Assembly (NCBI GenBank): GCA_016286365.1
Contig: JAEESN010000002.1
Span: forward strand, 62,001-126,000
Direction: 5' to 3'
From: Treponema sp.
Lineage (GTDB): Bacteria > Spirochaetota > Spirochaetia > Treponematales > Treponemataceae
Length of the DNA stretch: 64,000 nucleotides
Below the pieces are notes generated by a model that saw nothing but the letters and a program-made list of their open reading frames with translations, made no database searches and was not told the origin of the DNA. Below, one piece after another: positions 1-64,000 of the stretch (positions within the stretch are counted from its first letter, which is position 1; the number at the start of each line of letters is the position of its first letter). Position numbers and translations under genes: made by a program.

Positions 1-1353
1 AGAAGCAACATATACACCCCCACCATTCGTAGCAAAATTGCCTGTAACTATACTTGCATCTCCAAGCTTTACAGTTCCGTTTGTAATTGCAATGCCACCG
101 CCATTACCACTCGCTTTACCTTTTGTTAAAGTAAGCGTTTCTATTTTTACTTCGGCATTTACTGTAAGGTTTAAAACACGACACTTGGAATTTGCATCAA
201 GGATATCTTTAGTATTATCCGTAAGACCTATAAGGTTTATCGTTTTTCCATCGTAATCAGAAGAAGAGATATCTACAAAGCCATTAGCGGAAGAATAAGT
301 ATTATTTGCCATAACCTTTCCGACAATATAGATGTCCCAGGGGGTGGTTGTGTCGGAGGCGTAGACTTCCTTAAAATATTCAAGGGCGGCGTTTACTCCA
401 CCGTGGGTTACGTCGTAGCAGACAACCCGTTTACAGGTGATGCTTCGGTCTGCAAAGGCATTAACCATATCAGCCTGGCTCGAAGAAGTTGTAAAAGCGC
501 CGCCTGTTCCTACGACACAGACTTTTACATCTGAATTTTTTACAACTATCATATCTTCAAGATTAAACTCAATATAATCAGCTTCTGAACCATCCGAAAC
601 ACTATATGAACTTTCCATGTTTGAATAAACTACGACCATGTATGTTATGGTTACGTTTCCTGTTGTAAAATTTGAATCTTCAGAAACTGTAAAATTTATA
701 TGGTGAGTACCAGGTATTACATCTTTAATTTTAAACTCTTTTGTATCCGTACTTGTAGACTTTAATGTTACTGATTTTTTGCTATCACTATCTATTTCGC
801 GGGAAACACCATCATCTATTTCTGCCTTTATATAAAAAGTACGATCCGACTCACCCAAAGGAAGCATTGGAAACCTAACCTCTATTGAAACACTTCCATA
901 CTGTGCAGTATCTGTATAAGGCTTAAGACTTAAGTTATAAGAAGGTGTGGAAGTGCTGATTGTAACAGTCTGATTATCAGATTTTAATACTACAGTGCCG
1001 TCATTCTTTGCCGCTTCTATCTGGATTGTGTGATTACCGGGTAAAAGATTTACATCAAGCGAAGAAGTTTCTTCTGAATAAGGTTTTTCTATAAAGTCCG
1101 AAGAGGCGGTTTCTCTATCTATATAAACTTTTAATGATGTTACTCCAAGTTCAGTATCCAAGTTACTAATTGTAATATCTTTCGAAGGAATTATGACACT
1201 GCGTTCAAAGGAAGGAAGCCCCAGATAAAATCTTACAGTGATTGTTCCATCCTCATTTATTTTTGCTTTTTCCGGAGTACTGCCCGTAGAAAAATCGCAG
1301 CTTAAACAGAAAATCGAAAATAATACTAAAAAAACTACGCTTAATCTTTTCAT
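1..1353 (-). CDS. Lipoprotein with beta-helix-like C-terminal region, truncated by window start
   Basis: Minus-strand reading from ATG at 1353: MKRLSVVFLVLFSIFCLSCDFSTGS..., with a signal peptide and lipobox (CLSC), then Gly-rich repeats (SGNGGGIAITNG, FATNGGGVYVAS). Open through position 1, so it is absent from the ORF track. Confidence 0.8.
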   Translation of the reverse strand, partial: MKRLSVVFLVLFSIFCLSCDFSTGSTPEKAKINEDGTITVRFYLGLPSFERSVIIPSKDITISNLDTELGVTSLKVYIDRETASSDFIEKPYSEETSSLDVNLLPGNHTIQIEAAKNDGTVVLKSDNQTVTISTSTPSYNLSLKPYTDTAQYGSVSIEVRFPMLPLGESDRTFYIKAEIDDGVSREIDSDSKKSVTLKSTSTDTKEFKIKDVIPGTHHINFTVSEDSNFTTGNVTITYMVVVYSNMESSYSVSDGSEADYIEFNLEDMIVVKNSDVKVCVVGTGGAFTTSSSQADMVNAFADRSITCKRVVCYDVTHGGVNAALEYFKEVYASDTTTPWDIYIVGKVMANNTYSSANGFVDISSSDYDGKTINLIGLTDNTKDILDANSKCRVLNLTVNAEVKIETLTLTKGKASGNGGGIAITNGTVKLGDASIVTGNFATNGGGVYVAS

Positions 1354-1366
1354 ATATATCTCCTTA

Positions 1367-3457
1367 CTACTGAACAATAATCTGATAATTCTTTTTTGTG
1401 ATGATTGTCATAGAATCCGCCGCTTGTGCATAAACCTGAATATTATTAGGACCTAAAGAACAGTCTGATGGTATTGGTATATCTGCATAATATCCAACAG
1501 AAACATCTGATTGAATTTTTGCCTCACCATAACTGGTAAACCAGTACTGTATATATCTGTCTGTACCCCACAGATTAATTGCATTATAAGCATCGCTTGA
1601 AACAATGAACCGTATATAACCATCTGAACGGTAAACATTAAGCGACGGGAAGTCTCCCGGATCTATTTCTGTATAATCATCTGGAATTTCAACCCCAAGC
1701 CCAATGCCATAACTCTGCATCTTTATGTAACCGGCCTTATTTGTGCTGTCGTAAACTATTACATAGCCTTCCTGGGTACAGGTGAATTTATTAATACCTG
1801 CATATACATAATTACCGTTATTACTATCTATTAATACTTTAGGAGAGTCTGCATAAACATCTGACTTAATCTTTGCAACTAGAGGCGCTAAAAGGTTGCC
1901 GGCATCTTGAATTTTAATATTTGCAGAAGTTGGGGCACTATAAGCTTCAAGATAAACAGGAGTGTCAAAATATGTGCTTCCGTCTACTGTAAGAGTTTTG
2001 CCGTTAGAAACATATGCACCATATTCTGAATTACCGGTTACAGTAGTATTAATAAGAGAATCACTACTTGCGTTACTTCCTATTAAAACTCCATGGCCCT
2101 TGTTTTTTTTAATTGTCGTATCTGTAAGAGTTATATCTCTATCTGTAGAAAGTACAGAACAATATTTATAATTTTCATCCGAAGCTATATAACTTGAATT
2201 ATCCATAAATGTACAATTAGCACAGACAAGATTTAGCGAAGAATAAACTCCTGAAACTCTCACATTAGTATAATTATTCATAATATTATCATTATTTTGA
2301 ATTTGGACATTATTAAGTGTAAGTTTTTTTACGGTACTTTGAATTACAGGAGCACCTGCTTTTATTCCGCTATTTGTTCTTGAAGAAACATTCGAAGAAC
2401 TCCATATAGCACCACCATGAATCGTAAGATTCTCTATAGTTAATTCTGCATTTACTCCACCAGAAGCCGTTGTCGAAGATATATCTATCATTACTCCTGT
2501 AAAACCAGAACTTCTTAAAAGCATTGAATAGTTATAAGCAGATGTTGTTAAACTGTTTAATTGATTAATATCATTTTCATTTTCTATAGTGCTCATAAGT
2601 CTGATTGCCCGGGCCTGGTCATTAAGAGAAAGATATTTTTTTGCCTCGGCAATTGTTCTTACAGGGTGAGAAGAATCTATTCCTGTCTGAGTATCGTCTG
2701 CTTTTTCCGAAGTATTTTGAGGATCTACATATACATAATTATATTGCCACCTGGCATATAAATAGATATCATCAGGATCTGTTGATTGATAATAATATCC
2801 GTTTGCATCAGAAGGCAGCTTACTGGAAGCATTGCAGTCTGGATCTGTATACCAGCCTTCAAAACTTACACCATTTTCAGAGATAGAAAAATTTATATAA
2901 GGTGGGTCTGGAATATATGCTTTTTCATCAGAGTTTGTTCTTAAAAAGGTATCAGGTCCTCCGGAATAATCCTTTCCTTCAGGCTCAGTGCAGCCTATAT
3001 TTCCATCCCTGAAAGTTATAATTCTTGCCCTATACCAGTCGGGATATAAATCAATTGTATAAGTACCATAGTCTAAATCTTCTAAAATGGATTTAACCGC
3101 AATACCGGAAACATAACCGGAACCATCAATTGATATATAAGCATTTGGAGATGAGGCTGCCATTTTCCAGCCCCGGATAAGATAAAGCGGATTCCAGTCT
3201 TTCAGCTCTTTACTTTCACGATCAGGAAAAGAGACAGGATATATGACATCAGTAAGTTCATAGTGTTTTACTAAAACTTTGGAATCAGAATGTGAAGTAT
3301 CACCAGGATCATACTCATGAAAGATTACCGTAAAAGTTGTGTCTTTCATTATCTGGGTTTCTATATCACCGTTAAAAGAAATTACATCACAATTGGTGAC
3401 CAGGAGAGAAAAAATGAGGGAGAAAATGATAATAAAAAAACTACGTCTTTTACTCAT
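1367..3457 (-). CDS. Lipoprotein with InlB/Listeria-Bacteroides-like segment and beta-helix region
   Basis: Start placed at the internal ATG MSKRRSFFIIIFSLIFSLLVTNCDV (lipobox VTNC). Contains FEGWYTDPDCN...LYARWQYNYVYVDP followed by beta-helix-like repeats. Confidence 0.75.
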   Translation of the reverse strand: MSKRRSFFIIIFSLIFSLLVTNCDVISFNGDIETQIMKDTTFTVIFHEYDPGDTSHSDSKVLVKHYELTDVIYPVSFPDRESKELKDWNPLYLIRGWKMAASSPNAYISIDGSGYVSGIAVKSILEDLDYGTYTIDLYPDWYRARIITFRDGNIGCTEPEGKDYSGGPDTFLRTNSDEKAYIPDPPYINFSISENGVSFEGWYTDPDCNASSKLPSDANGYYYQSTDPDDIYLYARWQYNYVYVDPQNTSEKADDTQTGIDSSHPVRTIAEAKKYLSLNDQARAIRLMSTIENENDINQLNSLTTSAYNYSMLLRSSGFTGVMIDISSTTASGGVNAELTIENLTIHGGAIWSSSNVSSRTNSGIKAGAPVIQSTVKKLTLNNVQIQNNDNIMNNYTNVRVSGVYSSLNLVCANCTFMDNSSYIASDENYKYCSVLSTDRDITLTDTTIKKNKGHGVLIGSNASSDSLINTTVTGNSEYGAYVSNGKTLTVDGSTYFDTPVYLEAYSAPTSANIKIQDAGNLLAPLVAKIKSDVYADSPKVLIDSNNGNYVYAGINKFTCTQEGYVIVYDSTNKAGYIKMQSYGIGLGVEIPDDYTEIDPGDFPSLNVYRSDGYIRFIVSSDAYNAINLWGTDRYIQYWFTSYGEAKIQSDVSVGYYADIPIPSDCSLGPNNIQVYAQAADSMTIITKKNYQIIVQ

Positions 3458-3477
3458 AAGCAGCCGTACCTCATCCC

Positions 3478-4872
3478 CTAAAACCTTACTCCAAGACTTA
3501 AATAAGGCCATAAAAACATTCCGTTTGCGCTGTTCATCCGGGCATAAAGAAAATCAAGTCCGGTTTCTACAATCAGATGTTCAAACGGAATCCAGTTAAA
3601 TGCCAGCCCACCCTCATAACATATATATCCATAGTATAAAGGATTATGTGCCATTTTGGAATAGTTTCCGTGATAATTAATTCCTTCTGTTACAAGAAGA
3701 AAGCCTGCTCCAAGCCTTGCATTTATTCCGATTTTTTTATCTAAGAAATTCCTTCGCACAAGAAAAGAAAAATTTGCTGCGTCGAACGAAAGATTCAAAT
3801 CATAAACTGCATCCTTCTGCTTTATTCGCTTAAAATGATTATAATCTAAAGAAAGGCCGAACTGAAAATCACCCGCTTCCATAAAAAGCCAGTTTACTGC
3901 ACCGCCATAGCCTAAATAATTCTGAATAAGAAAGTCATCGTTTTTTAAGAAGGTGTTCCAGAGCTCTGTAAGGATAAAACCTGAGAGGGCTGTCCCCGTT
4001 ATATCAAATTCGCCGTAATCTACAGCCTCTTTCTGTTCGCGCGAAACTGTAATCACTTCGGAATCTGTAGAATAACCGCTCGGATTTGTGATTACAAGCT
4101 TCCAATCGCCGGTCTTAACATTTTCAAAAGTTGCCGAAGTTGATTTTGCTTCGTTTTCGTCGTAAGTTTCTGAATCTTCTATTTCTTCTACCACGAGTGT
4201 TCCTGGGATTCTTTCGCCTGTTTTTGTGTTTACAAGCTCTACCGTAGAATCCTTTGTGATGTTTTCTATGTCTACAGGGATTTCAAGCGTGTTTGTCTTA
4301 CCCTTGCGCGGCACCTCTATCTGATTCTGCTCAAGATTAACCTCTGGCTTTAAGGCCTTTGTGATGGTAAAGTTATGCCACTCTGTACGGCTTGCTTCGT
4401 GCCCCAGAAAATCGTATGCGATGATTGAATACCTGTATTCTCCCGCCGGAAGTGAAAACTCAAAAAAACAATCTGTAATCCGCTCGCTTTGTAAAACCTC
4501 CTGCCCCATACTGTTCTGAATGATAATCTGATACTCCAGCGCATTCGGCTCTTCCTCCCATTCAAGCTTCTGGATAAAGTCGTGGGTCTGAGAGTTGGTA
4601 TTCTGTTCGGATTCTGCCGGATTTCGGGGGGGCGTATTTTGTTCGGGAGTAAATGCATTCTGGGGGTCGGTTTGCTGTTCGGATGGAAGTGTATTTTCCG
4701 GCTCGGTTTGCTGTTCGGACGTTCGTGCATTCTGGGGGGCGGATTGCTGTTCGAAGCTAGCTGAATTCTGAGAACTACCCTCCTGAGCATAAAGCTGTCC
4801 CGGAATGATAAAAATCACGGCCAGAAAGAGAAAAATCGCGAATGTCTTAAAAATCCATTTTCCAGAGCACAT
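3478..4872 (-). CDS. Secreted/outer-membrane protein with low-complexity repeat and predicted beta-barrel C-terminus
   Basis: Signal peptide (FLFLAVIFIIPGQLYAQ); degenerate SEQQTxPQNA repeats; C-terminus rich in alternating aromatic residues and ending in LGVRF, typical of OM barrels. Confidence 0.7.
   Translation of the reverse strand: MCSGKWIFKTFAIFLFLAVIFIIPGQLYAQEGSSQNSASFEQQSAPQNARTSEQQTEPENTLPSEQQTDPQNAFTPEQNTPPRNPAESEQNTNSQTHDFIQKLEWEEEPNALEYQIIIQNSMGQEVLQSERITDCFFEFSLPAGEYRYSIIAYDFLGHEASRTEWHNFTITKALKPEVNLEQNQIEVPRKGKTNTLEIPVDIENITKDSTVELVNTKTGERIPGTLVVEEIEDSETYDENEAKSTSATFENVKTGDWKLVITNPSGYSTDSEVITVSREQKEAVDYGEFDITGTALSGFILTELWNTFLKNDDFLIQNYLGYGGAVNWLFMEAGDFQFGLSLDYNHFKRIKQKDAVYDLNLSFDAANFSFLVRRNFLDKKIGINARLGAGFLLVTEGINYHGNYSKMAHNPLYYGYICYEGGLAFNWIPFEHLIVETGLDFLYARMNSANGMFLWPYLSLGVRF
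4610..4765. repeat. Degenerate coding tandem repeat (about 11-12 codons per unit)
   Basis: Repeated peptide units SFEQQSAPQNAR / TSEQQTEPENTL / PSEQQTDPQNAF / TPEQNTPPRNPA / ESEQNTNSQ. Confidence 0.7.
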
Positions 4873-4948
4873 ATAAAAGTCCGAATTTTAGACATTTAAT
4901 TATATATGATAATTAGAAATAATTATATAGAAAAAAAATTGAGGGTTA

Positions 4949-5013
4949 CATCGAGGGTTGTCCCCCTTGTAAATGCAGTTTTTCAGCTTTCATCGAGGGT
5001 TGTCCCCCCTGTC
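4949..5013. repeat. Two direct copies of the GAGGGTTGTCCCCCTTGT dispersed repeat
   Basis: catcgagggttgtcccccttgt (4949) and catcgagggttgtcccccctgtc (4991), same orientation, 42 bp apart, just upstream of folE2. Confidence 0.85.
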
Positions 5014-5034
5014 CAATTGTTCTATAATCAATTT

Positions 5035-5802
5035 ATGCGCGATATTCAAAATGAACAGGATACGAGGGAGATTCCCCTCAAAAAAGTTGGTGTAAAAGGG
5101 GTGCGATACCCGGTCTGTGTTTTGGACAAAAATAAAAAAAATCAGAATACGACTGCTACGGTGGACCTTTTTGTAAACCTTCCGCACAAATTTAAGGGCA
5201 CACACATGTCCCGCTTTATCGAAGTTTTTCATAAGCACCACACGAATATCACCATGCTCCATTTTCTTGATATGCTGGACGAAATCCGCACAAAACTCGA
5301 CGCAGAAGAAGCCTTTGGCTCAATCACCTTCCCCTACTACATCGAAAAAAATGCACCCGTTACACAGGCTAAAGGCATAATGCAATACATCTGTTCTTAC
5401 GAAGGCGAAGTTTCCTCATCTGAACGAAAATTTTACATCACAATCGAAGTTCCTGTAACAACCCTCTGCCCATGCTCAAAAGCGATAAGCGAATACGGAG
5501 CACATAATCAGCGCGGCAAAGTAAGGGTAAAACTTTTATATAAGGATTTTTTCTGGATCGAAGACGTTATCAAAATGATAGAAGACAGCGCATCTTCTCC
5601 ACTCTTTTCGGTTCTCAAGCGCGAGGATGAAAAATCTGTGACTGAACACGCATACGATAATCCGCGGTTTGTAGAAGACGTTGTTCGCGAAGTTTATCTT
5701 GGATTAAAAAAGATGAATTTTGAATGGTTCAGCGTAGAAGCCGAAAACGAAGAAAGCATCCACTACCACAACGCCTACGCCTACACAGAGTATACTAAAT
5801 AA
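5035..5802 (+). CDS. folE2: GTP cyclohydrolase FolE2
   Basis: MRDIQNEQDTREIPLKKVGVKGVRYPVCVLD..., VTTLCPCSKAISEYGAHNQRG motif; internal ATG chosen because the upstream extension is repeat-derived. Confidence 0.9.
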   Translation: MRDIQNEQDTREIPLKKVGVKGVRYPVCVLDKNKKNQNTTATVDLFVNLPHKFKGTHMSRFIEVFHKHHTNITMLHFLDMLDEIRTKLDAEEAFGSITFPYYIEKNAPVTQAKGIMQYICSYEGEVSSSERKFYITIEVPVTTLCPCSKAISEYGAHNQRGKVRVKLLYKDFFWIEDVIKMIEDSASSPLFSVLKREDEKSVTEHAYDNPRFVEDVVREVYLGLKKMNFEWFSVEAENEESIHYHNAYAYTEYTK

Positions 5803-5820
5803 TCAGCCAAACGCATGAAA

Positions 5821-5841
5821 AAGTTTTGCATAGCAAAACTT
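5821..5841. terminator. Perfect stem-loop between convergent folE2 and folD
   Basis: aagttttgc-ata-gcaaaactt, 9-bp perfect arms; no long T tract. Confidence 0.4.
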
Positions 5842-5871
5842 CAGGCGCAGGCATATGCATGTATTATTAAA

Positions 5872-6759
5872 TTACCTTTTTCCTGCGCCATCCTGCGCCA
5901 TGGCACTTTCCAATGTATTCTGCATGAGCATTGCAATTGTCATTGGACCAACTCCGCCCGGAACCGGTGTGATATAACTTGTCTTTTCCTTTAAATCATC
6001 AAAATCGCAGTCGCCGATTAAACGGAAGCCTGATTTTTTTGTACTATCCGGAATTCTATTTACACCAACATCGATTACAACAGCTCCATCCTTCACCATA
6101 TCTTTTGTAAGTGTATGAGGATGACCGGAAGCAACAACCACAATATCAGCCTGCCTTGTGATTTCTGCCATATTTTTTGTTCCGGTATGACACATTGTCA
6201 CAGTACAGTTTACATCCTTTCTTGCAAGAAGAATCGAAACAGGTTTTCCTACGATATTTGAACGGCCGATTACAACAGCATGCTTTCCGCTTGTTTCTAT
6301 TCCCATCTTCTGTAAAAGAACGATGATTCCGTGAGGTGTACAAGGTAAAAAGCCCGGACGCCCTATCATCAAATTTCCAACGCTCACAGGATGAAAGCCG
6401 TCTACATCTTTAGAAGGATCTATTGCCATGATAACTTTGTCTTCGTTTATATGCTTTGGAAGAGGAAGCTGAACGAGGATTCCGTGAACCTTATCATCCT
6501 TATTAAGATCATCGATGATTTTTAAAAGCTCTTCTTCTGTAGTTGATTCAGGAACTTCGATTGAACGGTCAACCATTCCGACTTCTGCGAGCGCCTTCCT
6601 TTTTCCGGTAACATAACTTACGCTGGCAGGATTTTCTCCTACTAAGATTACGGCAAGACAAGGCTGAATTCCTTTTTTATTTAATTCTGCAACCTTCTTT
6701 GCAACGTCTGCACGTACATCTGCAGCAATCTGTTTTCCATCTATAATAACGGCACTCAT
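5872..6759 (-). CDS. folD: Bifunctional methylenetetrahydrofolate dehydrogenase/cyclohydrolase
   Basis: [63 protein letters not shown] motifs. Confidence 0.95.
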
Positions 6760-6864
6760 TTAATCCTCCTGGTGTAACTTTCCCATACTGTCTGATATTT
6801 TATTGATAAACAGTCTTAAAAACTGTATAGTAATAAAATATATTATTATAAAAAATGGAGCAAT

Positions 6865-7440
6865 ATGAAACACATTATTTCGGCTATACTTTTAATTTTT
6901 CTTTGTGCTGTACCGGTTTTTTCTCAGGAACAGGGCGATGAATATGATGATGGTTATGTATATGAACAAAACGGCTCTGGAGATCAGTTTGTTAAAATCA
7001 ATGTAGGATTACAGATTCCGCTTAATTTTGGAGATCAGCTTCATAACGGAGGAAGTCTTCACTTAGGATATTACAGATTCTTAAACAGCTGGCTTGCATT
7101 GGGAGGAGAAATCTCTGCAAGTTACAATGTTTCTATTGGAAATAAGGTTTTGGTAATGGTTCCTCTTACTTTTGGAGCATTGTTTCAGCCGGTTTATGAT
7201 AAATTTGAATTCCCGATTTATGTTACAATGGGATTAGGATACGAAACCTGGCAGAACATGAATTATTATCCGTCTTTTATTGCTAAAATATCAGCCGGAG
7301 GATATTACAGATTAAACGAAATGTGTTCTTTTGGTCTTTCAATGGATTATTTCTTTATCCCGGAAACTTACTCAGATTCATCAAAGAATTTCTGCGCTAA
7401 CTTTATGGGAATCACTATTGGAGCAAGATATCACTTCTAA
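6865..7440 (+). CDS. Predicted outer-membrane beta-barrel protein
   Basis: Signal peptide MKHIISAILLIFLCAVPVFSQ; Gly/aromatic beta strands; C-terminal F. Confidence 0.65.
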   Translation: MKHIISAILLIFLCAVPVFSQEQGDEYDDGYVYEQNGSGDQFVKINVGLQIPLNFGDQLHNGGSLHLGYYRFLNSWLALGGEISASYNVSIGNKVLVMVPLTFGALFQPVYDKFEFPIYVTMGLGYETWQNMNYYPSFIAKISAGGYYRLNEMCSFGLSMDYFFIPETYSDSSKNFCANFMGITIGARYHF

Positions 7441-7457
7441 TTTATAAGGTAACGAAA

Positions 7458-8648
7458 ATGAAAAAAAATATATCAAAATCAATTATTCTAGCTTTACTCT
7501 TACTTCCACTTGTTACAGGTTGCCATGATTTAGTATTCAGTAACATCCTAGAAGACGTTGTACCCGAAGAAGCAACTGTAAGCGGAAGCATAAACTCAAT
7601 CACACGCTACACTGTGGGCTCTGGCGAATACCTTGTTTCTTATTCACAGAACGGTCTGATTTATAAATCAAAGGATGATAATCACCACGGAGCATGGAAA
7701 GTTTATAAGCATCTTCCTTTTGAACTTCATCACTATGATTATTATGATACAAAACACTATGGCCAGCAGATTATAAAAACTGCAGCAGATTCAACTAATC
7801 TTTATGTTGTTGCCGTTGAATATGAAAATCATTCAAGCCTTGGAACAAATATTCCTTCAATCTGTCATATCTGGGCAGCAAATATCGATGACTGGGAATC
7901 TTCATCTGTAAGCTGGACTGATTTGAATCCAAGCGGAACTTACACAACAATCTACCGCGACGGAAATTATTATTATTCAAATTTCAATGTGTTCTGCACA
8001 AATGCACCTCAGAAAGGACACAGAAGAGCTTATTTAAGAAATGGGGATTCAACTCTTTATCTTCTTAACGGAACATCTTTAACAACAACTTCTGCCACAA
8101 AGCTTCCATGTGAATCTGGCGGTGATGGAAAAATTGATTCTGCAATTTATTTTGACGGATATTACGTTCTTGATGCCATAGCAGCTACCACAAACGAAAC
8201 TTACAGTTCAGGTCCAACACATTTCTACTTTGCTCCAGATAAGTCAAGCAGAGTTTATTTCGGACAAAATGCATCCAGCGTTGATTCAACTTCAATCGAT
8301 GCCGGTGAAGCTGTTTCATGTCTTGCAATCACTAAGAATGCACTTTTAATCGGACGTGCAAATGTAGAAAAATCATCAGCTTCTTACGGCGGAATCGTAA
8401 AGGCAAATGCAACAAATTACGTTCCTGAAGGAAGTCTTTCTGCATTCACAACAAATGCTGCTGCTCAGATGCCAAGTTCTTATATGATTAATACTCTTTT
8501 AGCAGTGGATTCAAGCCAGAATGAAACTGAAACTGCAATCTACGGATCTGTAATCTTTAGAACAATCGGAACTTCATCTGCCGTTAATTATGATAACGTC
8601 GGAATGTGGTCATACTATCCTTCAAGAGGAAACTGGAACAGAGAATAA
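7458..8648 (+). CDS. Hypothetical lipoprotein
   Basis: MKKNISKSIILALLLLPLVTGCHD with lipobox VTGC. Confidence 0.7.
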   Translation: MKKNISKSIILALLLLPLVTGCHDLVFSNILEDVVPEEATVSGSINSITRYTVGSGEYLVSYSQNGLIYKSKDDNHHGAWKVYKHLPFELHHYDYYDTKHYGQQIIKTAADSTNLYVVAVEYENHSSLGTNIPSICHIWAANIDDWESSSVSWTDLNPSGTYTTIYRDGNYYYSNFNVFCTNAPQKGHRRAYLRNGDSTLYLLNGTSLTTTSATKLPCESGGDGKIDSAIYFDGYYVLDAIAATTNETYSSGPTHFYFAPDKSSRVYFGQNASSVDSTSIDAGEAVSCLAITKNALLIGRANVEKSSASYGGIVKANATNYVPEGSLSAFTTNAAAQMPSSYMINTLLAVDSSQNETETAIYGSVIFRTIGTSSAVNYDNVGMWSYYPSRGNWNRE

Positions 8649-8657
8649 TCTTTTAAG

Positions 8658-11234
8658 ATGGCGGAAAATCTATTCGAAGAAGCAGTATTAAGTACAGAAC
8701 CTCTTGCTGCCAGAATGAGGCCGCGGAATCTTGACGAATACATTGGTCAGGATCACATAGTAGGTAAAGGAAGACTTCTTCGAAGAGCCATCGCCGCAGA
8801 CCAGCTCACATCAGTTATTTTTTACGGGCCTCCGGGAAGCGGAAAAACAACTTTAGCAAGAGTAATCGCCAATCACACTAAATCAAACTTTATCACATTA
8901 AATGCCGTATTAACCGGTGTTGCAGATATCCGTGATTCAATTAAAAAAGCAGAAGATTTTAAAAATCTTTATTCAAGACGCACAATCTTATTCGTAGACG
9001 AAGTTCACAGATGGAATAAAAGCCAGCAGGATGCCCTCCTCCCGTGGGTAGAAAACGGAACAATCATTTTAATCGGTGCTACAACAGAAAACCCTTTTTT
9101 CGAAGTAAATAAAGCCCTTGTAAGCCGTTCCCGTGTATTCCAGTTAAAGCCTCTTACAAACGAAGATTTGATGAAGGCCGCCCAGATGGCACTTACAGAT
9201 ACGGAAAGAGGATATGGCCACTGGAAGGTAGAATTTGAAGAAGGAGCACTGGAGCATTTAATCGATACTGCAAACGGAGACGCACGCTCTTTATTAAACG
9301 CACTTGAGCTTGCGGTAGAAACAACTCCGGATCAGTGGAAGCCAAAGGAAAATCCTCCTATCCCGGCATGGGGTTCAAAAATATACATCAGTAAAGAAGC
9401 GGCAGAAGAATCCATCCAGAAAAAAGTTGTTTTATACGATCGTGATGGAGACTACCACTACGACATAATTTCTGCATTTATAAAATCTTTGCGAGGACGC
9501 GACCCCGATGCTGCATGTTACTGGCTTGCAAGAATGGTAACGGCCGGAGAGGATCCTCATTTTATTTTCAGACGAATGCTCATCTCTGCCTGCGAAGATA
9601 CCGGTCTTGCAGATCCTAATGCAATCAATGTTGTGGAAAGCTGTGCACAGGCGTTCGACAGAGTCGGTATGCCCGAGGGACGATATTTTCTTGCACACGC
9701 AGCGCTCTACCTTGCTACCGCTCCAAAATCAAACAGCTCAATGGCTTTCTTTGATGCCCTTGCAGCCGTAGAAAAAGAAGATGCCGAAGTTCCTAATCAC
9801 TTAAAGGATTCAAACCGCGATGCAGAGGGGTTTGGCCACGGAGCCGGATACCTTTATCCTCATGCTTACAGGGATCACTGGGTTGCACAGCAGTATCTTC
9901 CTGACACACTCATGGGCCGCGTTTTTTATACTCCAAGCACGCAAGGTTACGAAGCAACAATCAGAAGTGATGTTTTAAGCAGAAGGGAACTTCAGATTGC
10001 ATCAATTTTAGAAAAACAGACACACAACGGAGAACTTTCAACCGATGAACTTGCAACAAGCCCGGCAGAAACAGGTTCAATCAATCTTACTGTTCCATCA
10101 GCTTCTAAGGATGGAAAATTAAGTTCAAACTGGGTAAAAACAGAATTTGGTGCAAACCCGATTAGCGAATGGTGGATAAACGAACACTTTAAAAGCGGAG
10201 ATCTTAAGAAAGAAGAAAATCTTACTTTCAGCCCGAAAGATAACGCAAAAGAAATTGCTCTGGACAGAGCGGACAGATTCTGGCGACAGAGACTTGATTC
10301 TAACAGAGCAGAAATCTTACTCAATGTCCGCGACACAATGATTGAACTTGCGGATCTTGCACGCCATCACAGAAGTCTTATCTGGAATGCTGATTCGGGT
10401 CTTTTAATCTGGGAAATAGCACGAAAGGAACCTGAAGGAGTTACCTGCGGAGTTTGTAAATCGGAAAAAGGAAAACAGATTATTGAACAGTATTGCCGAA
10501 CACTCGGAGATTTAGATAAGCCTGTCCTCAAAGTAAGGGGAGAATCCCTTTCTACAGATTTTCTTTCTCCAAAAGATTTTTATAATCTTCTTGTAAAATT
10601 CCAATACGAAGGGGCAATCTTTGACCGTCTGTTTTTTACAGATCCATTTATAAACGAAACTACAATTATTGCCCTTGCAGATGCCATAAAAAGTGTTCTT
10701 ACACCACCTGAAAACAATGTTCTTATTCAGGAAGATCTTATAGATAAAGACAATGATGATGAAGAATTCGAGTTTGAATCACCTGTTGCAGAAGGATTTA
10801 AGGTAATCATCTCGCAGAAAATTCCGGTTCACGGCCAGAGAATCAGCGAAATAGTAAAAAATCAGATTCTTTCCGGCGAATTAATCAGTACATATAAACC
10901 AATCCTTGAAAAAATGGAAGCGGCAGAACAGGAATTCTTTGGCGACAGGGACAACCCTCTGTTTACATGGGACGGAGTGTTCATTGCCAACGCCTTCAGA
11001 AAGCAGGGATTCACTGTAAAGCTCATAACAAGCGAAATTTTTGAAAAACGCCGGATTTCCCGCGACGAAATCAAAAAATGGTTCGATGTGAACAATTCTG
11101 CCTACGGAATCAAGATGATAAACGCCATAGGAACTGCTGACACACAAAAAATCATCAATCTTTTGGAAACAAGCTCCGACAACACAATCTTTAACTGGAA
11201 AAATGAAATTGCTTACCTGATTATTTCCAAATAA
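8658..11234 (+). CDS. rarA: RarA/MgsA-type AAA+ ATPase with about 420-aa C-terminal extension
   Basis: RMRPRNLDEYIGQDHIVG, FYGPPGSGKTTLARVIA, LFVDEVHRWNKSQQDALLP, GATTENPFFEVN motifs; 858 aa. Confidence 0.9.
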   Translation: MAENLFEEAVLSTEPLAARMRPRNLDEYIGQDHIVGKGRLLRRAIAADQLTSVIFYGPPGSGKTTLARVIANHTKSNFITLNAVLTGVADIRDSIKKAEDFKNLYSRRTILFVDEVHRWNKSQQDALLPWVENGTIILIGATTENPFFEVNKALVSRSRVFQLKPLTNEDLMKAAQMALTDTERGYGHWKVEFEEGALEHLIDTANGDARSLLNALELAVETTPDQWKPKENPPIPAWGSKIYISKEAAEESIQKKVVLYDRDGDYHYDIISAFIKSLRGRDPDAACYWLARMVTAGEDPHFIFRRMLISACEDTGLADPNAINVVESCAQAFDRVGMPEGRYFLAHAALYLATAPKSNSSMAFFDALAAVEKEDAEVPNHLKDSNRDAEGFGHGAGYLYPHAYRDHWVAQQYLPDTLMGRVFYTPSTQGYEATIRSDVLSRRELQIASILEKQTHNGELSTDELATSPAETGSINLTVPSASKDGKLSSNWVKTEFGANPISEWWINEHFKSGDLKKEENLTFSPKDNAKEIALDRADRFWRQRLDSNRAEILLNVRDTMIELADLARHHRSLIWNADSGLLIWEIARKEPEGVTCGVCKSEKGKQIIEQYCRTLGDLDKPVLKVRGESLSTDFLSPKDFYNLLVKFQYEGAIFDRLFFTDPFINETTIIALADAIKSVLTPPENNVLIQEDLIDKDNDDEEFEFESPVAEGFKVIISQKIPVHGQRISEIVKNQILSGELISTYKPILEKMEAAEQEFFGDRDNPLFTWDGVFIANAFRKQGFTVKLITSEIFEKRRISRDEIKKWFDVNNSAYGIKMINAIGTADTQKIINLLETSSDNTIFNWKNEIAYLIISK
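10944..10962 (+). repeat. Putative copy of the dispersed repeat embedded in rarA
   Basis: gacagggacaaccctctgt, sharing gggacaaccctctgt with the palindrome at 11282-11345. Confidence 0.5.
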
Positions 11235-11281
11235 ATTGGAGAATTTGTGGGAATTTTTGGGGGGATAATAGAGGGATTCTT

Positions 11282-11345
11282 TTTGACAAGGGGGACAACC
11301 CTCTGTGTTTTCATGAAAACACAGAGGGTTGTCCCCCTTGTCAAA
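11282..11345. repeat. 64-bp perfect palindrome (inverted repeat pair)
   Basis: tttgacaagggggacaaccctctgtgttttca|tgaaaacacagagggttgtcccccttgtcaaa; the two 32-nt halves are exact reverse complements, between convergent rarA and ilvB. Confidence 0.95.
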
Positions 11346-11348
11346 TGT

Positions 11349-13088
11349 TTAATTACGTATTGAATCGATGTTTGCTTTGCCACCAGGTACAAAAGGGAGT
11401 ACTGTTTCTTCTGAATCTATACTGATTCTAACAAAACATGGTTTATTTTTCCTTTTTGGGTCAAATGCCTTCAAATACCAGTCAGAATCTTTATCGGCAT
11501 CAATTGCTTCAATACCAAAACCACGGGCAATTGCCAGTAAATCAGTAGAAGAATCAAAAACTGAAGCACTGTAATTCTTATCAAACAGATATTTCTGCTG
11601 CTGATATACCATTCCAAGTGTTCCATTCTGGAAAACTATAACTGTAACTGGCAGATTCAACTCACATAAAGTTGCCATTTCCTGAATATTCATCATAATA
11701 GAGCCATCACCACTGAAACAAACTATTCGTTTTTCCGGATTTGCAAGGCTTGCCCCGATAGCAGCTGGAAGCCCAAATCCCATTGTTCCAAGGCTACCAG
11801 AAGTAAGGAATGTCCGGGGTTTTTCTACAGGATAATACTGCGCAGCCCACATCTGATGCTGTCCTACATCAGTTGTAATGATTAAATCATCTTTAGAAAT
11901 ACCGGCTTTTTTAGCAAAATCAGGTGTAGATGCAATAATTTGACGAGGATTAACTGATTTTTCATTCTTAGGCCTACCCAAAGTGATTAAATCAGTTTCA
12001 TCCTTGATTTTCTTAATCTTTTTGAGCCAGTTTGAATCAGTTTTTATCTTTTTTTCCTTAATTAATTCTGCGAAAGCAGGCATAAATGATTCAACATCAG
12101 CAACAACTGATATCGTTGAAGGAATAATCTTATCAATTTCTGCAGCATCAATATCTACATGAATGATTTTCGCATCAGGACAAAACTGTTTTACAAGACC
12201 TGTGGCACGATCATCAAAACGAACACCTGCCGCTATAACCAAATCCGATTCATGAACGGCTACATTCGCTGCATAACTACCATGCATACCTATCATTCCA
12301 ATAAATTCTTCCCTAGATTCAGGAATACAGCCAAGTCCCATCAAACTTGTTACAACAGGAATAGAATATACTGAAAGAAACTTATTCAAGCCATCTGATG
12401 CTTGAGGAGAATTACAACCTCCACCACAATAAAGAACGGCTTTTTTAGAAGAAGCAAGAAGTTTAATCATCTGTTCAAGTTTTTGTGAAAAATTCTTAGC
12501 ATCTGTATGAAAACGTACGGGATTTCGTCCGGATGAAGCTGTTTTTGTTGATTTTTTAAGCTGTGCAGGATCAACATCAATGCTCTGAAGTTGAACATCA
12601 CGCGGAACATCAATAAGAACAGGGCCTGGACGTCCGCTCAAAGCTATTTCAAAAGCAAGAGGGATTGCTTCAAGCAGTTCTGATGCTGATTTTACCATAA
12701 CAGAATGTTTTGTTATCGGAAATGAAAGACCAAATGTGTCTGCTTCCTGAAAAGCATCAGTTCCTATCAGACTTGTATTAACCTGACCAGTGATTGCAAT
12801 AATCGGAATGGAATCACAACGAGCATCAGCAATTGCCGTAAGAAGATTCATTGCTCCAGGACCACTAGTTGCCATACAAACTGCAATATTCCCGGTTGAA
12901 CGGGCGATTCCCTGGGCTATAAATCCGGCTGCCTGTTCCTGGCGCACAAGGACGTGTCGGATAGAAGATCTGTTCAATTCATCATAAAGAGGTAAGATTG
13001 ATCCTCCTGGTATTCCTGCAACCATCCTAATACCATAATTTTCAAGCATCTTAATAATAATCTGTGCGCCGGTTAATTTCATAGCCAT
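11349..13088 (-). CDS. ilvB: Acetolactate synthase large subunit (TPP-dependent)
   Basis: GIRMVAGIPGGSILPLYDEL, RQEQAAGFIAQGIARSTG, ATSGPGAMNLLTAIADA, GDGSIMMNIQEMATL motifs; SD-like aggag upstream of ATG. Confidence 0.92.
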   Translation of the reverse strand: MAMKLTGAQIIIKMLENYGIRMVAGIPGGSILPLYDELNRSSIRHVLVRQEQAAGFIAQGIARSTGNIAVCMATSGPGAMNLLTAIADARCDSIPIIAITGQVNTSLIGTDAFQEADTFGLSFPITKHSVMVKSASELLEAIPLAFEIALSGRPGPVLIDVPRDVQLQSIDVDPAQLKKSTKTASSGRNPVRFHTDAKNFSQKLEQMIKLLASSKKAVLYCGGGCNSPQASDGLNKFLSVYSIPVVTSLMGLGCIPESREEFIGMIGMHGSYAANVAVHESDLVIAAGVRFDDRATGLVKQFCPDAKIIHVDIDAAEIDKIIPSTISVVADVESFMPAFAELIKEKKIKTDSNWLKKIKKIKDETDLITLGRPKNEKSVNPRQIIASTPDFAKKAGISKDDLIITTDVGQHQMWAAQYYPVEKPRTFLTSGSLGTMGFGLPAAIGASLANPEKRIVCFSGDGSIMMNIQEMATLCELNLPVTVIVFQNGTLGMVYQQQKYLFDKNYSASVFDSSTDLLAIARGFGIEAIDADKDSDWYLKAFDPKRKNKPCFVRISIDSEETVLPFVPGGKANIDSIRN

Positions 13089-13120
13089 ACTCCTAATATT
13101 TTATTATTCAGTATTTAAAC

Positions 13121-13153
13121 TAAAAAAGCTCTCTGTTCATTCCAGAGAGCTTT
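13121..13153 (-). terminator. Rho-independent terminator/attenuator of ilvB leader
   Basis: Minus strand: aaagctctctg-gaatgaa-cagagagctttttta; 11-bp perfect stem followed by a T run, located between leader peptide and ilvB. Confidence 0.88.
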
Positions 13154-13201
13154 AATTATATTTTTAAGTTCCTTAGTCTAAAAATAATAACAAGTCTCTG
13201 G

Positions 13202-13261
13202 TTAGCAACTAACCACAAGGACGAGAACTGTTACGACTTTTACTAAAGATTTAGTTTTCAT
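13202..13261 (-). CDS. Branched-chain-amino-acid leader peptide (attenuation)
   Basis: ATG at 13261 reads MKTKSLVKVVTVLVLVVSC-stop: 7 Val and 3 Leu in 19 residues, immediately upstream of ilvB. Confidence 0.82.
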   Translation of the reverse strand: MKTKSLVKVVTVLVLVVSC

Positions 13262-13267
13262 GACTTT

Positions 13268-13296
13268 ATAATGATGATTTTATGGAAAATTGTCAA
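13268..13296 (-). promoter_or_regulatory. Candidate promoter of the ilvB leader
   Basis: Minus strand TTGACA (13291-13296), 17-nt spacer, CATTAT (13268-13273). Confidence 0.5.
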
Positions 13297-13306
13297 GAGA
13301 AAGATG

Positions 13307-13361
13307 GACAAGGGGGACAACCCTCGATGTTTATATGGCATCGAGGGTTGTCCCCCTTGTC
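13307..13361. repeat. Inverted dispersed-repeat pair (23-bp arms, 9-nt loop)
   Basis: gacaagggggacaaccctcgatg-tttatatgg-catcgagggttgtcccccttgtc. Confidence 0.93.
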
Positions 13362-13372
13362 ATTAAAGAAAA

Positions 13373-13720
13373 TCATGCAGTTTTTCTGAATTTACACTGT
13401 TCGCATGCAGCCGGATTCTGAATCATACATGAAGCAGCATGTTCTGAACAAAAACACTTTACCTGTACCAGATTATATTTGACAATATCGTCCATAGAAA
13501 CCTTAAAAAGTCTGGCTAAAACGAGAAGATTATCAATTGAAGGTGCATTTTTTCCCTGTTCCCAAGCGTAAATTGCCTGCGGATATTCAAAACCGAATAC
13601 TTCCTGTAAATCCTGAACGGAAAATTCGTTTAATTTTCTGAGATTTTTTATAGTTTCACCAGTTTTTACTAAATTTATTACCGGCTTTAATATTATTCTT
13701 ATATTTTTTATACTTTTCAT
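13373..13720 (-). CDS. XRE-family helix-turn-helix regulator with Cys-rich C-terminus
   Basis: IKNLRKLNEFSVQDLQEVFGFEYPQAIYAWEQGKNAPSIDNLLVLARLFKVSMDDIV; tail CFCSEHAASCMIQNPAACEQC. Confidence 0.75.
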   Translation of the reverse strand: MKSIKNIRIILKPVINLVKTGETIKNLRKLNEFSVQDLQEVFGFEYPQAIYAWEQGKNAPSIDNLLVLARLFKVSMDDIVKYNLVQVKCFCSEHAASCMIQNPAACEQCKFRKTA

Positions 13721-13889
13721 AGGTTAAATAATCTCCTTTAACAAAAATCTTAAATACTTTACATTCCTTAATGGAATCTACTAAATCATTCATAATCAAT
13801 CTGGTAAGTCGAACATGAATTACATTCGATGGATTAATAATCATTAGTTTAAAAGATAAAGTCTGATAATTGTTTGACATAATTTTCAT
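13656..13889 (-). CDS. Small hypothetical protein overlapping the XRE gene
   Basis: 77-aa ORF with a strong SD (aaggag) upstream of ATG at 13889; overlaps the start of the XRE gene. Confidence 0.45.
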   Translation of the reverse strand: MKIMSNNYQTLSFKLMIINPSNVIHVRLTRLIMNDLVDSIKECKVFKIFVKGDYLTYEKYKKYKNNIKAGNKFSKNW

Positions 13890-14070
13890 GTACTACTCCT
13901 TAAAATTGATATATGAACGCTAAAGCATCCAAAATTTCCGTGATAAGATTACAAACCTAAATCACAACTTTATAAAACAATATAATACTTTTTATAAATT
14001 TATGAAAGCATTATATAACTTTTAATATAATTTTAAATTAAAGTTATACTTTAATTTTTTATAAGAAAAA

Positions 14071-14487
14071 TCAATCTGAGGTCAGAAGATCAACCTTTCT
14101 TTTATCATCATTTCCTATAGTTACCTGGATCTTATTATATTCCCATCCAAATTGCATTTTTTCTGCTTCCACCTCAACTATTGCTGTTACAAAAGGACCA
14201 ATCAATTCATATTTTAATATTGCACCCTTTTCATCTAGATTGCCAGCCACATTCCAGCCAACTTCATAATCATTCCCAATCAATTCTCTCAACTTACGGC
14301 TTGACTTAACAAGCTCCAGAGAATGCTGATATGGTTCAGATTTTACATAAATACTATGTCCACAAAGAAACATAATAAACAACACAAAAAAAAGCCCAAA
14401 AAATCCTATCAGGCATTTAAAAAATATCAGCCTTCGCCCTGAAAATGAGAAGCGTTTCTGCTTACTTTCAATAGATTTTACCATCAA
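14071..14487 (-). CDS. Single-TM protein resembling the Coa1/Tim21-type domain
   Basis: N-terminal TM helix; motif LVKSSRKLRELIGNDYEVGWNVAGN...GAILKYELIGPFVTAIVEVEAEKMQFGWEYNKIQVTI. Confidence 0.45.
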   Translation of the reverse strand: MMVKSIESKQKRFSFSGRRLIFFKCLIGFFGLFFVLFIMFLCGHSIYVKSEPYQHSLELVKSSRKLRELIGNDYEVGWNVAGNLDEKGAILKYELIGPFVTAIVEVEAEKMQFGWEYNKIQVTIGNDDKRKVDLLTSD

Positions 14488-14521
14488 AACACCTTTGAAT
14501 TGGGATTATAACATAATAATT

Positions 14522-14545
14522 GACAAAAGGGACAGCCCTCGATGA
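14522..14545 (+). repeat. Single dispersed-repeat copy upstream of the RAYT gene
   Basis: gacaaaagggacagccctcgatga, about 65 bp upstream of the transposase start. Confidence 0.7.
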
Positions 14546-14609
14546 TTTTTTTTTTAAATTCTTGCACTTTTTTAAAAGTAATTTCGTATATTATTGTAAG
14601 GAGATTATT

Positions 14610-15365
14610 ATGTCTCGAAAGAATAGAAAATATGGAAAAAGCGGGATTTATCATATCATAATCCGCGGAAATGACAAACAGAACATCTTCTATGACGAAA
14701 ATGACCGTTTCCATCTGCTAAACAGGCTTTCGAAATACGCAAGGGAACTTAATATTCAGGTTTTCGCATACTGTCTGATGAATAATCATGTACATATGCT
14801 TATTGGTAACGGGAATTTTGGTATGAGTAAGTTCATGCTCAAGTTAAATACTAGTTATTCTATGTATTTCAATCGAAAATATGAAAGATGCGGCCATCTT
14901 TTTCAGGGAAGATATCTAAGTGAAACAATAGAAGATACTGTATCTTTTAAAGAAGTCATCAGATATATATTCTATAACCCGGTAAAAGCCTGGCACCAAG
15001 ATTTTACTACATATAAATGGTGTAGCTACAAACATTTTCTTTCGGATAAAGAGTCAATTTTCAATAACTTCCTTGATAAACAGACCGTTTTGAATATTTT
15101 TGAATCAAAAAATTCATTCATAAACTTCAATAAACTATATTCCACCGATATCTTTATGGAATATGAAAATAAACCACTGATAAATGACGAACGAGGACTC
15201 ATCCTCATAAAGAAACTTTTAAAAATAAATAACATATCATCCATAAAAAAATATGATTCAAAAATACTTAAAAATAAACTATCGCTATTAAGAAGAAATG
15301 GTCTACCTGTTAATCAGATATCAAGACTGACAGGAATAAGTCGTCATATTATTCTCCTTTCTTGA
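14610..15365 (+). CDS. IS200-like Y1/HUH transposase, REP-associated (RAYT) type
   Basis: SGIYHIIIRGNDKQNIFYDENDRFHLLNRL, YCLMNNHVHMLIG (HUH motif HVH), CGHLFQGRYLSE, C-terminal HTH-like GLPVNQISRLTGISRHII; SD aaggag upstream. No IS-like terminal repeats recognised. Confidence 0.85.
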   Translation: MSRKNRKYGKSGIYHIIIRGNDKQNIFYDENDRFHLLNRLSKYARELNIQVFAYCLMNNHVHMLIGNGNFGMSKFMLKLNTSYSMYFNRKYERCGHLFQGRYLSETIEDTVSFKEVIRYIFYNPVKAWHQDFTTYKWCSYKHFLSDKESIFNNFLDKQTVLNIFESKNSFINFNKLYSTDIFMEYENKPLINDERGLILIKKLLKINNISSIKKYDSKILKNKLSLLRRNGLPVNQISRLTGISRHIILLS

Positions 15366-15392
15366 AATACTAAAAAGTATTATAATGATTTC

Positions 15393-16853
15393 ATGAGTTT
15401 AAATTGTAATGAAATAAATCTTATACTTAAAGAATTAGATTTAACAGATAATTACATACAGGACATAATTCAACCTAGCTACGATGTTATTGTTTTTCAT
15501 GTATACAAAAAAGGAACACCCAAAACTATCCTAATTTGTACTGCCCAGAATTCAGTTAGAATAAATGAAACAAAACGAAAAATAACCAAAAACAACAAAC
15601 CTCTCAGATTCATGGAATTCTTAAAATCTCACATAAAAGGATGCCGAATAGGAAGTTGTGAACAAATTGGGCTAGAACGTGTGATAAAAATGATACTCTA
15701 TCGTCAAAATCCCGATAATTTAGAAGATAATATCATTTTCAATTTATATATTAAGCTTTGGAATAATGCTGCAAATATAATTCTTTGTGATAAAAATGAT
15801 TTAATCCTGGAAACTATGTTTCGTAGACCAGAACAATACGAAATTAAGGACGAAACTTTCATCCCACCAGCTCAAAATCCAGAAAAAAACAAAGATTCTT
15901 TAACAAAATTTCCAATAAGAGAATATAACACCGAGGGCTGTCCCCCTTGTTCTTTCAATCTCTTCATAGATTCCTGGTATTCAGAACATGCGCAGACATT
16001 AAGCCGGGAAGCTCTTCTGTTACGTGCTGAGAAATGGTTCTTCTCCAGTTATTCAAAACGTAAAAATGCATTAAATAAACTACTTGATAAGCAAAAATCT
16101 TTTGAAAATGCAATACAACTGAAAAATCAGGGAGATTTAATTCTTTCATATGCACATTTGATTAAAAAAGATTCAAATACACTTACATGCACAGATTTTA
16201 ATACGGGAAAAGAGGTTAATATCATTATAAATCCTAACTTATCACCACAAGAAAATGCCTCATTGTATTATAATAATTACAAAAAAGCATTAAGCGGAGC
16301 AGAAGAAATCAAACATGATATTGAACTTTCTAAAAATTCTCTTGAAAAACTGAAAAAACAATACGAAGAAATAAAAAATGAGCCAAATCCTGTTAAAATT
16401 GAACAGCTACTTCGATACACGACAAAACCAAAACAGCAACAGAAGAAGATTCATCCAGGATTAGATTATATCATCGATGGTTGGACTGTATATGTTGGAC
16501 GAGATGCCAACGAAAATGATGATCTTCTACGGCATTATGTACGAGGAGAAGACTTATGGCTTCATGTGAGAGACTATCCAGGGGGATATGTCTTTATAAA
16601 ATCCAGAAAAGGAAAGACTGTCCCCCTTGATATTCTTCTTGATGCGGCAAATTTAGCTGTTTATTACTCAAAAGCCAGAACAAATACTAAAGTTGATTTA
16701 TACTACACCCATGTAAAATATCTCAGACGAGCGAAAACCTCTTCAAAAACACATAAAGGGCTGGTTTTACCAACTCAGGAAAAAAATTTGTGTATCACAC
16801 CAGACAAACAACGCTTAAAACGACTTGATTCTATCCATCAAGAAAATATTTAA
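15393..16853 (+). CDS. NFACT family protein (Rqc2/RqcH/FbpA-like)
   Basis: C-terminal [45 protein letters not shown]...[41 protein letters not shown]. Confidence 0.82.
15931..15952 (-). repeat. Dispersed-repeat copy read in frame in the NFACT gene
   Basis: ccgagggctgtcccccttgttc, encoding TEGCPPCS. Confidence 0.75.
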
Positions 16854-16860
16854 TGTTTAT

Positions 16861-16924
16861 AACAAGGGTTGTCCCCCTTGCAAAAACCAATCTTTTCATA
16901 AACACCAAGGGTTGTCCCCCCTGC
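16861..16924. repeat. Two direct dispersed-repeat copies upstream of leuS
   Basis: aacaagggttgtcccccttg and caagggttgtcccccctgctc, 43 bp apart, same orientation. Confidence 0.85.
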
Positions 16925-16990
16925 TCACCCCCTGCCCATATTCACTCAATCCCTTTTTTCCTATATAATAAACAAAACTTGGAGGCAATT

Positions 16991-19543
16991 ATGTCAAAAT
17001 ATCCTTTTGAATCAATCGAGCCAAAATGGCAGAAATACTGGGATGAAAAGAAAACTTTTAAAGTAACTGAGGATGAAAAATTTCCGAAGGATAAACGCAT
17101 GTATGTTCTTGATATGTTCCCTTATCCTTCTGCAGCAGGACTACACGTAGGACATCCTGAAGGCTACACTGCAACAGATATTTACTGCCGCTACCTTCGT
17201 ATGAACGGTTACAATGTACTTCATCCTATGGGATATGATGCATTCGGTCTTCCGGCAGAAAACTACGCCATCAAAACAGGAACTCATCCAAAGACAACAA
17301 CAAACGCAAATATAGAACACTTTACACAGCAGATTAAATCGCTCGGCTTCAGCTACGACTGGGACCGCTGTGTATCTACCTGTGAACCAGATTATTACAA
17401 ATGGACTCAGTGGATTTTCCTCCAGCTCTACAAAAAAGGCCTTGCATACGAAGCACAGACTCCAATCAACTGGTGTCCTTCATGTCTTACAGGTCTTGCA
17501 AACGAAGAAGTAAAAGACGGAAAATGTGACCGCTGTGGTGCAGAAGTAACACACAAAACAATCCGCCAGTGGATTTTAAAAATCACTGAATATGCTGACC
17601 GCCTTGATAACGACCTTGACAGCCTTGACTGGCCGGAAAGCGTAAAGACAATGCAGCACAACTGGATTGGAAAATCAACCGGTGCAGAAGTTACATTCAC
17701 TGTAGCAGAAAAAGACGGAAAACCAACAGATAATAAACTCACTGTATATACAACACGCTGCGATACATTGTTTGGCGCAACTTACATGGTTGTAAGCCCA
17801 GAACATAAAATCATTCCGGAAATTACTACACCAGAGCAGGAAAGCGCAGTAAAGGCATATCAGGAAGCAGCAGCAAAAAAATCTGACCTTGAGCGAACTG
17901 ATCTTGCTAAAGACAAAACCGGTGTATTCAGTGGAAGCTATGCAATCAATCCTGTAAACGGAAAACTCATTCCTATCTGGATTGCTGATTATGTTCTTAT
18001 CTCTTACGGAACCGGTGCTATTATGGCCGTTCCTGCACACGATGACCGCGACTGGGAATTTGCAAAGAAATTTGACCTTCCTATAATCGAAGTTTTAAAG
18101 AGCGAAGTTGATGTTCAAAAGCAGGCATGGACCGAAGACGGTATCCACGTTAATTCTGAATTCCTTGATGGATTGAACAAACAGGATGCCATCAACAAAA
18201 TGCTCGAATTCCTCGAAGAAAAGAAAATCGGACGAAAAGCAATTAATTATAAACTCCGTGACTGGGTATACAGCCGACAGCGTTATTGGGGTGAACCAAT
18301 TCCTTTAGTTCACTGTCCTGACTGTAGAACAGTTCCGGTTCCAGAAGAAGAACTCCCATTAAAGCTTCCTGAAGTAAAAAGCTATCAGCCTACAGGAACA
18401 GGAGAATCTCCTCTTGCAGCAATTGATGATTGGGTAAACTGCAAATGTCCAAAATGCGGAAAACCTGCAAAACGCGAAACAAATACAATGCCTCAGTGGG
18501 GTGGAAGCTGCTGGTATTACCTGCGCTACCTTGATCCTAACAACGAAAAAGAATTCTGTTCAAAGGAAAAAGAAAAATATTGGATGCCTGTTGATCTTTA
18601 CATCGGTGGTGCTGAACACGCAGTTCTTCACCTCCTTTATGCACGCTTTTGGCACAAGGTTTTATATGATTTGGGATTCGTTTCTACAAAAGAACCGTTC
18701 CAGCGCCTTGTAAACCAGGGTATGATTACTTCATTTGCTTACCAGAGAAAGAATAAAACTCTTGTTCCTATCGACGAAGTTGAACAGAAAGATGACGGAG
18801 CATGGTACGAAAAAGCAACCGGCGAAAAACTCGAACAGGTTGTTGCAAAGATGAGTAAATCGCTCAAGAACGTTGTAAACCCTGATGATGAAATTAAAGC
18901 TTACGGTGCTGATTCTGTTCGTATGTACGAAATGTTCATGGGACCTCTTACAATGAGTAAACCGTGGTCTACACAGGGAATCGTTGGTATTCACCGCTTC
19001 CTCGAAAAAGTATGGACAGTTTCTGAAAAACCAATCTCGGACATAAACATCGAAGGTAAACTCGAAGACAAGGCTCTTATAAGTGCAAGAAAGACTTTTG
19101 CACAGACAATCAAAAAGGTAACAGAAGATACAAAAACCTTGAACTTCAACACTGCAATTTCTCAGATGATGATTTTCATAAACGAAATCTCAAAACTGCC
19201 TGAAATCCCTCGTGCAATCTGGTCTGACTTTGTTAAAGTTCTTTCCCCTTATGCACCACACCTTGGCGAAGAACTCTGGGAAAAACTTGGAAACAAAAAC
19301 ACAATTGCATACGAAAGCTGGCCAAAGTTCAACGAAGAATATGCAAAAGATGATACAAAACAGATTGTTGTAATGGTAAACGGAAAACTCCGCGACAAGT
19401 TTGATGCTGCACCTGGAACAAGCCAGGATGACTTAAAAGCAACTGCATTCTCACTCGCAGGCGTAAAGAAGTTCACAGACGGCCACGAAGTGGTAAAGAC
19501 AATCGTTGTTCCGGATAAGCTGGTAAATATTGTTGTGAAGTAG
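16991..19543 (+). CDS. leuS: Leucyl-tRNA synthetase
   Basis: [59 protein letters not shown] (KMSKS); start at ATG preceded by SD ggaggc. Confidence 0.96.
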
Positions 19544-19626
19544 ACTATCCTCCCCCGGAATGAAACATCTCAATTCCGGCACGGAAGTAAATCTATACCA
19601 ATTATATAAAAATAACTTATGTAATA

Positions 19627-19690
19627 AAAAAAAGGGTGGGCAAACATCTGCACAAGCGAAGCGCTGAAGCCGTTTGCCCACTCTTTTTTT
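19627..19690. terminator. Bidirectional rho-independent terminator
   Basis: aaaaaaagggtgggcaaac ... gtttgcccactcttttttt; 19-bp stem with one G/A position (G-U on one strand), between convergent leuS and STAS genes. Confidence 0.85.
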
Positions 19691-19723
19691 ATGGGAATAA
19701 GGTATTTTTATATGTATGATATA

Positions 19724-20050
19724 TTATTTTACTTCCGTGACGGAATTAATGAGGTTGAACAGGTATTTAAACCCACTTGCCGCAACTGTCTTTTCTGATT
19801 CGTTGGACATGGCCATAAAATAAAGCTTATGGCCTGCTTCATCGCAATCATTAAAGGCAGCCATTAAAAGGCCAAGGCCCGAAGGATCAAGTTCAATTAA
19901 TCTTGACATATCAAGAACTACATTATTCTTTTGAACAGCGGCATAAAGAGTATCCTGAAACTCACCGATTGTATAAGCATTCAAAGCACCTTCAAGAACA
20001 TACTGAAGATAGTTTGCACCTTCTTTTTCGATAACTGTTAACTGTTCCAT
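19724..20050 (-). CDS. STAS-domain anti-sigma factor antagonist-like protein
   Basis: NVVLDMSRLIELDPSGLGLLMAAFNDCDEAG pattern. Confidence 0.8.
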   Translation of the reverse strand: MEQLTVIEKEGANYLQYVLEGALNAYTIGEFQDTLYAAVQKNNVVLDMSRLIELDPSGLGLLMAAFNDCDEAGHKLYFMAMSNESEKTVAASGFKYLFNLINSVTEVK

Positions 20051-20071
20051 TTTATTACTCCTACCCTGTCT

Positions 20072-22729
20072 CTAGTTTTTAAACATATCATCAAAATTAT
20101 CAAAATTGTCCAGATCTATGTTGTCCTGTAGCTCTGGCATTGATCCTGCAAAGTCTTCTGTATCAAAACCGGAAGGGTTGTCCCCGTTGTTCAAAGCCTC
20201 ATCAACCACAGGCGCCTCAAAATCAACACCTGCTAAAGGCTCTTCAGAAGGCGTTTCATCAAACACCGGTTGATTTTCCGGGTTTGTATCTATAAATTCA
20301 TCTGGAACTGCCTGCATATCAGAAATATCCTGAGGAACAATGTTTTCAGAAGCAAACGAAACTTCATCTGCACCCGTTTCCTGAACAGAAGCCTCAAATG
20401 AATTTCCATCAACTGTCGGAGTCGTAAATGCACCTTCTTCTACTGCAGGAGCTTGGAATGCATTCTCTTCTGCCATAGTTTCAGCTGTAACTTCCTGTAC
20501 AGGTGCATCTTCTGCAGCTGGCATTTCTTCTTCCAGAGGTTCCATATCATCGGCATATTCAATTGAAGATTCATACTTCATTACAAGAATACTGATGTCG
20601 TCTTCCATTTCCTTAGACATGAACTTCATAAGTCCGTCAAAAGTGAACTGAGCCATACGCTGTGCCGGATAAGTAGAATTATCAAGAATAGCCTGCTGAA
20701 TGCGTTCCTTTCCGAACTGTTCACCACGAAGCGAATGAGACTGAACAAGACCATCAGTACAAGCAAGAATGATGTCTCCAGGATTAAGCTTTGTTGTCTT
20801 AACCGAAATGAACGGAGAAATATCCTTTACGAATCCAAGAATATGTCCCGAACCCTGAATCTCGATTACGTTATTATAAACCTGAGTATACATCATAAGG
20901 GCCGGAATACCACAGTTGATGTAGTACATCGTATCAGTTTCAAAATCAACAAGTGCAAAAAGACCCGCAAAGATTGTACCCTTAGGCAAACTTGTTCTGA
21001 TAAAGTCGTTAAGCTTTACAATCAGCTGCTTAAAATCATGAGTTTCTGCAAGGAAGGTTCGGATGATGGACTTTAAGATGACCATGTTCATAGAAGCCGC
21101 AATACCCTTTCCAGACAAGTCACCAACTACAAAAAGATGACGTGTTGCAGTAAGACGGATTAAATCGATGAATTCACCACCGATGTTGTGGGCAGGAACC
21201 ATGAGGTATCCGATATCGACTTTTGAATTATTTATGTGATCAATGTTTTCCTGAATGGAAGTAATGATTTGAGAAGACATCTTAATTTCGCGGCTTACAA
21301 CAGAAAGAATTTCCTTGTTTGAAATGTTTCTCATATAATAACCGAATACAAAGAAGTATGAATAAAGCTTGTTGAAGATATCAATATCGTACTCTTTATA
21401 GTGGTCACCGCTGACTTTTTTACCAAGGGTGATTAAACCAAGGATATTGCGACCTTCATTCAAGATAAACATTGCATCGGTCTTTGTAGTAGTAAAGAAT
21501 TTATCAAGCTGTTCTTCGATTGGAGAAAGGTCGTGAATTTTTCCAACCTGATAGTAACAGACAACTGACTGGTTGATATTTAATAAAGTATCAAAAATTG
21601 GATTCGAGGTTGCAATTGCCTTAGTAGTCTTATTCGAAGAATATGCAACTTCAAGAGCGCCCTTCTGGTTAGAAATATATACAGTCATAGAAGAAGACTG
21701 AACATTACGTCTGAAAATCTGATACATCCTTTCTGTAATCGTATCCATCTCATCACTGTAGTCAATCGAAGCAAGATCCTTTTCAAGAGAAGGACCATAT
21801 TCAGATGTATACAATCTTGCAGATTTAGAAAGAAGAATTGAGATTTTATATGAAACAAAGAATGCTACAACGGCAATAACAATAAAGAGCAAGATAAATG
21901 ATGGTGTGTACATCATCTTACCCGAAGGCTGAGAAGACATGATTAAAAATCCGACAACTACAGCAGGAAGAATGTACGAAAGAATTGCCTTAATACAGTT
22001 TGTAACAATATTTGCTCCCGAAGGAATATCTTTTTTCTTGAGCGCAAAGATAGTGAGCACAACCATAAAGATAACAGGAAGCATATAAAGACAGGTAAAT
22101 CCAGGTAATGATTTTACCATTGTATCTTTAAAGAAAATGAGTGCCCACAAAAGGAGTAATGATTCACCTATAACAAGTCCCTGATATCTTTGCAGAGAGC
22201 TTCCATTTCTTTCCTGAAGAAGAACAAGGAAGATATAACAGATGGAAGGAAGAAGAATCTGAAACAGAATCTGATATAAATCAACCCAGTTCCATGGGAA
22301 GAAAGATCTTGCAGGCTCAGAGAAGAAATAATTTGATTGGATAGTATAAAGATAATCAGCGCTTATTTCCGGATTATGGAATTGATTAGAAACAAGTAAG
22401 ATTCCAAGAAGCATCGAAATAGCGCAGAGAACAGTTGTTACCTTCTGCTTTTTCTGAACACCAAGGTTGATTAAAGAGAAACTGAACAAAGACCAGAAAA
22501 TAACATCAATATATTTTGTTAAGATTAAAATCTTTTCTGTTAAAGACGGCGACCAGAATCTTGAAAAACAAAGAATGATAGAAAAAACAATTGATTCTAC
22601 GGTAGCAAGCAAAAGAGGTATGATCAGGTTACTGCTTTCCGGAGTAACTTTCTGAAGCTTTCGGTCAATATATAATGTACAGAAGAGGAATGACAGTGAA
22701 ATAATAATATTTAATGCAGCATATACCAT
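20072..22729 (-). CDS. Multi-TM membrane protein with SpoIIE/PP2C phosphatase domain and acidic tail
   Basis: Many TM helices; IGGEFIDLIRLTATRHLFVVGDLSGKGIAASMNMVILKS...GDIILACTDGLVQS. Confidence 0.85.
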   Translation of the reverse strand: MVYAALNIIISLSFLFCTLYIDRKLQKVTPESSNLIIPLLLATVESIVFSIILCFSRFWSPSLTEKILILTKYIDVIFWSLFSFSLINLGVQKKQKVTTVLCAISMLLGILLVSNQFHNPEISADYLYTIQSNYFFSEPARSFFPWNWVDLYQILFQILLPSICYIFLVLLQERNGSSLQRYQGLVIGESLLLLWALIFFKDTMVKSLPGFTCLYMLPVIFMVVLTIFALKKKDIPSGANIVTNCIKAILSYILPAVVVGFLIMSSQPSGKMMYTPSFILLFIVIAVVAFFVSYKISILLSKSARLYTSEYGPSLEKDLASIDYSDEMDTITERMYQIFRRNVQSSSMTVYISNQKGALEVAYSSNKTTKAIATSNPIFDTLLNINQSVVCYYQVGKIHDLSPIEEQLDKFFTTTKTDAMFILNEGRNILGLITLGKKVSGDHYKEYDIDIFNKLYSYFFVFGYYMRNISNKEILSVVSREIKMSSQIITSIQENIDHINNSKVDIGYLMVPAHNIGGEFIDLIRLTATRHLFVVGDLSGKGIAASMNMVILKSIIRTFLAETHDFKQLIVKLNDFIRTSLPKGTIFAGLFALVDFETDTMYYINCGIPALMMYTQVYNNVIEIQGSGHILGFVKDISPFISVKTTKLNPGDIILACTDGLVQSHSLRGEQFGKERIQQAILDNSTYPAQRMAQFTFDGLMKFMSKEMEDDISILVMKYESSIEYADDMEPLEEEMPAAEDAPVQEVTAETMAEENAFQAPAVEEGAFTTPTVDGNSFEASVQETGADEVSFASENIVPQDISDMQAVPDEFIDTNPENQPVFDETPSEEPLAGVDFEAPVVDEALNNGDNPSGFDTEDFAGSMPELQDNIDLDNFDNFDDMFKN
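20171..20192 (-). repeat. Dispersed-repeat copy in the acidic tail of the SpoIIE-type gene
   Basis: ggaagggttgtccccgttgttc, encoding NNGDNPSG on the minus strand. Confidence 0.65.
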
Positions 22730-22730
22730 A

Positions 22731-24131
22731 CTAATAACCTACCTTTGCAATCATCATTGTAACGTCATCATGAAGTTTTTTATCACCATTATATTTCCAG
22801 ATTAAATCTACAATATCATTTACAAAATCCTGAGGAGATTTTGATGCACCGGCAATGAGTGTTCGCTTATAGATATCTGTATCACCAAGTTCAACACCAC
22901 TGTCATCCATAACTTCAGAAACACCGTCGGTTGCCATAAGGATTGTATCTCCGCGGAAGAGTCTCTTTTCTGCAACAACAGGATCTCCCATATCAAGAAT
23001 TCCTACGAGTGAAGCATTTGATGTAAGAGGTTTGATTCTGTAGCCGTCAGGAGAAGGAGAAAGGATGATAGGATCCGACATGGAAGCATTTATGTATCTG
23101 ATTTTCATCTTTTCTGTATCGACAATACTAAGGAACAATACAGTATATTTATCCTGAAGGTGCATTCCCTTAATAGCCTTATCGATGGCATGAATTACGC
23201 CAACTAAATCTTCCTTATCTTCGATAATCTTTACGGTATTCATTACCAAACCCATGATGAGGGCGGCAGGAAGTCCCTTACCAGAAACGTCTCCAAGCAT
23301 CAAAAGTGTACGTGCTTTATCGATCGGAAGAATAGAGAAATAGTCTCCCGATACGTTTACAAGAGGGCGGAAATAAGTTGCAATCTTAAGTTTTGGAATG
23401 TTTGGAATTTTCTGCGGAAGGAATGACTGCTGTGTTTCTGCAAGCTGCTGCCATTCCTTTGTTGTAGCGGCGATTTCTGAAAGAGTTGAAATTGTCTTTG
23501 TTCTTGTAATAAAGCGTTTGTATTCTTCGAACAAAAGCGGATAGATGCTCAAGTCAAAAAGACGAGTGTAGTTACAGAAGACAAACATCAGCTGCTTGTC
23601 TGAACAAAGATAGAAACCTCTGGCTTTTTTGAAAACAGATGTATAACCAAGATGTCGGTCAAAGAAGAAATAGCCTTCCCTTTCAACATCATTAAATCTC
23701 TGATCAAGCTTGTCCCTTACCTTTTCCGATGTAGTTACCTTATCGGGACTGTTATAAAGAACATAATTTTTTACCTTATCTACGAGGATAACAGAACAGT
23801 CACCCTTTAATTCAAGGATTTCGGAAATAGCAGTATAAAAATCTTCAAGAGAGTAACAGAAACGAAGCCTATTGATAAAATCCTGGATTACGGTAGTTTC
23901 ACCTGTTTCCAGTGTATCATAGTGAACTTTAGCTATGAGCGTTGTACGTAAAATGTTTGAAATGAACAAAACTGCCACAAAAAGACCTGTTATAACAATA
24001 CCTGTATAGATAGAATATGATTCTCCTGTGCGAACAGGCAGTAATAAGAGTCCAAAAATAACAAAGAATATGATAGAAATAGCTAATACGGCAACTGTTA
24101 CTATTTTTTTCCGAGTTTTATACATAATCAC
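22731..24131 (-). CDS. Membrane SpoIIE/PP2C phosphatase
   Basis: VSGDYFSILPIDKARTLLMLGDVSGKGLPAALIMGLV...GDTILMATDGVSEVMD. Confidence 0.87.
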   Translation of the reverse strand: MIMYKTRKKIVTVAVLAISIIFFVIFGLLLLPVRTGESYSIYTGIVITGLFVAVLFISNILRTTLIAKVHYDTLETGETTVIQDFINRLRFCYSLEDFYTAISEILELKGDCSVILVDKVKNYVLYNSPDKVTTSEKVRDKLDQRFNDVEREGYFFFDRHLGYTSVFKKARGFYLCSDKQLMFVFCNYTRLFDLSIYPLLFEEYKRFITRTKTISTLSEIAATTKEWQQLAETQQSFLPQKIPNIPKLKIATYFRPLVNVSGDYFSILPIDKARTLLMLGDVSGKGLPAALIMGLVMNTVKIIEDKEDLVGVIHAIDKAIKGMHLQDKYTVLFLSIVDTEKMKIRYINASMSDPIILSPSPDGYRIKPLTSNASLVGILDMGDPVVAEKRLFRGDTILMATDGVSEVMDDSGVELGDTDIYKRTLIAGASKSPQDFVNDIVDLIWKYNGDKKLHDDVTMMIAKVGY

Positions 24132-24280
24132 CTCAAATTTATAGTACTACTATTCTACCACATTATCGGCAGAATTTGGGAAAAATCGTATAAAAATATG
24201 GAAAAAGCCGGAACTGTAAAAATGAAGAAGCTATCGGATTCAGCTGATTGAGAAAAAATAAATTTAAAAAGGCTGATTAT

Positions 24281-25423
24281 TTAGTTTTCGAGCTCGGAAA
24301 GGCGGATTAAAGCAGGCTCTTTCGGAGGATTTTCAAGCTCAAGATACTGTTTTAAAAGATCCTTCTGCTTTGAAGAAAGATGATTAGGAACCTGAACCAT
24401 TACCTTTACATAAAGATCGCCTTTTCTTCCTGATGATGAAATTGGTACACCTTCATTTTTGATTCTTAAAAGCTTACCGTTTGCAGTTCCTTCCGGAATC
24501 TTGATTGTAACTTTTTTATCGTCCAAAGAAGATATAGTGATTTCGCAGCCTAAAGCAGCCTGAGCCATTGTTACAGGAACAGCACAGTATAAATCGCTAC
24601 CCGAACGCTCAAAGAATGGATGATTTTCAACGTGAAGTACAACAACTAAATCTCCGCTTGGTCCACCGTTTTCACCGGCATCACCCTGCCCGCGGATTAC
24701 TATACGTTTTCCGTTATCAACACCGGCTGGAATCTTAAGCGACATTGCCTTTGATTTTTCCTGAATACCTGTTCCACGACAATTTGTACAAGGCTTATCG
24801 ATTACAGTGCCTTTTCCACGGCAGTTTGGACATGTCTGCTGAATAGAGAAAAATCCGTTTCCCTGTCTGATCTGACCCATTCCGTTACATGTCGGACAGG
24901 TCTTTTTATTTGAACCCGGAGCTCCGCCTGAACCGTGGCAAACATCACAGGTTTCGTTGTGTTTAAAATGGATTTCTGTAGAAGTACCGTAAACGGCATC
25001 CTTAAAGTTTAAGTGAAGATCGTATCTTAAGCTTGCGCCTGTAGAAGCTCCGCCGTTTCTTCTGGAAGAGCCTCCTCCAAAGCCGCCGCCAAAGATACTG
25101 TCAAAAATATCATTAAAGCCGCCGCCCATGCCTCCGAATAAATCGCTGAAGTCGTGGAAGGCGTGAGAGTACTGGGCACCGCCACCACCCCCCATTCCGT
25201 CAAGGCCGGCAAAACCGTACTGATCATAAATAGGGCGTTTCTTATCATCGGAAAGAACTTCGTAAGCTTCTGTCGCTTCCTTAAATTTTTCCTCCGCTTC
25301 CTTATCGCCCGGGTTTCTGTCCGGATGATATTTTACAGCCAGTTTACGATAAGCTTTTTTAATCGTATCCTGATCTGCATTTTTTTCTACGCCCAATACT
25401 TCATAATAGTCACGTTTTGCCAT
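24281..25423 (-). CDS. dnaJ: Chaperone protein DnaJ
   Basis: J domain [36 protein letters not shown]; four CxxCxGxG zinc-finger repeats. Confidence 0.97.
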
Positions 25424-25457
25424 TTTTCGATAATCCTAAAATAAATCTTTCCATTGC

Positions 25458-25648
25458 GCCTCGCATAGTCTCGGCGCTTGAGCCGTTCTTTCGATAATCC
25501 TAAAGCGGCCCACTGTCGTAGCCCGCTTTTTAACGGATTTTCGATTTTAGGCTGCCTCGCATAGTCTCGGCGCTTGAGCCGTTCTTTCGATAATCCTAAA
25601 GCGGCCTACTGTCGTAGCCCGCTTTTTAACGGATTTTCGATTTTAGGC
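25458..25648. repeat. Tandem duplication, period 96 bp, between dnaK and dnaJ
   Basis: gcctcgcatagtctcggcgcttgagccgttctttcgataatcctaaagcggcc(c/t)actgtcgtagcccgctttttaacggattttcgattttaggc occurs twice with one substitution; a fragment ttcgataatcctaaa also lies at about 25428. Confidence 0.95.
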
Positions 25649-25649
25649 A

Positions 25650-27614
25650 TTACTTTTCGTCTTTTACCTCGTACTCAACGTCGTCGGCATTGCCTTTGTT
25701 GAATCCGGAAGCGCCGGAAGATGAGCCTGCATTAGAACCTGCATCACCGCTGGCACCGTCGTTTGGATTTGGACCTGCGCCCTGTGCTCCGGCCTGTGCA
25801 CCCTGCTGTTTGTAGAGTTCTTCTGCAATCTTATAAGAAGCCTGTTTTAATGCTTCTGTCTTAGACTTAATTTCTTCTGTGTTGTCACCCTGGAGTGCCT
25901 GTTTAAGGGCAGCGATTGCATCATCAATCTTCTGCTTTTCTGCACCGTCAACCTTGTCTCCAAGTTCCTTTACAGATTTTTCTGTTGCATAAATCAAGCT
26001 GTCTGCTTCGTTTCTTGCATCAACACTTTCACGTTTAGCTTTATCAGATGCTGCATTTGCTTCTGCATCCTTTACCATCTTTTCGATTTCTTCGTCGCTC
26101 AAGCCTGAAGAAGAAGTAATCTGTATGTGCTGTTCCTTTCCTGTTCCAAGGTCCTTAGCAGATACGTGAACAATACCGTTTGCATCGATATCGAATGTAA
26201 CTTCAATCTGAGGAACTCCACGAGGTGCGGCAGGAATACCAACTAAGTCAAAGCGTCCAAGTGTTCTGTTCTGGTCAGCCATTTCGCGTTCACCCTGAAG
26301 TACATGAATAGAAACTGCTGTCTGTCCGTCTGCTGCAGTAGAGAAGATCTGACTCTTCTTTGTAGGGATTGTTGTGTTACGAGAAATAAGTTTTGTCATA
26401 ACACCACCCATTGTTTCAATACCAAGTGAAAGTGGAGTTACATCAAGAAGAAGAACGTCTTTTACATCTCCTCCAAGTACACCACCCTGGATTGCAGCAC
26501 CTACTGCTACAGCTTCATCAGGGTTTACGGCACGGCTTCCTTCCTTACCAAAGATTGATTTAACAACTTCCTGAACTTTTGGCATACGAGAAGAACCACC
26601 AACTAAAAGAACTTCGTCGATTTTGTCAGAAGTAATTCCTGCATCTGCAAGAGCCTTGCGGCAAGGTTCCTTTGTTCTTTCGAATAAATCTTCTGTCATC
26701 TGTTCAAACTGAGCACGTGTCAAAGACTTCTGTAAGTGCTTTGGACCTGTGCTATCCGCTGTGATGAACGGAAGGTTGATGTCTGTAGAAGTCTGTGCAG
26801 AAAGCTGAATCTTTGCATTTTCTGCTGCTTCACGAAGACGCTGCATAGCCATAGGATCTTTAGAAAGGTCAATTCCAGTATCCTTTTTGAATTCGTCTAT
26901 TAACCAGTTGATGATTACACGGTCCCAGTCGTCTCCTCCAAGATGTGTATCACCGTTTGTAGATTTTACTTCGAATACACCGTCGCCAAGTTCGAGGATA
27001 GAAATATCGAATGTACCACCACCAAGGTCGTATACGGCGATTGTTTTTTCTTTGTTCTGATCTTTATTAAAACCGAATGCTAAAGAAGCTGCAGTTGGTT
27101 CGTTGATGATACGTTTTACATCAAGACCTGCAATCTTACCTGCATCCTTTGTTGCCTGACGCTGAGCATCGTTGAAGTAAGCCGGTACAGTAATAACAGC
27201 TTCTGTTACTTCCTGACCAAGATAATCTTCTGCAGTTTTCTTCATCTTCTGTAAGATGAAAGCAGAAATTTCCTGAGGAGAATACTGTTTCTTTGCTCCG
27301 TTTTCTTCTACTTCTACACGACAGTCAGAACCGTTATCTATAACTGCATAAGGAAGCTTTGTTGCTTCTCCCTGAAGTTCTGAGTATCTGTGACCAATAA
27401 GTCTCTTTACAGAATAAATTGTATTTTTTGGATTTGTTACCATCTGGTTTTTAGCAGGAGCACCTACAATTCTGTCTCCCTTAGAAGTAAAACCAACAAT
27501 AGATGGTGTTGTTCTTCCGCCTTCTGCATTCTGAATTACAACAGGTTCACCGTTTTCCATTACGGCTACACAAGAGTTTGTTGTTCCTAAGTCAATACCA
27601 ATAATCTTTCCCAT
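25650..27614 (-). CDS. dnaK: Chaperone protein DnaK
   Basis: [52 protein letters not shown]-terminal [11 protein letters not shown]. Confidence 0.98.
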
Positions 27615-27705
27615 AATTGCGCTATCCTCCCGGGTAGCGCAATTAAACCGGTTGTCAAGGCTTTAAGCGTAGCGTGCCTTGACAACCAGGTATTTCACTA
27701 CCCGG
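27612..27705 (-). promoter_or_regulatory. Structured 5' region of dnaK with alternative hairpins
   Basis: Stem aattgcgcta/tagcgcaatt (27615-27624/27635-27644) with the SD ggagg in its loop; ccgggtag/ctacccgg (27630-27637/27698-27705); ggttgtcaaggc/gccttgacaacc (27650-27661/27676-27687). Confidence 0.7.
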
Positions 27706-27734
27706 CTTTATTTAATTAATTTTTTATTTATTCC

Positions 27735-28352
27735 TCACGCTTTTGGTACGCTTACCATTACCTTAGCGTGTCTGATTACCTTATCTTTAAGTTTGTATCC
27801 CTTAAGATAAACCTGCTTCAAAGTTTCCTTTTCGGCACCTTCTTCTTCCGTACGGCCGATTGCTTCGTGAATATCAGGATTGAATTCATCTCCTTCTGCA
27901 CCGTAAGCCGTAAGTCCATATTTATCTTCGAGCATCTTTACCAGATTGCCGTTGATCATTTTAATACCATCTACGACTGCCTTTACATCAGTTGCATTTG
28001 CACCCGCTTCGAGTGTTCTGTCAAAATTATCAAGACTGTCGAGTAAGTCTCCTAAAAGACTTGCATTGGCATAATCGTATGTATCCTGCTTTTCTTTAAG
28101 CATTCTCTTTCTGTAGTTGTCAAAATCTGCAGCACGTCTTAAAAGCTGATCCTTTAAATCAGCATTTTCTTTTGTAAGAGCTTCGATTTTTTCTTCGGGA
28201 GTAAGCTCTTTTTCTTCTTTTACTTCTTCTCCAGCTTCTTCTGTCTTCTGTGCATCTGCAGTTGTTTCAGTTTCACCAGAAGCAGTATCTTCGGCCTGTG
28301 CTTCTTTTGTTTCTTCAGCCTGATCTTCTGCTTTCTTATTCTGTTCTTCCAA
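27735..28352 (-). CDS. grpE: Nucleotide exchange factor GrpE
   Basis: LLRRAADFDNYRKRMLKEKQDTYDYANASLLGDLLDSLDNFDRTLEA; VYLKGYKLKDKVIRHAKVMVS. Confidence 0.95.
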   Translation of the reverse strand: MEEQNKKAEDQAEETKEAQAEDTASGETETTADAQKTEEAGEEVKEEKELTPEEKIEALTKENADLKDQLLRRAADFDNYRKRMLKEKQDTYDYANASLLGDLLDSLDNFDRTLEAGANATDVKAVVDGIKMINGNLVKMLEDKYGLTAYGAEGDEFNPDIHEAIGRTEEEGAEKETLKQVYLKGYKLKDKVIRHAKVMVSVPKA

Positions 28353-28414
28353 AGCCTTTCACCTGTCCTTAATTATTTATCACCTTTTAAATTACTGATT
28401 TCTACAGTTAAACG

Positions 28415-29449
28415 TCAATATTTTTTAAAAAATTCCTTAAATTTTTCAGGTAGTTCAGATCTTACATCATAAAACTTTTCACCGGCCTTAAACGAAAGCC
28501 TTGCCGCATGAAGGCATATTCTTTCAAAATCTTTTCCACTGTAAAGCTCATCTCCCAAAATCGGAAGCCCTTCTTCGCTCAAATGTACCCTTATCTGATG
28601 AGTCCTTCCCGTGTGCAAAATGCATTTAATCAAAAAAACATCATCTTTACCTGATTTTCCTTCATCAATAACTTCAAAATCTGTCCGCGAATATAAACCG
28701 CCTTTTTCCTTACCCAACGCGCCCCACTTAGCAGCCTGACTTTTAGAAGAGATTCGCCCCATGTATTTTTCTACAGAAAACTTATCTCCAGGTTTGATTT
28801 CTCTTTTAGCCCCCGGAGCCTTTGTTACAACGCAGAAATATTCTTTTTGTAAGTCATCACTCTGATTATGATTTTCGAAAAGCTCATGGATGATTTTATT
28901 TACAGGCCGGTTTTTTGTAAAAAGAATTACACCGGATGTCTCGCGGTCAAGCCTGTGCATAATACCTGCATAAGGCGGATTTCTAAGCGATGGATTTCTC
29001 TTCCATAAATAATCAACAAGCGCATCGTGAAGGTTATCCCTCTTACCGGTAATAGTCTGTTCTACCGGGAAAAAGGCGGGTTTATTCAAAAAGATTAAAT
29101 CATCGTCTTCAAAAAGGACTGTATCATCTGTAACAGAAAACTGAATATCGTCGGGCTTTTTTTCGTAAAAGAACTTTTCGCTATCGAATAAAACACAAAC
29201 CTCCGATTTTCCGCGAAGTTCAAAAGATGGCCTTGTTACAACACGCGAATTTACACTCACACTGCCAGAAATGATGAGCCTGCGCAGTTTTGAATTGGAA
29301 GGGCTGTCCCCCCTGTCAAAAAAATCATCTTTACCCCGAGGGTTGTCCCCCCTGTTCAAAAAAATTTTAGAAGGCAGTTCTTCCCTTAAAAAAAGGTCCA
29401 GTCGCTGAGTTTTTTCTGTCTTTAGAATGATTTTCTTAGTTGCGGACAT
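28415..29449 (-). CDS. RluA-family rRNA/tRNA pseudouridine synthase with S4 domain
   Basis: GIMHRLDRETSGVILFTKN; HTGRTHQIRVHLSEEGLPILGDELY; N-terminal S4-like region interrupted by repeat-derived residues. Confidence 0.9.
   Translation of the reverse strand: MSATKKIILKTEKTQRLDLFLREELPSKIFLNRGDNPRGKDDFFDRGDSPSNSKLRRLIISGSVSVNSRVVTRPSFELRGKSEVCVLFDSEKFFYEKKPDDIQFSVTDDTVLFEDDDLIFLNKPAFFPVEQTITGKRDNLHDALVDYLWKRNPSLRNPPYAGIMHRLDRETSGVILFTKNRPVNKIIHELFENHNQSDDLQKEYFCVVTKAPGAKREIKPGDKFSVEKYMGRISSKSQAAKWGALGKEKGGLYSRTDFEVIDEGKSGKDDVFLIKCILHTGRTHQIRVHLSEEGLPILGDELYSGKDFERICLHAARLSFKAGEKFYDVRSELPEKFKEFFKKY
29297..29357 (-). repeat. Two direct dispersed-repeat copies in frame in the pseudouridine synthase gene
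   Basis: ggaagggctgtcccccctgtc and ccgagggttgtcccccctgttc, 39 bp apart, encoding NRGDNPRG and DRGDSPSN on the minus strand. Confidence 0.88.
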
Positions 29450-30901
29450 TTAGTTTGCCGCTCCGGCGTTTTTCAAAAGCTTTTCAACTTCTTCGTGATT
29501 TAAACGTCTGGCATAATATAAGGCGGTTTTTCCGTCGGAATCGGTTTCTTCAAGATTCAGATTTGTATTCGAAAGATACTGTTTTACAACATCACTTTTG
29601 TTTAAGATTACAGCTTCGTGGAAAGTATAAATCAATGGGAATTTATTTTCCTTTCTTGCAATCATATCAAGAATCTGGCAGTATTCCTTAATTTTCTGTT
29701 CGTTTGTAGATTTATTCAGATATTTTACTGCATAAGTTCTTGGAGTTTCACCGCGTGAGTTTCTTACATTCACATTAATCCCAAGTTCAATCGCACAGAT
29801 TGCACCACCAAGCTCGCAGGCCGGATAATAAGGCGGATTAGGTTCTTTTATACCATTAGAAAGGATGAACATGAGAGTGTTTCCAACATCAGGATTTTCT
29901 GCATTGATGTTTGCACCCGCTTCGTACAAAACCTTCATCTGCTTAGGATGATTCCATATTGCAGCAAGAATAAAAGGAGTATATCCGCTCGAAGGATCCA
30001 CATAATTTACATCACAGCCCTTCTGAATGCAGAGTTTTACAAGCTCGGGACTATCTTTAGAAATACAGGCCATAATCAAAGCCGAAGTTCCGTAAGAATC
30101 CTTTATTGTAATGTCTGCCCCGTACTGAATCAGAAGAGAAACACATTCAATTTCTCCGTTGTAGCAGGCATTCAAAACAGGTATTTCATTTTTATTTTTC
30201 TTTGTTACTCTTGTGTCCGCCCCGTTTTCCAGAAGGATTCTGAGGATTAATGGAAGTCCGTTGTAAGCCGCAATCGAAAGCGCTGTATTTCCTTTTTTAG
30301 TGATTGCATTTACATCGGCACCTTCGCTTATGAGGTACTGAACTAAAGACACATCAATCAGATTTGAATAATAATCAACTGCAAGAATAAGAGGAGTTTC
30401 GCCATCAGAATTAGAAACATTTACCTTTGCACCATACTGAACTAAAAGCTTTGCATATTTCCCACCCTGCTTTTTAATCGTAGCCATGAGCGGAGTGTCG
30501 TTTGTATTTTTCTGTTTTTTATTTACATTTGCCCCGTACGAAATCAAAAGCCTTATCATATCATTCTGATTTTTTGGTTTTTCAGAAGCCCAGCACACTT
30601 CGTACAGAGGAAAGTTCAATCCTGCATCAGGTTTAGCTCCGGATTTTAAAAGAAGCTTTGCAAGTTCATATTCATTATCGATTGCGGCATAACTCAAAAG
30701 CGTATAGCCTAAAAGATTTTCTTTATTAAGATTTATTTTTTTCTGATTTATTGCTTCGTAAACATCCTTATCTCCGCTGCGGAGTTTTTCATAAAGCACA
30801 TCAACCGAATAACTGTTAATCTGCTTATATTTATCCTGCGCAGAAAGCGAAAAAGTGAGGAAAATATGAATGATTGACAAAAGCAGTAAATTCTTCTTCA
30901 T
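29450..30901 (-). CDS. Secreted ankyrin-repeat protein
   Basis: Signal peptide MKKNLLLLSIIHIFLTFSLSAQ; many ankyrin repeats (e.g. GNTALSIAAYNGLPLILRILLENGADTR). Confidence 0.87.
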   Translation of the reverse strand: MKKNLLLLSIIHIFLTFSLSAQDKYKQINSYSVDVLYEKLRSGDKDVYEAINQKKINLNKENLLGYTLLSYAAIDNEYELAKLLLKSGAKPDAGLNFPLYEVCWASEKPKNQNDMIRLLISYGANVNKKQKNTNDTPLMATIKKQGGKYAKLLVQYGAKVNVSNSDGETPLILAVDYYSNLIDVSLVQYLISEGADVNAITKKGNTALSIAAYNGLPLILRILLENGADTRVTKKNKNEIPVLNACYNGEIECVSLLIQYGADITIKDSYGTSALIMACISKDSPELVKLCIQKGCDVNYVDPSSGYTPFILAAIWNHPKQMKVLYEAGANINAENPDVGNTLMFILSNGIKEPNPPYYPACELGGAICAIELGINVNVRNSRGETPRTYAVKYLNKSTNEQKIKEYCQILDMIARKENKFPLIYTFHEAVILNKSDVVKQYLSNTNLNLEETDSDGKTALYYARRLNHEEVEKLLKNAGAAN

Positions 30902-30906
30902 TCTAT

Positions 30907-31899
30907 TTATTGTACTATAAAATCAGGACCTTCGCCACCCGCAAAGACTTTTATTTTACAATGCTCCATGCAGACGTTTTCTATAAAGGATTCAAGATCT
31001 AAAACCTCGGGACTGAATAAATCATCAGGATTATAAGAAGTTTCTATTACAGATTCAATGTTTTCTCCGGTCAAACGCGACATTGCTCCATTCAGTCTGA
31101 TTATGTCATCAACTAAAACAATATATTCACTTTTTGATTTTTCCTCGTATTTTTCGTTCGTAAAAAGAATCTGCATTTTTTCTATGGCAGGATGATTTTC
31201 TTTTTCCGGAGTATATCCGCTTTTAAAATCACAGTTATTGCATCTCTGCCATTCAGCAAAGTCAGCAAAAAATTTAGAAGGATAGATTCGAAGTGGTTTT
31301 AGAACCGACAAAAACCATGGAACTGCGCGCCCGAAAGAATAAAAAGTTTTACAGGCAAAAGAAACATCGCGAGCATAACGGATTTCCTTTGCAGAAAAAA
31401 GCCCCGTAACCTTTGCCTCGGTCTTTTCGTTCTGAGAGTTTTCGAGCTCGGGAAAATCAATGTGATTAGGATACTGCTGTACTGCAAAATCCAGGCGTTC
31501 CATATAAGCTTTTAAGGTATCGCAATCATCAAGAGCATAAAAAAGCATGAATCCAAAAACAATTCCGTTATCGTTTAAAAGCCGTGCCTTATTCGCATAG
31601 TATTTTTTATCAAAAAGGATTTTGCCACCCTTACTCGTACACCTTAAAGGAATATCAAAAGAAATAAAAAGTCCTTCCGAAGCTGCAATAACTTCGCGGT
31701 CTAAAACAGACGCCTCTATATAGAAAGAAACAAACACCTCGGGCGCATGCTCTTTTAAAAGATTTAAAATCTTTAATACACGTTTTTTGTCTGAGGCAAT
31801 TTTGTCGTCGTGAATGGAAAATTCGGTAATCTTTTTAGAGACCAAAGCCGGAATCTGAGATTCTATTTCTGCTCCTGTAAACTGATATTCATTCTGCAT
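30907..31899 (-). CDS. Hypothetical protein resembling the C-terminal part of a radical SAM protein, no CX3CX2C seen
   Basis: EFSIHDDKIASDKKRVLKILNLL...FVSFYIEASVLDREVI; YPNHIDFPELE; RYARDVSFACKTFYSFGRAVPWFLSVLKPLRIYPSKFFADFAEW. Confidence 0.5.
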   Translation of the reverse strand: MQNEYQFTGAEIESQIPALVSKKITEFSIHDDKIASDKKRVLKILNLLKEHAPEVFVSFYIEASVLDREVIAASEGLFISFDIPLRCTSKGGKILFDKKYYANKARLLNDNGIVFGFMLFYALDDCDTLKAYMERLDFAVQQYPNHIDFPELENSQNEKTEAKVTGLFSAKEIRYARDVSFACKTFYSFGRAVPWFLSVLKPLRIYPSKFFADFAEWQRCNNCDFKSGYTPEKENHPAIEKMQILFTNEKYEEKSKSEYIVLVDDIIRLNGAMSRLTGENIESVIETSYNPDDLFSPEVLDLESFIENVCMEHCKIKVFAGGEGPDFIVQ

Positions 31900-31928
31900 A
31901 ATCTAAATCCCAAATCCCAGGCAATTTT

Positions 31929-32960
31929 TTAAAGAAGAACTATTCCTCTTTTTTTACAATCCTGTTTGATTTCGTCGGTCCAGACGCTTACCTGTGTTTC
32001 TCCAATGTGAGCCTTTCTTAAAAGGAACATACAAAGGCGTGACTGTCCGATTCCACCGCCAAGAGTCTGAGTGAGTTTTCCGCTTAAAAGCTTTTTATGG
32101 AATTCGAGTTTTTCACGCTCAGTCATTCCTCTTTCTTTAAGCTGAGCTCTAAGGCTGTCCGGACTAACACGAATACCCATAGAAGAAAGTTCAAACGCAG
32201 AGTTTAAAACCGGGTTCCAGATAAGGATATCGCCATTTAAACCGCGGTGTCCGTCGCCTGTTTCTGTAATCCAGTCATCGTAGTCTGGCGCACGTCCATC
32301 GTGGATAGTTCCGTCATCAAGCTTTCCACCAATACCTGTAATAAATACAGCACCATACTGCTTACAAACCTTATTTTCTCTTTCCTTTGGAGTAAGCTTT
32401 GGATACTGGCGCTGAAGGTCATCAGCATAAAGAATCTTAATGTCTTTTGGAAGGCAAGGCTTAATCTTTGGATATCTGTCAAAGATAAAGAATTCAGTGC
32501 GTTTAATACAGTTGTAAACTCTTTTTACAATCTCGTGAAGGTAGAAAACAGTTCTGTCTTTAGGATCGATTGCCATTTCCCAGTCCCACTGATCTACGTA
32601 AATAGAATGAATAGGATCCAAATCTTCATCAGGGCGGAGAGCATTCATATCTGTATAGATTCCAAAGCCCGGTTCCATACCAAGTTCTGTAATCTTCATT
32701 CTCTTCCATTTTGCAAGCGACTGCACGATTTCCATTTTAGAATCGTTCAAAGCTTTTACAGGAAAAGATACAGGGCGTTCAACACCGTTCAAATCATCAT
32801 TAATACCACGGCCACTTCCAACAAAAAGAGGAGCTGTAACGCGGGTAAGATTTAATTCTGTAGAAAGGGCAAGCTGAAAAAAATCCTTTATTGCGACAAT
32901 CGCATGTTCTGTTTCTTTTGTGTTTAATATTGATTTATATTTTGCAGGTAATTTAATCAT
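31929..32960 (-). CDS. asnA: Aspartate--ammonia ligase
   Basis: ELNLTRVTAPLFVGSGRGINDDLNGVERPVSFPVK; SIYVDQWDWE; LGGGIGQSRLCMFLLRKAHIGETQVSVW. Confidence 0.96.
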   Translation of the reverse strand: MIKLPAKYKSILNTKETEHAIVAIKDFFQLALSTELNLTRVTAPLFVGSGRGINDDLNGVERPVSFPVKALNDSKMEIVQSLAKWKRMKITELGMEPGFGIYTDMNALRPDEDLDPIHSIYVDQWDWEMAIDPKDRTVFYLHEIVKRVYNCIKRTEFFIFDRYPKIKPCLPKDIKILYADDLQRQYPKLTPKERENKVCKQYGAVFITGIGGKLDDGTIHDGRAPDYDDWITETGDGHRGLNGDILIWNPVLNSAFELSSMGIRVSPDSLRAQLKERGMTEREKLEFHKKLLSGKLTQTLGGGIGQSRLCMFLLRKAHIGETQVSVWTDEIKQDCKKRGIVLL

Positions 32961-32987
32961 AAGTTTTATCCTTCTTTATAGTATAAT

Positions 32988-33518
32988 TTATTTTCCACTG
33001 TAATTAATCAAAGTGGTGATTTTGCATGGTGATAAAACCTTCTGATAATTTAATTCGGGAAGACCGATTACACCGAAGAAATCAGTTACTTCCCCGCCTC
33101 CCTGCTCAATCAGATTTTTACTTGCAGCGAGCGTACCGCCTGTAGCAATCAGATCATCTACAACTAAAAACTTCTGTCCCTTCTGAACATCAGCTTTGTG
33201 GATTTCTACAGTTGCAGAACCATATTCAAGGGCGTAACTGCATTCGTATGTATCGCCCGGTAATTTACCTTTTTTGCGGATTAAAACTAATGGAATGCCA
33301 AGTCTTTCGGCTAAAGGAGATGCAAAAATAAAACCGCGGCTTTCTACAGCCCCAATCGCATCGATTTTAGAGTCTTTATAAATTTCGTACATCTGGTCTG
33401 TTACAAATTTTAATGCATCCGGATTAACGAGAATTCCTGTAATGTCATAGAATAAAATACCCGGTTTTGGAAAATCAGGGACACGGCGGATAGCCTTATC
33501 AAGCAATTCTAAAGTCAT
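32988..33518 (-). CDS. apt: Adenine phosphoribosyltransferase
   Basis: RVPDFPKPGILFYDIT; AVESRGFIFASPLA; VVDDLIATGGTLAASKNLIEQ. Confidence 0.96.
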   Translation of the reverse strand: MTLELLDKAIRRVPDFPKPGILFYDITGILVNPDALKFVTDQMYEIYKDSKIDAIGAVESRGFIFASPLAERLGIPLVLIRKKGKLPGDTYECSYALEYGSATVEIHKADVQKGQKFLVVDDLIATGGTLAASKNLIEQGGGEVTDFFGVIGLPELNYQKVLSPCKITTLINYSGK

Positions 33519-33555
33519 TTAAATACACTCCACAAGAGTAGTATTTTAATACAAA

Positions 33556-35388
33556 CTAAACAGAACGTCTACCAATAAAGTAAACCGATGCGCAGACGAA
33601 AGCCAGAAGATAAATCACAAGTCCTGCAAAAATTGCTCCGGTTGCTCCTATAAATCCTAAAAGTACATAATTCAAAAGGCGGAAGAGGAACATCATCATC
33701 ATAAAGAATAAAAGCTGTCCGAAAATCATGAACGGAAAACTGAATACCCACGAGAACTTAAAGTACTGACTTTCACCAATTCTGTTATTCCATCCGAACG
33801 AAGCCATGCAGATAAAGAGGAACAGAAGGAAAACAGGATATAAGAGTCTGTTCAAAAGATTCTGTCCGTACATCTCGGTAGAATATCCAAACATAGATAC
33901 TTTCGAAACAATCTTAAAGAGCGTGCTCATAGAAATTGCATTCGGATTACCGGTTGAATCTTCAATCATCTTGAATAAATCAAAAGATACAGGATAGAGG
34001 ATTGAATCAGATTTTTCTTCCTTTACACCGGTTGCAAAAGTATATTCCGGAGCCGAAACCATTCCTTCATCATCCCTGCCAATAGATTTTAGAAGGATGT
34101 ATGGAATGTAATCAGTTTTTTCGTCAATTCCAAGTTCGTTCTTAGTCTTTTCATCAAAATTAGCAGCGGCAACAGGTAAAACTTTTGCATAATCAACGTG
34201 CATTGTTTTAAGCCATCGGCCTTCTGTGTCGAGCGTGATGATGGAAAGATCTCTTAGGTACTGAACGGAAAATCCTGTAGATTCAACAACAGTCATTCCT
34301 TTAAAATAGAAGATTGATTGAGTGAGATCAGGATTTTTATAAATAAAATAAACATTGTTTGCACTTTCAAAACTTGCAAGTTCTAAAGTTTCATCTATAA
34401 AAAAATATTTTTCTTCTACGCTTTTTTTAGAAACATCAAGATAGAAAACAACATCAGGGTCGCGGCTTAATTCAAGAGATTTGTTACTAAGACGGCTGAA
34501 TAAATAATATGCCTTGATGTCATCTCCCTGGATGAGCGCCATATAAGCTTCGCATTTTTCTGCATAATCAAGCTGGGCCTGTGTTTTAGATGTGTTGTGA
34601 ACCTCTGTGATATTATTCCATGCCTTTGCCGAAAGCTGTTTTAATTCTGCAAGATTAGGATCCTTAGAAGAAGTGAGTTTAATTCCCATCTGTGCGTTGT
34701 AATGTGCATCAAACCATTTTCCTTCTTCGTATGCCTTGCGTGATTTTAAAAGACACTGATAAGCCTGCGAGATTTTTTCTTCTTCGAGCTTGAGTTTTGT
34801 GTCTTTATCTTCTATCACTTCTGCAGTAGCGGCATTGATTTTAGGAGCCTTTACCATCTGATGATTTAAAATGATCTTGGTTTTGTTTTTAAGATCGTTT
34901 GCTTCTGCAGAATCCGGTTCAAGCTTTAAAACTGCGTCTGCATAGCGGGCTGCACGTGAATAAAAGCCTTCTTCGTAAAAATGATTTCCAACCTTAATAT
35001 ATTCCTTAATGATTTTCGGTCTGTTTACGATTTCGTTTTTGCTGCGGTTTACCATAAGGCCGAATGTTTCGTTTGCAAGAGTCAAAAGAGCCACACCGAT
35101 GATCGAAACAATCATAACAGTCTCGAATCTTTTAAGCATGGCGTGACTGAATCGTCTGGTAGCCCCTTCTGAGTTATGGCCAAAGTGCACAGAGCAGCTT
35201 ACCGCAAAGCCTGTAAAGACCATAGCGGGCAAAAACTTAAGAAAGTAATCCATGCCCGTTAAAAACTTATAGGTTTTTGCCCCGTACACGGTAACCTCAG
35301 GAGGCAGCCCCGTACAAAAGCCTGCTATTACACATACCGCAAATCCAAGAACTAAAAAAAACGATAATATACCTAAGACCTTTTTCAT
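33556..35388 (-). CDS. Membrane protein with TPR-like segment
   Basis: N- and C-terminal TM helices flanking IKVGNHFYEEGFYSRAARYADAVLKLEPDSAEANDL. Confidence 0.65.
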   Translation of the reverse strand: MKKVLGILSFFLVLGFAVCVIAGFCTGLPPEVTVYGAKTYKFLTGMDYFLKFLPAMVFTGFAVSCSVHFGHNSEGATRRFSHAMLKRFETVMIVSIIGVALLTLANETFGLMVNRSKNEIVNRPKIIKEYIKVGNHFYEEGFYSRAARYADAVLKLEPDSAEANDLKNKTKIILNHQMVKAPKINAATAEVIEDKDTKLKLEEEKISQAYQCLLKSRKAYEEGKWFDAHYNAQMGIKLTSSKDPNLAELKQLSAKAWNNITEVHNTSKTQAQLDYAEKCEAYMALIQGDDIKAYYLFSRLSNKSLELSRDPDVVFYLDVSKKSVEEKYFFIDETLELASFESANNVYFIYKNPDLTQSIFYFKGMTVVESTGFSVQYLRDLSIITLDTEGRWLKTMHVDYAKVLPVAAANFDEKTKNELGIDEKTDYIPYILLKSIGRDDEGMVSAPEYTFATGVKEEKSDSILYPVSFDLFKMIEDSTGNPNAISMSTLFKIVSKVSMFGYSTEMYGQNLLNRLLYPVFLLFLFICMASFGWNNRIGESQYFKFSWVFSFPFMIFGQLLFFMMMMFLFRLLNYVLLGFIGATGAIFAGLVIYLLAFVCASVYFIGRRSV

Positions 35389-35400
35389 ACTCTTCCCCCC

Positions 35401-36381
35401 TTAATCCTCATCTGCGGAACTCTTTTTAAAACACCTGATTATTCCGATTACCAGGAAAACAACGCTGAAGAACAGATTAAAGAGTACTAAAAGCGGTGCG
35501 TCAAATTTATCGGAGAAGGAAGATATAAATCCATTTCCGGCAGCCCAGGCCTTAATCTTTTCAAAAGCAGAGCCATAATACAAAGTATTGATTACAATAA
35601 AAAATCCAGAAAATAAAATCACAAAAGAAGCGTTCACAAGCTTCCAGTCGAACATGTGGGAGATTCCGTAAACACAGCACAAAACAAGTCCAAAGCTCAA
35701 AAATCCAAGCCAGAAAGTTCCGCCCTTAGCTTTAGCTTCGCCGGCGTGCATCAGAAAATCCTTAAAACTCAGGGCACTTAAGGCAGAAGTTTTTGAATCC
35801 TCAGAATTACTGAAGCTCTGTTTTAAAAGGATATCGCTGTAAGGCTCTGCATTTTTAAAGAGAGGAAAATCAGGCGTACTTTTTACCTGCTCAAATTTAA
35901 TTTCACCCTTATCATCAGTATCTATGATTACGGCATTTACAGAAGAGCCCGGTTCACTTGCCTTTAAATCCTTTGTAAGATAATAAACCTTGTTTTCTGT
36001 CTCCCGGAAATATCCTGCAGTAACAACGTGATCACTTGATTTACTTGCTTCAAAAACTCCCGCAGACTGAGCGCCCTTTAAACACAGAGGAAGAAGTAAA
36101 AGCCAGGTAAGAACACATAATCCTATATAAAATAAAAGCTGGATTATTCCACCTCTATGTCTTATACGGAAATACGCAAGGCACGGACAGATGATAACCA
36201 AAAGACATGTGCATATATACATAAAAGATTTGAATACTAAAGTCTTATTAAAAAAGAGCATTTTCTGCCCTGCACTGAAATTCAAAACATTCAGAAAGAG
36301 AAAATAAAAGGCAGTTCCAAGCACTACAAAAACAAGTGCAAAAAGAATGTACATTACTACTAACTTTAAAGCTTTATTCAT
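35401..36381 (-). CDS. Multi-TM membrane protein
   Basis: Start placed at MNKALKLVVMYILFALVFVVLGTAFYFLF; several hydrophobic segments; adjacent to the 33556 gene. Confidence 0.6.
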   Translation of the reverse strand: MNKALKLVVMYILFALVFVVLGTAFYFLFLNVLNFSAGQKMLFFNKTLVFKSFMYICTCLLVIICPCLAYFRIRHRGGIIQLLFYIGLCVLTWLLLLPLCLKGAQSAGVFEASKSSDHVVTAGYFRETENKVYYLTKDLKASEPGSSVNAVIIDTDDKGEIKFEQVKSTPDFPLFKNAEPYSDILLKQSFSNSEDSKTSALSALSFKDFLMHAGEAKAKGGTFWLGFLSFGLVLCCVYGISHMFDWKLVNASFVILFSGFFIVINTLYYGSAFEKIKAWAAGNGFISSFSDKFDAPLLVLFNLFFSVVFLVIGIIRCFKKSSADED

Positions 36382-36537
36382 ATATATATTATCGTAAAAA
36401 ACCCTAATTAATTTAAATTTTCCTACCAATAATGTTAATAACAGTTTGACAGAAATATCTAATATATTGTATCATATTATGAATAAAAATTGTTTAAAAA
36501 AAATTGCGTTTTAACGTTGCGGAGTTAGAATAATTTT

Positions 36538-37086
36538 ATGGATAATAACGTAGTAATCCCTGGTTTTGATAATGAAAAAGACGACAGCCTCGCCATCAAT
36601 TTAAGAAAGGCAGAAGGCGTTCAGAATGGAATTTTCATTTATCTCAGCGGATATATCGACACTTACAACTCAAGTTACTTTCAGAAGAAAGTTACACAGG
36701 TAATCGAAGCAGGTTATATAAATCTCATCTTCAACTGCTCTTCACTCAATTATGTTTCATCTACCGGAATCGGTTCCTTTACTGTATTCTTAAAGATGGT
36801 AAAACCTAAAGGTGGAGATGTTGTTCTCTTAGAAATACAGCCAAAAGTATACGAAGTATTCCAGCTTCTCGGATTCTCTCAGTTCTTTAATATCAAAAAT
36901 ACTGCAGACGAAGCAATTGCATTCTTTTCCGAAGGAACTGTAAGCACTTCTTCAATCTTCCCTCTTGTAATTTCATGTCCTGTATGTTCCAAAAAGCTCA
37001 GGGCTACAAAATCTGGAAGATTCAGATGTTCAGGCTGTAAATCAATCCTTGCAATTAACGAAAACGGTGAAGTTTCTTTAGGTTAA
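36538..37086 (+). CDS. STAS-domain protein with C-terminal zinc-ribbon-like motif
   Basis: LIFNCSSLNYVSSTGIGSFTVFLKM (STAS) followed by CPVCSKKLRATKSGRFRCSGC. Confidence 0.82.
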   Translation: MDNNVVIPGFDNEKDDSLAINLRKAEGVQNGIFIYLSGYIDTYNSSYFQKKVTQVIEAGYINLIFNCSSLNYVSSTGIGSFTVFLKMVKPKGGDVVLLEIQPKVYEVFQLLGFSQFFNIKNTADEAIAFFSEGTVSTSSIFPLVISCPVCSKKLRATKSGRFRCSGCKSILAINENGEVSLG

Positions 37087-37102
37087 TTTAAAGTGGATTA
37101 AA

Positions 37103-37330
37103 TGTGGATAAGTCGGGGATAAGCCCGAATTTATCTATACAAAACTAGACCAGTATTAAGTATGATATAAGGTGAAAAAACAGTGTTTTTTCACCTATTT
37201 TTTTATATTATAAGGATTTACACGATTTTTTAACAAATATTAAAAAAATTTATTTATTTTTTAAAAACTACTTGACATAGATTTTTTACTTAAAAAAGTA
37301 AAAAAAATGTGGATAACTTGTGGATTTTAA
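37103..37330. promoter_or_regulatory. DnaA-box-like sites in AT-rich intergenic region
   Basis: Exact TGTGGATAA at 37103-37111 and 37308-37316, plus near matches (aagtggatta, cggggataag, ttatctata, tgtggattt). Confidence 0.4.
37170..37203 (+). terminator. Rho-independent terminator after the STAS gene
   Basis: aggtgaaaaaac-agt-gttttttcacct followed by atttttt; 12-bp perfect stem. Confidence 0.88.
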
Positions 37331-37442
37331 GTGGAAAATCGGGGATTTTGTGTGTATAAGTCTAAAGCTGTTTTTTGGAGAGCCAAAGAGAGAGAACTTA
37401 AAAATTTGTTTTTTATCAGTTTTTTCTATATACTCAATATGT

Positions 37443-38486
37443 ATGAATAATTCTTTTACACAAAGGCTTAACAAAATCGAAGACTCTCTGAATAAAGCCT
37501 TGAACATGGACTTTACACCCGGGTGGCAGGCTGAATCTTTTGGAAAACTTTCTTCTGCTGTTCAGAAAAAATATATACAAAACCTGATTGAACCGAATAA
37601 AAACCTTGTAGACCTTGGCGGAAAAAGATGGAGACCTCTTCTCTTAATCCTCTGCTACGAATATGCATCTTCTACTTCTAAAAATGCCGTAAGCGAGCAG
37701 ACAGCCTATGATTTAACTCCACTTGTAGAATTTGTTCACACAGCAAGCCTGATTCACGACGACATAGAAGATTCTGCCGATTTACGCCGCGGAAAGCCTG
37801 CAGCCCACATCACATACGGAATGGATACTGCAATCAACTGTGCATCGTGGTTATATTTCCAGGCGCCTGTCTGCATAAATACACTGGATCTTACAGACGA
37901 ACAAAAACTCATCTTTTATAAATTATATACAAATGAACTTCGTCGTCTTCACCTTGGGCAGGCAATGGATATTTACTGGCACAGAAACAAAGAGATTTTC
38001 CCAAGCCTCGAAGAATATAAATCGATGGTAAGATGTAAAACAGGAACTCTTGCAAGCCTTGCTTCTAAAATCGGGATGATTGCAGGCGGAAAAACAGAAG
38101 ATGCAGATAAAACCGGAGAAATCTGTGCAGATATAGGAATTGGCTTTCAGATTTTGGATGATGTTCAGAATCTGACACTTGGAAATCCCGGTAAAAAAAG
38201 AGGTGATGACATTGTCGAAGGTAAAAAAAGCCTTCCTGTCCTCCTTCATATAGAAAAAAATCCGGCCGACAAAGAAATCCTTTCTAAGCTGATGGAACAG
38301 GCAGGAAAAGAAGGAATTGATTCAGCGGCAGTGGAAGAATGCATTGGTATTCTTGAAAAATCGGGAAGCATAAAAGAAGCAGCAGAACAGGGAATCAGAC
38401 TGATAAAAGATAACTGCGCTCTTCTTAAAGATGCTCCTTTGATTTATGAACTTTTTTACAATATGATTCCGGAGGCTTTTAAATGA
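37443..38486 (+). CDS. Polyprenyl (geranyl/farnesyl-type) diphosphate synthase
   Basis: GGKRWRPLLLILCYEY; LIHDDIEDSADLRRGKPAAH; QILDDVQNL. Confidence 0.9.
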   Translation: MNNSFTQRLNKIEDSLNKALNMDFTPGWQAESFGKLSSAVQKKYIQNLIEPNKNLVDLGGKRWRPLLLILCYEYASSTSKNAVSEQTAYDLTPLVEFVHTASLIHDDIEDSADLRRGKPAAHITYGMDTAINCASWLYFQAPVCINTLDLTDEQKLIFYKLYTNELRRLHLGQAMDIYWHRNKEIFPSLEEYKSMVRCKTGTLASLASKIGMIAGGKTEDADKTGEICADIGIGFQILDDVQNLTLGNPGKKRGDDIVEGKKSLPVLLHIEKNPADKEILSKLMEQAGKEGIDSAAVEECIGILEKSGSIKEAAEQGIRLIKDNCALLKDAPLIYELFYNMIPEAFK

Positions 38487-39007
38487 TAGAACGCTCAGAC
38501 ACACTGAACAACCAGGCAATAATTCTTGCTTCCGGCGGAAACTATGTAGAATCAATCGCATGTTTTAAAAGAGCCATCACAATAGACAAAAATAACTATC
38601 TTTTGTGGTACAACCTTGGAATTACATACCGCGATGCAGGCGAAAACGAAAGCGCAAGGGAAGCACTCATTCAAGCTTTTCAGATTAATCCCGAAAACGA
38701 AGAAGTAATAGAAACTCTTGCAACACAGTGTCTTTCCATGGGAAATTTAAACGAAGCAGTTTATTACTGTAATTACGGGCTTAAACTGAATAATGCAAAC
38801 GCACACTTATGGAACCTTCTGGGTGTATGCTTTTTCCAGGAAGAAATGTACATAGAAGCATCGGAAGGTTTCGAAATGGCACTTTCGCTCAATCCATATT
38901 ATGCTGATGCTCTTTTAAACTTAAAAGACACTTATTCCGAGCTTGGAAATAAAAATGGTGTGATTGAATGCACAATGCGCTTAAAGGAAATTAAAATTCA
39001 TTCTTAA
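38483..39007 (+). CDS. TPR-repeat protein
   Basis: Repeated TPR pattern (YLLWYNLGITYRDAGENESAREALIQAFQINPENEE). Confidence 0.85.
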   Translation: MIERSDTLNNQAIILASGGNYVESIACFKRAITIDKNNYLLWYNLGITYRDAGENESAREALIQAFQINPENEEVIETLATQCLSMGNLNEAVYYCNYGLKLNNANAHLWNLLGVCFFQEEMYIEASEGFEMALSLNPYYADALLNLKDTYSELGNKNGVIECTMRLKEIKIHS

Positions 39008-40190
39008 GGGCAAGACGGTTAATCTGGAGGGCAAGATTTTCCAGAGGAATCTGCTTTTGAACGCCACCCATTTCCCAGGCAACTTTTGGCATACCGTAAA
39101 CAATGCATGATTTTTCATCCTGACCAAGAGTCCATGCCCCTTTCTTACGCATTTCTGTTATCTCTACAGCTCCATCGCGTCCCATACCTGTCATGATTAC
39201 GCCAAGAGCCCTGTTTTCGTAGATATTCGCAATAGATTCAAAAAGAACGTCTGCTGATGGTCTGTGTCCGTTTCTTGGAGGATCTTCTGTTGTCCTGATT
39301 ACATTAGAAATAGCCCTGTGTTCAACCATCATGTGTTTTCCACCCGGAGCAATATAGATGTGACCACCAATTAAAGGCTCTCCATCCTTAGCTTCGGAAA
39401 CATCAAGCGGACAGATATTATCAAGACTCTGCGCAAATTCATTTGTAAAACCTGCCGGCATATGCTGAACAACAAGAATCGGCTGTTTTATGTCTTTATC
39501 TAAATCCTTGAACATGTCTCTTAAAGCGTTCGGACCGCCAGTAGAAATTCCGATTGCAATTACTTCGATTTTTCCGCCTTCTTTCTGAGGAACAATAACA
39601 ACAGGCTCTTTCTTTTTTGGAGCCATAAAACGGTCGGAAGGAAGGATTTTTGAAACAGATTCCGTTGCTTTTTTTGCAGCTTCTTCGCCCTTCTTCTGAA
39701 TTACAAAACGTTCTGCTTCTTTAAGCTTAGCCTGCTGGATAAAATATTCTGCTTCGGGAACCTTTTTTCCGTGTAAGAGCGCATGAACACGACCGTAAGA
39801 GGCAACATAATCAACTATATCTGTAGAAACATCGCTGATTTTTAAAGTAACGGAAGTTCCACCCGGTTTAGAGATGAAGTCTGTAGCACCAAGTTCAAGA
39901 CACTGCATTGTAACGGCAGCACCTTCTGTTGTGATGCTCGAAAGAACGATGACAGGAATATCAAGACCAAGTTCACGTCGTTTTTGTAAGAATTCAATGC
40001 CGTTCATTACAGGCATTTCTATGTCGAGGAGGATTACATCCGGCTTTTTTTCATCAATCATGGAAAGAAGAACCTGACCGTTTTCTGCCTTTCCGACAAC
40101 CTCAAATCCTTCTATATCGTTTATAATTCTTCCGATCAGATTCCGCATTAAGGCAGAATCATCACAAATCATTACAGAAATTTTATCCAT
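38991..40190 (-). CDS. cheB: Chemotaxis protein-glutamate methylesterase
   Basis: Receiver domain (VMICDDSALMRNLIGRII, DVILLDIEMPVMNGIEFL); GISTGGPNALRDMF; QHMPAGFTNEFAQSLD; VIMTGMGRDGAVEITEM. Confidence 0.95.
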   Translation of the reverse strand: MDKISVMICDDSALMRNLIGRIINDIEGFEVVGKAENGQVLLSMIDEKKPDVILLDIEMPVMNGIEFLQKRRELGLDIPVIVLSSITTEGAAVTMQCLELGATDFISKPGGTSVTLKISDVSTDIVDYVASYGRVHALLHGKKVPEAEYFIQQAKLKEAERFVIQKKGEEAAKKATESVSKILPSDRFMAPKKKEPVVIVPQKEGGKIEVIAIGISTGGPNALRDMFKDLDKDIKQPILVVQHMPAGFTNEFAQSLDNICPLDVSEAKDGEPLIGGHIYIAPGGKHMMVEHRAISNVIRTTEDPPRNGHRPSADVLFESIANIYENRALGVIMTGMGRDGAVEITEMRKKGAWTLGQDEKSCIVYGMPKVAWEMGGVQKQIPLENLALQINRLALKNEF

Positions 40191-40198
40191 TTTAACCT

Positions 40199-41020
40199 CT
40201 ATTCATTTTTCTGATACAGACAGGCCCAGTCAGTTTTTAAAAATTCAAATTTAGTGTTCATTCCAAATAAAGACTCTGAATGTCCAATAAAGAGGAATGA
40301 ATTCTTTGCCATATCATCATAGAATTTATTAACAACAGCACGCTGAGCAGGTTCATCAAAATAAATAAGTACATTGCGGCAGAAAACTACATCAAGATTT
40401 CTGAGTCCCGAATCGTTTTTTAAGTTATGATAGTCAAAGCGGATAGTATCCATCAAATCTTTTTTAACCTGATAGCCGCCGTCCACCTTTGTAAAATATT
40501 TTGTAAGATAATCAGCAGGAACACCTTCGACTTTTGCATCAGCATAAAATCCCTTCTGCCCTACCATGAGCGATTTGAGGGAGATGTCCGAGGCAGTAAT
40601 CTGGAAAGAAAAATCAGGTGGAAGAATTTCTTTAAGAATCATTGCGATTGTGTAAGGCTCTTCGCCTGTTGAACATCCTGCACTCCATATACGGATTATT
40701 TTGTCGGAAGAACCGGATGCTTTTCTAAGCTCAATCACCTTTGGAATTACATAATTTATGAATGCATCAAAATGCGGCTGATTGCGGAAAAAGCGGGTAA
40801 GGTTTGTTGTGACAGAATCGAGCATGACTTTTAATTCTTCAGCGTTAGAAGTTACAAGTGCATAATAATCTTCAGGCTTTTCAAGATTTTTTACCCGGAG
40901 CATTTCTTTGATTCTGCTGTCCAGGATTGATCTGTTTGTATTAGAAAAAGTTATTCCACTTTCGTCGTAAATGAGTTTCCTGAATTTTTCGTATTCAACA
41001 TCGTTCAAAATATCCTGCAT
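40199..41020 (-). CDS. cheR: Chemotaxis protein methyltransferase
   Basis: SVTTNLTRFFRNQPHFDAFINYVIP; IRIWSAGCSTGEEPYTIAMIL; VVFCRNVLIYFDEPAQRAVV. Confidence 0.95.
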   Translation of the reverse strand: MQDILNDVEYEKFRKLIYDESGITFSNTNRSILDSRIKEMLRVKNLEKPEDYYALVTSNAEELKVMLDSVTTNLTRFFRNQPHFDAFINYVIPKVIELRKASGSSDKIIRIWSAGCSTGEEPYTIAMILKEILPPDFSFQITASDISLKSLMVGQKGFYADAKVEGVPADYLTKYFTKVDGGYQVKKDLMDTIRFDYHNLKNDSGLRNLDVVFCRNVLIYFDEPAQRAVVNKFYDDMAKNSFLFIGHSESLFGMNTKFEFLKTDWACLYQKNE

Positions 41021-41123
41021 ATTAATATATTATACATCAAGATACCGAAAAAAGCGAAAAAAAAGAATTAAAAAAAATTTGTGTGGGAGAGAATTAATTC
41101 AAACAGACAATTATTTATAAACC

Positions 41124-41723
41124 TTATACTTCAGAAAAAGACTCATCATTTTGTCGAGGTTTAAAAAAGGCCTTGATACAATTTGGATTAATTATAGCTA
41201 TTTGTATATGATCCTTTTCTCTGAAACCTGAATCAGGATATATCTCATTTCCTTCAAAGAATACCCCACGAACTGAATCATAAGAAACGTGATTTTCATC
41301 TCTTTGATATTGGACAAAAGAATTAATTACAAAACAATCCAACTCTCTTTTGTATAAATCTTTACCACCAGAATTTTTAGGTAACTCAATCCCTAATTCT
41401 TTTAATTTCTGATAATGCTCTTTAACTTTCTGCAGGCAATCCTGTTCTGTAAAGTCCAAACAATTACCCAGACATATAACTGCACCTAAAACTGCTGGGT
41501 TAGTAATTTTCTGTTTATTATTCTGCTTGTGTTTTTTTAAATCTTCTGCCCATTTTAATGCTCTTTCTTTATCATTTTCCCAAAAATACATGCCTTTTCC
41601 AAGCCAGTCATATTGATTTTCACTATAATTTAATTTCTTTCTTCGATTATTTACAAGAGAATCACAAACAGATTGATCACAGCCATGAAAGCCATAAATA
41701 AGGTTATTTCTAATTTTATACAT
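41124..41723 (-). CDS. PARP/ADP-ribosyltransferase-like protein (putative)
   Basis: IYGFHGCDQSVCDSLV ... YDWLGKGMYFWENDKERALKWAEDL ... HIQIAIINPNCIKAFFKPR: HG, GxGxYF and a terminal strand reminiscent of PARP-like folds. Confidence 0.5.
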   Translation of the reverse strand: MYKIRNNLIYGFHGCDQSVCDSLVNNRRKKLNYSENQYDWLGKGMYFWENDKERALKWAEDLKKHKQNNKQKITNPAVLGAVICLGNCLDFTEQDCLQKVKEHYQKLKELGIELPKNSGGKDLYKRELDCFVINSFVQYQRDENHVSYDSVRGVFFEGNEIYPDSGFREKDHIQIAIINPNCIKAFFKPRQNDESFSEV

Positions 41724-41880
41724 TTTTATTAGGATCTGATTCGTATTTTGTTTTTTTCAATTTATTATCAACAAGCTTATAACCACAATAAGCCAAAACA
41801 GATGCTGTGAGTAAACCAGCTATTACAGCTCCGGTATTTGATTTTTTTTCTGCAGGGGAATTATTATTCTTTGTATCCAT
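41716..41880 (-). CDS. Small single-TM protein
   Basis: MDTKNNNSPAEKKSNTGAVIAGLLTASVLAYCGYKLVDNKLKKTKYESDPNKNV; SD ggagg; overlaps the 41124 gene by 8 bp. Confidence 0.6.
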   Translation of the reverse strand: MDTKNNNSPAEKKSNTGAVIAGLLTASVLAYCGYKLVDNKLKKTKYESDPNKNV

Positions 41881-41978
41881 AATCATCCTCCATTTTTTTG
41901 AATATAACATCAAAGAAGACCAGCGTCAACATCACAATAAACTAAAATTGACGTATTGGGAAAGCGCTGTGTCTGGCA

Positions 41979-42071
41979 TCATTCTGATGTGTTTTCCTGA
42001 TTGTTTAAACATCCAGTAAAGAAAAATACAAAAAAAACTAAAAGTGATAAAAAGCTATAATATCTTTTCAT
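41979..42071 (-). CDS. 30-aa mini-lipoprotein
   Basis: Minus strand ATG at 42071: MKRYYSFLSLLVFFVFFFTGCLNNQENTSE-stop; lipobox FTGC; gagaggggc SD-like upstream. Not in ORF track. Confidence 0.55.
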   Translation of the reverse strand: MKRYYSFLSLLVFFVFFFTGCLNNQENTSE

Positions 42072-42086
42072 AATTGCCCCTCTCCA

Positions 42087-43008
42087 TTATTTCTTTATTG
42101 TTTCTGCAAGTTCTAAAACTTTGTCTAGAGGAGCATTCATCTTCTGAGCCGCAATTTCTGGAGAAACATTAAAATCTCGTATTAAAATCATAGCATCTTC
42201 AATAGCCTTTTTATTTGCACCTGCGGACAAGCCTTTCTCCATACCGTCTTCGAAGGCTTCTTCTTTCTGGACTTCTAAATCTAATTCATAGTTATATGGA
42301 TCTAAAAACATATTGATAACCTCCGTACATTTTCGTTTAAGATAATCTGGCAGGATGTTTTTCTTGATTGCTTCCCTTACTGCCTTTTCAAGTAATTTTG
42401 CTTTTGCTTCTTTGGATTCTGCATTCTCTGTTATCTGGAGCCTGTATATAATCTCTATAAAATCGCAGTACTGCTTAAGGATATCACATTTTTTTATAAC
42501 AGGCAAACTTTCTGCAACCCCATTCTGAATATTGATAAGTTTTACGGTCACCTCAGAAAACGGTTCTTCCTGAGGAACAATAAATGCATCTGAAAGTTTT
42601 AAGGTCTGTTCTTTAGGAAGTTTATCTTTCCCATTATAAAAAAACATAAAACTCAGGGCTCGGGATTTTAAACAACTTTTGCTTATATTTTGCCTTAGCT
42701 GGAATTATCCCGTACATAATATGCACAAAATATTCCATCATTCTGAACGTCATATTTTCGTTAACCGTACTCTGATGCTCAATAAAAACAATGAGTTTAT
42801 TATTCACCAGCATGCTGATGTCGTTATAAACGCTCCTGAAAATATTCTGTGGGATAGTCTTTCTCTCGAGCACAGTATCTTCAAGCTTTAAATCCGTTCC
42901 GTGAATCGCATTGTAAAGTGAAAGAAAATTCTTTTTCCCAACAAGTTCATCATCTGCAAAAAGATCCGCGAACAGCGATGATTTAATTTCTCGATTTTCA
43001 TTAGCCAT
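42087..43008 (-). pseudogene. Rpn/PD-(D/E)XK transposase-like nuclease split by a frameshift in a T7 tract
   Basis: ORFs 42634-43008 and 42087-42647 read as one protein if one T is removed from atgtttttttataatgg (…PEFYVF-YNGKDKLPKEQ…). Confidence 0.75.
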
Positions 43009-43116
43009 ATTAAATCCTCCTCCAAAAGAAAAAAGTTCATACCCTAATAGTGCTTTTTTACGCGATTTCGGACCATTTTTAGAGAAAAAATTTTAAATAT
43101 GTTTAAAATCTTTTAT

Positions 43117-46100
43117 TTAATTTTCCGGGACAAAGACCCAATTTTCAAAGATATAATCATCGTCAAAGTATAATTCGTCATCAGGGGAGAAGCTTTTTTT
43201 ACATGTTATTTCAGAATGATTATTTGGACGAATAACTGCTCCAAGGGTGAATGTACTTGTGGAAGTGATAGTGTTTTTAATATTAGTAAGATATTGTTTT
43301 GTTGGATTAGATATTATATAAAATTCTGATGGAAGCATAAAATCTATAAATGTCATTGTGTTGGATAAATCCATATTAGCGAAAAATTCTTCGATGCCAT
43401 TTATATATACACCGTTTTGACAATGAATATTAACACCGTAATGTGTATCAGATTGTGATATATTATCGTGCATTATTATTTTATTTTCTGTTGTAGTTTG
43501 ATTATAAAAATATGCTCCGCTGTAAAAAAAGATACCGGGTACATATTTAGCTTTATTATTAGCAAATTCTGTACTCTGGATGTATAAAGATGATTCATCT
43601 TCACAGTATATTGTTCCGAAATCCTGACAATTGTTATATAAAATTTGTGGACATTTTGAGCCGTCGTTTTTCAGATATACAGTACCTCCATAATCTATAT
43701 AGATGGCACTTCCATCTCCTGTACTTAAACCAAAAGATCCCTTATTAGAACAGTTTTCTCTTATGCAGGTTTCACCTTGCATTGTAAAGGTAGCGTTTTT
43801 AGAAACATAGACACCACCTCCTTTTGTAGCAACATTGGCAGCATAGTTTAAATTTGGTGGAGCAGTAATGTTACTGGTAGTTTTTCCTATAATGCATTTA
43901 TCTTTCAGGATAACATTGCTGTTTTCTGCAAGCAGGATACCACCACCATATTGGCAATCATTTACATGATTAAGAGTAGAAGGAATGCAGCAACCACCAT
44001 ATATTGTAAGGTTTCTTATTTCTATGGTGTTATATTTTCCTGCATATATTGCAGAACCAAAATGACTAGAATCTCTGTTTGCATTGTAAGACTTTCCGTT
44101 TCCAAAGATGATGAATTTTTTACGGTTATTCGAAGTTGTATTATCAAATACAGCAGGAGAATAATTTTCTTTATAATAAGAATCTGTATTTTTTGTATAT
44201 TCATAATTATCTGTAAACCATATGATTCCAGGGTTTGATTCAGAAGCATTAGAAGATAAAGCATTGATGAGGTTTTGGAAAGAAGTTGAATCATACCCGG
44301 GTGCGTGTTTTTGTTTTTCCAGTGATTTAAGATTATAACTTTGCGAGGTGTCCGAAGGATTGTCTGAAAGGAGGCCTGTGTCGAGGACAAAGCAGGTATC
44401 ATATAAGGAATTACTAAAATCAAAATAATTTAATGCTTTTGCGGTGTTTTCTTTAGTTGTATTAGCAGAAAGGAGAATTGTGTTTTCCCCCAGACTTGTA
44501 AATGGTTTAAGTTTAATTCCAAGGTTAAAAGTAGTTGTGTTATTAAATGGAACTTTAATGCGGCCCGGGAAGAAGAATATGTCCCAGTTATTACCTTGTA
44601 TGTTCAGATTGTTTGGTGTGTTGCCGTCTTCCAGATATAAGGTTAAATTTCTCTGATTATCGGGATCGTAGTTGGTTGCAATTCCAAAACCGTGATCATT
44701 GCCATTGCTGGTGTAAGTATGGCCCGAAACGATTAAATTTGCCACCGAAAGATTATTATATCCGAAAAGACCACATCCATTATTAGAAGTGATTTCAAAT
44801 CCGGATACAGAACAGTTATATGCACAACAAATACCTGCAGTAGGATGGAAATCTTCCGTATGACTACTACTATTACCAGAAACCGTTGTGCCGTTTGTAA
44901 AAGTACCATCTTCTTTTAGAGTGATTCCAGTAATAAGATATGAGGATCGTGTAAAAATTCCGCCTCCGTCATAAGCAGAGTTTCCGGTTATATTACAATT
45001 AATAAGTCCGTTGTTTTTGTTATTAAAATAGAAGCTGTTTGATGTAATAAATACTCCGCCACCACGACCAGAGCTGGTGTCTGTGGAATTATTTTTAATT
45101 GTGGCATAATTTATATTTGAATAACCTGTAAGATAAATACCGCCACCATCATAACTTGTATAGTTATTTTGAATTGTAAACTTAGAATTATTGCTATTCT
45201 TTTCTGTAAGCACAAAACCAGTTGTACAGTAAATACCGCCACCATTTCTTACAGATTTGTTTTTAGAAATTATTGTATTTTCAAAGGTAACCTGAACAGG
45301 GTTAGATGTGAGCGAAGAATTAAAATAAAGGCCTCCGCCGCCGTATTCATCGTTAGTTTTAACAGTGGATTCATTTGCCCAATTTTCACCTGTTGTTGTA
45401 GTTGAACCAATTACAGAATCTTTAAACGAAATAGTTGAACCGGCTGTTGGAAAGTTCAGATAAAAACCGCCGCCCATAGTTGCTTTATTAGGATTATCAA
45501 GGTTTCCAACTGTTGTACTTGTTACAGTCAGAGTTTTTACTCCCGTACCCGTCATATAAAGAGCGCCACCTTGTCCATTTGTGGAAACGTTATCATAAAA
45601 ATTACAGCTATCTAAGCTTAGATTTCCATAACTGATATAGATTCCGGCCCCATGTCCTGTACCATTACCATTTTTTATTGCCTGGTTGCTATATATGTCA
45701 CTATTTTTTAAGCTAAGAGTTCTGGTTGTTTTGATTGCGCCGCCGGTTGAATTATCCGCTTTTCCACCGGTAAAATTGACGTTTTCTATTTCGAGTTCTG
45801 TTGTTTTTGTAGTAATCAAACGGCCATAAGATTTAGCATTGAGTATTGCGCGCTCTGTGTCGGAAGGAGCTTTTATTGTGACTTTAGAAGGACCTGAGAA
45901 GACCAGAAGGGTTTTAATACTCTGACTGTTTTCTCTGTCACTTGTCATATCGTTTTCTGTAGCAACATAATCTCCTTTTTCAAGAGATATTTCCCATTCT
46001 TCTGTTTTTCCTATTAAATAATCTCTGACTTTTGTAAGACTTGCAGGATGATCAGCAGAGCCACCCATATAAGCATCGTCTGTATCTCCATTTGTTACAT

Positions 46101-47334
46101 ATAGTTTATTTTCTCCTGGAATCAGTTTTTCTTCTGTGTCACTGGAATCTATATCATGGCTGTTTGTTGTCTGATAGTAATTTAATTGTACATTACCGCC
46201 TGGAATGTAAAATTTTATTGATGGAGTATCCCCTGCAGTAAAATCTTTGCTTTTCCACTCTGATTCATAATTAAGTTTATAGTGAATGGTTACGAAACCG
46301 GCCTTTTGAATTAATTGTGTTCCATCTTTATTTATAAGGTCAAATTCCGGAGAAAGTGTTATTTCATCCTCGTTTCTTTCAAATTTTGCATTTTTTAATT
46401 TTGCTTTTCCTGTAGAAAGTGTTGTAGCGGAGTATGAGGTCTGAAGGCCATGCTGATCTGTAATCAAAACTTTAAAAGTGTTGGTTTCTTTTTTTGAATT
46501 AAAATAAACAGGAATATCTTTTGCCTGGAAAGCAGGTAATTTTTGATAATTTAAGTTTGAAAAAGAAGAACTGTTCTGCGAAAAAGAAGAATTGTCAAAA
46601 GTAAAGGTATTGTTATTTATGTTTACACTAAAAGTATAATCAACATTATTTATTTTGATGTGGCATTTTCCGTTATCGTCTGCAAGGTCTTTGTAAATAT
46701 GTGGACAGGTTGAAGGTTTTTTTAAATTAAAGCATAAAACGCTGTTTTTTAATCCTTCATCATCATAATATTCTCCAATATAGGGTTCTTCTTCAAAAAT
46801 CTCCGGCGGTGTGTTTACTGTACAGTAAATTGTTAAGGGATCGGTTCGGCCGCCATCTCCAAGGGGATTAAGAGCATGAATAGGTTCATCTAAAAATGAG
46901 ATTTTTAGAGATATATCTCGGGTGTCATTATTTTCGCAGTTTCTCAGGTAGTCTTTATTATAAGTTATTTTTGTTTTTCCTAGAGGCTCACTATAGTCTT
47001 CTCTATAAAAAGTTTTCGGATCAGTAGAATTATCTTCTGGAATATCCTGCCATTTATCTTCTAGAGGATCATAATACTGAAAAAAACAGTGATGAGCGCC
47101 CGGGTTTGTAAAATAAACTTCGAAAGAAAAATCGCTGTCTGAGCGGATACAGAAATTACCATCTTTGTCTATTTGTCCTTCTCCAAGAGGTCTGTACTGT
47201 CCTAATAGTATTTCCGTTGAATACTTATGTAGATAATCGGGTATAGAAGAAGTAAAAATTGTGCACGAAAAAAAGGACAGAATTATTACGGTGGAGAGGA
47301 AGAGAAATTTATAAAACTTTTTAAGACGAAACAC
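43117..47334 (-). CDS. Large beta-helix (Pmp-like) lipoprotein
   Basis: Lipobox SFFSC; dozens of GGGI/GGAL-type repeats (GGAIKTTRTLSL, GGGIYLTGYS, GGGVYVSKNA); 1405 aa. Confidence 0.8.
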   Translation of the reverse strand: MFRLKKFYKFLFLSTVIILSFFSCTIFTSSIPDYLHKYSTEILLGQYRPLGEGQIDKDGNFCIRSDSDFSFEVYFTNPGAHHCFFQYYDPLEDKWQDIPEDNSTDPKTFYREDYSEPLGKTKITYNKDYLRNCENNDTRDISLKISFLDEPIHALNPLGDGGRTDPLTIYCTVNTPPEIFEEEPYIGEYYDDEGLKNSVLCFNLKKPSTCPHIYKDLADDNGKCHIKINNVDYTFSVNINNNTFTFDNSSFSQNSSSFSNLNYQKLPAFQAKDIPVYFNSKKETNTFKVLITDQHGLQTSYSATTLSTGKAKLKNAKFERNEDEITLSPEFDLINKDGTQLIQKAGFVTIHYKLNYESEWKSKDFTAGDTPSIKFYIPGGNVQLNYYQTTNSHDIDSSDTEEKLIPGENKLYVTNGDTDDAYMGGSADHPASLTKVRDYLIGKTEEWEISLEKGDYVATENDMTSDRENSQSIKTLLVFSGPSKVTIKAPSDTERAILNAKSYGRLITTKTTELEIENVNFTGGKADNSTGGAIKTTRTLSLKNSDIYSNQAIKNGNGTGHGAGIYISYGNLSLDSCNFYDNVSTNGQGGALYMTGTGVKTLTVTSTTVGNLDNPNKATMGGGFYLNFPTAGSTISFKDSVIGSTTTTGENWANESTVKTNDEYGGGGLYFNSSLTSNPVQVTFENTIISKNKSVRNGGGIYCTTGFVLTEKNSNNSKFTIQNNYTSYDGGGIYLTGYSNINYATIKNNSTDTSSGRGGGVFITSNSFYFNNKNNGLINCNITGNSAYDGGGIFTRSSYLITGITLKEDGTFTNGTTVSGNSSSHTEDFHPTAGICCAYNCSVSGFEITSNNGCGLFGYNNLSVANLIVSGHTYTSNGNDHGFGIATNYDPDNQRNLTLYLEDGNTPNNLNIQGNNWDIFFFPGRIKVPFNNTTTFNLGIKLKPFTSLGENTILLSANTTKENTAKALNYFDFSNSLYDTCFVLDTGLLSDNPSDTSQSYNLKSLEKQKHAPGYDSTSFQNLINALSSNASESNPGIIWFTDNYEYTKNTDSYYKENYSPAVFDNTTSNNRKKFIIFGNGKSYNANRDSSHFGSAIYAGKYNTIEIRNLTIYGGCCIPSTLNHVNDCQYGGGILLAENSNVILKDKCIIGKTTSNITAPPNLNYAANVATKGGGVYVSKNATFTMQGETCIRENCSNKGSFGLSTGDGSAIYIDYGGTVYLKNDGSKCPQILYNNCQDFGTIYCEDESSLYIQSTEFANNKAKYVPGIFFYSGAYFYNQTTTENKIIMHDNISQSDTHYGVNIHCQNGVYINGIEEFFANMDLSNTMTFIDFMLPSEFYIISNPTKQYLTNIKNTITSTSTFTLGAVIRPNNHSEITCKKSFSPDDELYFDDDYIFENWVFVPEN

Positions 47335-47514
47335 TTTTTTTATTTGTCCTTTGTTTTAAAAACTCAATCGAAATAAAGCAAAAGATGAATGTTACTCATA
47401 TTATAGAACGAAAATGATTATTATTCTATAAATTTGTGCAATATATTTGGCTGTTCAAACAATCGAGCTGGAATTAAGAGAGTTTTAAATCATGTAAAAA
47501 CTAAATCTGAATCA

Positions 47515-47766
47515 GGCTATAATGCCGTGGAGTGCAAATTCCACAAGTTTGATAGAGGCAGAAAGGGATTCGTCGTCGGTAGGAAGGGCAAAAAGGGTGC
47601 TGGCGCCGCTTTCGGGATTCTGGCGGACAATTTCTTTGCGGTTGGCAATGTAAAAATCACGCTGCTGGAGGATTATGGAACAGATTGATGCAGCTGCTTC
47701 GCGGATTTCCTTATTGGCTTTGAGCGTGATTTTTTCTATCTGACTAAAGGCTGCAAGAATTATTGT
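47515..47766 (-). pseudogene. C-terminal fragment of a tetR paralogue
   Basis: Minus-strand translation IILAAFSQIEKITLKANKEIREAAASICSIILQQRDFYIANRKEIVRQNPESGASTLFALPTDDESLSASIKLVEFAL closely matches the C-terminus of the TetR at 50006-50671. Confidence 0.85.
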
Positions 47767-47932
47767 CTTTGTCGTAATAATACTCCTGTTCGGGTATTAT
47801 GTCTTTAATCATTATTGTACTGGAATATTTATCAAGATATTCAGGAACAGATGGTTCAAAAATTTCACACGAAGAGAAACAAAAACAGGTAAATAAAAAA
47901 AGAAAGAAAAGGAAGCGTCTAAAGAATTTCAT
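47744..47932 (-). pseudogene. Truncated beta-helix-family lipoprotein N-terminus, fused out of frame to the tetR relic
   Basis: MKFFRRFLFFLFLFTCFCFSSCEIFEPSVPEYLDKYSSTIMIKDIIPEQEYYYDKDN matches N-termini of the 43117 and 48022 lipoproteins, then runs into tetR-like sequence and stops. Confidence 0.8.
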
Positions 47933-48021
47933 ACTTTTTAATAAAATAAACTCCAAAAATGTTATTAATGTAAACTCATTTATTGTATCACTTTAGAGGA
48001 GTTTTTTAAAGTTTGAAATGT

Positions 48022-49944
48022 TTAATTCTCAACAAAAACATTACCAGGTTCATTGTTTTCTATTTGAGTATCAGAAGTATATTGTAAACAGTTTAAAGAT
48101 GTACAGTAAATACCAGCACCTGCATTACTTACAGAAGAAGGAAGACCACGAACTGAATTATTTTTTATACTACAAGTTGATAAAATTAGTTTAATGGAAT
48201 AAACATAAAATCCAGCACCTCTATTTTTTGAGCTGTTTTTATTTATTGAACAATTGGTGCAATAAAATTTAGTATTAAAAGAAGAGTATGAGTCTTTAAG
48301 ATAAAGACCACCACCATAGCCCCAATCACCATCGGATGTATTTTTTGAAATAGTACAGTTAGTTAAGCGGGAAATATAGGTGTTAGTATCTGTAATTTTA
48401 TAATAAATTCCTCCACCGGTAGAGGAAGCATAATTATTATTAATTTCTGTATTAGATATTATTAAAGAAGAATTATAAGAAAAAATACCTCCCCCTTCAT
48501 CTGCACAACTATTGTCATTTATTTTACAATTATTCAATTCTAGGGAACCCATAGAAAAGTATAATCCTCCGCCCCAGCTTGGTGTAGAATTTTTCTTGAC
48601 TTCGCAATTGTACATTTTTAAATTCATATGTATACAATAAATTCCACCACCATGTGCTAGACCAGAGTTTTCCTTTTGCTTTCCATTTTGCATTATTAAG
48701 TTTTTTAATATAACTGTAAAATCTGGTTTGCCGGTAATTCCTGTAAATTTAAAGATAGAGCTTTTTTTATTTCCATCAATTGTTTTTATACCATTGTATC
48801 CTTCAATTGTGATTGTAGAAGGATAATCGGAATTCGTCGACAAATCTATGGAAGCAAAATGAGAGTCAGATGAGTCTTGAATTAAATCTTCCATAATTCT
48901 AATAGTCCATTCTCCGTTTTTACCTTTTAAAAAGTCTAAAACATTTTGTAAATTAGCAGGGTCTTTTATAAAACCGGAATGATTGCTTGATTTAGGAACG
49001 TTGGCAACGTAAAGAATTTTTTCAAAGGAGGAAGAATTAATTTTATATTCAACTTTTAAGCCTGCAGAATCTTCTGCTATAACCGTAAAAGAAGAAATAT
49101 CACTGTCGAAAGCAAAGTAAATGGAATTTGAATTTTGTGTAAAAATTCCTGTATTAAGAACTATAGAATTATGATTTTCTGTTAAAAGAGTTCCTGAGTT
49201 ATTTGACCCAATATATAAAATAGTATCGTTACTTTTATTAAGTTCAAATTTATAATCTTCGTTATTTATTTTAATTACAAAAACAGTTTTTCCGTTTTCC
49301 TGTGTACAAAAATCATTCCAGATAATTGGATTATCAGAGTATTTTGCAAAATTCAAGCAAAGGACAGCTTGCGTTCCTAAACTGCCAAAAACAGGTTCTC
49401 CCTGGAAAATATATGGAGGGGTATTAATTACAAAAGAAAGAGTTTTTTCGATTGTCTCACCGTTTGTTCTATCAACTAATTTAAAATTTAAAGAAACTTT
49501 TGTATCTCCGTCTTTTTCTTTTTTCTTAAGGCTTGATTCTTCAAAAAAAAGATTTAAGTAATTTAAATCAGCCTTATTATTCACACTAAATGTTAAAGAG
49601 TCATAGGAAATTGGTTCCCCTCCCTCGATAACGGTCCAGGGAGTTGAATTATCAAAATATTGAAGTTGAAAAGAGTGATCGGCCGGATTAGCATAGAAAA
49701 GAGTAAAATAATTATTACCTTCCGAAGGAATACATAAATTTCCGTTTTTATCTATCTGATAGTCTCCAGCCGGAATAAAATCCTTTACAATAATATTCTG
49801 CGAATATTTAGAAAGATAATGTCGAATTGAGGGTGAAAAAACGTTGCATGAAAAAATTAAAAAACAAAATGCAAGAAAAAGACAAAAAGACAGAAAATGG
49901 GGGCGAGAAAATAAGGATGATGATAAACTCTTAAACTTTTTCAT
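48022..49944 (-). CDS. Beta-helix (Pmp-like) lipoprotein
   Basis: MKKFKSLSSSLFSRPHFLSFCLFLAFCFLIFSCNVFSPSIRHYLSKYSQNI; GGGIYCIHMNL, GGGLYFSMGSL, GGGIFSYNSSL repeats. Confidence 0.8.
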   Translation of the reverse strand: MKKFKSLSSSLFSRPHFLSFCLFLAFCFLIFSCNVFSPSIRHYLSKYSQNIIVKDFIPAGDYQIDKNGNLCIPSEGNNYFTLFYANPADHSFQLQYFDNSTPWTVIEGGEPISYDSLTFSVNNKADLNYLNLFFEESSLKKKEKDGDTKVSLNFKLVDRTNGETIEKTLSFVINTPPYIFQGEPVFGSLGTQAVLCLNFAKYSDNPIIWNDFCTQENGKTVFVIKINNEDYKFELNKSNDTILYIGSNNSGTLLTENHNSIVLNTGIFTQNSNSIYFAFDSDISSFTVIAEDSAGLKVEYKINSSSFEKILYVANVPKSSNHSGFIKDPANLQNVLDFLKGKNGEWTIRIMEDLIQDSSDSHFASIDLSTNSDYPSTITIEGYNGIKTIDGNKKSSIFKFTGITGKPDFTVILKNLIMQNGKQKENSGLAHGGGIYCIHMNLKMYNCEVKKNSTPSWGGGLYFSMGSLELNNCKINDNSCADEGGGIFSYNSSLIISNTEINNNYASSTGGGIYYKITDTNTYISRLTNCTISKNTSDGDWGYGGGLYLKDSYSSFNTKFYCTNCSINKNSSKNRGAGFYVYSIKLILSTCSIKNNSVRGLPSSVSNAGAGIYCTSLNCLQYTSDTQIENNEPGNVFVEN

Positions 49945-50005
49945 ATACAGTTCTTTTTTGTATAAAAATATATTTATATAGAAGAACAAAGAAGAAACTA
50001 GTTTA

Positions 50006-50671
50006 TTATAACATATATTTTAAAATAAATTCAATTATTTTAAATGTCCCCGCCAGTGCTTCGTCATCACTAGGAAGTGCAAAAAGTGTTCCCGCGCCGC
50101 TTTCTGGATTCTGGCGAACAACTTCTTTTCTATTAGAAATGTATAAATCCCGCTGTTCAATAATAACTGCTGCAAGACAGGATGCTGCTTCCTTTAATTC
50201 TTTTTCTGTTTTGAGCGTGATTTTTTCTATCTGGCTAAAGGCTGCAAGAATTTTTCTTATGTCGTCGGTAATTTTTTCGTTTTCGGCTTTTATAATTTCC
50301 AGGGCATTTAAATTAAAATACTGTTCCGAGCGTACAAAAACGTACATATGGAAAAGAGGCTCAGTTTCGTAGAGGTTAAAAAATCTTGTAACAAGGCGTT
50401 TAAAAAGAGGAAGCAGGGAAGTTTTATTGTTTTTGATTGAGTCGATTACCTTATCAGAAAGAAAGCTGATGGAACCGATTTCTTTTTTACAGAGATTTAA
50501 GGTTTCTTCGTAAATATCATCTCTTCCTGCAAAGTGGTTGTATAATGAAGCTTTTTTAATTTCCAGACTGTCCGAAATATCTGCAAGCGATGTAGCTCCT
50601 GCTCCTTTTTCAAAAGCGCTTGCTAAAAAAGACTGGATGATTTTTTCCTGCGAAATATTTTTTCTACTCAT
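50006..50671 (-). CDS. TetR/AcrR-family regulator
   Basis: N-terminal HTH: IIQSFLASAFEKGAGATSLADISDSLEIKKASLYNHFAGRDDIYEETL; divergent from acyl-CoA synthetase gene. Confidence 0.88.
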   Translation of the reverse strand: MSRKNISQEKIIQSFLASAFEKGAGATSLADISDSLEIKKASLYNHFAGRDDIYEETLNLCKKEIGSISFLSDKVIDSIKNNKTSLLPLFKRLVTRFFNLYETEPLFHMYVFVRSEQYFNLNALEIIKAENEKITDDIRKILAAFSQIEKITLKTEKELKEAASCLAAVIIEQRDLYISNRKEVVRQNPESGAGTLFALPSDDEALAGTFKIIEFILKYML

Positions 50672-50685
50672 ATTTAAATTATCGG

Positions 50686-50705
50686 AAACTAACGCCTGTT
50701 AGTTT
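50686..50705. promoter_or_regulatory. Candidate TetR operator
   Basis: aaactaac-gcct-gttagttt, perfect 8-bp arms, in the tetR/acyl-CoA synthetase divergent intergenic region. Confidence 0.6.
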
Positions 50706-50835
50706 AATAGTGTACAATTTATCCTTTGTTTTTACAACTTTACAAGCGGGAAAAATCCGTATATACTATTTTTATCTTTACAAAATTTTAAAAAATGTCA
50801 TTCATTTTTTATCGGAGACATACTGGAGAATTATT

Positions 50836-52779
50836 ATGGTATTTGATTCAAATTACACTGTACCTAAAATGATTAAAGAGGTTTCGGAAAAATATCCGGA
50901 AGTAAATGCTCAATATAAAAGAGTAAGCAACGGCGAATTTGAGCCTATTAATTATAGAACAATGTTTTCTTATGCCATGGATTTTGGTGCAGCACTTCTT
51001 AGCATTGGTGTAAAGAGAGGAGATCATATAGGTCTTATTTCCGATAACCGTGCTGAATGGCAGCATGCAGATATTGGAATTATGTCTATTGGTGCAATTG
51101 ACGTTCCACGTGGTTGTGATGCGACAGTCATGGATCTTGAAAAAATTCTTTCCATCGCAGAATGTAAAATCGTAATTGCAGAAAATAATTCTCAGGTTAA
51201 TAAAATTCTTTCTATTAAAGATAAGCTTCCTTGTGTTCAGACAATCATCGCTTTTGAACCTGAATCAGAAATTAAGGATGATGTAAAAAAAGCGGCAAAG
51301 GATAACAAGGTAACACTTCTTTATTTTAATAATCTTATGAAGGATGGACAGAAGTGGAGAATCGAAAACAAAGGAAAGGTAGAAGAGGAACTTGAAAAAG
51401 GTTCAATCGAAGATACTGCTACAATCATTTTTACTTCGGGAACAACCGGAACTCCAAAGGGTGTTGTGCTTTCACATAAAAACTTCCTTGCACAGCTTGA
51501 TGAAATTCCTGAGCGTATTTATCTTAATCCTGGTGATGTTGGTCTTGTTGTTCTTCCAATCTGGCACGTATTTGAACGCGAAGTAGAATACGTTGTTTTC
51601 TGCCAGGGTGGATCAATCTGTTATTCAAAACCCATCGGTTCAATTCTTCTGGCAGATATGAAAAAAATGAATCCTACTGTTTTACCAGCTGTACCACGCG
51701 TTTTCGAAGCTGTTTACGACGGTATTACAAGAAAGATGCGTAAGACAGGCGGAATTGTAAATGATTTATTCAACTTCTTTGTTGGAGTTGCAACACTTCT
51801 TAAACGCATGCACAGAAAAATGTTCAAACAAAACGCATGTTTCTCTGCTTATTGTGCACCACTGTGGTGGGTTTTATTCTTTATTCCATGGCTTTTACTC
51901 TGGCCTCTTTACTGGCTTGGTGATTTACTTGTTTTCAGAAAGATTAAGGCTATGCTTGGTAAAAACTTCCGTGCGGGTGTTGCAGGTGGTGGAGCATTCC
52001 CTCCAAAAATTGATGAATTCTTCTGGGCAATCGGTGTTAAGCTTGTAGAAGGTTATGGATTAACAGAAACTGCTCCAATCGTTGCAGTTCGTCCTATTGC
52101 TGCCCCGATTTTCAGAACTATCGGTTCACCAATCCGCGGAATCGAAACTCGAATTGTTGACCCTACAGACGGCTTTGTTTTGGGTCGCTGTAAGGAAGGT
52201 GTTTTACAGGTTAAAGGTCCTACAGTAATGAAAGGCTATTATAACCGCCCTGATTTAACAGAAAAAGCAATCAATCCGGAAGGCTGGCTCGACACAGGTG
52301 ACCTTGCCATCATGACTATTCACAATGAACTTCAGATTAAGGGTCGTATTAAAGATACAATCGTTTTGCGTGGTGGAGAAAACCTTGAACCATTACCAAT
52401 CGAAATGAAGCTCGAAGAAAGTCGCTTTATCAAAAAAGCAGTTGTTCTTGGTCAGGATAAACGTTATCTAGCAGCGCTCATCCTTGTAAGCGAAGATGAT
52501 GTTAAGACTTATGCAGAAGAAAACGGTATTCAGTATGATACTTACGAAAATCTTTTGCATTCGGAAGTGATTCAGAAGCTTTACGAAAACGAAATCAGTA
52601 ACTTAATCAACTCTAAGACTGGCTTTAAGATGTTCGAAAGAATCAACAAGTTTACGCTCATCACAAAGGATTTTGAAGTTGGCGTTGAACTTTCGGCAAA
52701 ACAGGAAATCATGCGCTTCCGAATCAACGAGATTTATAAAAAAGAAATCGACGCAATGTTCCCTGAAGCAGATGACTAA
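50836..52779 (+). CDS. AMP-binding long-chain acyl-CoA synthetase-like protein
   Basis: TIIFTSGTTGTPKGVVLSHKNF; VEGYGLTETAPIVAVRP; GWLDTGDLA; KGRIKDTIVLRGGENLEP. Confidence 0.92.
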   Translation: MVFDSNYTVPKMIKEVSEKYPEVNAQYKRVSNGEFEPINYRTMFSYAMDFGAALLSIGVKRGDHIGLISDNRAEWQHADIGIMSIGAIDVPRGCDATVMDLEKILSIAECKIVIAENNSQVNKILSIKDKLPCVQTIIAFEPESEIKDDVKKAAKDNKVTLLYFNNLMKDGQKWRIENKGKVEEELEKGSIEDTATIIFTSGTTGTPKGVVLSHKNFLAQLDEIPERIYLNPGDVGLVVLPIWHVFEREVEYVVFCQGGSICYSKPIGSILLADMKKMNPTVLPAVPRVFEAVYDGITRKMRKTGGIVNDLFNFFVGVATLLKRMHRKMFKQNACFSAYCAPLWWVLFFIPWLLLWPLYWLGDLLVFRKIKAMLGKNFRAGVAGGGAFPPKIDEFFWAIGVKLVEGYGLTETAPIVAVRPIAAPIFRTIGSPIRGIETRIVDPTDGFVLGRCKEGVLQVKGPTVMKGYYNRPDLTEKAINPEGWLDTGDLAIMTIHNELQIKGRIKDTIVLRGGENLEPLPIEMKLEESRFIKKAVVLGQDKRYLAALILVSEDDVKTYAEENGIQYDTYENLLHSEVIQKLYENEISNLINSKTGFKMFERINKFTLITKDFEVGVELSAKQEIMRFRINEIYKKEIDAMFPEADD

Positions 52780-52805
52780 TTGGAAATAACAGATAAATGA
52801 TTCGT

Positions 52806-52835
52806 AAAAAAACTTGCCGAAAGGCAAGTTTTTTT
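52806..52835. terminator. Rho-independent terminator
   Basis: aaaaaaacttgcc-gaaa-ggcaagttttttt; 13-bp perfect stem, GAAA tetraloop. Confidence 0.92.
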
Positions 52836-52873
52836 ATTATCTTTAAAATAAAATCAAAAAACGAGGCTTACAC

Positions 52874-54853
52874 ATGGCAAAACATGAATTTCAGACGGAA
52901 GTTAATCAGCTTCTTCAGTTATTAATCCATTCTCTTTATTCTAATAAGGACATTTTTTTAAGGGAAATTGTTTCCAATGCTTCGGATGCGCTGGACAAGT
53001 TAAAGTATCTTACTGTTTCGGACAACGCATTTAAATCAATCAAATTTGAACCAAGAATCGATATTCAGTTTGACGAAAAGAATTCTACACTCGTTGTTCA
53101 GGATTCCGGAATCGGTATGACAGACGAAGATTTAACAAACAATCTTGGTACTATTGCAAGATCCGGAACTAAAGCCTTTGTTCAGCAGCTGAGTAAAGAT
53201 GCTTCTAAAGATTCTAATTTAATCGGTCAATTTGGTGTTGGTTTTTATTCTGCATTTATGGCTGCAAAAAAAATCGATGTTTATACACGAAAGGCTGCCG
53301 GCGACGGAAAAATCTGGCACTGGTCGAGCGACGGAACTAATTCATACGATATAGAAGAAGTTGCACCGGATTCATCAGTTGCTAAAAAATATGGTTTTGA
53401 CAAGGCTGAATTAAGCGGTTCTGCAATCGAAATGCATCTTAACGACGAATCAAAAGAATTTGCTTCAAGATGGAAGATCGAAGAACTGATTAAAAAATAC
53501 TCGGATCACATTGCATTCCCTATTTACCTTCACTACGAACAGAAAAAATATGACGACAAGGGAAAAGAAACCGGAAGCGAAAACAAGATTGACCAGGTAA
53601 ACAGCGCTTCTGCTTTGTGGAAGAGACCTAAGAGTGAACTTAAAGAAAAAGATTACAACGAATTCTATAAGACATTTGGCCACGACGGACAGGATCCACT
53701 CCACTATGTTCACACTCATGCAGAAGGAACTCAGGAATATACAACACTTTTCTACGTTCCACAGACAGCTCCGTTCGATATGTACCAGGCTGATTACAAG
53801 AGCGGCTTAAAGCTTTATGTAAAACGCGTATTCATCACAGATGATGACAGGGAACTTCTTCCTGCATACCTTCGTTTCGTTCGTGGTATTATCGATTCGG
53901 AAGATTTACCATTGAACGTAAGCCGTGAAATCCTCCAGCAGAACAGAATTCTCGAAAATATCCGCTCATCTTCCGTAAAAAAACTCCTTGGTGATTTTAA
54001 AAAGATGGGAGAAGCAGCAGATAAGGCAAGAAAAACAGAAGAAGCTAAGAGAAGCGACGACGAAAAGAAAGCTATAGAGAAATGGAATAAGTTTGTTCAG
54101 AACTTTAACCGCCCTATGAAGGAAGGTTTGTACAGCGATTATGCAAACCGCGATGAAATTTCGGAAATCGTGCGCTTTAAATCTACAGATGCTTCTGGAA
54201 CAGGAGACGGAAATTATACAAGTTTTGCAGATTATGTTCAGAGAATGAAGGCCGATCAGAAGGCTATTTTCTACATCAGCGGTTCGGATGAAAAGAATCT
54301 TCGTGCAAATCCGCTGGTAAAGGCATATACAGACAAAGGTTTTGAAGTTCTTATTATGGATGATGATATTGATGATATTGTTATTCCGGGCTTTGGAAAA
54401 TACAAGAACGAATATGAACTTAAAGCCGTAAACCGTTCCGGTGCTGATGAAGATTTAGTTGGCGATAAGGAAGCGGCTAAAAAGAAGGAAGAAGAATTTA
54501 AACCTGTTGTCGAAAAAATTAAAAAAGCTCTTGGCGAAAAGGTTAAGGAAGTAAAACTTTCCAAGACATTGAGCGGCGACAGTGCATCATGTATTGTTGT
54601 AGACGAAAATGATCCAAGCTACCAGATGATTCAGATGATGAAGGCAATGGGACAGTCTGGTCCTGAATTAAAGCCAATCCTCGAAATAAACGGAGACCAT
54701 CCTGTTGTTGCAAAAATCAAGGATTCTTCGGATGATGCTTTGATTGCAGATGTATCTGAAGTATTGCTTGATCAGGCACTTTTAGTTGCAGGAGTAGAAT
54801 TAAAGGAACCGGCAGCCTTTGTAAAAAGTTTGAATAATCTTTTGAGCAGATAG
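52874..54853 (+). CDS. htpG: Molecular chaperone HtpG (Hsp90)
   Basis: EFQTEVNQLLQLLIHSLYSNKDIFLREIVSNASDALDKLKY; GQFGVGFYSAFMAA; RGIIDSEDLPLNVSREILQQ. Confidence 0.97.
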   Translation: MAKHEFQTEVNQLLQLLIHSLYSNKDIFLREIVSNASDALDKLKYLTVSDNAFKSIKFEPRIDIQFDEKNSTLVVQDSGIGMTDEDLTNNLGTIARSGTKAFVQQLSKDASKDSNLIGQFGVGFYSAFMAAKKIDVYTRKAAGDGKIWHWSSDGTNSYDIEEVAPDSSVAKKYGFDKAELSGSAIEMHLNDESKEFASRWKIEELIKKYSDHIAFPIYLHYEQKKYDDKGKETGSENKIDQVNSASALWKRPKSELKEKDYNEFYKTFGHDGQDPLHYVHTHAEGTQEYTTLFYVPQTAPFDMYQADYKSGLKLYVKRVFITDDDRELLPAYLRFVRGIIDSEDLPLNVSREILQQNRILENIRSSSVKKLLGDFKKMGEAADKARKTEEAKRSDDEKKAIEKWNKFVQNFNRPMKEGLYSDYANRDEISEIVRFKSTDASGTGDGNYTSFADYVQRMKADQKAIFYISGSDEKNLRANPLVKAYTDKGFEVLIMDDDIDDIVIPGFGKYKNEYELKAVNRSGADEDLVGDKEAAKKKEEEFKPVVEKIKKALGEKVKEVKLSKTLSGDSASCIVVDENDPSYQMIQMMKAMGQSGPELKPILEINGDHPVVAKIKDSSDDALIADVSEVLLDQALLVAGVELKEPAAFVKSLNNLLSR

Positions 54854-54875
54854 AAAAAATCTGTTAAAATGATTT

Positions 54876-55301
54876 TTGATGTTATATAAAAAAAGAATAC
54901 TGTGTGGAATAATATATTTTGTAATCGGTGCGATTCTTTATGTATTATTCCACGACATAACACAGTCATATGTATTAAGGAACCTTTCTCAGACCTATCT
55001 GTTTTCCCTTTATAAGGATGTGCAGTCTGGTTTTTACGAGATTTTCATGAAGGTTCCTTTTTATTTATACATTCAGAGTTATTTAATCAACTTTATTTTT
55101 ATACTTTCGTTCTGCCTTACCTTTTTTACAATCATACCGAACCGTATAAAATTCGGTTTTGCGGCCCTCCTGTCGCTTGGAATAGAGTTAGTCCAGCTCA
55201 TAGACCCCCGCTTTGGCACCTTCGACTTTATCGACATTCTGATTTACATGGTCGTAATCCTGATTTTTTATTACGCAGAAGAAAAAAAGAAATTAAAATA
55301 A
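54876..55301 (+). CDS. Multi-TM protein, possibly VanZ-like
   Basis: Four hydrophobic segments; FAALLSLGIELVQLIDPRFGTFDFIDILIYMVV resembles VanZ-like motif. Confidence 0.55.
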   Translation: MMLYKKRILCGIIYFVIGAILYVLFHDITQSYVLRNLSQTYLFSLYKDVQSGFYEIFMKVPFYLYIQSYLINFIFILSFCLTFFTIIPNRIKFGFAALLSLGIELVQLIDPRFGTFDFIDILIYMVVILIFYYAEEKKKLK

Positions 55302-55398
55302 AAACATATTCTTTGCCACGCCAAATCTAATCACAAAAAGGATATATAAATTCCTGTTATTTGAAATAAATTCTGTTTTTTGTTAAAATATATGTATT

Positions 55399-56136
55399 AT
55401 GAAGCGTATTAAGAATAATCATTCCAGAATTTTGAGATTAGCAATTCTTAAGAACTTAAAAACCATAATCAGATATTATCCAAAGATGGTGTATATGTGT
55501 AAGCATCCAAAGAAGTATACACGTGAGGAAACTTATGCATATGGCATGCGAATTATAGATTATTTTATGAAAGAGAGTAACCTTGCAATCGAGGTTCACG
55601 GAAAAGAAAATATTCCGGACGAAAAAGGTCTTTTTGTATGTGCAAATCATCAGGAAAAGTTTGATGCCCTTGTTTTGTGGAAGAGTTTCCCTCAGAAGCT
55701 TGGTGTAATTGTAGATGGTTTTGCAGCCCGACGTCATTTTATAAGGGAAATGTGTAAGCTCGTTAATTCTATTGCGCTTTTAAAGAACGACATGAAGTCC
55801 ATGATGATTGCGGTAAATCAGCTTACAGAAGAATTAAAGAATAAAATTAACTATATGATTTTCCCGGAAGGCCGTTACGAAGATGATTGTAAACAGCTTC
55901 TTCCATTTTCCGGCGGTTCGTTTAAAAGTCCGCTAAGAGCAAAATCAATTATCCTTCCTGTTGCGCTTATAAATTCTAATCACGTATTCGAAAAAAATAT
56001 GCCAAAGCCTTATGTGATTCAGGTTCATTATCTTAAACCGATTTATCCTGCAGAATACGAAGAAATGCGTTCTTTAGAGATTGCAACAATGGTTCAAAAA
56101 CGAATCCAGGATGTTGTAGATAAGTTCCAGATATAA
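55399..56136 (+). CDS. PlsC-type 1-acylglycerol-3-phosphate acyltransferase
   Basis: GLFVCANHQEKFDALVLW; NYMIFPEGRYEDD; ILPVALINS. Confidence 0.8.
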   Translation: MKRIKNNHSRILRLAILKNLKTIIRYYPKMVYMCKHPKKYTREETYAYGMRIIDYFMKESNLAIEVHGKENIPDEKGLFVCANHQEKFDALVLWKSFPQKLGVIVDGFAARRHFIREMCKLVNSIALLKNDMKSMMIAVNQLTEELKNKINYMIFPEGRYEDDCKQLLPFSGGSFKSPLRAKSIILPVALINSNHVFEKNMPKPYVIQVHYLKPIYPAEYEEMRSLEIATMVQKRIQDVVDKFQI

Positions 56137-56150
56137 ATTTTATAGAGATA

Positions 56151-56190
56151 AAAACAAAAGGCGTTTGCTTATGCAAACGCCTTTTGTTTT
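56151..56190. terminator. Bidirectional rho-independent terminator
   Basis: aaaacaaaaggcgtttgc-ttat-gcaaacgccttttgtttt; 18-bp perfect stem between convergent genes. Confidence 0.92.
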
Positions 56191-56226
56191 TTCAAACCTA
56201 TAAATAAAATCTTCGAAAAATCTTTT

Positions 56227-58095
56227 CTAAAGAGTGAATTTCTGTAATTCGTCTGTAATTGTGATTACGGAATTCTGGTTTTCTGCAGCCTTTTCTTTTA
56301 CAGTCTGGATAGAGCCGTAGAAATCCTGGATAACGTTTTCTGATTCCCTCATGGCAGTATTTACCTGCATAGAAAGGGCAACTACATCACCAATACCACT
56401 CTTGATTTCCTGTGTATAAGAAGCCTGGTTTTTAATAAGGTCGTTTACATTTTTAATTTGCTGTGAAATCTGGCTTGTTGAATCAAGGACGCTTGCAGCA
56501 CCGGAAGACTGTTCCGACATAGTTCTTGAAATGTTATCAACAACCAATGACTGTTCCTGGATTCCGTTCTTAATTTCGTCGAAGGCCTTAGATGTATCTT
56601 TCATACTCTGAGAACCCTGTTCAATAGATTCTGTAATTTCTGTAATAAGGTCGCTGATGTTCTGAACGGAATTCTGTGTAGAAATAGAAAGCTTTCGGAT
56701 TTCGTCTGCTACAACCGAGAATCCCTTTCCTGCTTCGCCCGCGTGAGAAGCTTCGATTGCGGCGTTCATGGCAAGGAGGTTTGTCTGTGTAGCAATTTTA
56801 GAAATCACCTGAATGATTTCATTCATCCTTACAGATTTTTCTGTAATACTTTCTACAAGTACGCGGGATTTATTAACTTCGATTGTTCCAAGGTTAGAAG
56901 TTTCTGAAAGAACATTCGAAAGATTTGTTGCCTTGTCGATTAATTCCTGGATGGCACGAATGTTGTTTACCATATCCGTAATCTCTTCGGCGTTCTTTTC
57001 TTCGGCCTGTGCCTGTATTTCCATAGAAGAACTGATTTTTACAGCGTCTTCGTTTAATTTGTTGATGTTGTTCTGTACAGATTCAAGAAGCTTGTCTTTT
57101 TCTTCGTTTTCGGTTGTCATTTTCTGGAATGTAGCAATAATCTGATTGATTCCTGCTGCAGAGTTTTCGGAAACGTTGAACAAATCCTTTGCACCTGAGT
57201 CTACCCTTACGTTTTCATTTTTAAGATTTAAAAGGGAATTCTTTAAAGAATCCATGAGGGAGTTTACTTCGGACATTACAAGGCCAAAGTCATCGAAAGT
57301 ACCGATATCGAGTCGTGTTGCAAGGTCTCCTTCTTTTCTAAGAGCGTGAATCTGATTGATTGTAAGATAGAATCGCTTTCTGAGCTGGCTTAAAATCATA
57401 AAACAGAGCGGGATGGAAAGAGTAATACTCTGACCAAGAGCCTGTGTTGCATAGCGAAGGAATGTAATCTGATCCCAGCCGTTTCTCTGAGTACCGTATC
57501 CTGAGCAGTAAACATGCCATCCAACAAAACATCCTACGATTGTAATGGTTTTACCAAGAGAAAGGGTAAATCGTTTTGTTTTGATGCCTTCTGTGGAATG
57601 AATGCGGAGCTTTGTGAGCTGCTTACGTGCCATTGCATTAAAACAGTTTACTGCGTATTCAACAGCGATTAAGGCATAAAGAAGAATTAATACAAAGATA
57701 GTACAGTAATCATAAATTGTGTACTGGATATGACCCATAAGGTAATTTATAAAAATAGAAGCACCGTTGCCTGCAAAGTATCCTAAAAAGATAGAAATCG
57801 AAGAAATTCTATTAACGTTTTTTAATATTCTGTGTGTTTTTAATATTTCTTCCTTTGATAAATCTCTTGTTTCTGCTTCCTTGATAAGCTTTGTTAAAGG
57901 ACGCATGACAAAATAAACAATTACTGAAATTACAACAAAGGCCGAAGCGGCAGGAATGATAGTTGTATCAACATGTTCAAGCCACTGACCAAAGGTGTCG
58001 CCTTTTACCTGAATTGTCTGGAAAGAAGAAAGAATTGGAACACCAATAACGGTAGAGGCTCCAAAAAAAACCATGTAAAGTACAAATAGATTCAT
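56227..58095 (-). CDS. Methyl-accepting chemotaxis protein
   Basis: Signalling hairpin [42 protein letters not shown]-terminal TM helices. Confidence 0.94.
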
Positions 58096-58197
58096 ATAAG
58101 TTCTCCAAAGATGTTATTCTTCTATTTTATTTCAATAACGGAGAATTCTCAACAACTTATTTCACAAGAATGGCATAATTTGTTATAATACAGCATT

Positions 58198-58980
58198 ATG
58201 ATTATCGATTTTCACGCACATGTATATCCGGAAAAGATTGCAGAAAAGGCAACACAGGCAATCAGTGATTTTTATGATGCCCCAATGGTTTATCACGGAA
58301 AGGTAGAAGAGCTTTTAGCAAGCGGTTCTAAGATTGGAGTTGTAAAATATATTGTTCATTCAACAGCAACAAAGCCAATGCAGGTTGAATCTATAAATGA
58401 TTTTATAATCGGCTTAAAAAATGAACATTCAGAATTTGTTGGTTTTGGAACAATGCATCCGGATTACGAAAACTTTGAAGCAGAATTAAAGCGAATTTCT
58501 GCTGCGGGTCTAAAAGGCATAAAACTTCATCCGGATTTTCAGAAATTTCAGATTGATACTCCGAAAATGGATGATGTTTATGAAGCTATGGCAGAATTAA
58601 AATTACCTGTATTAGTTCATGCGGGAGACTGCCGTTATGATTTTTCGGGCCCAAAGAGAATAAAAAATGTCTTAGATAAACATCCTAATTTAACCGTAAT
58701 CGCAGCGCATTTTGGCGGTTATACAGAATGGGATGCTTCTTTAGAGTATCTTGCCGGACAGAAGGTTTATTTTGATACATCAAGTACCCTCTGGAAGCTT
58801 CCAATAGAAAAGGCAAACAATATGATTAGAAAGCATGGAGTAGAAAAATTCCTGTTTGGTTCAGATTTCCCGATGTGGGATCACGAAGATGAGCTTGGAA
58901 GATTCAACAAACTTGATCTGAATGAAGAAGAAAGACAGGCAATTCTTTACGAAAATGCCCGAAAGCTTTTAGGCTTATAG
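58198..58980 (+). CDS. Metal-dependent amidohydrolase (amidohydrolase_2-like)
   Basis: MIIDFHAHVYPEK; GLKGIKLHPDFQKF; VIAAHFGG; FLFGSDFPMWDHEDEL. Confidence 0.87.
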   Translation: MIIDFHAHVYPEKIAEKATQAISDFYDAPMVYHGKVEELLASGSKIGVVKYIVHSTATKPMQVESINDFIIGLKNEHSEFVGFGTMHPDYENFEAELKRISAAGLKGIKLHPDFQKFQIDTPKMDDVYEAMAELKLPVLVHAGDCRYDFSGPKRIKNVLDKHPNLTVIAAHFGGYTEWDASLEYLAGQKVYFDTSSTLWKLPIEKANNMIRKHGVEKFLFGSDFPMWDHEDELGRFNKLDLNEEERQAILYENARKLLGL

Positions 58981-59013
58981 AATTCTACAGGAACAGAGTT
59001 TATAAGGTTTAAG

Positions 59014-61050
59014 ATGGTAGATATACTTTATACTTTGATTGATTTTATATGTATTTTCATTCTCCAGGTAATTTTATACCGTACAAAGTATCAGCCTTTT
59101 TATAAGGGAAAAACCAAGGTTAAAGATAAAGCATTCATAAAATATCTTAGTTTAGCATCTTTTATGTGCCTTACAGATGCCTTCTGGGGTTCTATGGCTT
59201 CGCATCAGTTAGCAGTAGGCTTGAATGTTTTTAAGGCTTTAACAGGTATATTAAACATCTTTTTCTGTATTATTCCTTTTTCGTGGTTTTTTTATGTCGA
59301 AACAAATAGGGAAAATTTTACCGAACAGTCTAAAAAAATCATTTTGTTAACATTTTTACCTGTAGCAGTCACAATTGTTTTAAATATTGTCAATTTCTGG
59401 ACAGGCAGCATGTATGTCATAGAAAGAAATCTTGTAATTTACCCGGGTCCGCTTCTTTTTATTCCGGTTACTACAGGAATTGCTTACTACGCCATCTCTA
59501 TGATTTATATGCTCGTCTCTTATGGAAAAACAAAAGATAAGGAAATAAAGAAAAGATATCTTGTTATAGCATTTTATTCACTTATCCTTATAGTTTTTAC
59601 ACTTCTTCAGTTCTTTTTAAATGACGGACCATTCGGCGCGCTTGGTTATATGATTGCGGGCTTTGCTGTTTATATTTTTAATAATTCTAAAGAAAAAGAA
59701 AATCTTTTAATCGACTTTCACGAAACAGAAAATCTTCTTAAGCTCGAAAAAAACGAAATGGTAACAAGTACAATCGCAAATATGTTCATTGTACTTTTGA
59801 GTTTTGAAGGGCTTGATACTCCTCCGCAGAAAATAAAGGGTGGAGAATTATTCGAAGATTCTGTAAATAATATTTCTGATCCAAAGATGATATTCAGCGA
59901 AACCCTTAAAAAATATGTACATCCTGATTATCTTGAAGAAATGATTCTTTTTACAAATAGAGCGTCGGTCAGACAGAGACTTGAAGGTGCAAAATCAATA
60001 AGTAAGGATTTTCTTTCTAAGGATAGTGGCTGGTGCAGGGCTATCTGGGCAAGTGTAAAAGAAGGTGATGACGAAAAGTCTGATACAGTTTTATTTGGTG
60101 TAAGGGTAATCGATAAAGATAAAAAAAGGGAACTTGAGTATCAGCAGAAGTTAAAGCTTGCATTAAAAAATCAGAACGAAATTTTTGGCGAAATGCTTCA
60201 GATGCAGAGTAACGGTATGCTTGCTACAGACATGCATAATAAAATTCTGATGATGAACGATGCAGCTGCAAAAATATTTGGTTTTTCAAATTCGGGAAGT
60301 GTAAACGAAGTAGAAGATTTGTTTATAAAAGTTGATATGGAGAATAAGGAAGAAATCCGTGCAAAACTCCGTAAAATCAAAATGAACGGCGGAAAGTATG
60401 CATTTGAATTCTCTGTAACGGATTTAAACGGAAATCTTATTCACTATATTGCTGAATCAAAACTCACACATCTTTCTAACGGAGACAAAGTTGTTCTTAC
60501 TTCGTTTGCAGATATCACTAAAAATAAAAAGATGGAAAGGGATCTTGTAATTCTTTCTGAAACAGATGCCCTTACCGGAATAAGCAATCGTGGAAGCGGT
60601 GAAAGAAAAATTGAATATCTTCTTTCTACCGGAAAGAGCGGAATGCTTTGTATTTTAGATGCAGATAAATTTAAGAGCATAAACGATAATTACGGTCATG
60701 TTGTTGGCGACAGGGTAATCATAAAAATTGCGGAAAGTCTTAAAAAGACATTCAGAGACAGAGACATTATAATGCGTCTTGGTGGTGATGAATTTGCCGT
60801 CTTTGCCGTTGGAATTGTAGAAGAAAAAGATGCAAAACTCTGTCTGCAGAGATTTTTTGAAAATGTGGATGATATTCAGATTCCGGAAATGGGCGAAAAA
60901 AGAATTTCTGTGAGCCTTGGAATTGTTCTTTGCACAGATGTAGAAAACAAAAGTTTTGATGATTACTATCAGATGGCAGACCGCGCTATGTATGTGAGCA
61001 AAAAATACGACGGAAATCATTTTGAGTTCTGTCGAACAATGGAAAAATAG
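59014..61050 (+). CDS. Membrane diguanylate cyclase: TM N-terminus, PAS-like, GGDEF
   Basis: TM helices; PAS-like GMLATDMHNKILMMNDAAAKIFGF; RLGGDEFAVFAVG. Confidence 0.9.
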   Translation: MVDILYTLIDFICIFILQVILYRTKYQPFYKGKTKVKDKAFIKYLSLASFMCLTDAFWGSMASHQLAVGLNVFKALTGILNIFFCIIPFSWFFYVETNRENFTEQSKKIILLTFLPVAVTIVLNIVNFWTGSMYVIERNLVIYPGPLLFIPVTTGIAYYAISMIYMLVSYGKTKDKEIKKRYLVIAFYSLILIVFTLLQFFLNDGPFGALGYMIAGFAVYIFNNSKEKENLLIDFHETENLLKLEKNEMVTSTIANMFIVLLSFEGLDTPPQKIKGGELFEDSVNNISDPKMIFSETLKKYVHPDYLEEMILFTNRASVRQRLEGAKSISKDFLSKDSGWCRAIWASVKEGDDEKSDTVLFGVRVIDKDKKRELEYQQKLKLALKNQNEIFGEMLQMQSNGMLATDMHNKILMMNDAAAKIFGFSNSGSVNEVEDLFIKVDMENKEEIRAKLRKIKMNGGKYAFEFSVTDLNGNLIHYIAESKLTHLSNGDKVVLTSFADITKNKKMERDLVILSETDALTGISNRGSGERKIEYLLSTGKSGMLCILDADKFKSINDNYGHVVGDRVIIKIAESLKKTFRDRDIIMRLGGDEFAVFAVGIVEEKDAKLCLQRFFENVDDIQIPEMGEKRISVSLGIVLCTDVENKSFDDYYQMADRAMYVSKKYDGNHFEFCRTMEK

Positions 61051-61803
61051 ATGAAAAAAAATGTTTTTTTACAGGGAGTAAGGGATGGTTTACCGATTGG
61101 ACTTGGTTATCTTGCCGTTTCTTTTTCTCTTGGAATTGTTGCAAGAAATGCGGGGCTTTCGGCTTTTCAGGGATTTCTTGCCAGTCTTTTGAATGTTGCA
61201 TCGGCAGGGGAATACGCCCTTTTTAAGGGAATAGAAGCTGCTTCGCTTTATATAGAAATTGCCCTTATTACTTTTGTTATTAATGCCCGCTATCTTTTGA
61301 TGAGCTGTGCACTGTCTCAACGATTTGATGAAAAAACGGGGCTTCTTGCTCGCCTCTTGGTTGGTTTTGGGGTAACAGACGAAATTTTTGGAATTACGGT
61401 AGCGCGCGACGGTTATATTGAACCAGCCTATAATTACGGAGCAATCTGTATTTCTGTTCCTTTGTGGTGTATAGGGACAGCCCTTGGTGTAATTGCAGGA
61501 AATCTTTTACCGGCAAGCGTTGTAAGTGCACTTTCTGTTGCTTTGTACGGTATGTTCCTTGCAATCATCATTCCACCTGCAAAGAAAAATCCTGTAATTC
61601 TTGCCGGTGTTTTAGTCAGTTTTGCATTAAGCTTCTGTTTTACAAAGATTCCATATATAAAAGAAATTTCTTCGGGAAACAGAACGATTATTCTTACGGT
61701 TGTTATCTCATCTGTGCTGGCAATCATTAAGCCTGTAAAGGGGGACAACCCTCAGAAAAACGAACAGAATAAAGAAAATAATAAAGAGGAGGCAGCAAAA
61801 TGA
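61051..61803 (+). CDS. azlC: AzlC-family branched-chain amino acid exporter subunit
   Basis: GVRDGLPIGLGYLAVSFSLGIVARNAGLS; followed by overlapping azlD. Confidence 0.87.
   Translation: MKKNVFLQGVRDGLPIGLGYLAVSFSLGIVARNAGLSAFQGFLASLLNVASAGEYALFKGIEAASLYIEIALITFVINARYLLMSCALSQRFDEKTGLLARLLVGFGVTDEIFGITVARDGYIEPAYNYGAICISVPLWCIGTALGVIAGNLLPASVVSALSVALYGMFLAIIIPPAKKNPVILAGVLVSFALSFCFTKIPYIKEISSGNRTIILTVVISSVLAIIKPVKGDNPQKNEQNKENNKEEAAK
61738..61755 (+). repeat. Dispersed-repeat copy at the 3' end of azlC
   Basis: aagggggacaaccctcag, encoding KGDNPQ. Confidence 0.7.
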
Positions 61804-62108
61804 ATGCGTACATCTATATTTGTATTATAACTGCAGCTGTTGTTTCATATTTAATAAGGGTTGTCCCTCTTACTCTTATCCGTAAACCGATTAAAAATCA
61901 GTTTATAAAATCATTTTTGTATTATGTTCCTTACGTTACTCTTTCTGTAATGACTTTTCCGGCAATCATAGAGGCAACAAATTCTCCAATTTCAGGAATA
62001 ATTGCTCTTGTTGCAGGTGTTGTTGCAGCATTCTTTGGGGCCGGGCTTTTACCTGTTGCAAGCATCTGTTGTGTTGTAGTTTTTATTGCAGAATTGTTTA
62101 TAAAATAA
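61800..62108 (+). CDS. azlD: AzlD-family branched-chain amino acid transport protein
   Basis: SYLIRVVPLTLIRKPIKNQFIKSFLYYVPYVTLSVMTFPAI; overlaps azlC stop. Confidence 0.85.
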   Translation: MNAYIYICIITAAVVSYLIRVVPLTLIRKPIKNQFIKSFLYYVPYVTLSVMTFPAIIEATNSPISGIIALVAGVVAAFFGAGLLPVASICCVVVFIAELFIK

Positions 62109-62123
62109 TCAGGGAATAGAAGT

Positions 62124-63431
62124 ATGAACAGAAAAAGACTTATTGTAATTCTTTCCGGAGTTCTTGTTTTTGTAACAGCTCTGGTTATTTCTTTTATGTG
62201 TTATGTAAATGGTGTTTTTGGGGATGGCGGAAACGGTAATCCTGTTGTTGATATTCAAGAAATGCGTCCCTTAACAGAGATTTTATCTAAGGACCAGGTG
62301 ATTGAAGACCGCGATAAACTGATAGAATATATTGAATCCGTTCATCCATATTTTGATTTAGAAGAAGATAAGTCTGAGTATGTCGAAGAAAAACTAAAAT
62401 TCATGGCTTACTGCAGTAAAGAAATGACCGTTCAGCAGTTTTTTATGGCGTGTGCCAGTTTTGTAAATTTTTTTAAAGATGGCCACACAAGGATGATGTG
62501 GAATCAGACGGTTTTCTTTTCTGCCGATTTTGATTATTCAGATAATAAATTATTTTATGGCGAAGAAAAAAGTCCTGTAAAAAAAATTGATGGAATTCCT
62601 GTGGAAGAAATTTTTAATATGATTATAAATCTTCTTCCAATAGAAAACGAAATGACCCAGAAGCTTTATTTTGAAGAGTATTCAAAAAATCTGGAAATTT
62701 TAAAGCTTTGCAGTTCTAATATTCCGGCAAATTATCTTACGGTTAGCCTGGAAAACGGACAGGAATTCAAAATCACAAAGATAAAGAATAATAATGCAGG
62801 CTATGACAGAACAACGGTTTATGAAAAAGGCGATGTTGTAGTTGTTGATTTTAACCTTTGCCAGGATGATGAAATTTTTCAAAAAGCGTGTAAGGATTTA
62901 GAAGAACGTATAAAAAAAGGATTTAAAAAGGTAATCATCGATATACGCGGAAATCCGGGTGGAAACTCTAATACCTGCGATAAATTACTCGAGATTCTTG
63001 GGATGAGGCCGCCGGAGTATTCTGTTTATGTAAGATATTCTCAAAAGGCTAAGCTTCAGAACGGATATAAAAAAGGTTCCGGAAATTATCACTACAAGGG
63101 TTCGGCAAAAAAAGCAAAACAGAATCCTGATATTCAGCTTTGTGTTTTAACTGATTGTCATACCTTTAGCTCGGCTACAATGCTTGCAGTTTATGTTCGC
63201 GACGGTAAACTTGGAAAAATAGTCGGGGAGCCTAGTGCAAATAATCCTTGTTCTTATGGTGATATAATTTATTACAGCCTTCCTAATTCAAAAATAAGCG
63301 GAACAATTTCGCACAAGCAGTTTATAAGGCCAGATGATTCTCTTAAAAAAGAACGCATGCTTGTTCCAGATGAACAGATAAAACCTGAATACGCTTTAGA
63401 CAGGGCATTATACATTCTTGGAAGTAATTAA
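62124..63431 (+). CDS. S41-family (tail-specific) peptidase-like protein
   Basis: N-terminal TM; KVIIDIRGNPGGNSNTCDKLLEIL; LTDCHTFSSATMLAVYVRDGKLGKIVGEPSANNP. Confidence 0.8.
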   Translation: MNRKRLIVILSGVLVFVTALVISFMCYVNGVFGDGGNGNPVVDIQEMRPLTEILSKDQVIEDRDKLIEYIESVHPYFDLEEDKSEYVEEKLKFMAYCSKEMTVQQFFMACASFVNFFKDGHTRMMWNQTVFFSADFDYSDNKLFYGEEKSPVKKIDGIPVEEIFNMIINLLPIENEMTQKLYFEEYSKNLEILKLCSSNIPANYLTVSLENGQEFKITKIKNNNAGYDRTTVYEKGDVVVVDFNLCQDDEIFQKACKDLEERIKKGFKKVIIDIRGNPGGNSNTCDKLLEILGMRPPEYSVYVRYSQKAKLQNGYKKGSGNYHYKGSAKKAKQNPDIQLCVLTDCHTFSSATMLAVYVRDGKLGKIVGEPSANNPCSYGDIIYYSLPNSKISGTISHKQFIRPDDSLKKERMLVPDEQIKPEYALDRALYILGSN

Positions 63432-63440
63432 AGGGGAAAT

Positions 63441-64000
63441 ATGATTTTTGACAGCTTGATTTTAGACGTAGACGGAACAATCTGGAATACTACAGAGGTG
63501 GTAGCAAGGGCCTGGAACAGACAGATAAAAAAATATTTTCCGGAAGTTAAACCCGTCAATGCAGAAGTTTTAAAAACTCAGTTTGGAAAACCCATGAACA
63601 TAATTGCAGATAATCTTTTTCCATCTTTGACAGAAGAAGAAAAAGACCGCCTTATGGAATATTGCTGTAAAGCCGAGCAGGAAGAAATAGAAAATAATAA
63701 AGAAAACATAACTTTTCCGAACGTGTGCGAGACGATAATCAGTCTTAGTAAAAAAATCCCGATTTTTATTGTGAGTAACTGCCAGATCGGTTATATAGAA
63801 CTTGTGATGAAGAAAAACGGCATTGAAAAATATATTACTGATTATGAATGCTTTGGAAAAACAAGATTAAACAAGGACGAAAATATCTCTTTAGTTATAA
63901 AAAGAAATAACCTTCAGAAACCGGCCTATGTAGGAGATACCCAGGGTGATTATGAAGCCTGTAAAAAAGCGGGCGTTCCATTTATCTGGGCATCCTACGG
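63441..64000 (+). CDS. HAD-superfamily hydrolase, truncated by window end
   Basis: ATG at 63441 after SD aagggga: MIFDSLILDVDGTIWNTTEVVARAWNRQ...IFIVSNCQ...YVGDTQGDYEACKKAG; open to window end. Confidence 0.85.
   Translation, partial: MIFDSLILDVDGTIWNTTEVVARAWNRQIKKYFPEVKPVNAEVLKTQFGKPMNIIADNLFPSLTEEEKDRLMEYCCKAEQEEIENNKENITFPNVCETIISLSKKIPIFIVSNCQIGYIELVMKKNGIEKYITDYECFGKTRLNKDENISLVIKRNNLQKPAYVGDTQGDYEACKKAGVPFIWASY

Follow-up and report, generated by a model that had tools for sequence, protein, structure and literature searches.

The window analysed here, a 64,000-nucleotide stretch of a 2.68-Mb Treponema genome, carries on its minus strand the gene ilvB (11349..13088), for the large subunit of acetolactate synthase, which catalyses the first step towards valine and leucine. 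This assignment is based on a TIGR00118 score of 638 bits, against a cut-off of 538, and on the Pfam TPP_enzyme N, M and C domains. The true start of the gene is likely at 13082, with an AGGAG sequence at 13094-13090. The elements described below lie upstream of ilvB on the same strand and are arranged, in the order of transcription, as a promoter, a leader ORF, a hairpin (1:2), a strand 2 and a strand 3 that forms part of a terminator, followed by the AGGAG sequence and ilvB. The leader ORF (13202..13261) comprises 19 codons, encodes MKTKSLVKVVTVLVLVVSC and ends with a TAA at 13204-13202; as stated in the preliminary description, 10 of its 19 residues are Val or Leu. Its codons 12-14, GTT CTC GTC (Val-Leu-Val; 13220..13228), are taken as the control codons, and the CTCGT that they contain is invariant in an alignment of 28 sequences.

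Hairpin 1:2, previously described as GGTTAG-ttg-CTAACC, is present and can be extended by one pair to TGGTTAG-TTG-CTAACCA (13199..13215, arms 13215-13209 and 13205-13199; -6.8 kcal/mol, z -3.3); it could serve as a pause hairpin or as an anti-antiterminator. Immediately 3' of the stop codon, strand 2 of the antiterminator (CCAGAGA, 13201-13195) is perfectly complementary to strand 3 (TCTCTGG, 13148-13142), which is located in the 5' arm of an intrinsic terminator (3:4). The latter, AAAGCTCTCTG-gaatgaa-CAGAGAGCTTT followed by a T run (13122..13153, arms 13153-13143 and 13135-13125; -17 kcal/mol, z -4.8), lies between the leader ORF and ilvB. These pairings were all correctly described before, as was their overlap: 1:2 and 2:3 have only the 3 nt CCA in common, and most of TCTCTGG belongs to both 2:3 and 3:4. 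Folding also revealed an apical stem-loop within the 2:3 hairpin that had been overlooked (TTATtATTTTTAG / CTTAAAAATATAA, 13156..13190, with 13190-13178 pairing with 13168-13156), the whole antiterminator hairpin reaching -12.8 kcal/mol (z -2.9). When both strands of the window were scanned for a terminator combined with a Val/Leu/Ile-rich ORF and a 7-bp anti-element, this was the sole locus found, and the combination did not occur in any of 6 shuffled windows, thus excluding chance at the level of the window.

IlvB homologues were present in 143 of 147 congeneric genomes, and the DNA upstream of most of them yielded 42 leaders in which a Val/Leu ORF is followed by a terminator. A covariance model (R1), built from 28 sequences including the leader of the window, recognized the element at E<=2.1e-6 in 57 of 201 congeneric genomes, and by this model it is absent from more than half of them. 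All strong R1 matches that were inspected either preceded ilvB or lay at the end of a contig. The genome carrying the window has one credible site (E 6.4e-22, a value that follows by construction from the presence of this leader in the model); its next match (E 0.003) is a plain terminator, and the inspected matches with E above about 1e-5 were likewise ordinary gene-end terminators. Some close relatives of the IlvB of the window are without a leader (for example L017, L018, L021, L023 and L028-L030), so that repeated gain or loss of the element is probable. In L193-L197 (genomes G023, G126, G087, G091 and G039), which lack the leader, ilvB is directly preceded by sequence recognized by eye as the terminal part of a 5S rRNA gene. 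One congener, G033, has two leaders on different contigs (L262 = G033:C260; G033:C219:1443-1593), one of which precedes an ilvB start; they represent either paralogues or contamination.

The pairings of the element are supported by compensatory changes in 1:2 and 3:4 and by strand-matched complementarity in 2:3. In a covariance-model alignment of 46 leaders, 89% of the cells are paired, a figure that leans somewhat towards the structure to which the alignment was fitted. Changes on both sides were observed in 12 of 17 pairs (5 of 6 in 1:2 and 7 of 11 in 3:4); none of 500 shuffles matched any of the covariation measures, and sliding the partners by one column lowered the pairing to 55-66%. As this alignment (A3) is one base out of register at strand 2 for leaders of the GGTTTT type, the 2:3 pairing was assessed by permutation rather than by column counts. 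The duplexes formed by each leader's own strands totalled -530.5 kcal/mol, versus -443.2 +/-13.5 kcal/mol for permuted strands, and none of 20,000 permutations, which leave the relatedness of the sequences in place, was as good. A search for strict complements gave only a small difference between own and foreign strands; it is blind to bulged pairings, hence the use of duplex energies. Control codons and strand 2 lie at a conserved spacing (median 16, sd 3.7 nt). The interval between stop codon and strand 2 is far more variable (sd 11.7), and in L040, L049, L058 and L068 the ORF even runs through strand 2. This is what is predicted if the position of the ribosome serves as a ruler. Both the peptide and the competing stems, on whose conservation the preliminary description had made its reading depend, are thus conserved in relatives.

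Val and Leu together represent 50% of the residues in the 42 leaders, which have in common a core such as LVKVVTVLVLVV and vary at both ends. The codon choice is strongly biased. GTC makes up 46% of the Val codons of the leaders as compared with 5% in the ilvB genes of the same genomes (about nine-fold), and CTC 32% of the Leu codons as compared with 7% (four- to five-fold); the ilvB figures come from 20 genes, the Fisher p-values for the comparison with them ignore the relatedness of the sequences, and in the ORFs of the window the shares are 6.6% for GTC and 10.6% for CTC. Furthermore, the leader ORFs contain 177 GTC/CTC triplets, of which 163 are in frame and 14 out of frame.

These findings bear on the possibility that the locus holds a plain intrinsic terminator, ending an upstream transcript or acting as a constitutive roadblock before ilvB, and that the Val/Leu ORF is fortuitous. 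The terminator is indeed the strongest single feature by z-score, and the weak R1 matches elsewhere are gene-end terminators of just this sort. Yet the HTH gene upstream, which ends at 13373, has a perfect palindrome of its own (13312-13356), situated before the ilvB promoter; conservation of the terminator goes together with that of the ORF, strand 2 and hairpin 1:2, and the GTC/CTC triplets keep to the reading frame. A plain terminator therefore appears very unlikely. We also considered that the same terminator and antiterminator might respond to a signal other than ribosome speed, through a T-box, a riboswitch for ppGpp or an amino acid, or an antiterminator bound by a protein. Such elements too switch terminators before ilvB-type genes, and the Leptospira ilvB (WRC-14-1) motif, with 7 representatives, originally entered the literature as a weak candidate for a riboswitch (PMC8632094). 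However, no Rfam 15 family reached its gathering score in the window, neither a T-box nor a ppGpp riboswitch being found, and the best leader family on the element, Phe_leader, scored 26 bits against a threshold of 55. Beyond the two switch stems, conservation is concentrated on the codons of the ORF, and the conserved ruler is that from control codon to strand 2, all of which makes another sensor highly improbable. A third possibility, that the conserved hydrophobic peptide of 19 residues acts in its own right as a membrane peptide or small toxin and that the RNA structure is secondary, is extremely unlikely. Small membrane peptides do typically have such a V/L-rich core behind a short polar N-terminus (MKTKS...), but synonymous codon choice is constrained (GTC/CTC), the peptides differ widely in their ends and lengths at a conserved spacing of the RNA elements, and the strong matches stand directly before ilvB or at contig ends.

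Ribosome-mediated attenuation is well known in other bacteria, and the sequence evidence indicates that the element is very probably a transcription attenuator of this type, controlling ilvB, whose product makes the amino acids that would be sensed. Transcription would begin at the leader AUG or no more than a few nucleotides away from it, and the ribosome would enter at the leaderless 5' end. With plentiful Val-tRNA and Leu-tRNA, it would reach the stop codon and its footprint would cover strand 2, leaving strand 3 free to form the 3:4 terminator, so that transcription would end before ilvB. If Val or Leu were short, the ribosome would stall on GUU-CUC-GUC-CUU-GUG-GUU, covering strand 1 and leaving strand 2 free; 2:3 and its apical stem would then form before strand 4 is made, allowing read-through into ilvB. 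In an untranslated leader, the RNA would fold on itself, including 1:2, strand 2 would be held, and the terminator would form.

Folding calculations agreed with this scheme. The ribosome was modelled as covering 12 nt past the A-site codon, and the transcript of the window was folded up to strand 3. The probability of 2:3 was 0.95-1.0 with the A site at codons 12-16, 0.48 at codon 17 and 0.00 at the stop codon; without a ribosome the leader was self-folded, with a probability of 0.98 for 1:2. A stall at the Val/Leu codons favoured the antiterminator in all 42 leaders, the occupancy of strand 3 being highest in the stalled state (medians 0.75 when stalled, 0.40 without a ribosome and 0.17 with the ribosome at the stop). 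With a stalled ribosome, leaders with shuffled spacers still showed an occupancy of 0.53, versus 0.77 for the real ones, which means that the folding test by itself is only moderately specific. In the full-length RNA at equilibrium, 3:4 was always preferred, implying that antitermination must be kinetic. With the upstream RNA masked, 2:3 prevailed over 1:2 even when strand 1 was free. Hairpin 1:2 is thus perhaps mainly a pause or no-translation hairpin, and its conserved role may be in RNA polymerase pausing or in shut-off when the leader is not translated. The initial reading as a classic stalling attenuator is by far the best one, except that 1:2 is a weaker competitor than had been assumed and that the leader, without a Shine-Dalgarno sequence and probably leaderless, differs in this from E. 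coli ilv/leu.

The bias towards GTC and CTC was compared with the tRNA sets of the genome carrying the window (G000, a draft; 43 matches) and of a near-complete congener (G078; 40 matches, a few of which were typed by length and score alone and one of which, of 70 nt, is without assignment). Both sets contain tRNA-Val with the anticodon UAC only, and tRNA-Leu with UAG, UAA, CAA and CAG; the cognate G34 tRNAs, Val(GAC) and Leu(GAG), were not found in either the draft or the G078 set. If these sets are correct, decoding of the Val control codons depends entirely on wobble by one tRNA, and selective charging of isoacceptors, an argument put forward for the choice of control codons in attenuators (PMC1183508), cannot explain the Val codon bias. 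It is conceivable, at somewhat below even chances in our view, that the attenuator senses the speed of translation at codons without a matching tRNA, slow wobble decoding being itself the amplifier. Were this so, the leaders would provide a natural test of a long-debated question; a GUC/CUC bias in the presence of a single Val-tRNA species makes the matter of codon choice (PMC1183508) testable in a natural setting.

The promoter is a sigma-70-like TTGACA-17-CATTAT (13268..13296, minus strand), which matches the consensus at 10 of 12 positions and whose predicted transcription start, near 13261, coincides with the leader AUG. A promoter scoring at least 9/12, with a -10 box ending 5-11 nt before the ATG (mode 6-7 nt), was found in 38 of 40 leaders, as compared with 4.9% of shuffles. 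This conserved geometry leads one to expect a start at or beside the AUG, and the Treponema leader ORF is, by its sequence, probably leaderless. Shine-Dalgarno-like sequences were seen in leaders of some other families (L318, L287, L320). There is precedent for a leaderless start: ilvL of Streptomyces lividans is transcribed leaderless (PMC8079986), the C. glutamicum ilvBNC leader is made without a ribosome-binding site (Morbach 2000, as cited in PMC11857589), and Sinorhizobium trpL starts at its own ATG (PMC7298713). The element predicts leaderless translation as well as transcription-translation coupling in Treponema. A second 10/12 sigma-70-like match, TTTAGA-16-TATAAT (13182-13155, minus strand), is located inside the antiterminator; it could give rise to an unregulated transcript bypassing the terminator, or may be due to chance in AT-rich DNA.

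A survey of the phylum, using R1 and the DNA upstream of ilvB, showed this layout to recur in further genera of the Treponema family (L273/L339, L281). Val/Leu- or Ile-rich ilvB leaders were also found in about a dozen further spirochaete families, most of them with a terminator (f38, f57, f39, f44, f54, f49, f50, f35, f22 and f29); in f55 the leader had no terminator by the criterion used. Many other ilvB genes in the survey had no such leader, no Val-rich uORF was found in the ilvB leaders of f25, f27, f5, f34 or L100 (Leptospirales), and the matches L270, L275 and L279 were discarded because ilvB is not preceded there by a Val/Leu leader. Control of ilvB by a leader peptide is probably widespread in the Spirochaetota, with covariation as evidence for the Treponema leaders and the layout for the remote cases.

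The preliminary description knew of no such element in a spirochaete. This holds only in part. The Leptospira ilvB motif, together with ilvB-OMG, was recast in 2023 as a probable attenuator with a uORF rich in branched-chain amino acids (PMC10272879); our literature search, largely confined to open-access papers, brought up nothing beyond this motif on attenuation in Treponema or spirochaetes. The Leptospira motif shares with the Treponema element the phylum, the gene, a uORF of this kind (with at least three consecutive Val codons) and the proposed mechanism. It differs, as far as can be said from its description, in being Thr-rich and in its 7 representatives, which leave little room for covariation. 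ilvB-OMG, also compared by description only, is an ilvB-associated uORF and proposed attenuator found in several phyla and rich in both branched-chain amino acids and Thr (PMC10272879); the window gave no Rfam 15 match at gathering scores. The Corynebacterium ilvB-II motif (PMC10272879) and S. lividans ilvL (PMC8079986) are ilvB leader-peptide attenuators as well, but in another phylum, with unrelated sequences and longer ilvBNC/ilvBHC operons. E. coli ilvBN, leu and ilvGMEDA have in common with the Treponema element a short Val/Leu-rich ORF, the 1:2/2:3/3:4 logic and a terminator before a gene of branched-chain amino acid biosynthesis. The ilv/leu leaders of E. coli possess an untranslated 5' segment as well as a Shine-Dalgarno sequence, whereas the Treponema ORF is predicted to be leaderless; the leaders show no sequence relationship to each other, and in the Treponema genome ilvB and ilvN are separated. 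The reinterpretation of the Leptospira motif and the leaderless ilvB attenuators of Actinobacteria weaken the novelty of our findings. Judged by sequence comparison, the mechanism is known, the sequence family is new and the spread is wider than reported. A locus noticed once has become a defined family of regulatory RNAs with a usable covariance model in Treponema; the earlier spirochaete record that we found consisted of the 7 Leptospira sequences.

In the genome carrying the window, ilvN, encoding the small subunit, lies immediately after an ORF of 833 aa resembling an aspartokinase-homoserine dehydrogenase (L384 605-3621, G000:C2). Neither ilvC nor this thrA-ilvN pair showed an attenuator in its upstream region in that genome. 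Fragments of the 3' end of tRNA-Val(UAC) are repeated in both orientations, about 100-210 bp apart, in L416 (G000:C4:51765-52012), and lie beside intact tRNA-Val genes in G078 (G078:C1:1391573-1391856 and 2394701-2395188); these repeats are possibly attachment-site or attC-like arrays. A palindromic element, GGGGGACAACCC / GGGTTGTCCCCC, recurs in the window at 13312-13356, 11290, 11326, 4955, 4997, 16866, 16909, 29340 and 61740, thus flanking ilvB on both sides and occurring inside the ORF 16853-19543 (NTKGCPPCS). A REP-associated tyrosine (Y1) transposase encoded at 14520-15365 on the plus strand (Pfam Y1_Tnp above cut-off, NCBIfam NF047646 sub-threshold) may have a connection with the neighbouring palindromic repeats.

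Follow-up and report, generated by a model that had tools for sequence, protein, structure and literature searches.

TIRYTs, or TIRtrons, consist of a RAYT-like Y1 transposase located between inverted repeats (TIRs) that share the sequence GGGGWSAS, and are told from RAYTs by their length (Di Nocera et al. 2013, PMC3733652). TIRs can build dispersed families of dimers or clusters, and REPs inside genes are already known; TIRYTs were judged less productive, with no obvious correlation between the gene and the repeat family (PMC3733652). Most TIRYTs fall into subclass 2.1 of the TnpA-Y1 proteins, which are long and carry a C-terminal helix-turn-helix-like extension, and no REP-like sequences were found near subclass 2.1 genes (Quentin et al. 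2018, PMC6006769). In three marine gammaproteobacteria and in Thauera, repeats have been reported to accumulate within some 200 kb of the rayt gene (Nunvar et al. 2010, PMC2817692). Our literature search, for which subscription journals were mostly outside coverage, found no study of a RAYT or REP from Treponema.

Here we analyzed a window (the whole stretch of 64 kb, C29:62001-126000) from the genome of a gut-type Treponema, designated G000. It contains a Y1 transposase gene and copies of a short repeat, GACAAGGGGGACAACCCTC, located as follows.

4953-4971, minus strand: repeat copy upstream of folE2, in a direct pair with 4995-5013
4995-5013, minus strand: repeat copy upstream of folE2, in a direct pair with 4953-4971
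11282-11345, no strand assigned: perfect 64-bp palindrome of two inverted repeat copies, between convergent genes
13307-13325, plus strand: repeat copy, left arm of an inverted pair
13343-13361, minus strand: repeat copy, right arm of the inverted pair
14522-14540, plus strand: degenerate repeat copy preceding the transposase start by 70 bp, where relatives have their upstream flanking repeat
14610-15365, plus strand: Y1/HUH transposase gene (RAYT/TIRYT-like), 251 aa from ATG
15933-15951, minus strand: in-frame repeat copy in an rqcH-like gene, in a length-variable loop, encoding TEGCPPCS
16864-16882, minus strand: repeat copy at the leuS ORF 5' end, upstream of the conserved domain
16907-16925, minus strand: repeat copy with 4 mismatches at the leuS ORF 5' end
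20173-20191, minus strand: repeat copy close to the 3' end of a gene with a SpoIIE domain
29299-29317, minus strand: repeat copy at an rluA-type pseudouridine synthase ORF 5' end
29338-29356, minus strand: repeat copy, again at an rluA-type pseudouridine synthase ORF 5' end
61735-61753, plus strand: repeat copy at the 3' end of an azlC-type gene, past the AzlC domain

The preliminary description of this DNA had recognized a Y1/HUH transposase with an HVH motif, and this identification was confirmed. The gene gives the single match to PF01797 (Y1_Tnp) in the whole 2.68-Mb genome, with a Pfam score of 62.5 bits, and its product carries the HUH motif N59-H60-V-H62 and a conserved Tyr119; H60, H62 and Y119 are invariant in 64 relatives. 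The best PDB match of its AlphaFold model (pLDDT 93.4) is 4er8, a RAYT-REP hairpin complex of the E. coli type (E 2.8e-7). Residues 193-250, at the C-terminus, are all-helical in the model and extra relative to 4er8; HTH_7 was matched by 4 of 16 members, with a score below its cut-off. The NCBIfam model REP_Tyr_transpos gave 62.6 bits, under its curated cut-off of 80. A longer, TTG-started ORF from 14520 was rejected as the start of the gene, its reading frame crossing the repeat copy, and the ATG at 14610 is the likely start.

The gene had also been called IS200-like, without recognizable IS ends. The gene is single-copy and paired ends are absent, and an IS200-like insertion sequence was rejected on these grounds and on an NCBIfam IS200 score of 20.4 against a cut-off of 55. 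The Treponema transposase resembles IS200/IS605 elements (IS608, ISDra2) in its catalytic fold and, presumably, in single-strand hairpin recognition, but differs from them by that score and by the lack of any repeated whole IS in its genome.

At up to 3 mismatches, GACAAGGGGGACAACCCTC has 13 copies in the window, compared to 0.00 expected from shuffles. A genome-wide count, proposed earlier as a check, gave 44 copies at the same threshold in 2.68 Mb and none for the reversed control pattern; the contig that includes the window accounts for 20 of these copies. With two sites of 4 mismatches, at 10941 and 16907, the window copies make up the list of about 15 given in the preliminary description, from which one member has to be removed: the 10.9-kb site is a coding coincidence, encoding the conserved peptide GDRDNPLF of a MgsA/RarA-type ATPase gene, and G008, a genome without a transposase match, has the same peptide in other codons. 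Chance or coding bias explains this one site. As an explanation of the motif as a whole we give it no credence, since shuffles predict 0 copies and reversed-pattern controls were near zero in most of the genomes surveyed below. The copy at 14522, reported to lie close upstream of the transposase, is indeed there.

Several other observations were made in the window. The MgsA/RarA-type gene (8658-11234) is inverted in G034 (C34:48393-50981) relative to its syntenic neighbours, and the palindrome at 11282-11345 borders this gene. A tandem pair of 95-bp repeats, 99% identical and predicted to fold strongly as RNA (z about -5), occupies 25458-25648, in the gap between the ORFs 24281-25423 and 25650-27614. 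It has no Rfam match, as was the case for the window searched as a whole; full or partial copies are found elsewhere in the genome (C31, C17, C21, C29, C5), and it represents a second dispersed family, unrelated to the transposase repeat. The stretches 47536-47764 and 50027-50255, 2.5 kb apart and 74-83% identical, are probably paralogous gene segments.

In G000, the conserved repeat unit is ACAAG-GGGGACAACCCTC-gNTG, while only GGGGACAGACCCC with weak flanks is conserved in G014 and G025. Isolated singles make up about half of the G000 copies. Among close pairs the direct orientation prevails, the two starts being separated by 36-43 bp; two pairs are inverted, the 64-bp palindrome and the pair forming a perfect palindrome at about 13305-13363. 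The regular spacing suggested a CRISPR-like array, which was rejected, as copies are mostly dispersed singles or pairs in both orientations. Single G000 units form only weak hairpins (-2 to -3 kcal/mol, z about -1).

Relatives' transposase genes have flanking copies, often on both sides. In a wider set of Treponema and Clostridia, the gene is usually preceded by one copy at about 40-250 bp and followed by an inverted copy at about 25-275 bp, and many relatives show GGGGWSAS flanking inverted repeats (of the GGGGACAG and GGGGACGG type). A different repeat family flanking the transposase had been named as evidence that would speak against the proposed link; relatives' genes are in fact flanked by the same family. 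The window gene retains one flank only, the degenerate upstream copy AGGGACAG, the downstream copy being absent. Because this single degenerate copy remains, the intact window transposase is of uncertain present activity and may no longer be active.

Among 111 flanking copies from Treponema and Clostridia, a stem lies outside the GGGGAC core, where the pairs -9/22 to -3/16 covary (z 4-10) with several pair types each; a copy-specific outer stem was not found in the dispersed Treponema copies. The GGGGAC head of relatives' flanking copies is constant and the tail variable. Repeat distance and protein distance are correlated (Mantel r 0.54, P <=0.0002), a correlation that vertical descent alone could also give. 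When residues setting repeat specificity were sought, alignment columns 100 (in GHLFQ-x-R) and 76 stood out, but with only 6 non-Treponema ACA-head sequences and uncontrolled phylogeny they were not taken as specificity determinants. No conserved GTAG or GTGG tetranucleotide was found within 20 nt of the core in nine repeat sets.

We then asked how transposases and repeats are distributed in 119 Treponema genomes, defining as type I the window-like transposases with a best E value below 1e-60. Type I is present in 10 genomes, which contain 32, 41, 51, 67, 68, 72, 84, 93, 137 and 148 copies of the core GGGGACARMCCYY, whereas the other 109 hold at most 18. An equal abundance of the motif in transposase-free relatives, which the preliminary description had considered fatal to its proposal, is therefore not the case. 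More distant transposases, 35-40% identical and marked by RGVN... and GHL[FY]Q[DE]R, were classed as type II. Their flanking repeats pointed to another motif, RGGGACAGRGWWA, which was then searched as a prediction and found in 68 copies in G010, 35 in G129 (the least clean count, with 26 reversed-pattern control matches), 60 in G131 and 42 in G138, and in at most 4 copies in each of the remaining 115 genomes. Both transposase types and both motifs are present in G010 and G129. The chance of such exact sorting is about 1e-14 for type I and 1e-7 for type II if genomes are independent, values that shared ancestry makes larger in truth.

Across the 119 genomes, a transposase type is thus always accompanied by its own repeat type and never found alone, a double dissociation. 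As each type is found only with its own repeat, this comparison supports the idea, put forward in the preliminary description, that the transposase spreads the motif. One genome, G007, holds 18 copies of GGGGACAGACCCC-type repeats with no transposase detected, and is a candidate for recent loss of the transposase gene. One Treponema MAG, Horse_feces305, contains four type II-like transposases (L193, L216, L223, L247) with GGGACAGAG-type repeats nearby, and the type II transposase may itself be mobile.

The repeats are also concentrated around the transposase genes. Merging copies less than 150 bp apart and including the small number of copies directly beside the genes, we obtained an enrichment within 10 kb of the transposase of 27x in G000, 31x in G025, 38x and 55x for the two genes of G034 and 57x in G057, with binomial P values for these five transposases in four genomes of 9e-8 to 4e-16. 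The two clouds of G034 differ in their repeat variant: on the contig with the intact transposase, all 15 copies have the ARCCCTY form, while 7 of 8 have the AGACCYY form on the contig with the broken one (Fisher P 3e-5 between contigs). This broken second transposase (C27:86114-86835; L111, L135) has a split reading frame, with its own repeat variant still around it. Type II copies also cluster at their genes, in G129 at C15:71.9-76.8 kb, with the gene at 74.2 kb, and in G138 on C34. A second type I repeat cloud was observed in G025 at C45:135-245 kb (L262-L267); no transposase or relic was found inside it (C45:130-249 kb), and this cloud is perhaps the trace of a lost transposase gene. Gene loss or assembly gaps may explain the transposase-free repeats both here and in G007.

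These distributions bear on two other explanations. Gene conversion, slippage or homologous recombination could have spread the cloud with no direct role of the transposase, and the regularly spaced direct tandem copies of G000 could indeed grow by slippage. We consider this very unlikely, since it explains neither the strict co-occurrence with the transposase type nor two motif-specific clouds in one genome, and the isolated singles of G000 also speak against it. Transposase and repeats could instead have arrived together on a foreign island, the cluster being that island and nothing more, in line with a patchy distribution in the genus (either transposase type in 12 of 119 genomes). However, the cloud extends over housekeeping genes (folE2, ilvB-type, rqcH, leuS) and the gaps between them, and copies are found within conserved coding loops. 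Moreover, gene order is shared with G034 for folE2, its neighbours, the MgsA-type gene, the acetolactate synthase gene and rqcH, and the G034 transposase is in the same interval. Judged from this synteny, the window region does not represent a foreign island, making this explanation extremely unlikely.

We also looked at the position of the copies relative to genes. In G000, 22% are intergenic compared to 7% of random positions, 33% are inside ORFs, and 20 of 49 (41%) are near ORF starts, at the 5' ends, compared to 15% of random positions, some of these starts being probably over-extended. In G014, 88% of copies are intergenic, and in G034 most are within ORFs. The rqcH loop that holds the copy at 15933 varies in length across the genus, being short in G024 and G004 and containing two repeat copies in G034. 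Further copies were found inside transporter, PrmC-type and Memo-type genes, some of them between domains.

The excess at ORF 5' ends, together with the degenerate copy upstream of the transposase gene itself, could suggest that the repeats are host binding, regulatory or structural elements under selection, with the transposase as a passenger that uses them. We regard this as highly unlikely and largely refuted by the double dissociation: the repeat is absent from about 90% of congeners and occurs only alongside the matching transposase type, the copies gather around the transposase gene and not around a regulon, and many are within unrelated genes.

Considering these data, a single-strand-specific HUH/tyrosine transposase very probably recognizes the short hairpin-forming repeat and copies or moves it, preferentially near its own gene. 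The comparison of genomes supports such local spreading by the window-type transposase. The protein would recognize the repeat as a single-stranded hairpin composed of the GGGGAC head, the variable tail and weakly paired CA...TG flanks, and would copy or move it by cutting and rejoining single-stranded DNA. Preferential action near the gene would then produce a cloud of tens of kb made of singles, direct pairs (36-43 bp) and inverted pairs, in which some copies would land in frame within genes, in loops and linkers. Local action would probably come from a protein acting near its site of synthesis or on the same single-stranded region. The fold, the catalytic residues, the link between types, the clouds, the relatives' flanking copies and the in-frame copies in genes are shown at the level of sequence; that the protein binds and cleaves the hairpin, how the repeat is copied and why action is local are inferred by analogy with the IS200/IS605 and TnpAREP systems.

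Compared to REP/RAYT systems (REPtrons, E. coli TnpAREP, 4er8), the Treponema system shares the HUH/Tyr fold, hairpin-type repeats, paired or arrayed copies and a strain-specific co-occurrence. It differs in the lack of the GT[AG]G foot, in shorter and weaker hairpins, in pairs that are mostly direct instead of inverted, and in the extra C-terminal domain. The earlier assignment to REP/RAYT systems stands insofar as the repeats flank the gene in relatives, are dispersed and are absent without the gene, but not for the branch, which is probably GGGGAC/TIRYT and not GTAG-tagged. In conclusion, the system is not a canonical REP/RAYT, because it has no GTAG/GTGG foot and combines weak hairpins and a C-terminal helical extension with a GGGGAC head. 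The transposase probably fits among the TIRYTs, in a branch like TnpA-Y1 subclass 2.1.

The likeness to TIRYTs/TIRtrons lies in the Y1 transposase, the flanking inverted repeats of relatives and the dispersed copies. On the other hand, the correlation between gene and repeat is complete within Treponema, of which the main text of Di Nocera et al. (PMC3733652) gives no example, and the G000 consensus head GGGGACAA misses the last S of GGGGWSAS. The transposase resembles subclass 2.1 in being long, with a helical C-terminal extension that may be of the helix-turn-helix type; the difference is that the Treponema repeats occur beside the genes and, by the dozen, at dispersed sites. Unlike the clouds of Nunvar et al. 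(2010), which belong to GTAG-type RAYTs, the Treponema clouds are of GGGGAC type, occur in several species and are motif-matched for two transposases in one genome. Each element therefore has a precedent, and what is new is the double dissociation, motif-matched clouds around TIRYTs, units of 13 to 24 nt and in-frame copies in genes.

More generally, it is possible, if somewhat doubtful, that GGGGAC-type transposases (TIRYTs) are efficient, sequence-specific and local spreaders of hairpins of 13 to about 24 nt, forming variant-matched clouds that are still growing and adding loop peptides through in-frame copies. Inferences on how REP-like repeats spread have so far drawn mainly on gammaproteobacteria and GTAG repeats. 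Treponema offers dozens of sequenced species in which two transposase and repeat types dissociate cleanly, with one genome carrying two gene-cloud pairs, and a repeat substrate can be assigned to a transposase branch that was reported to have none. The two types also supply ready pairs of protein and DNA, matched or mismatched, on which cleavage could be assayed, and local (cis) action becomes directly testable in this genus.
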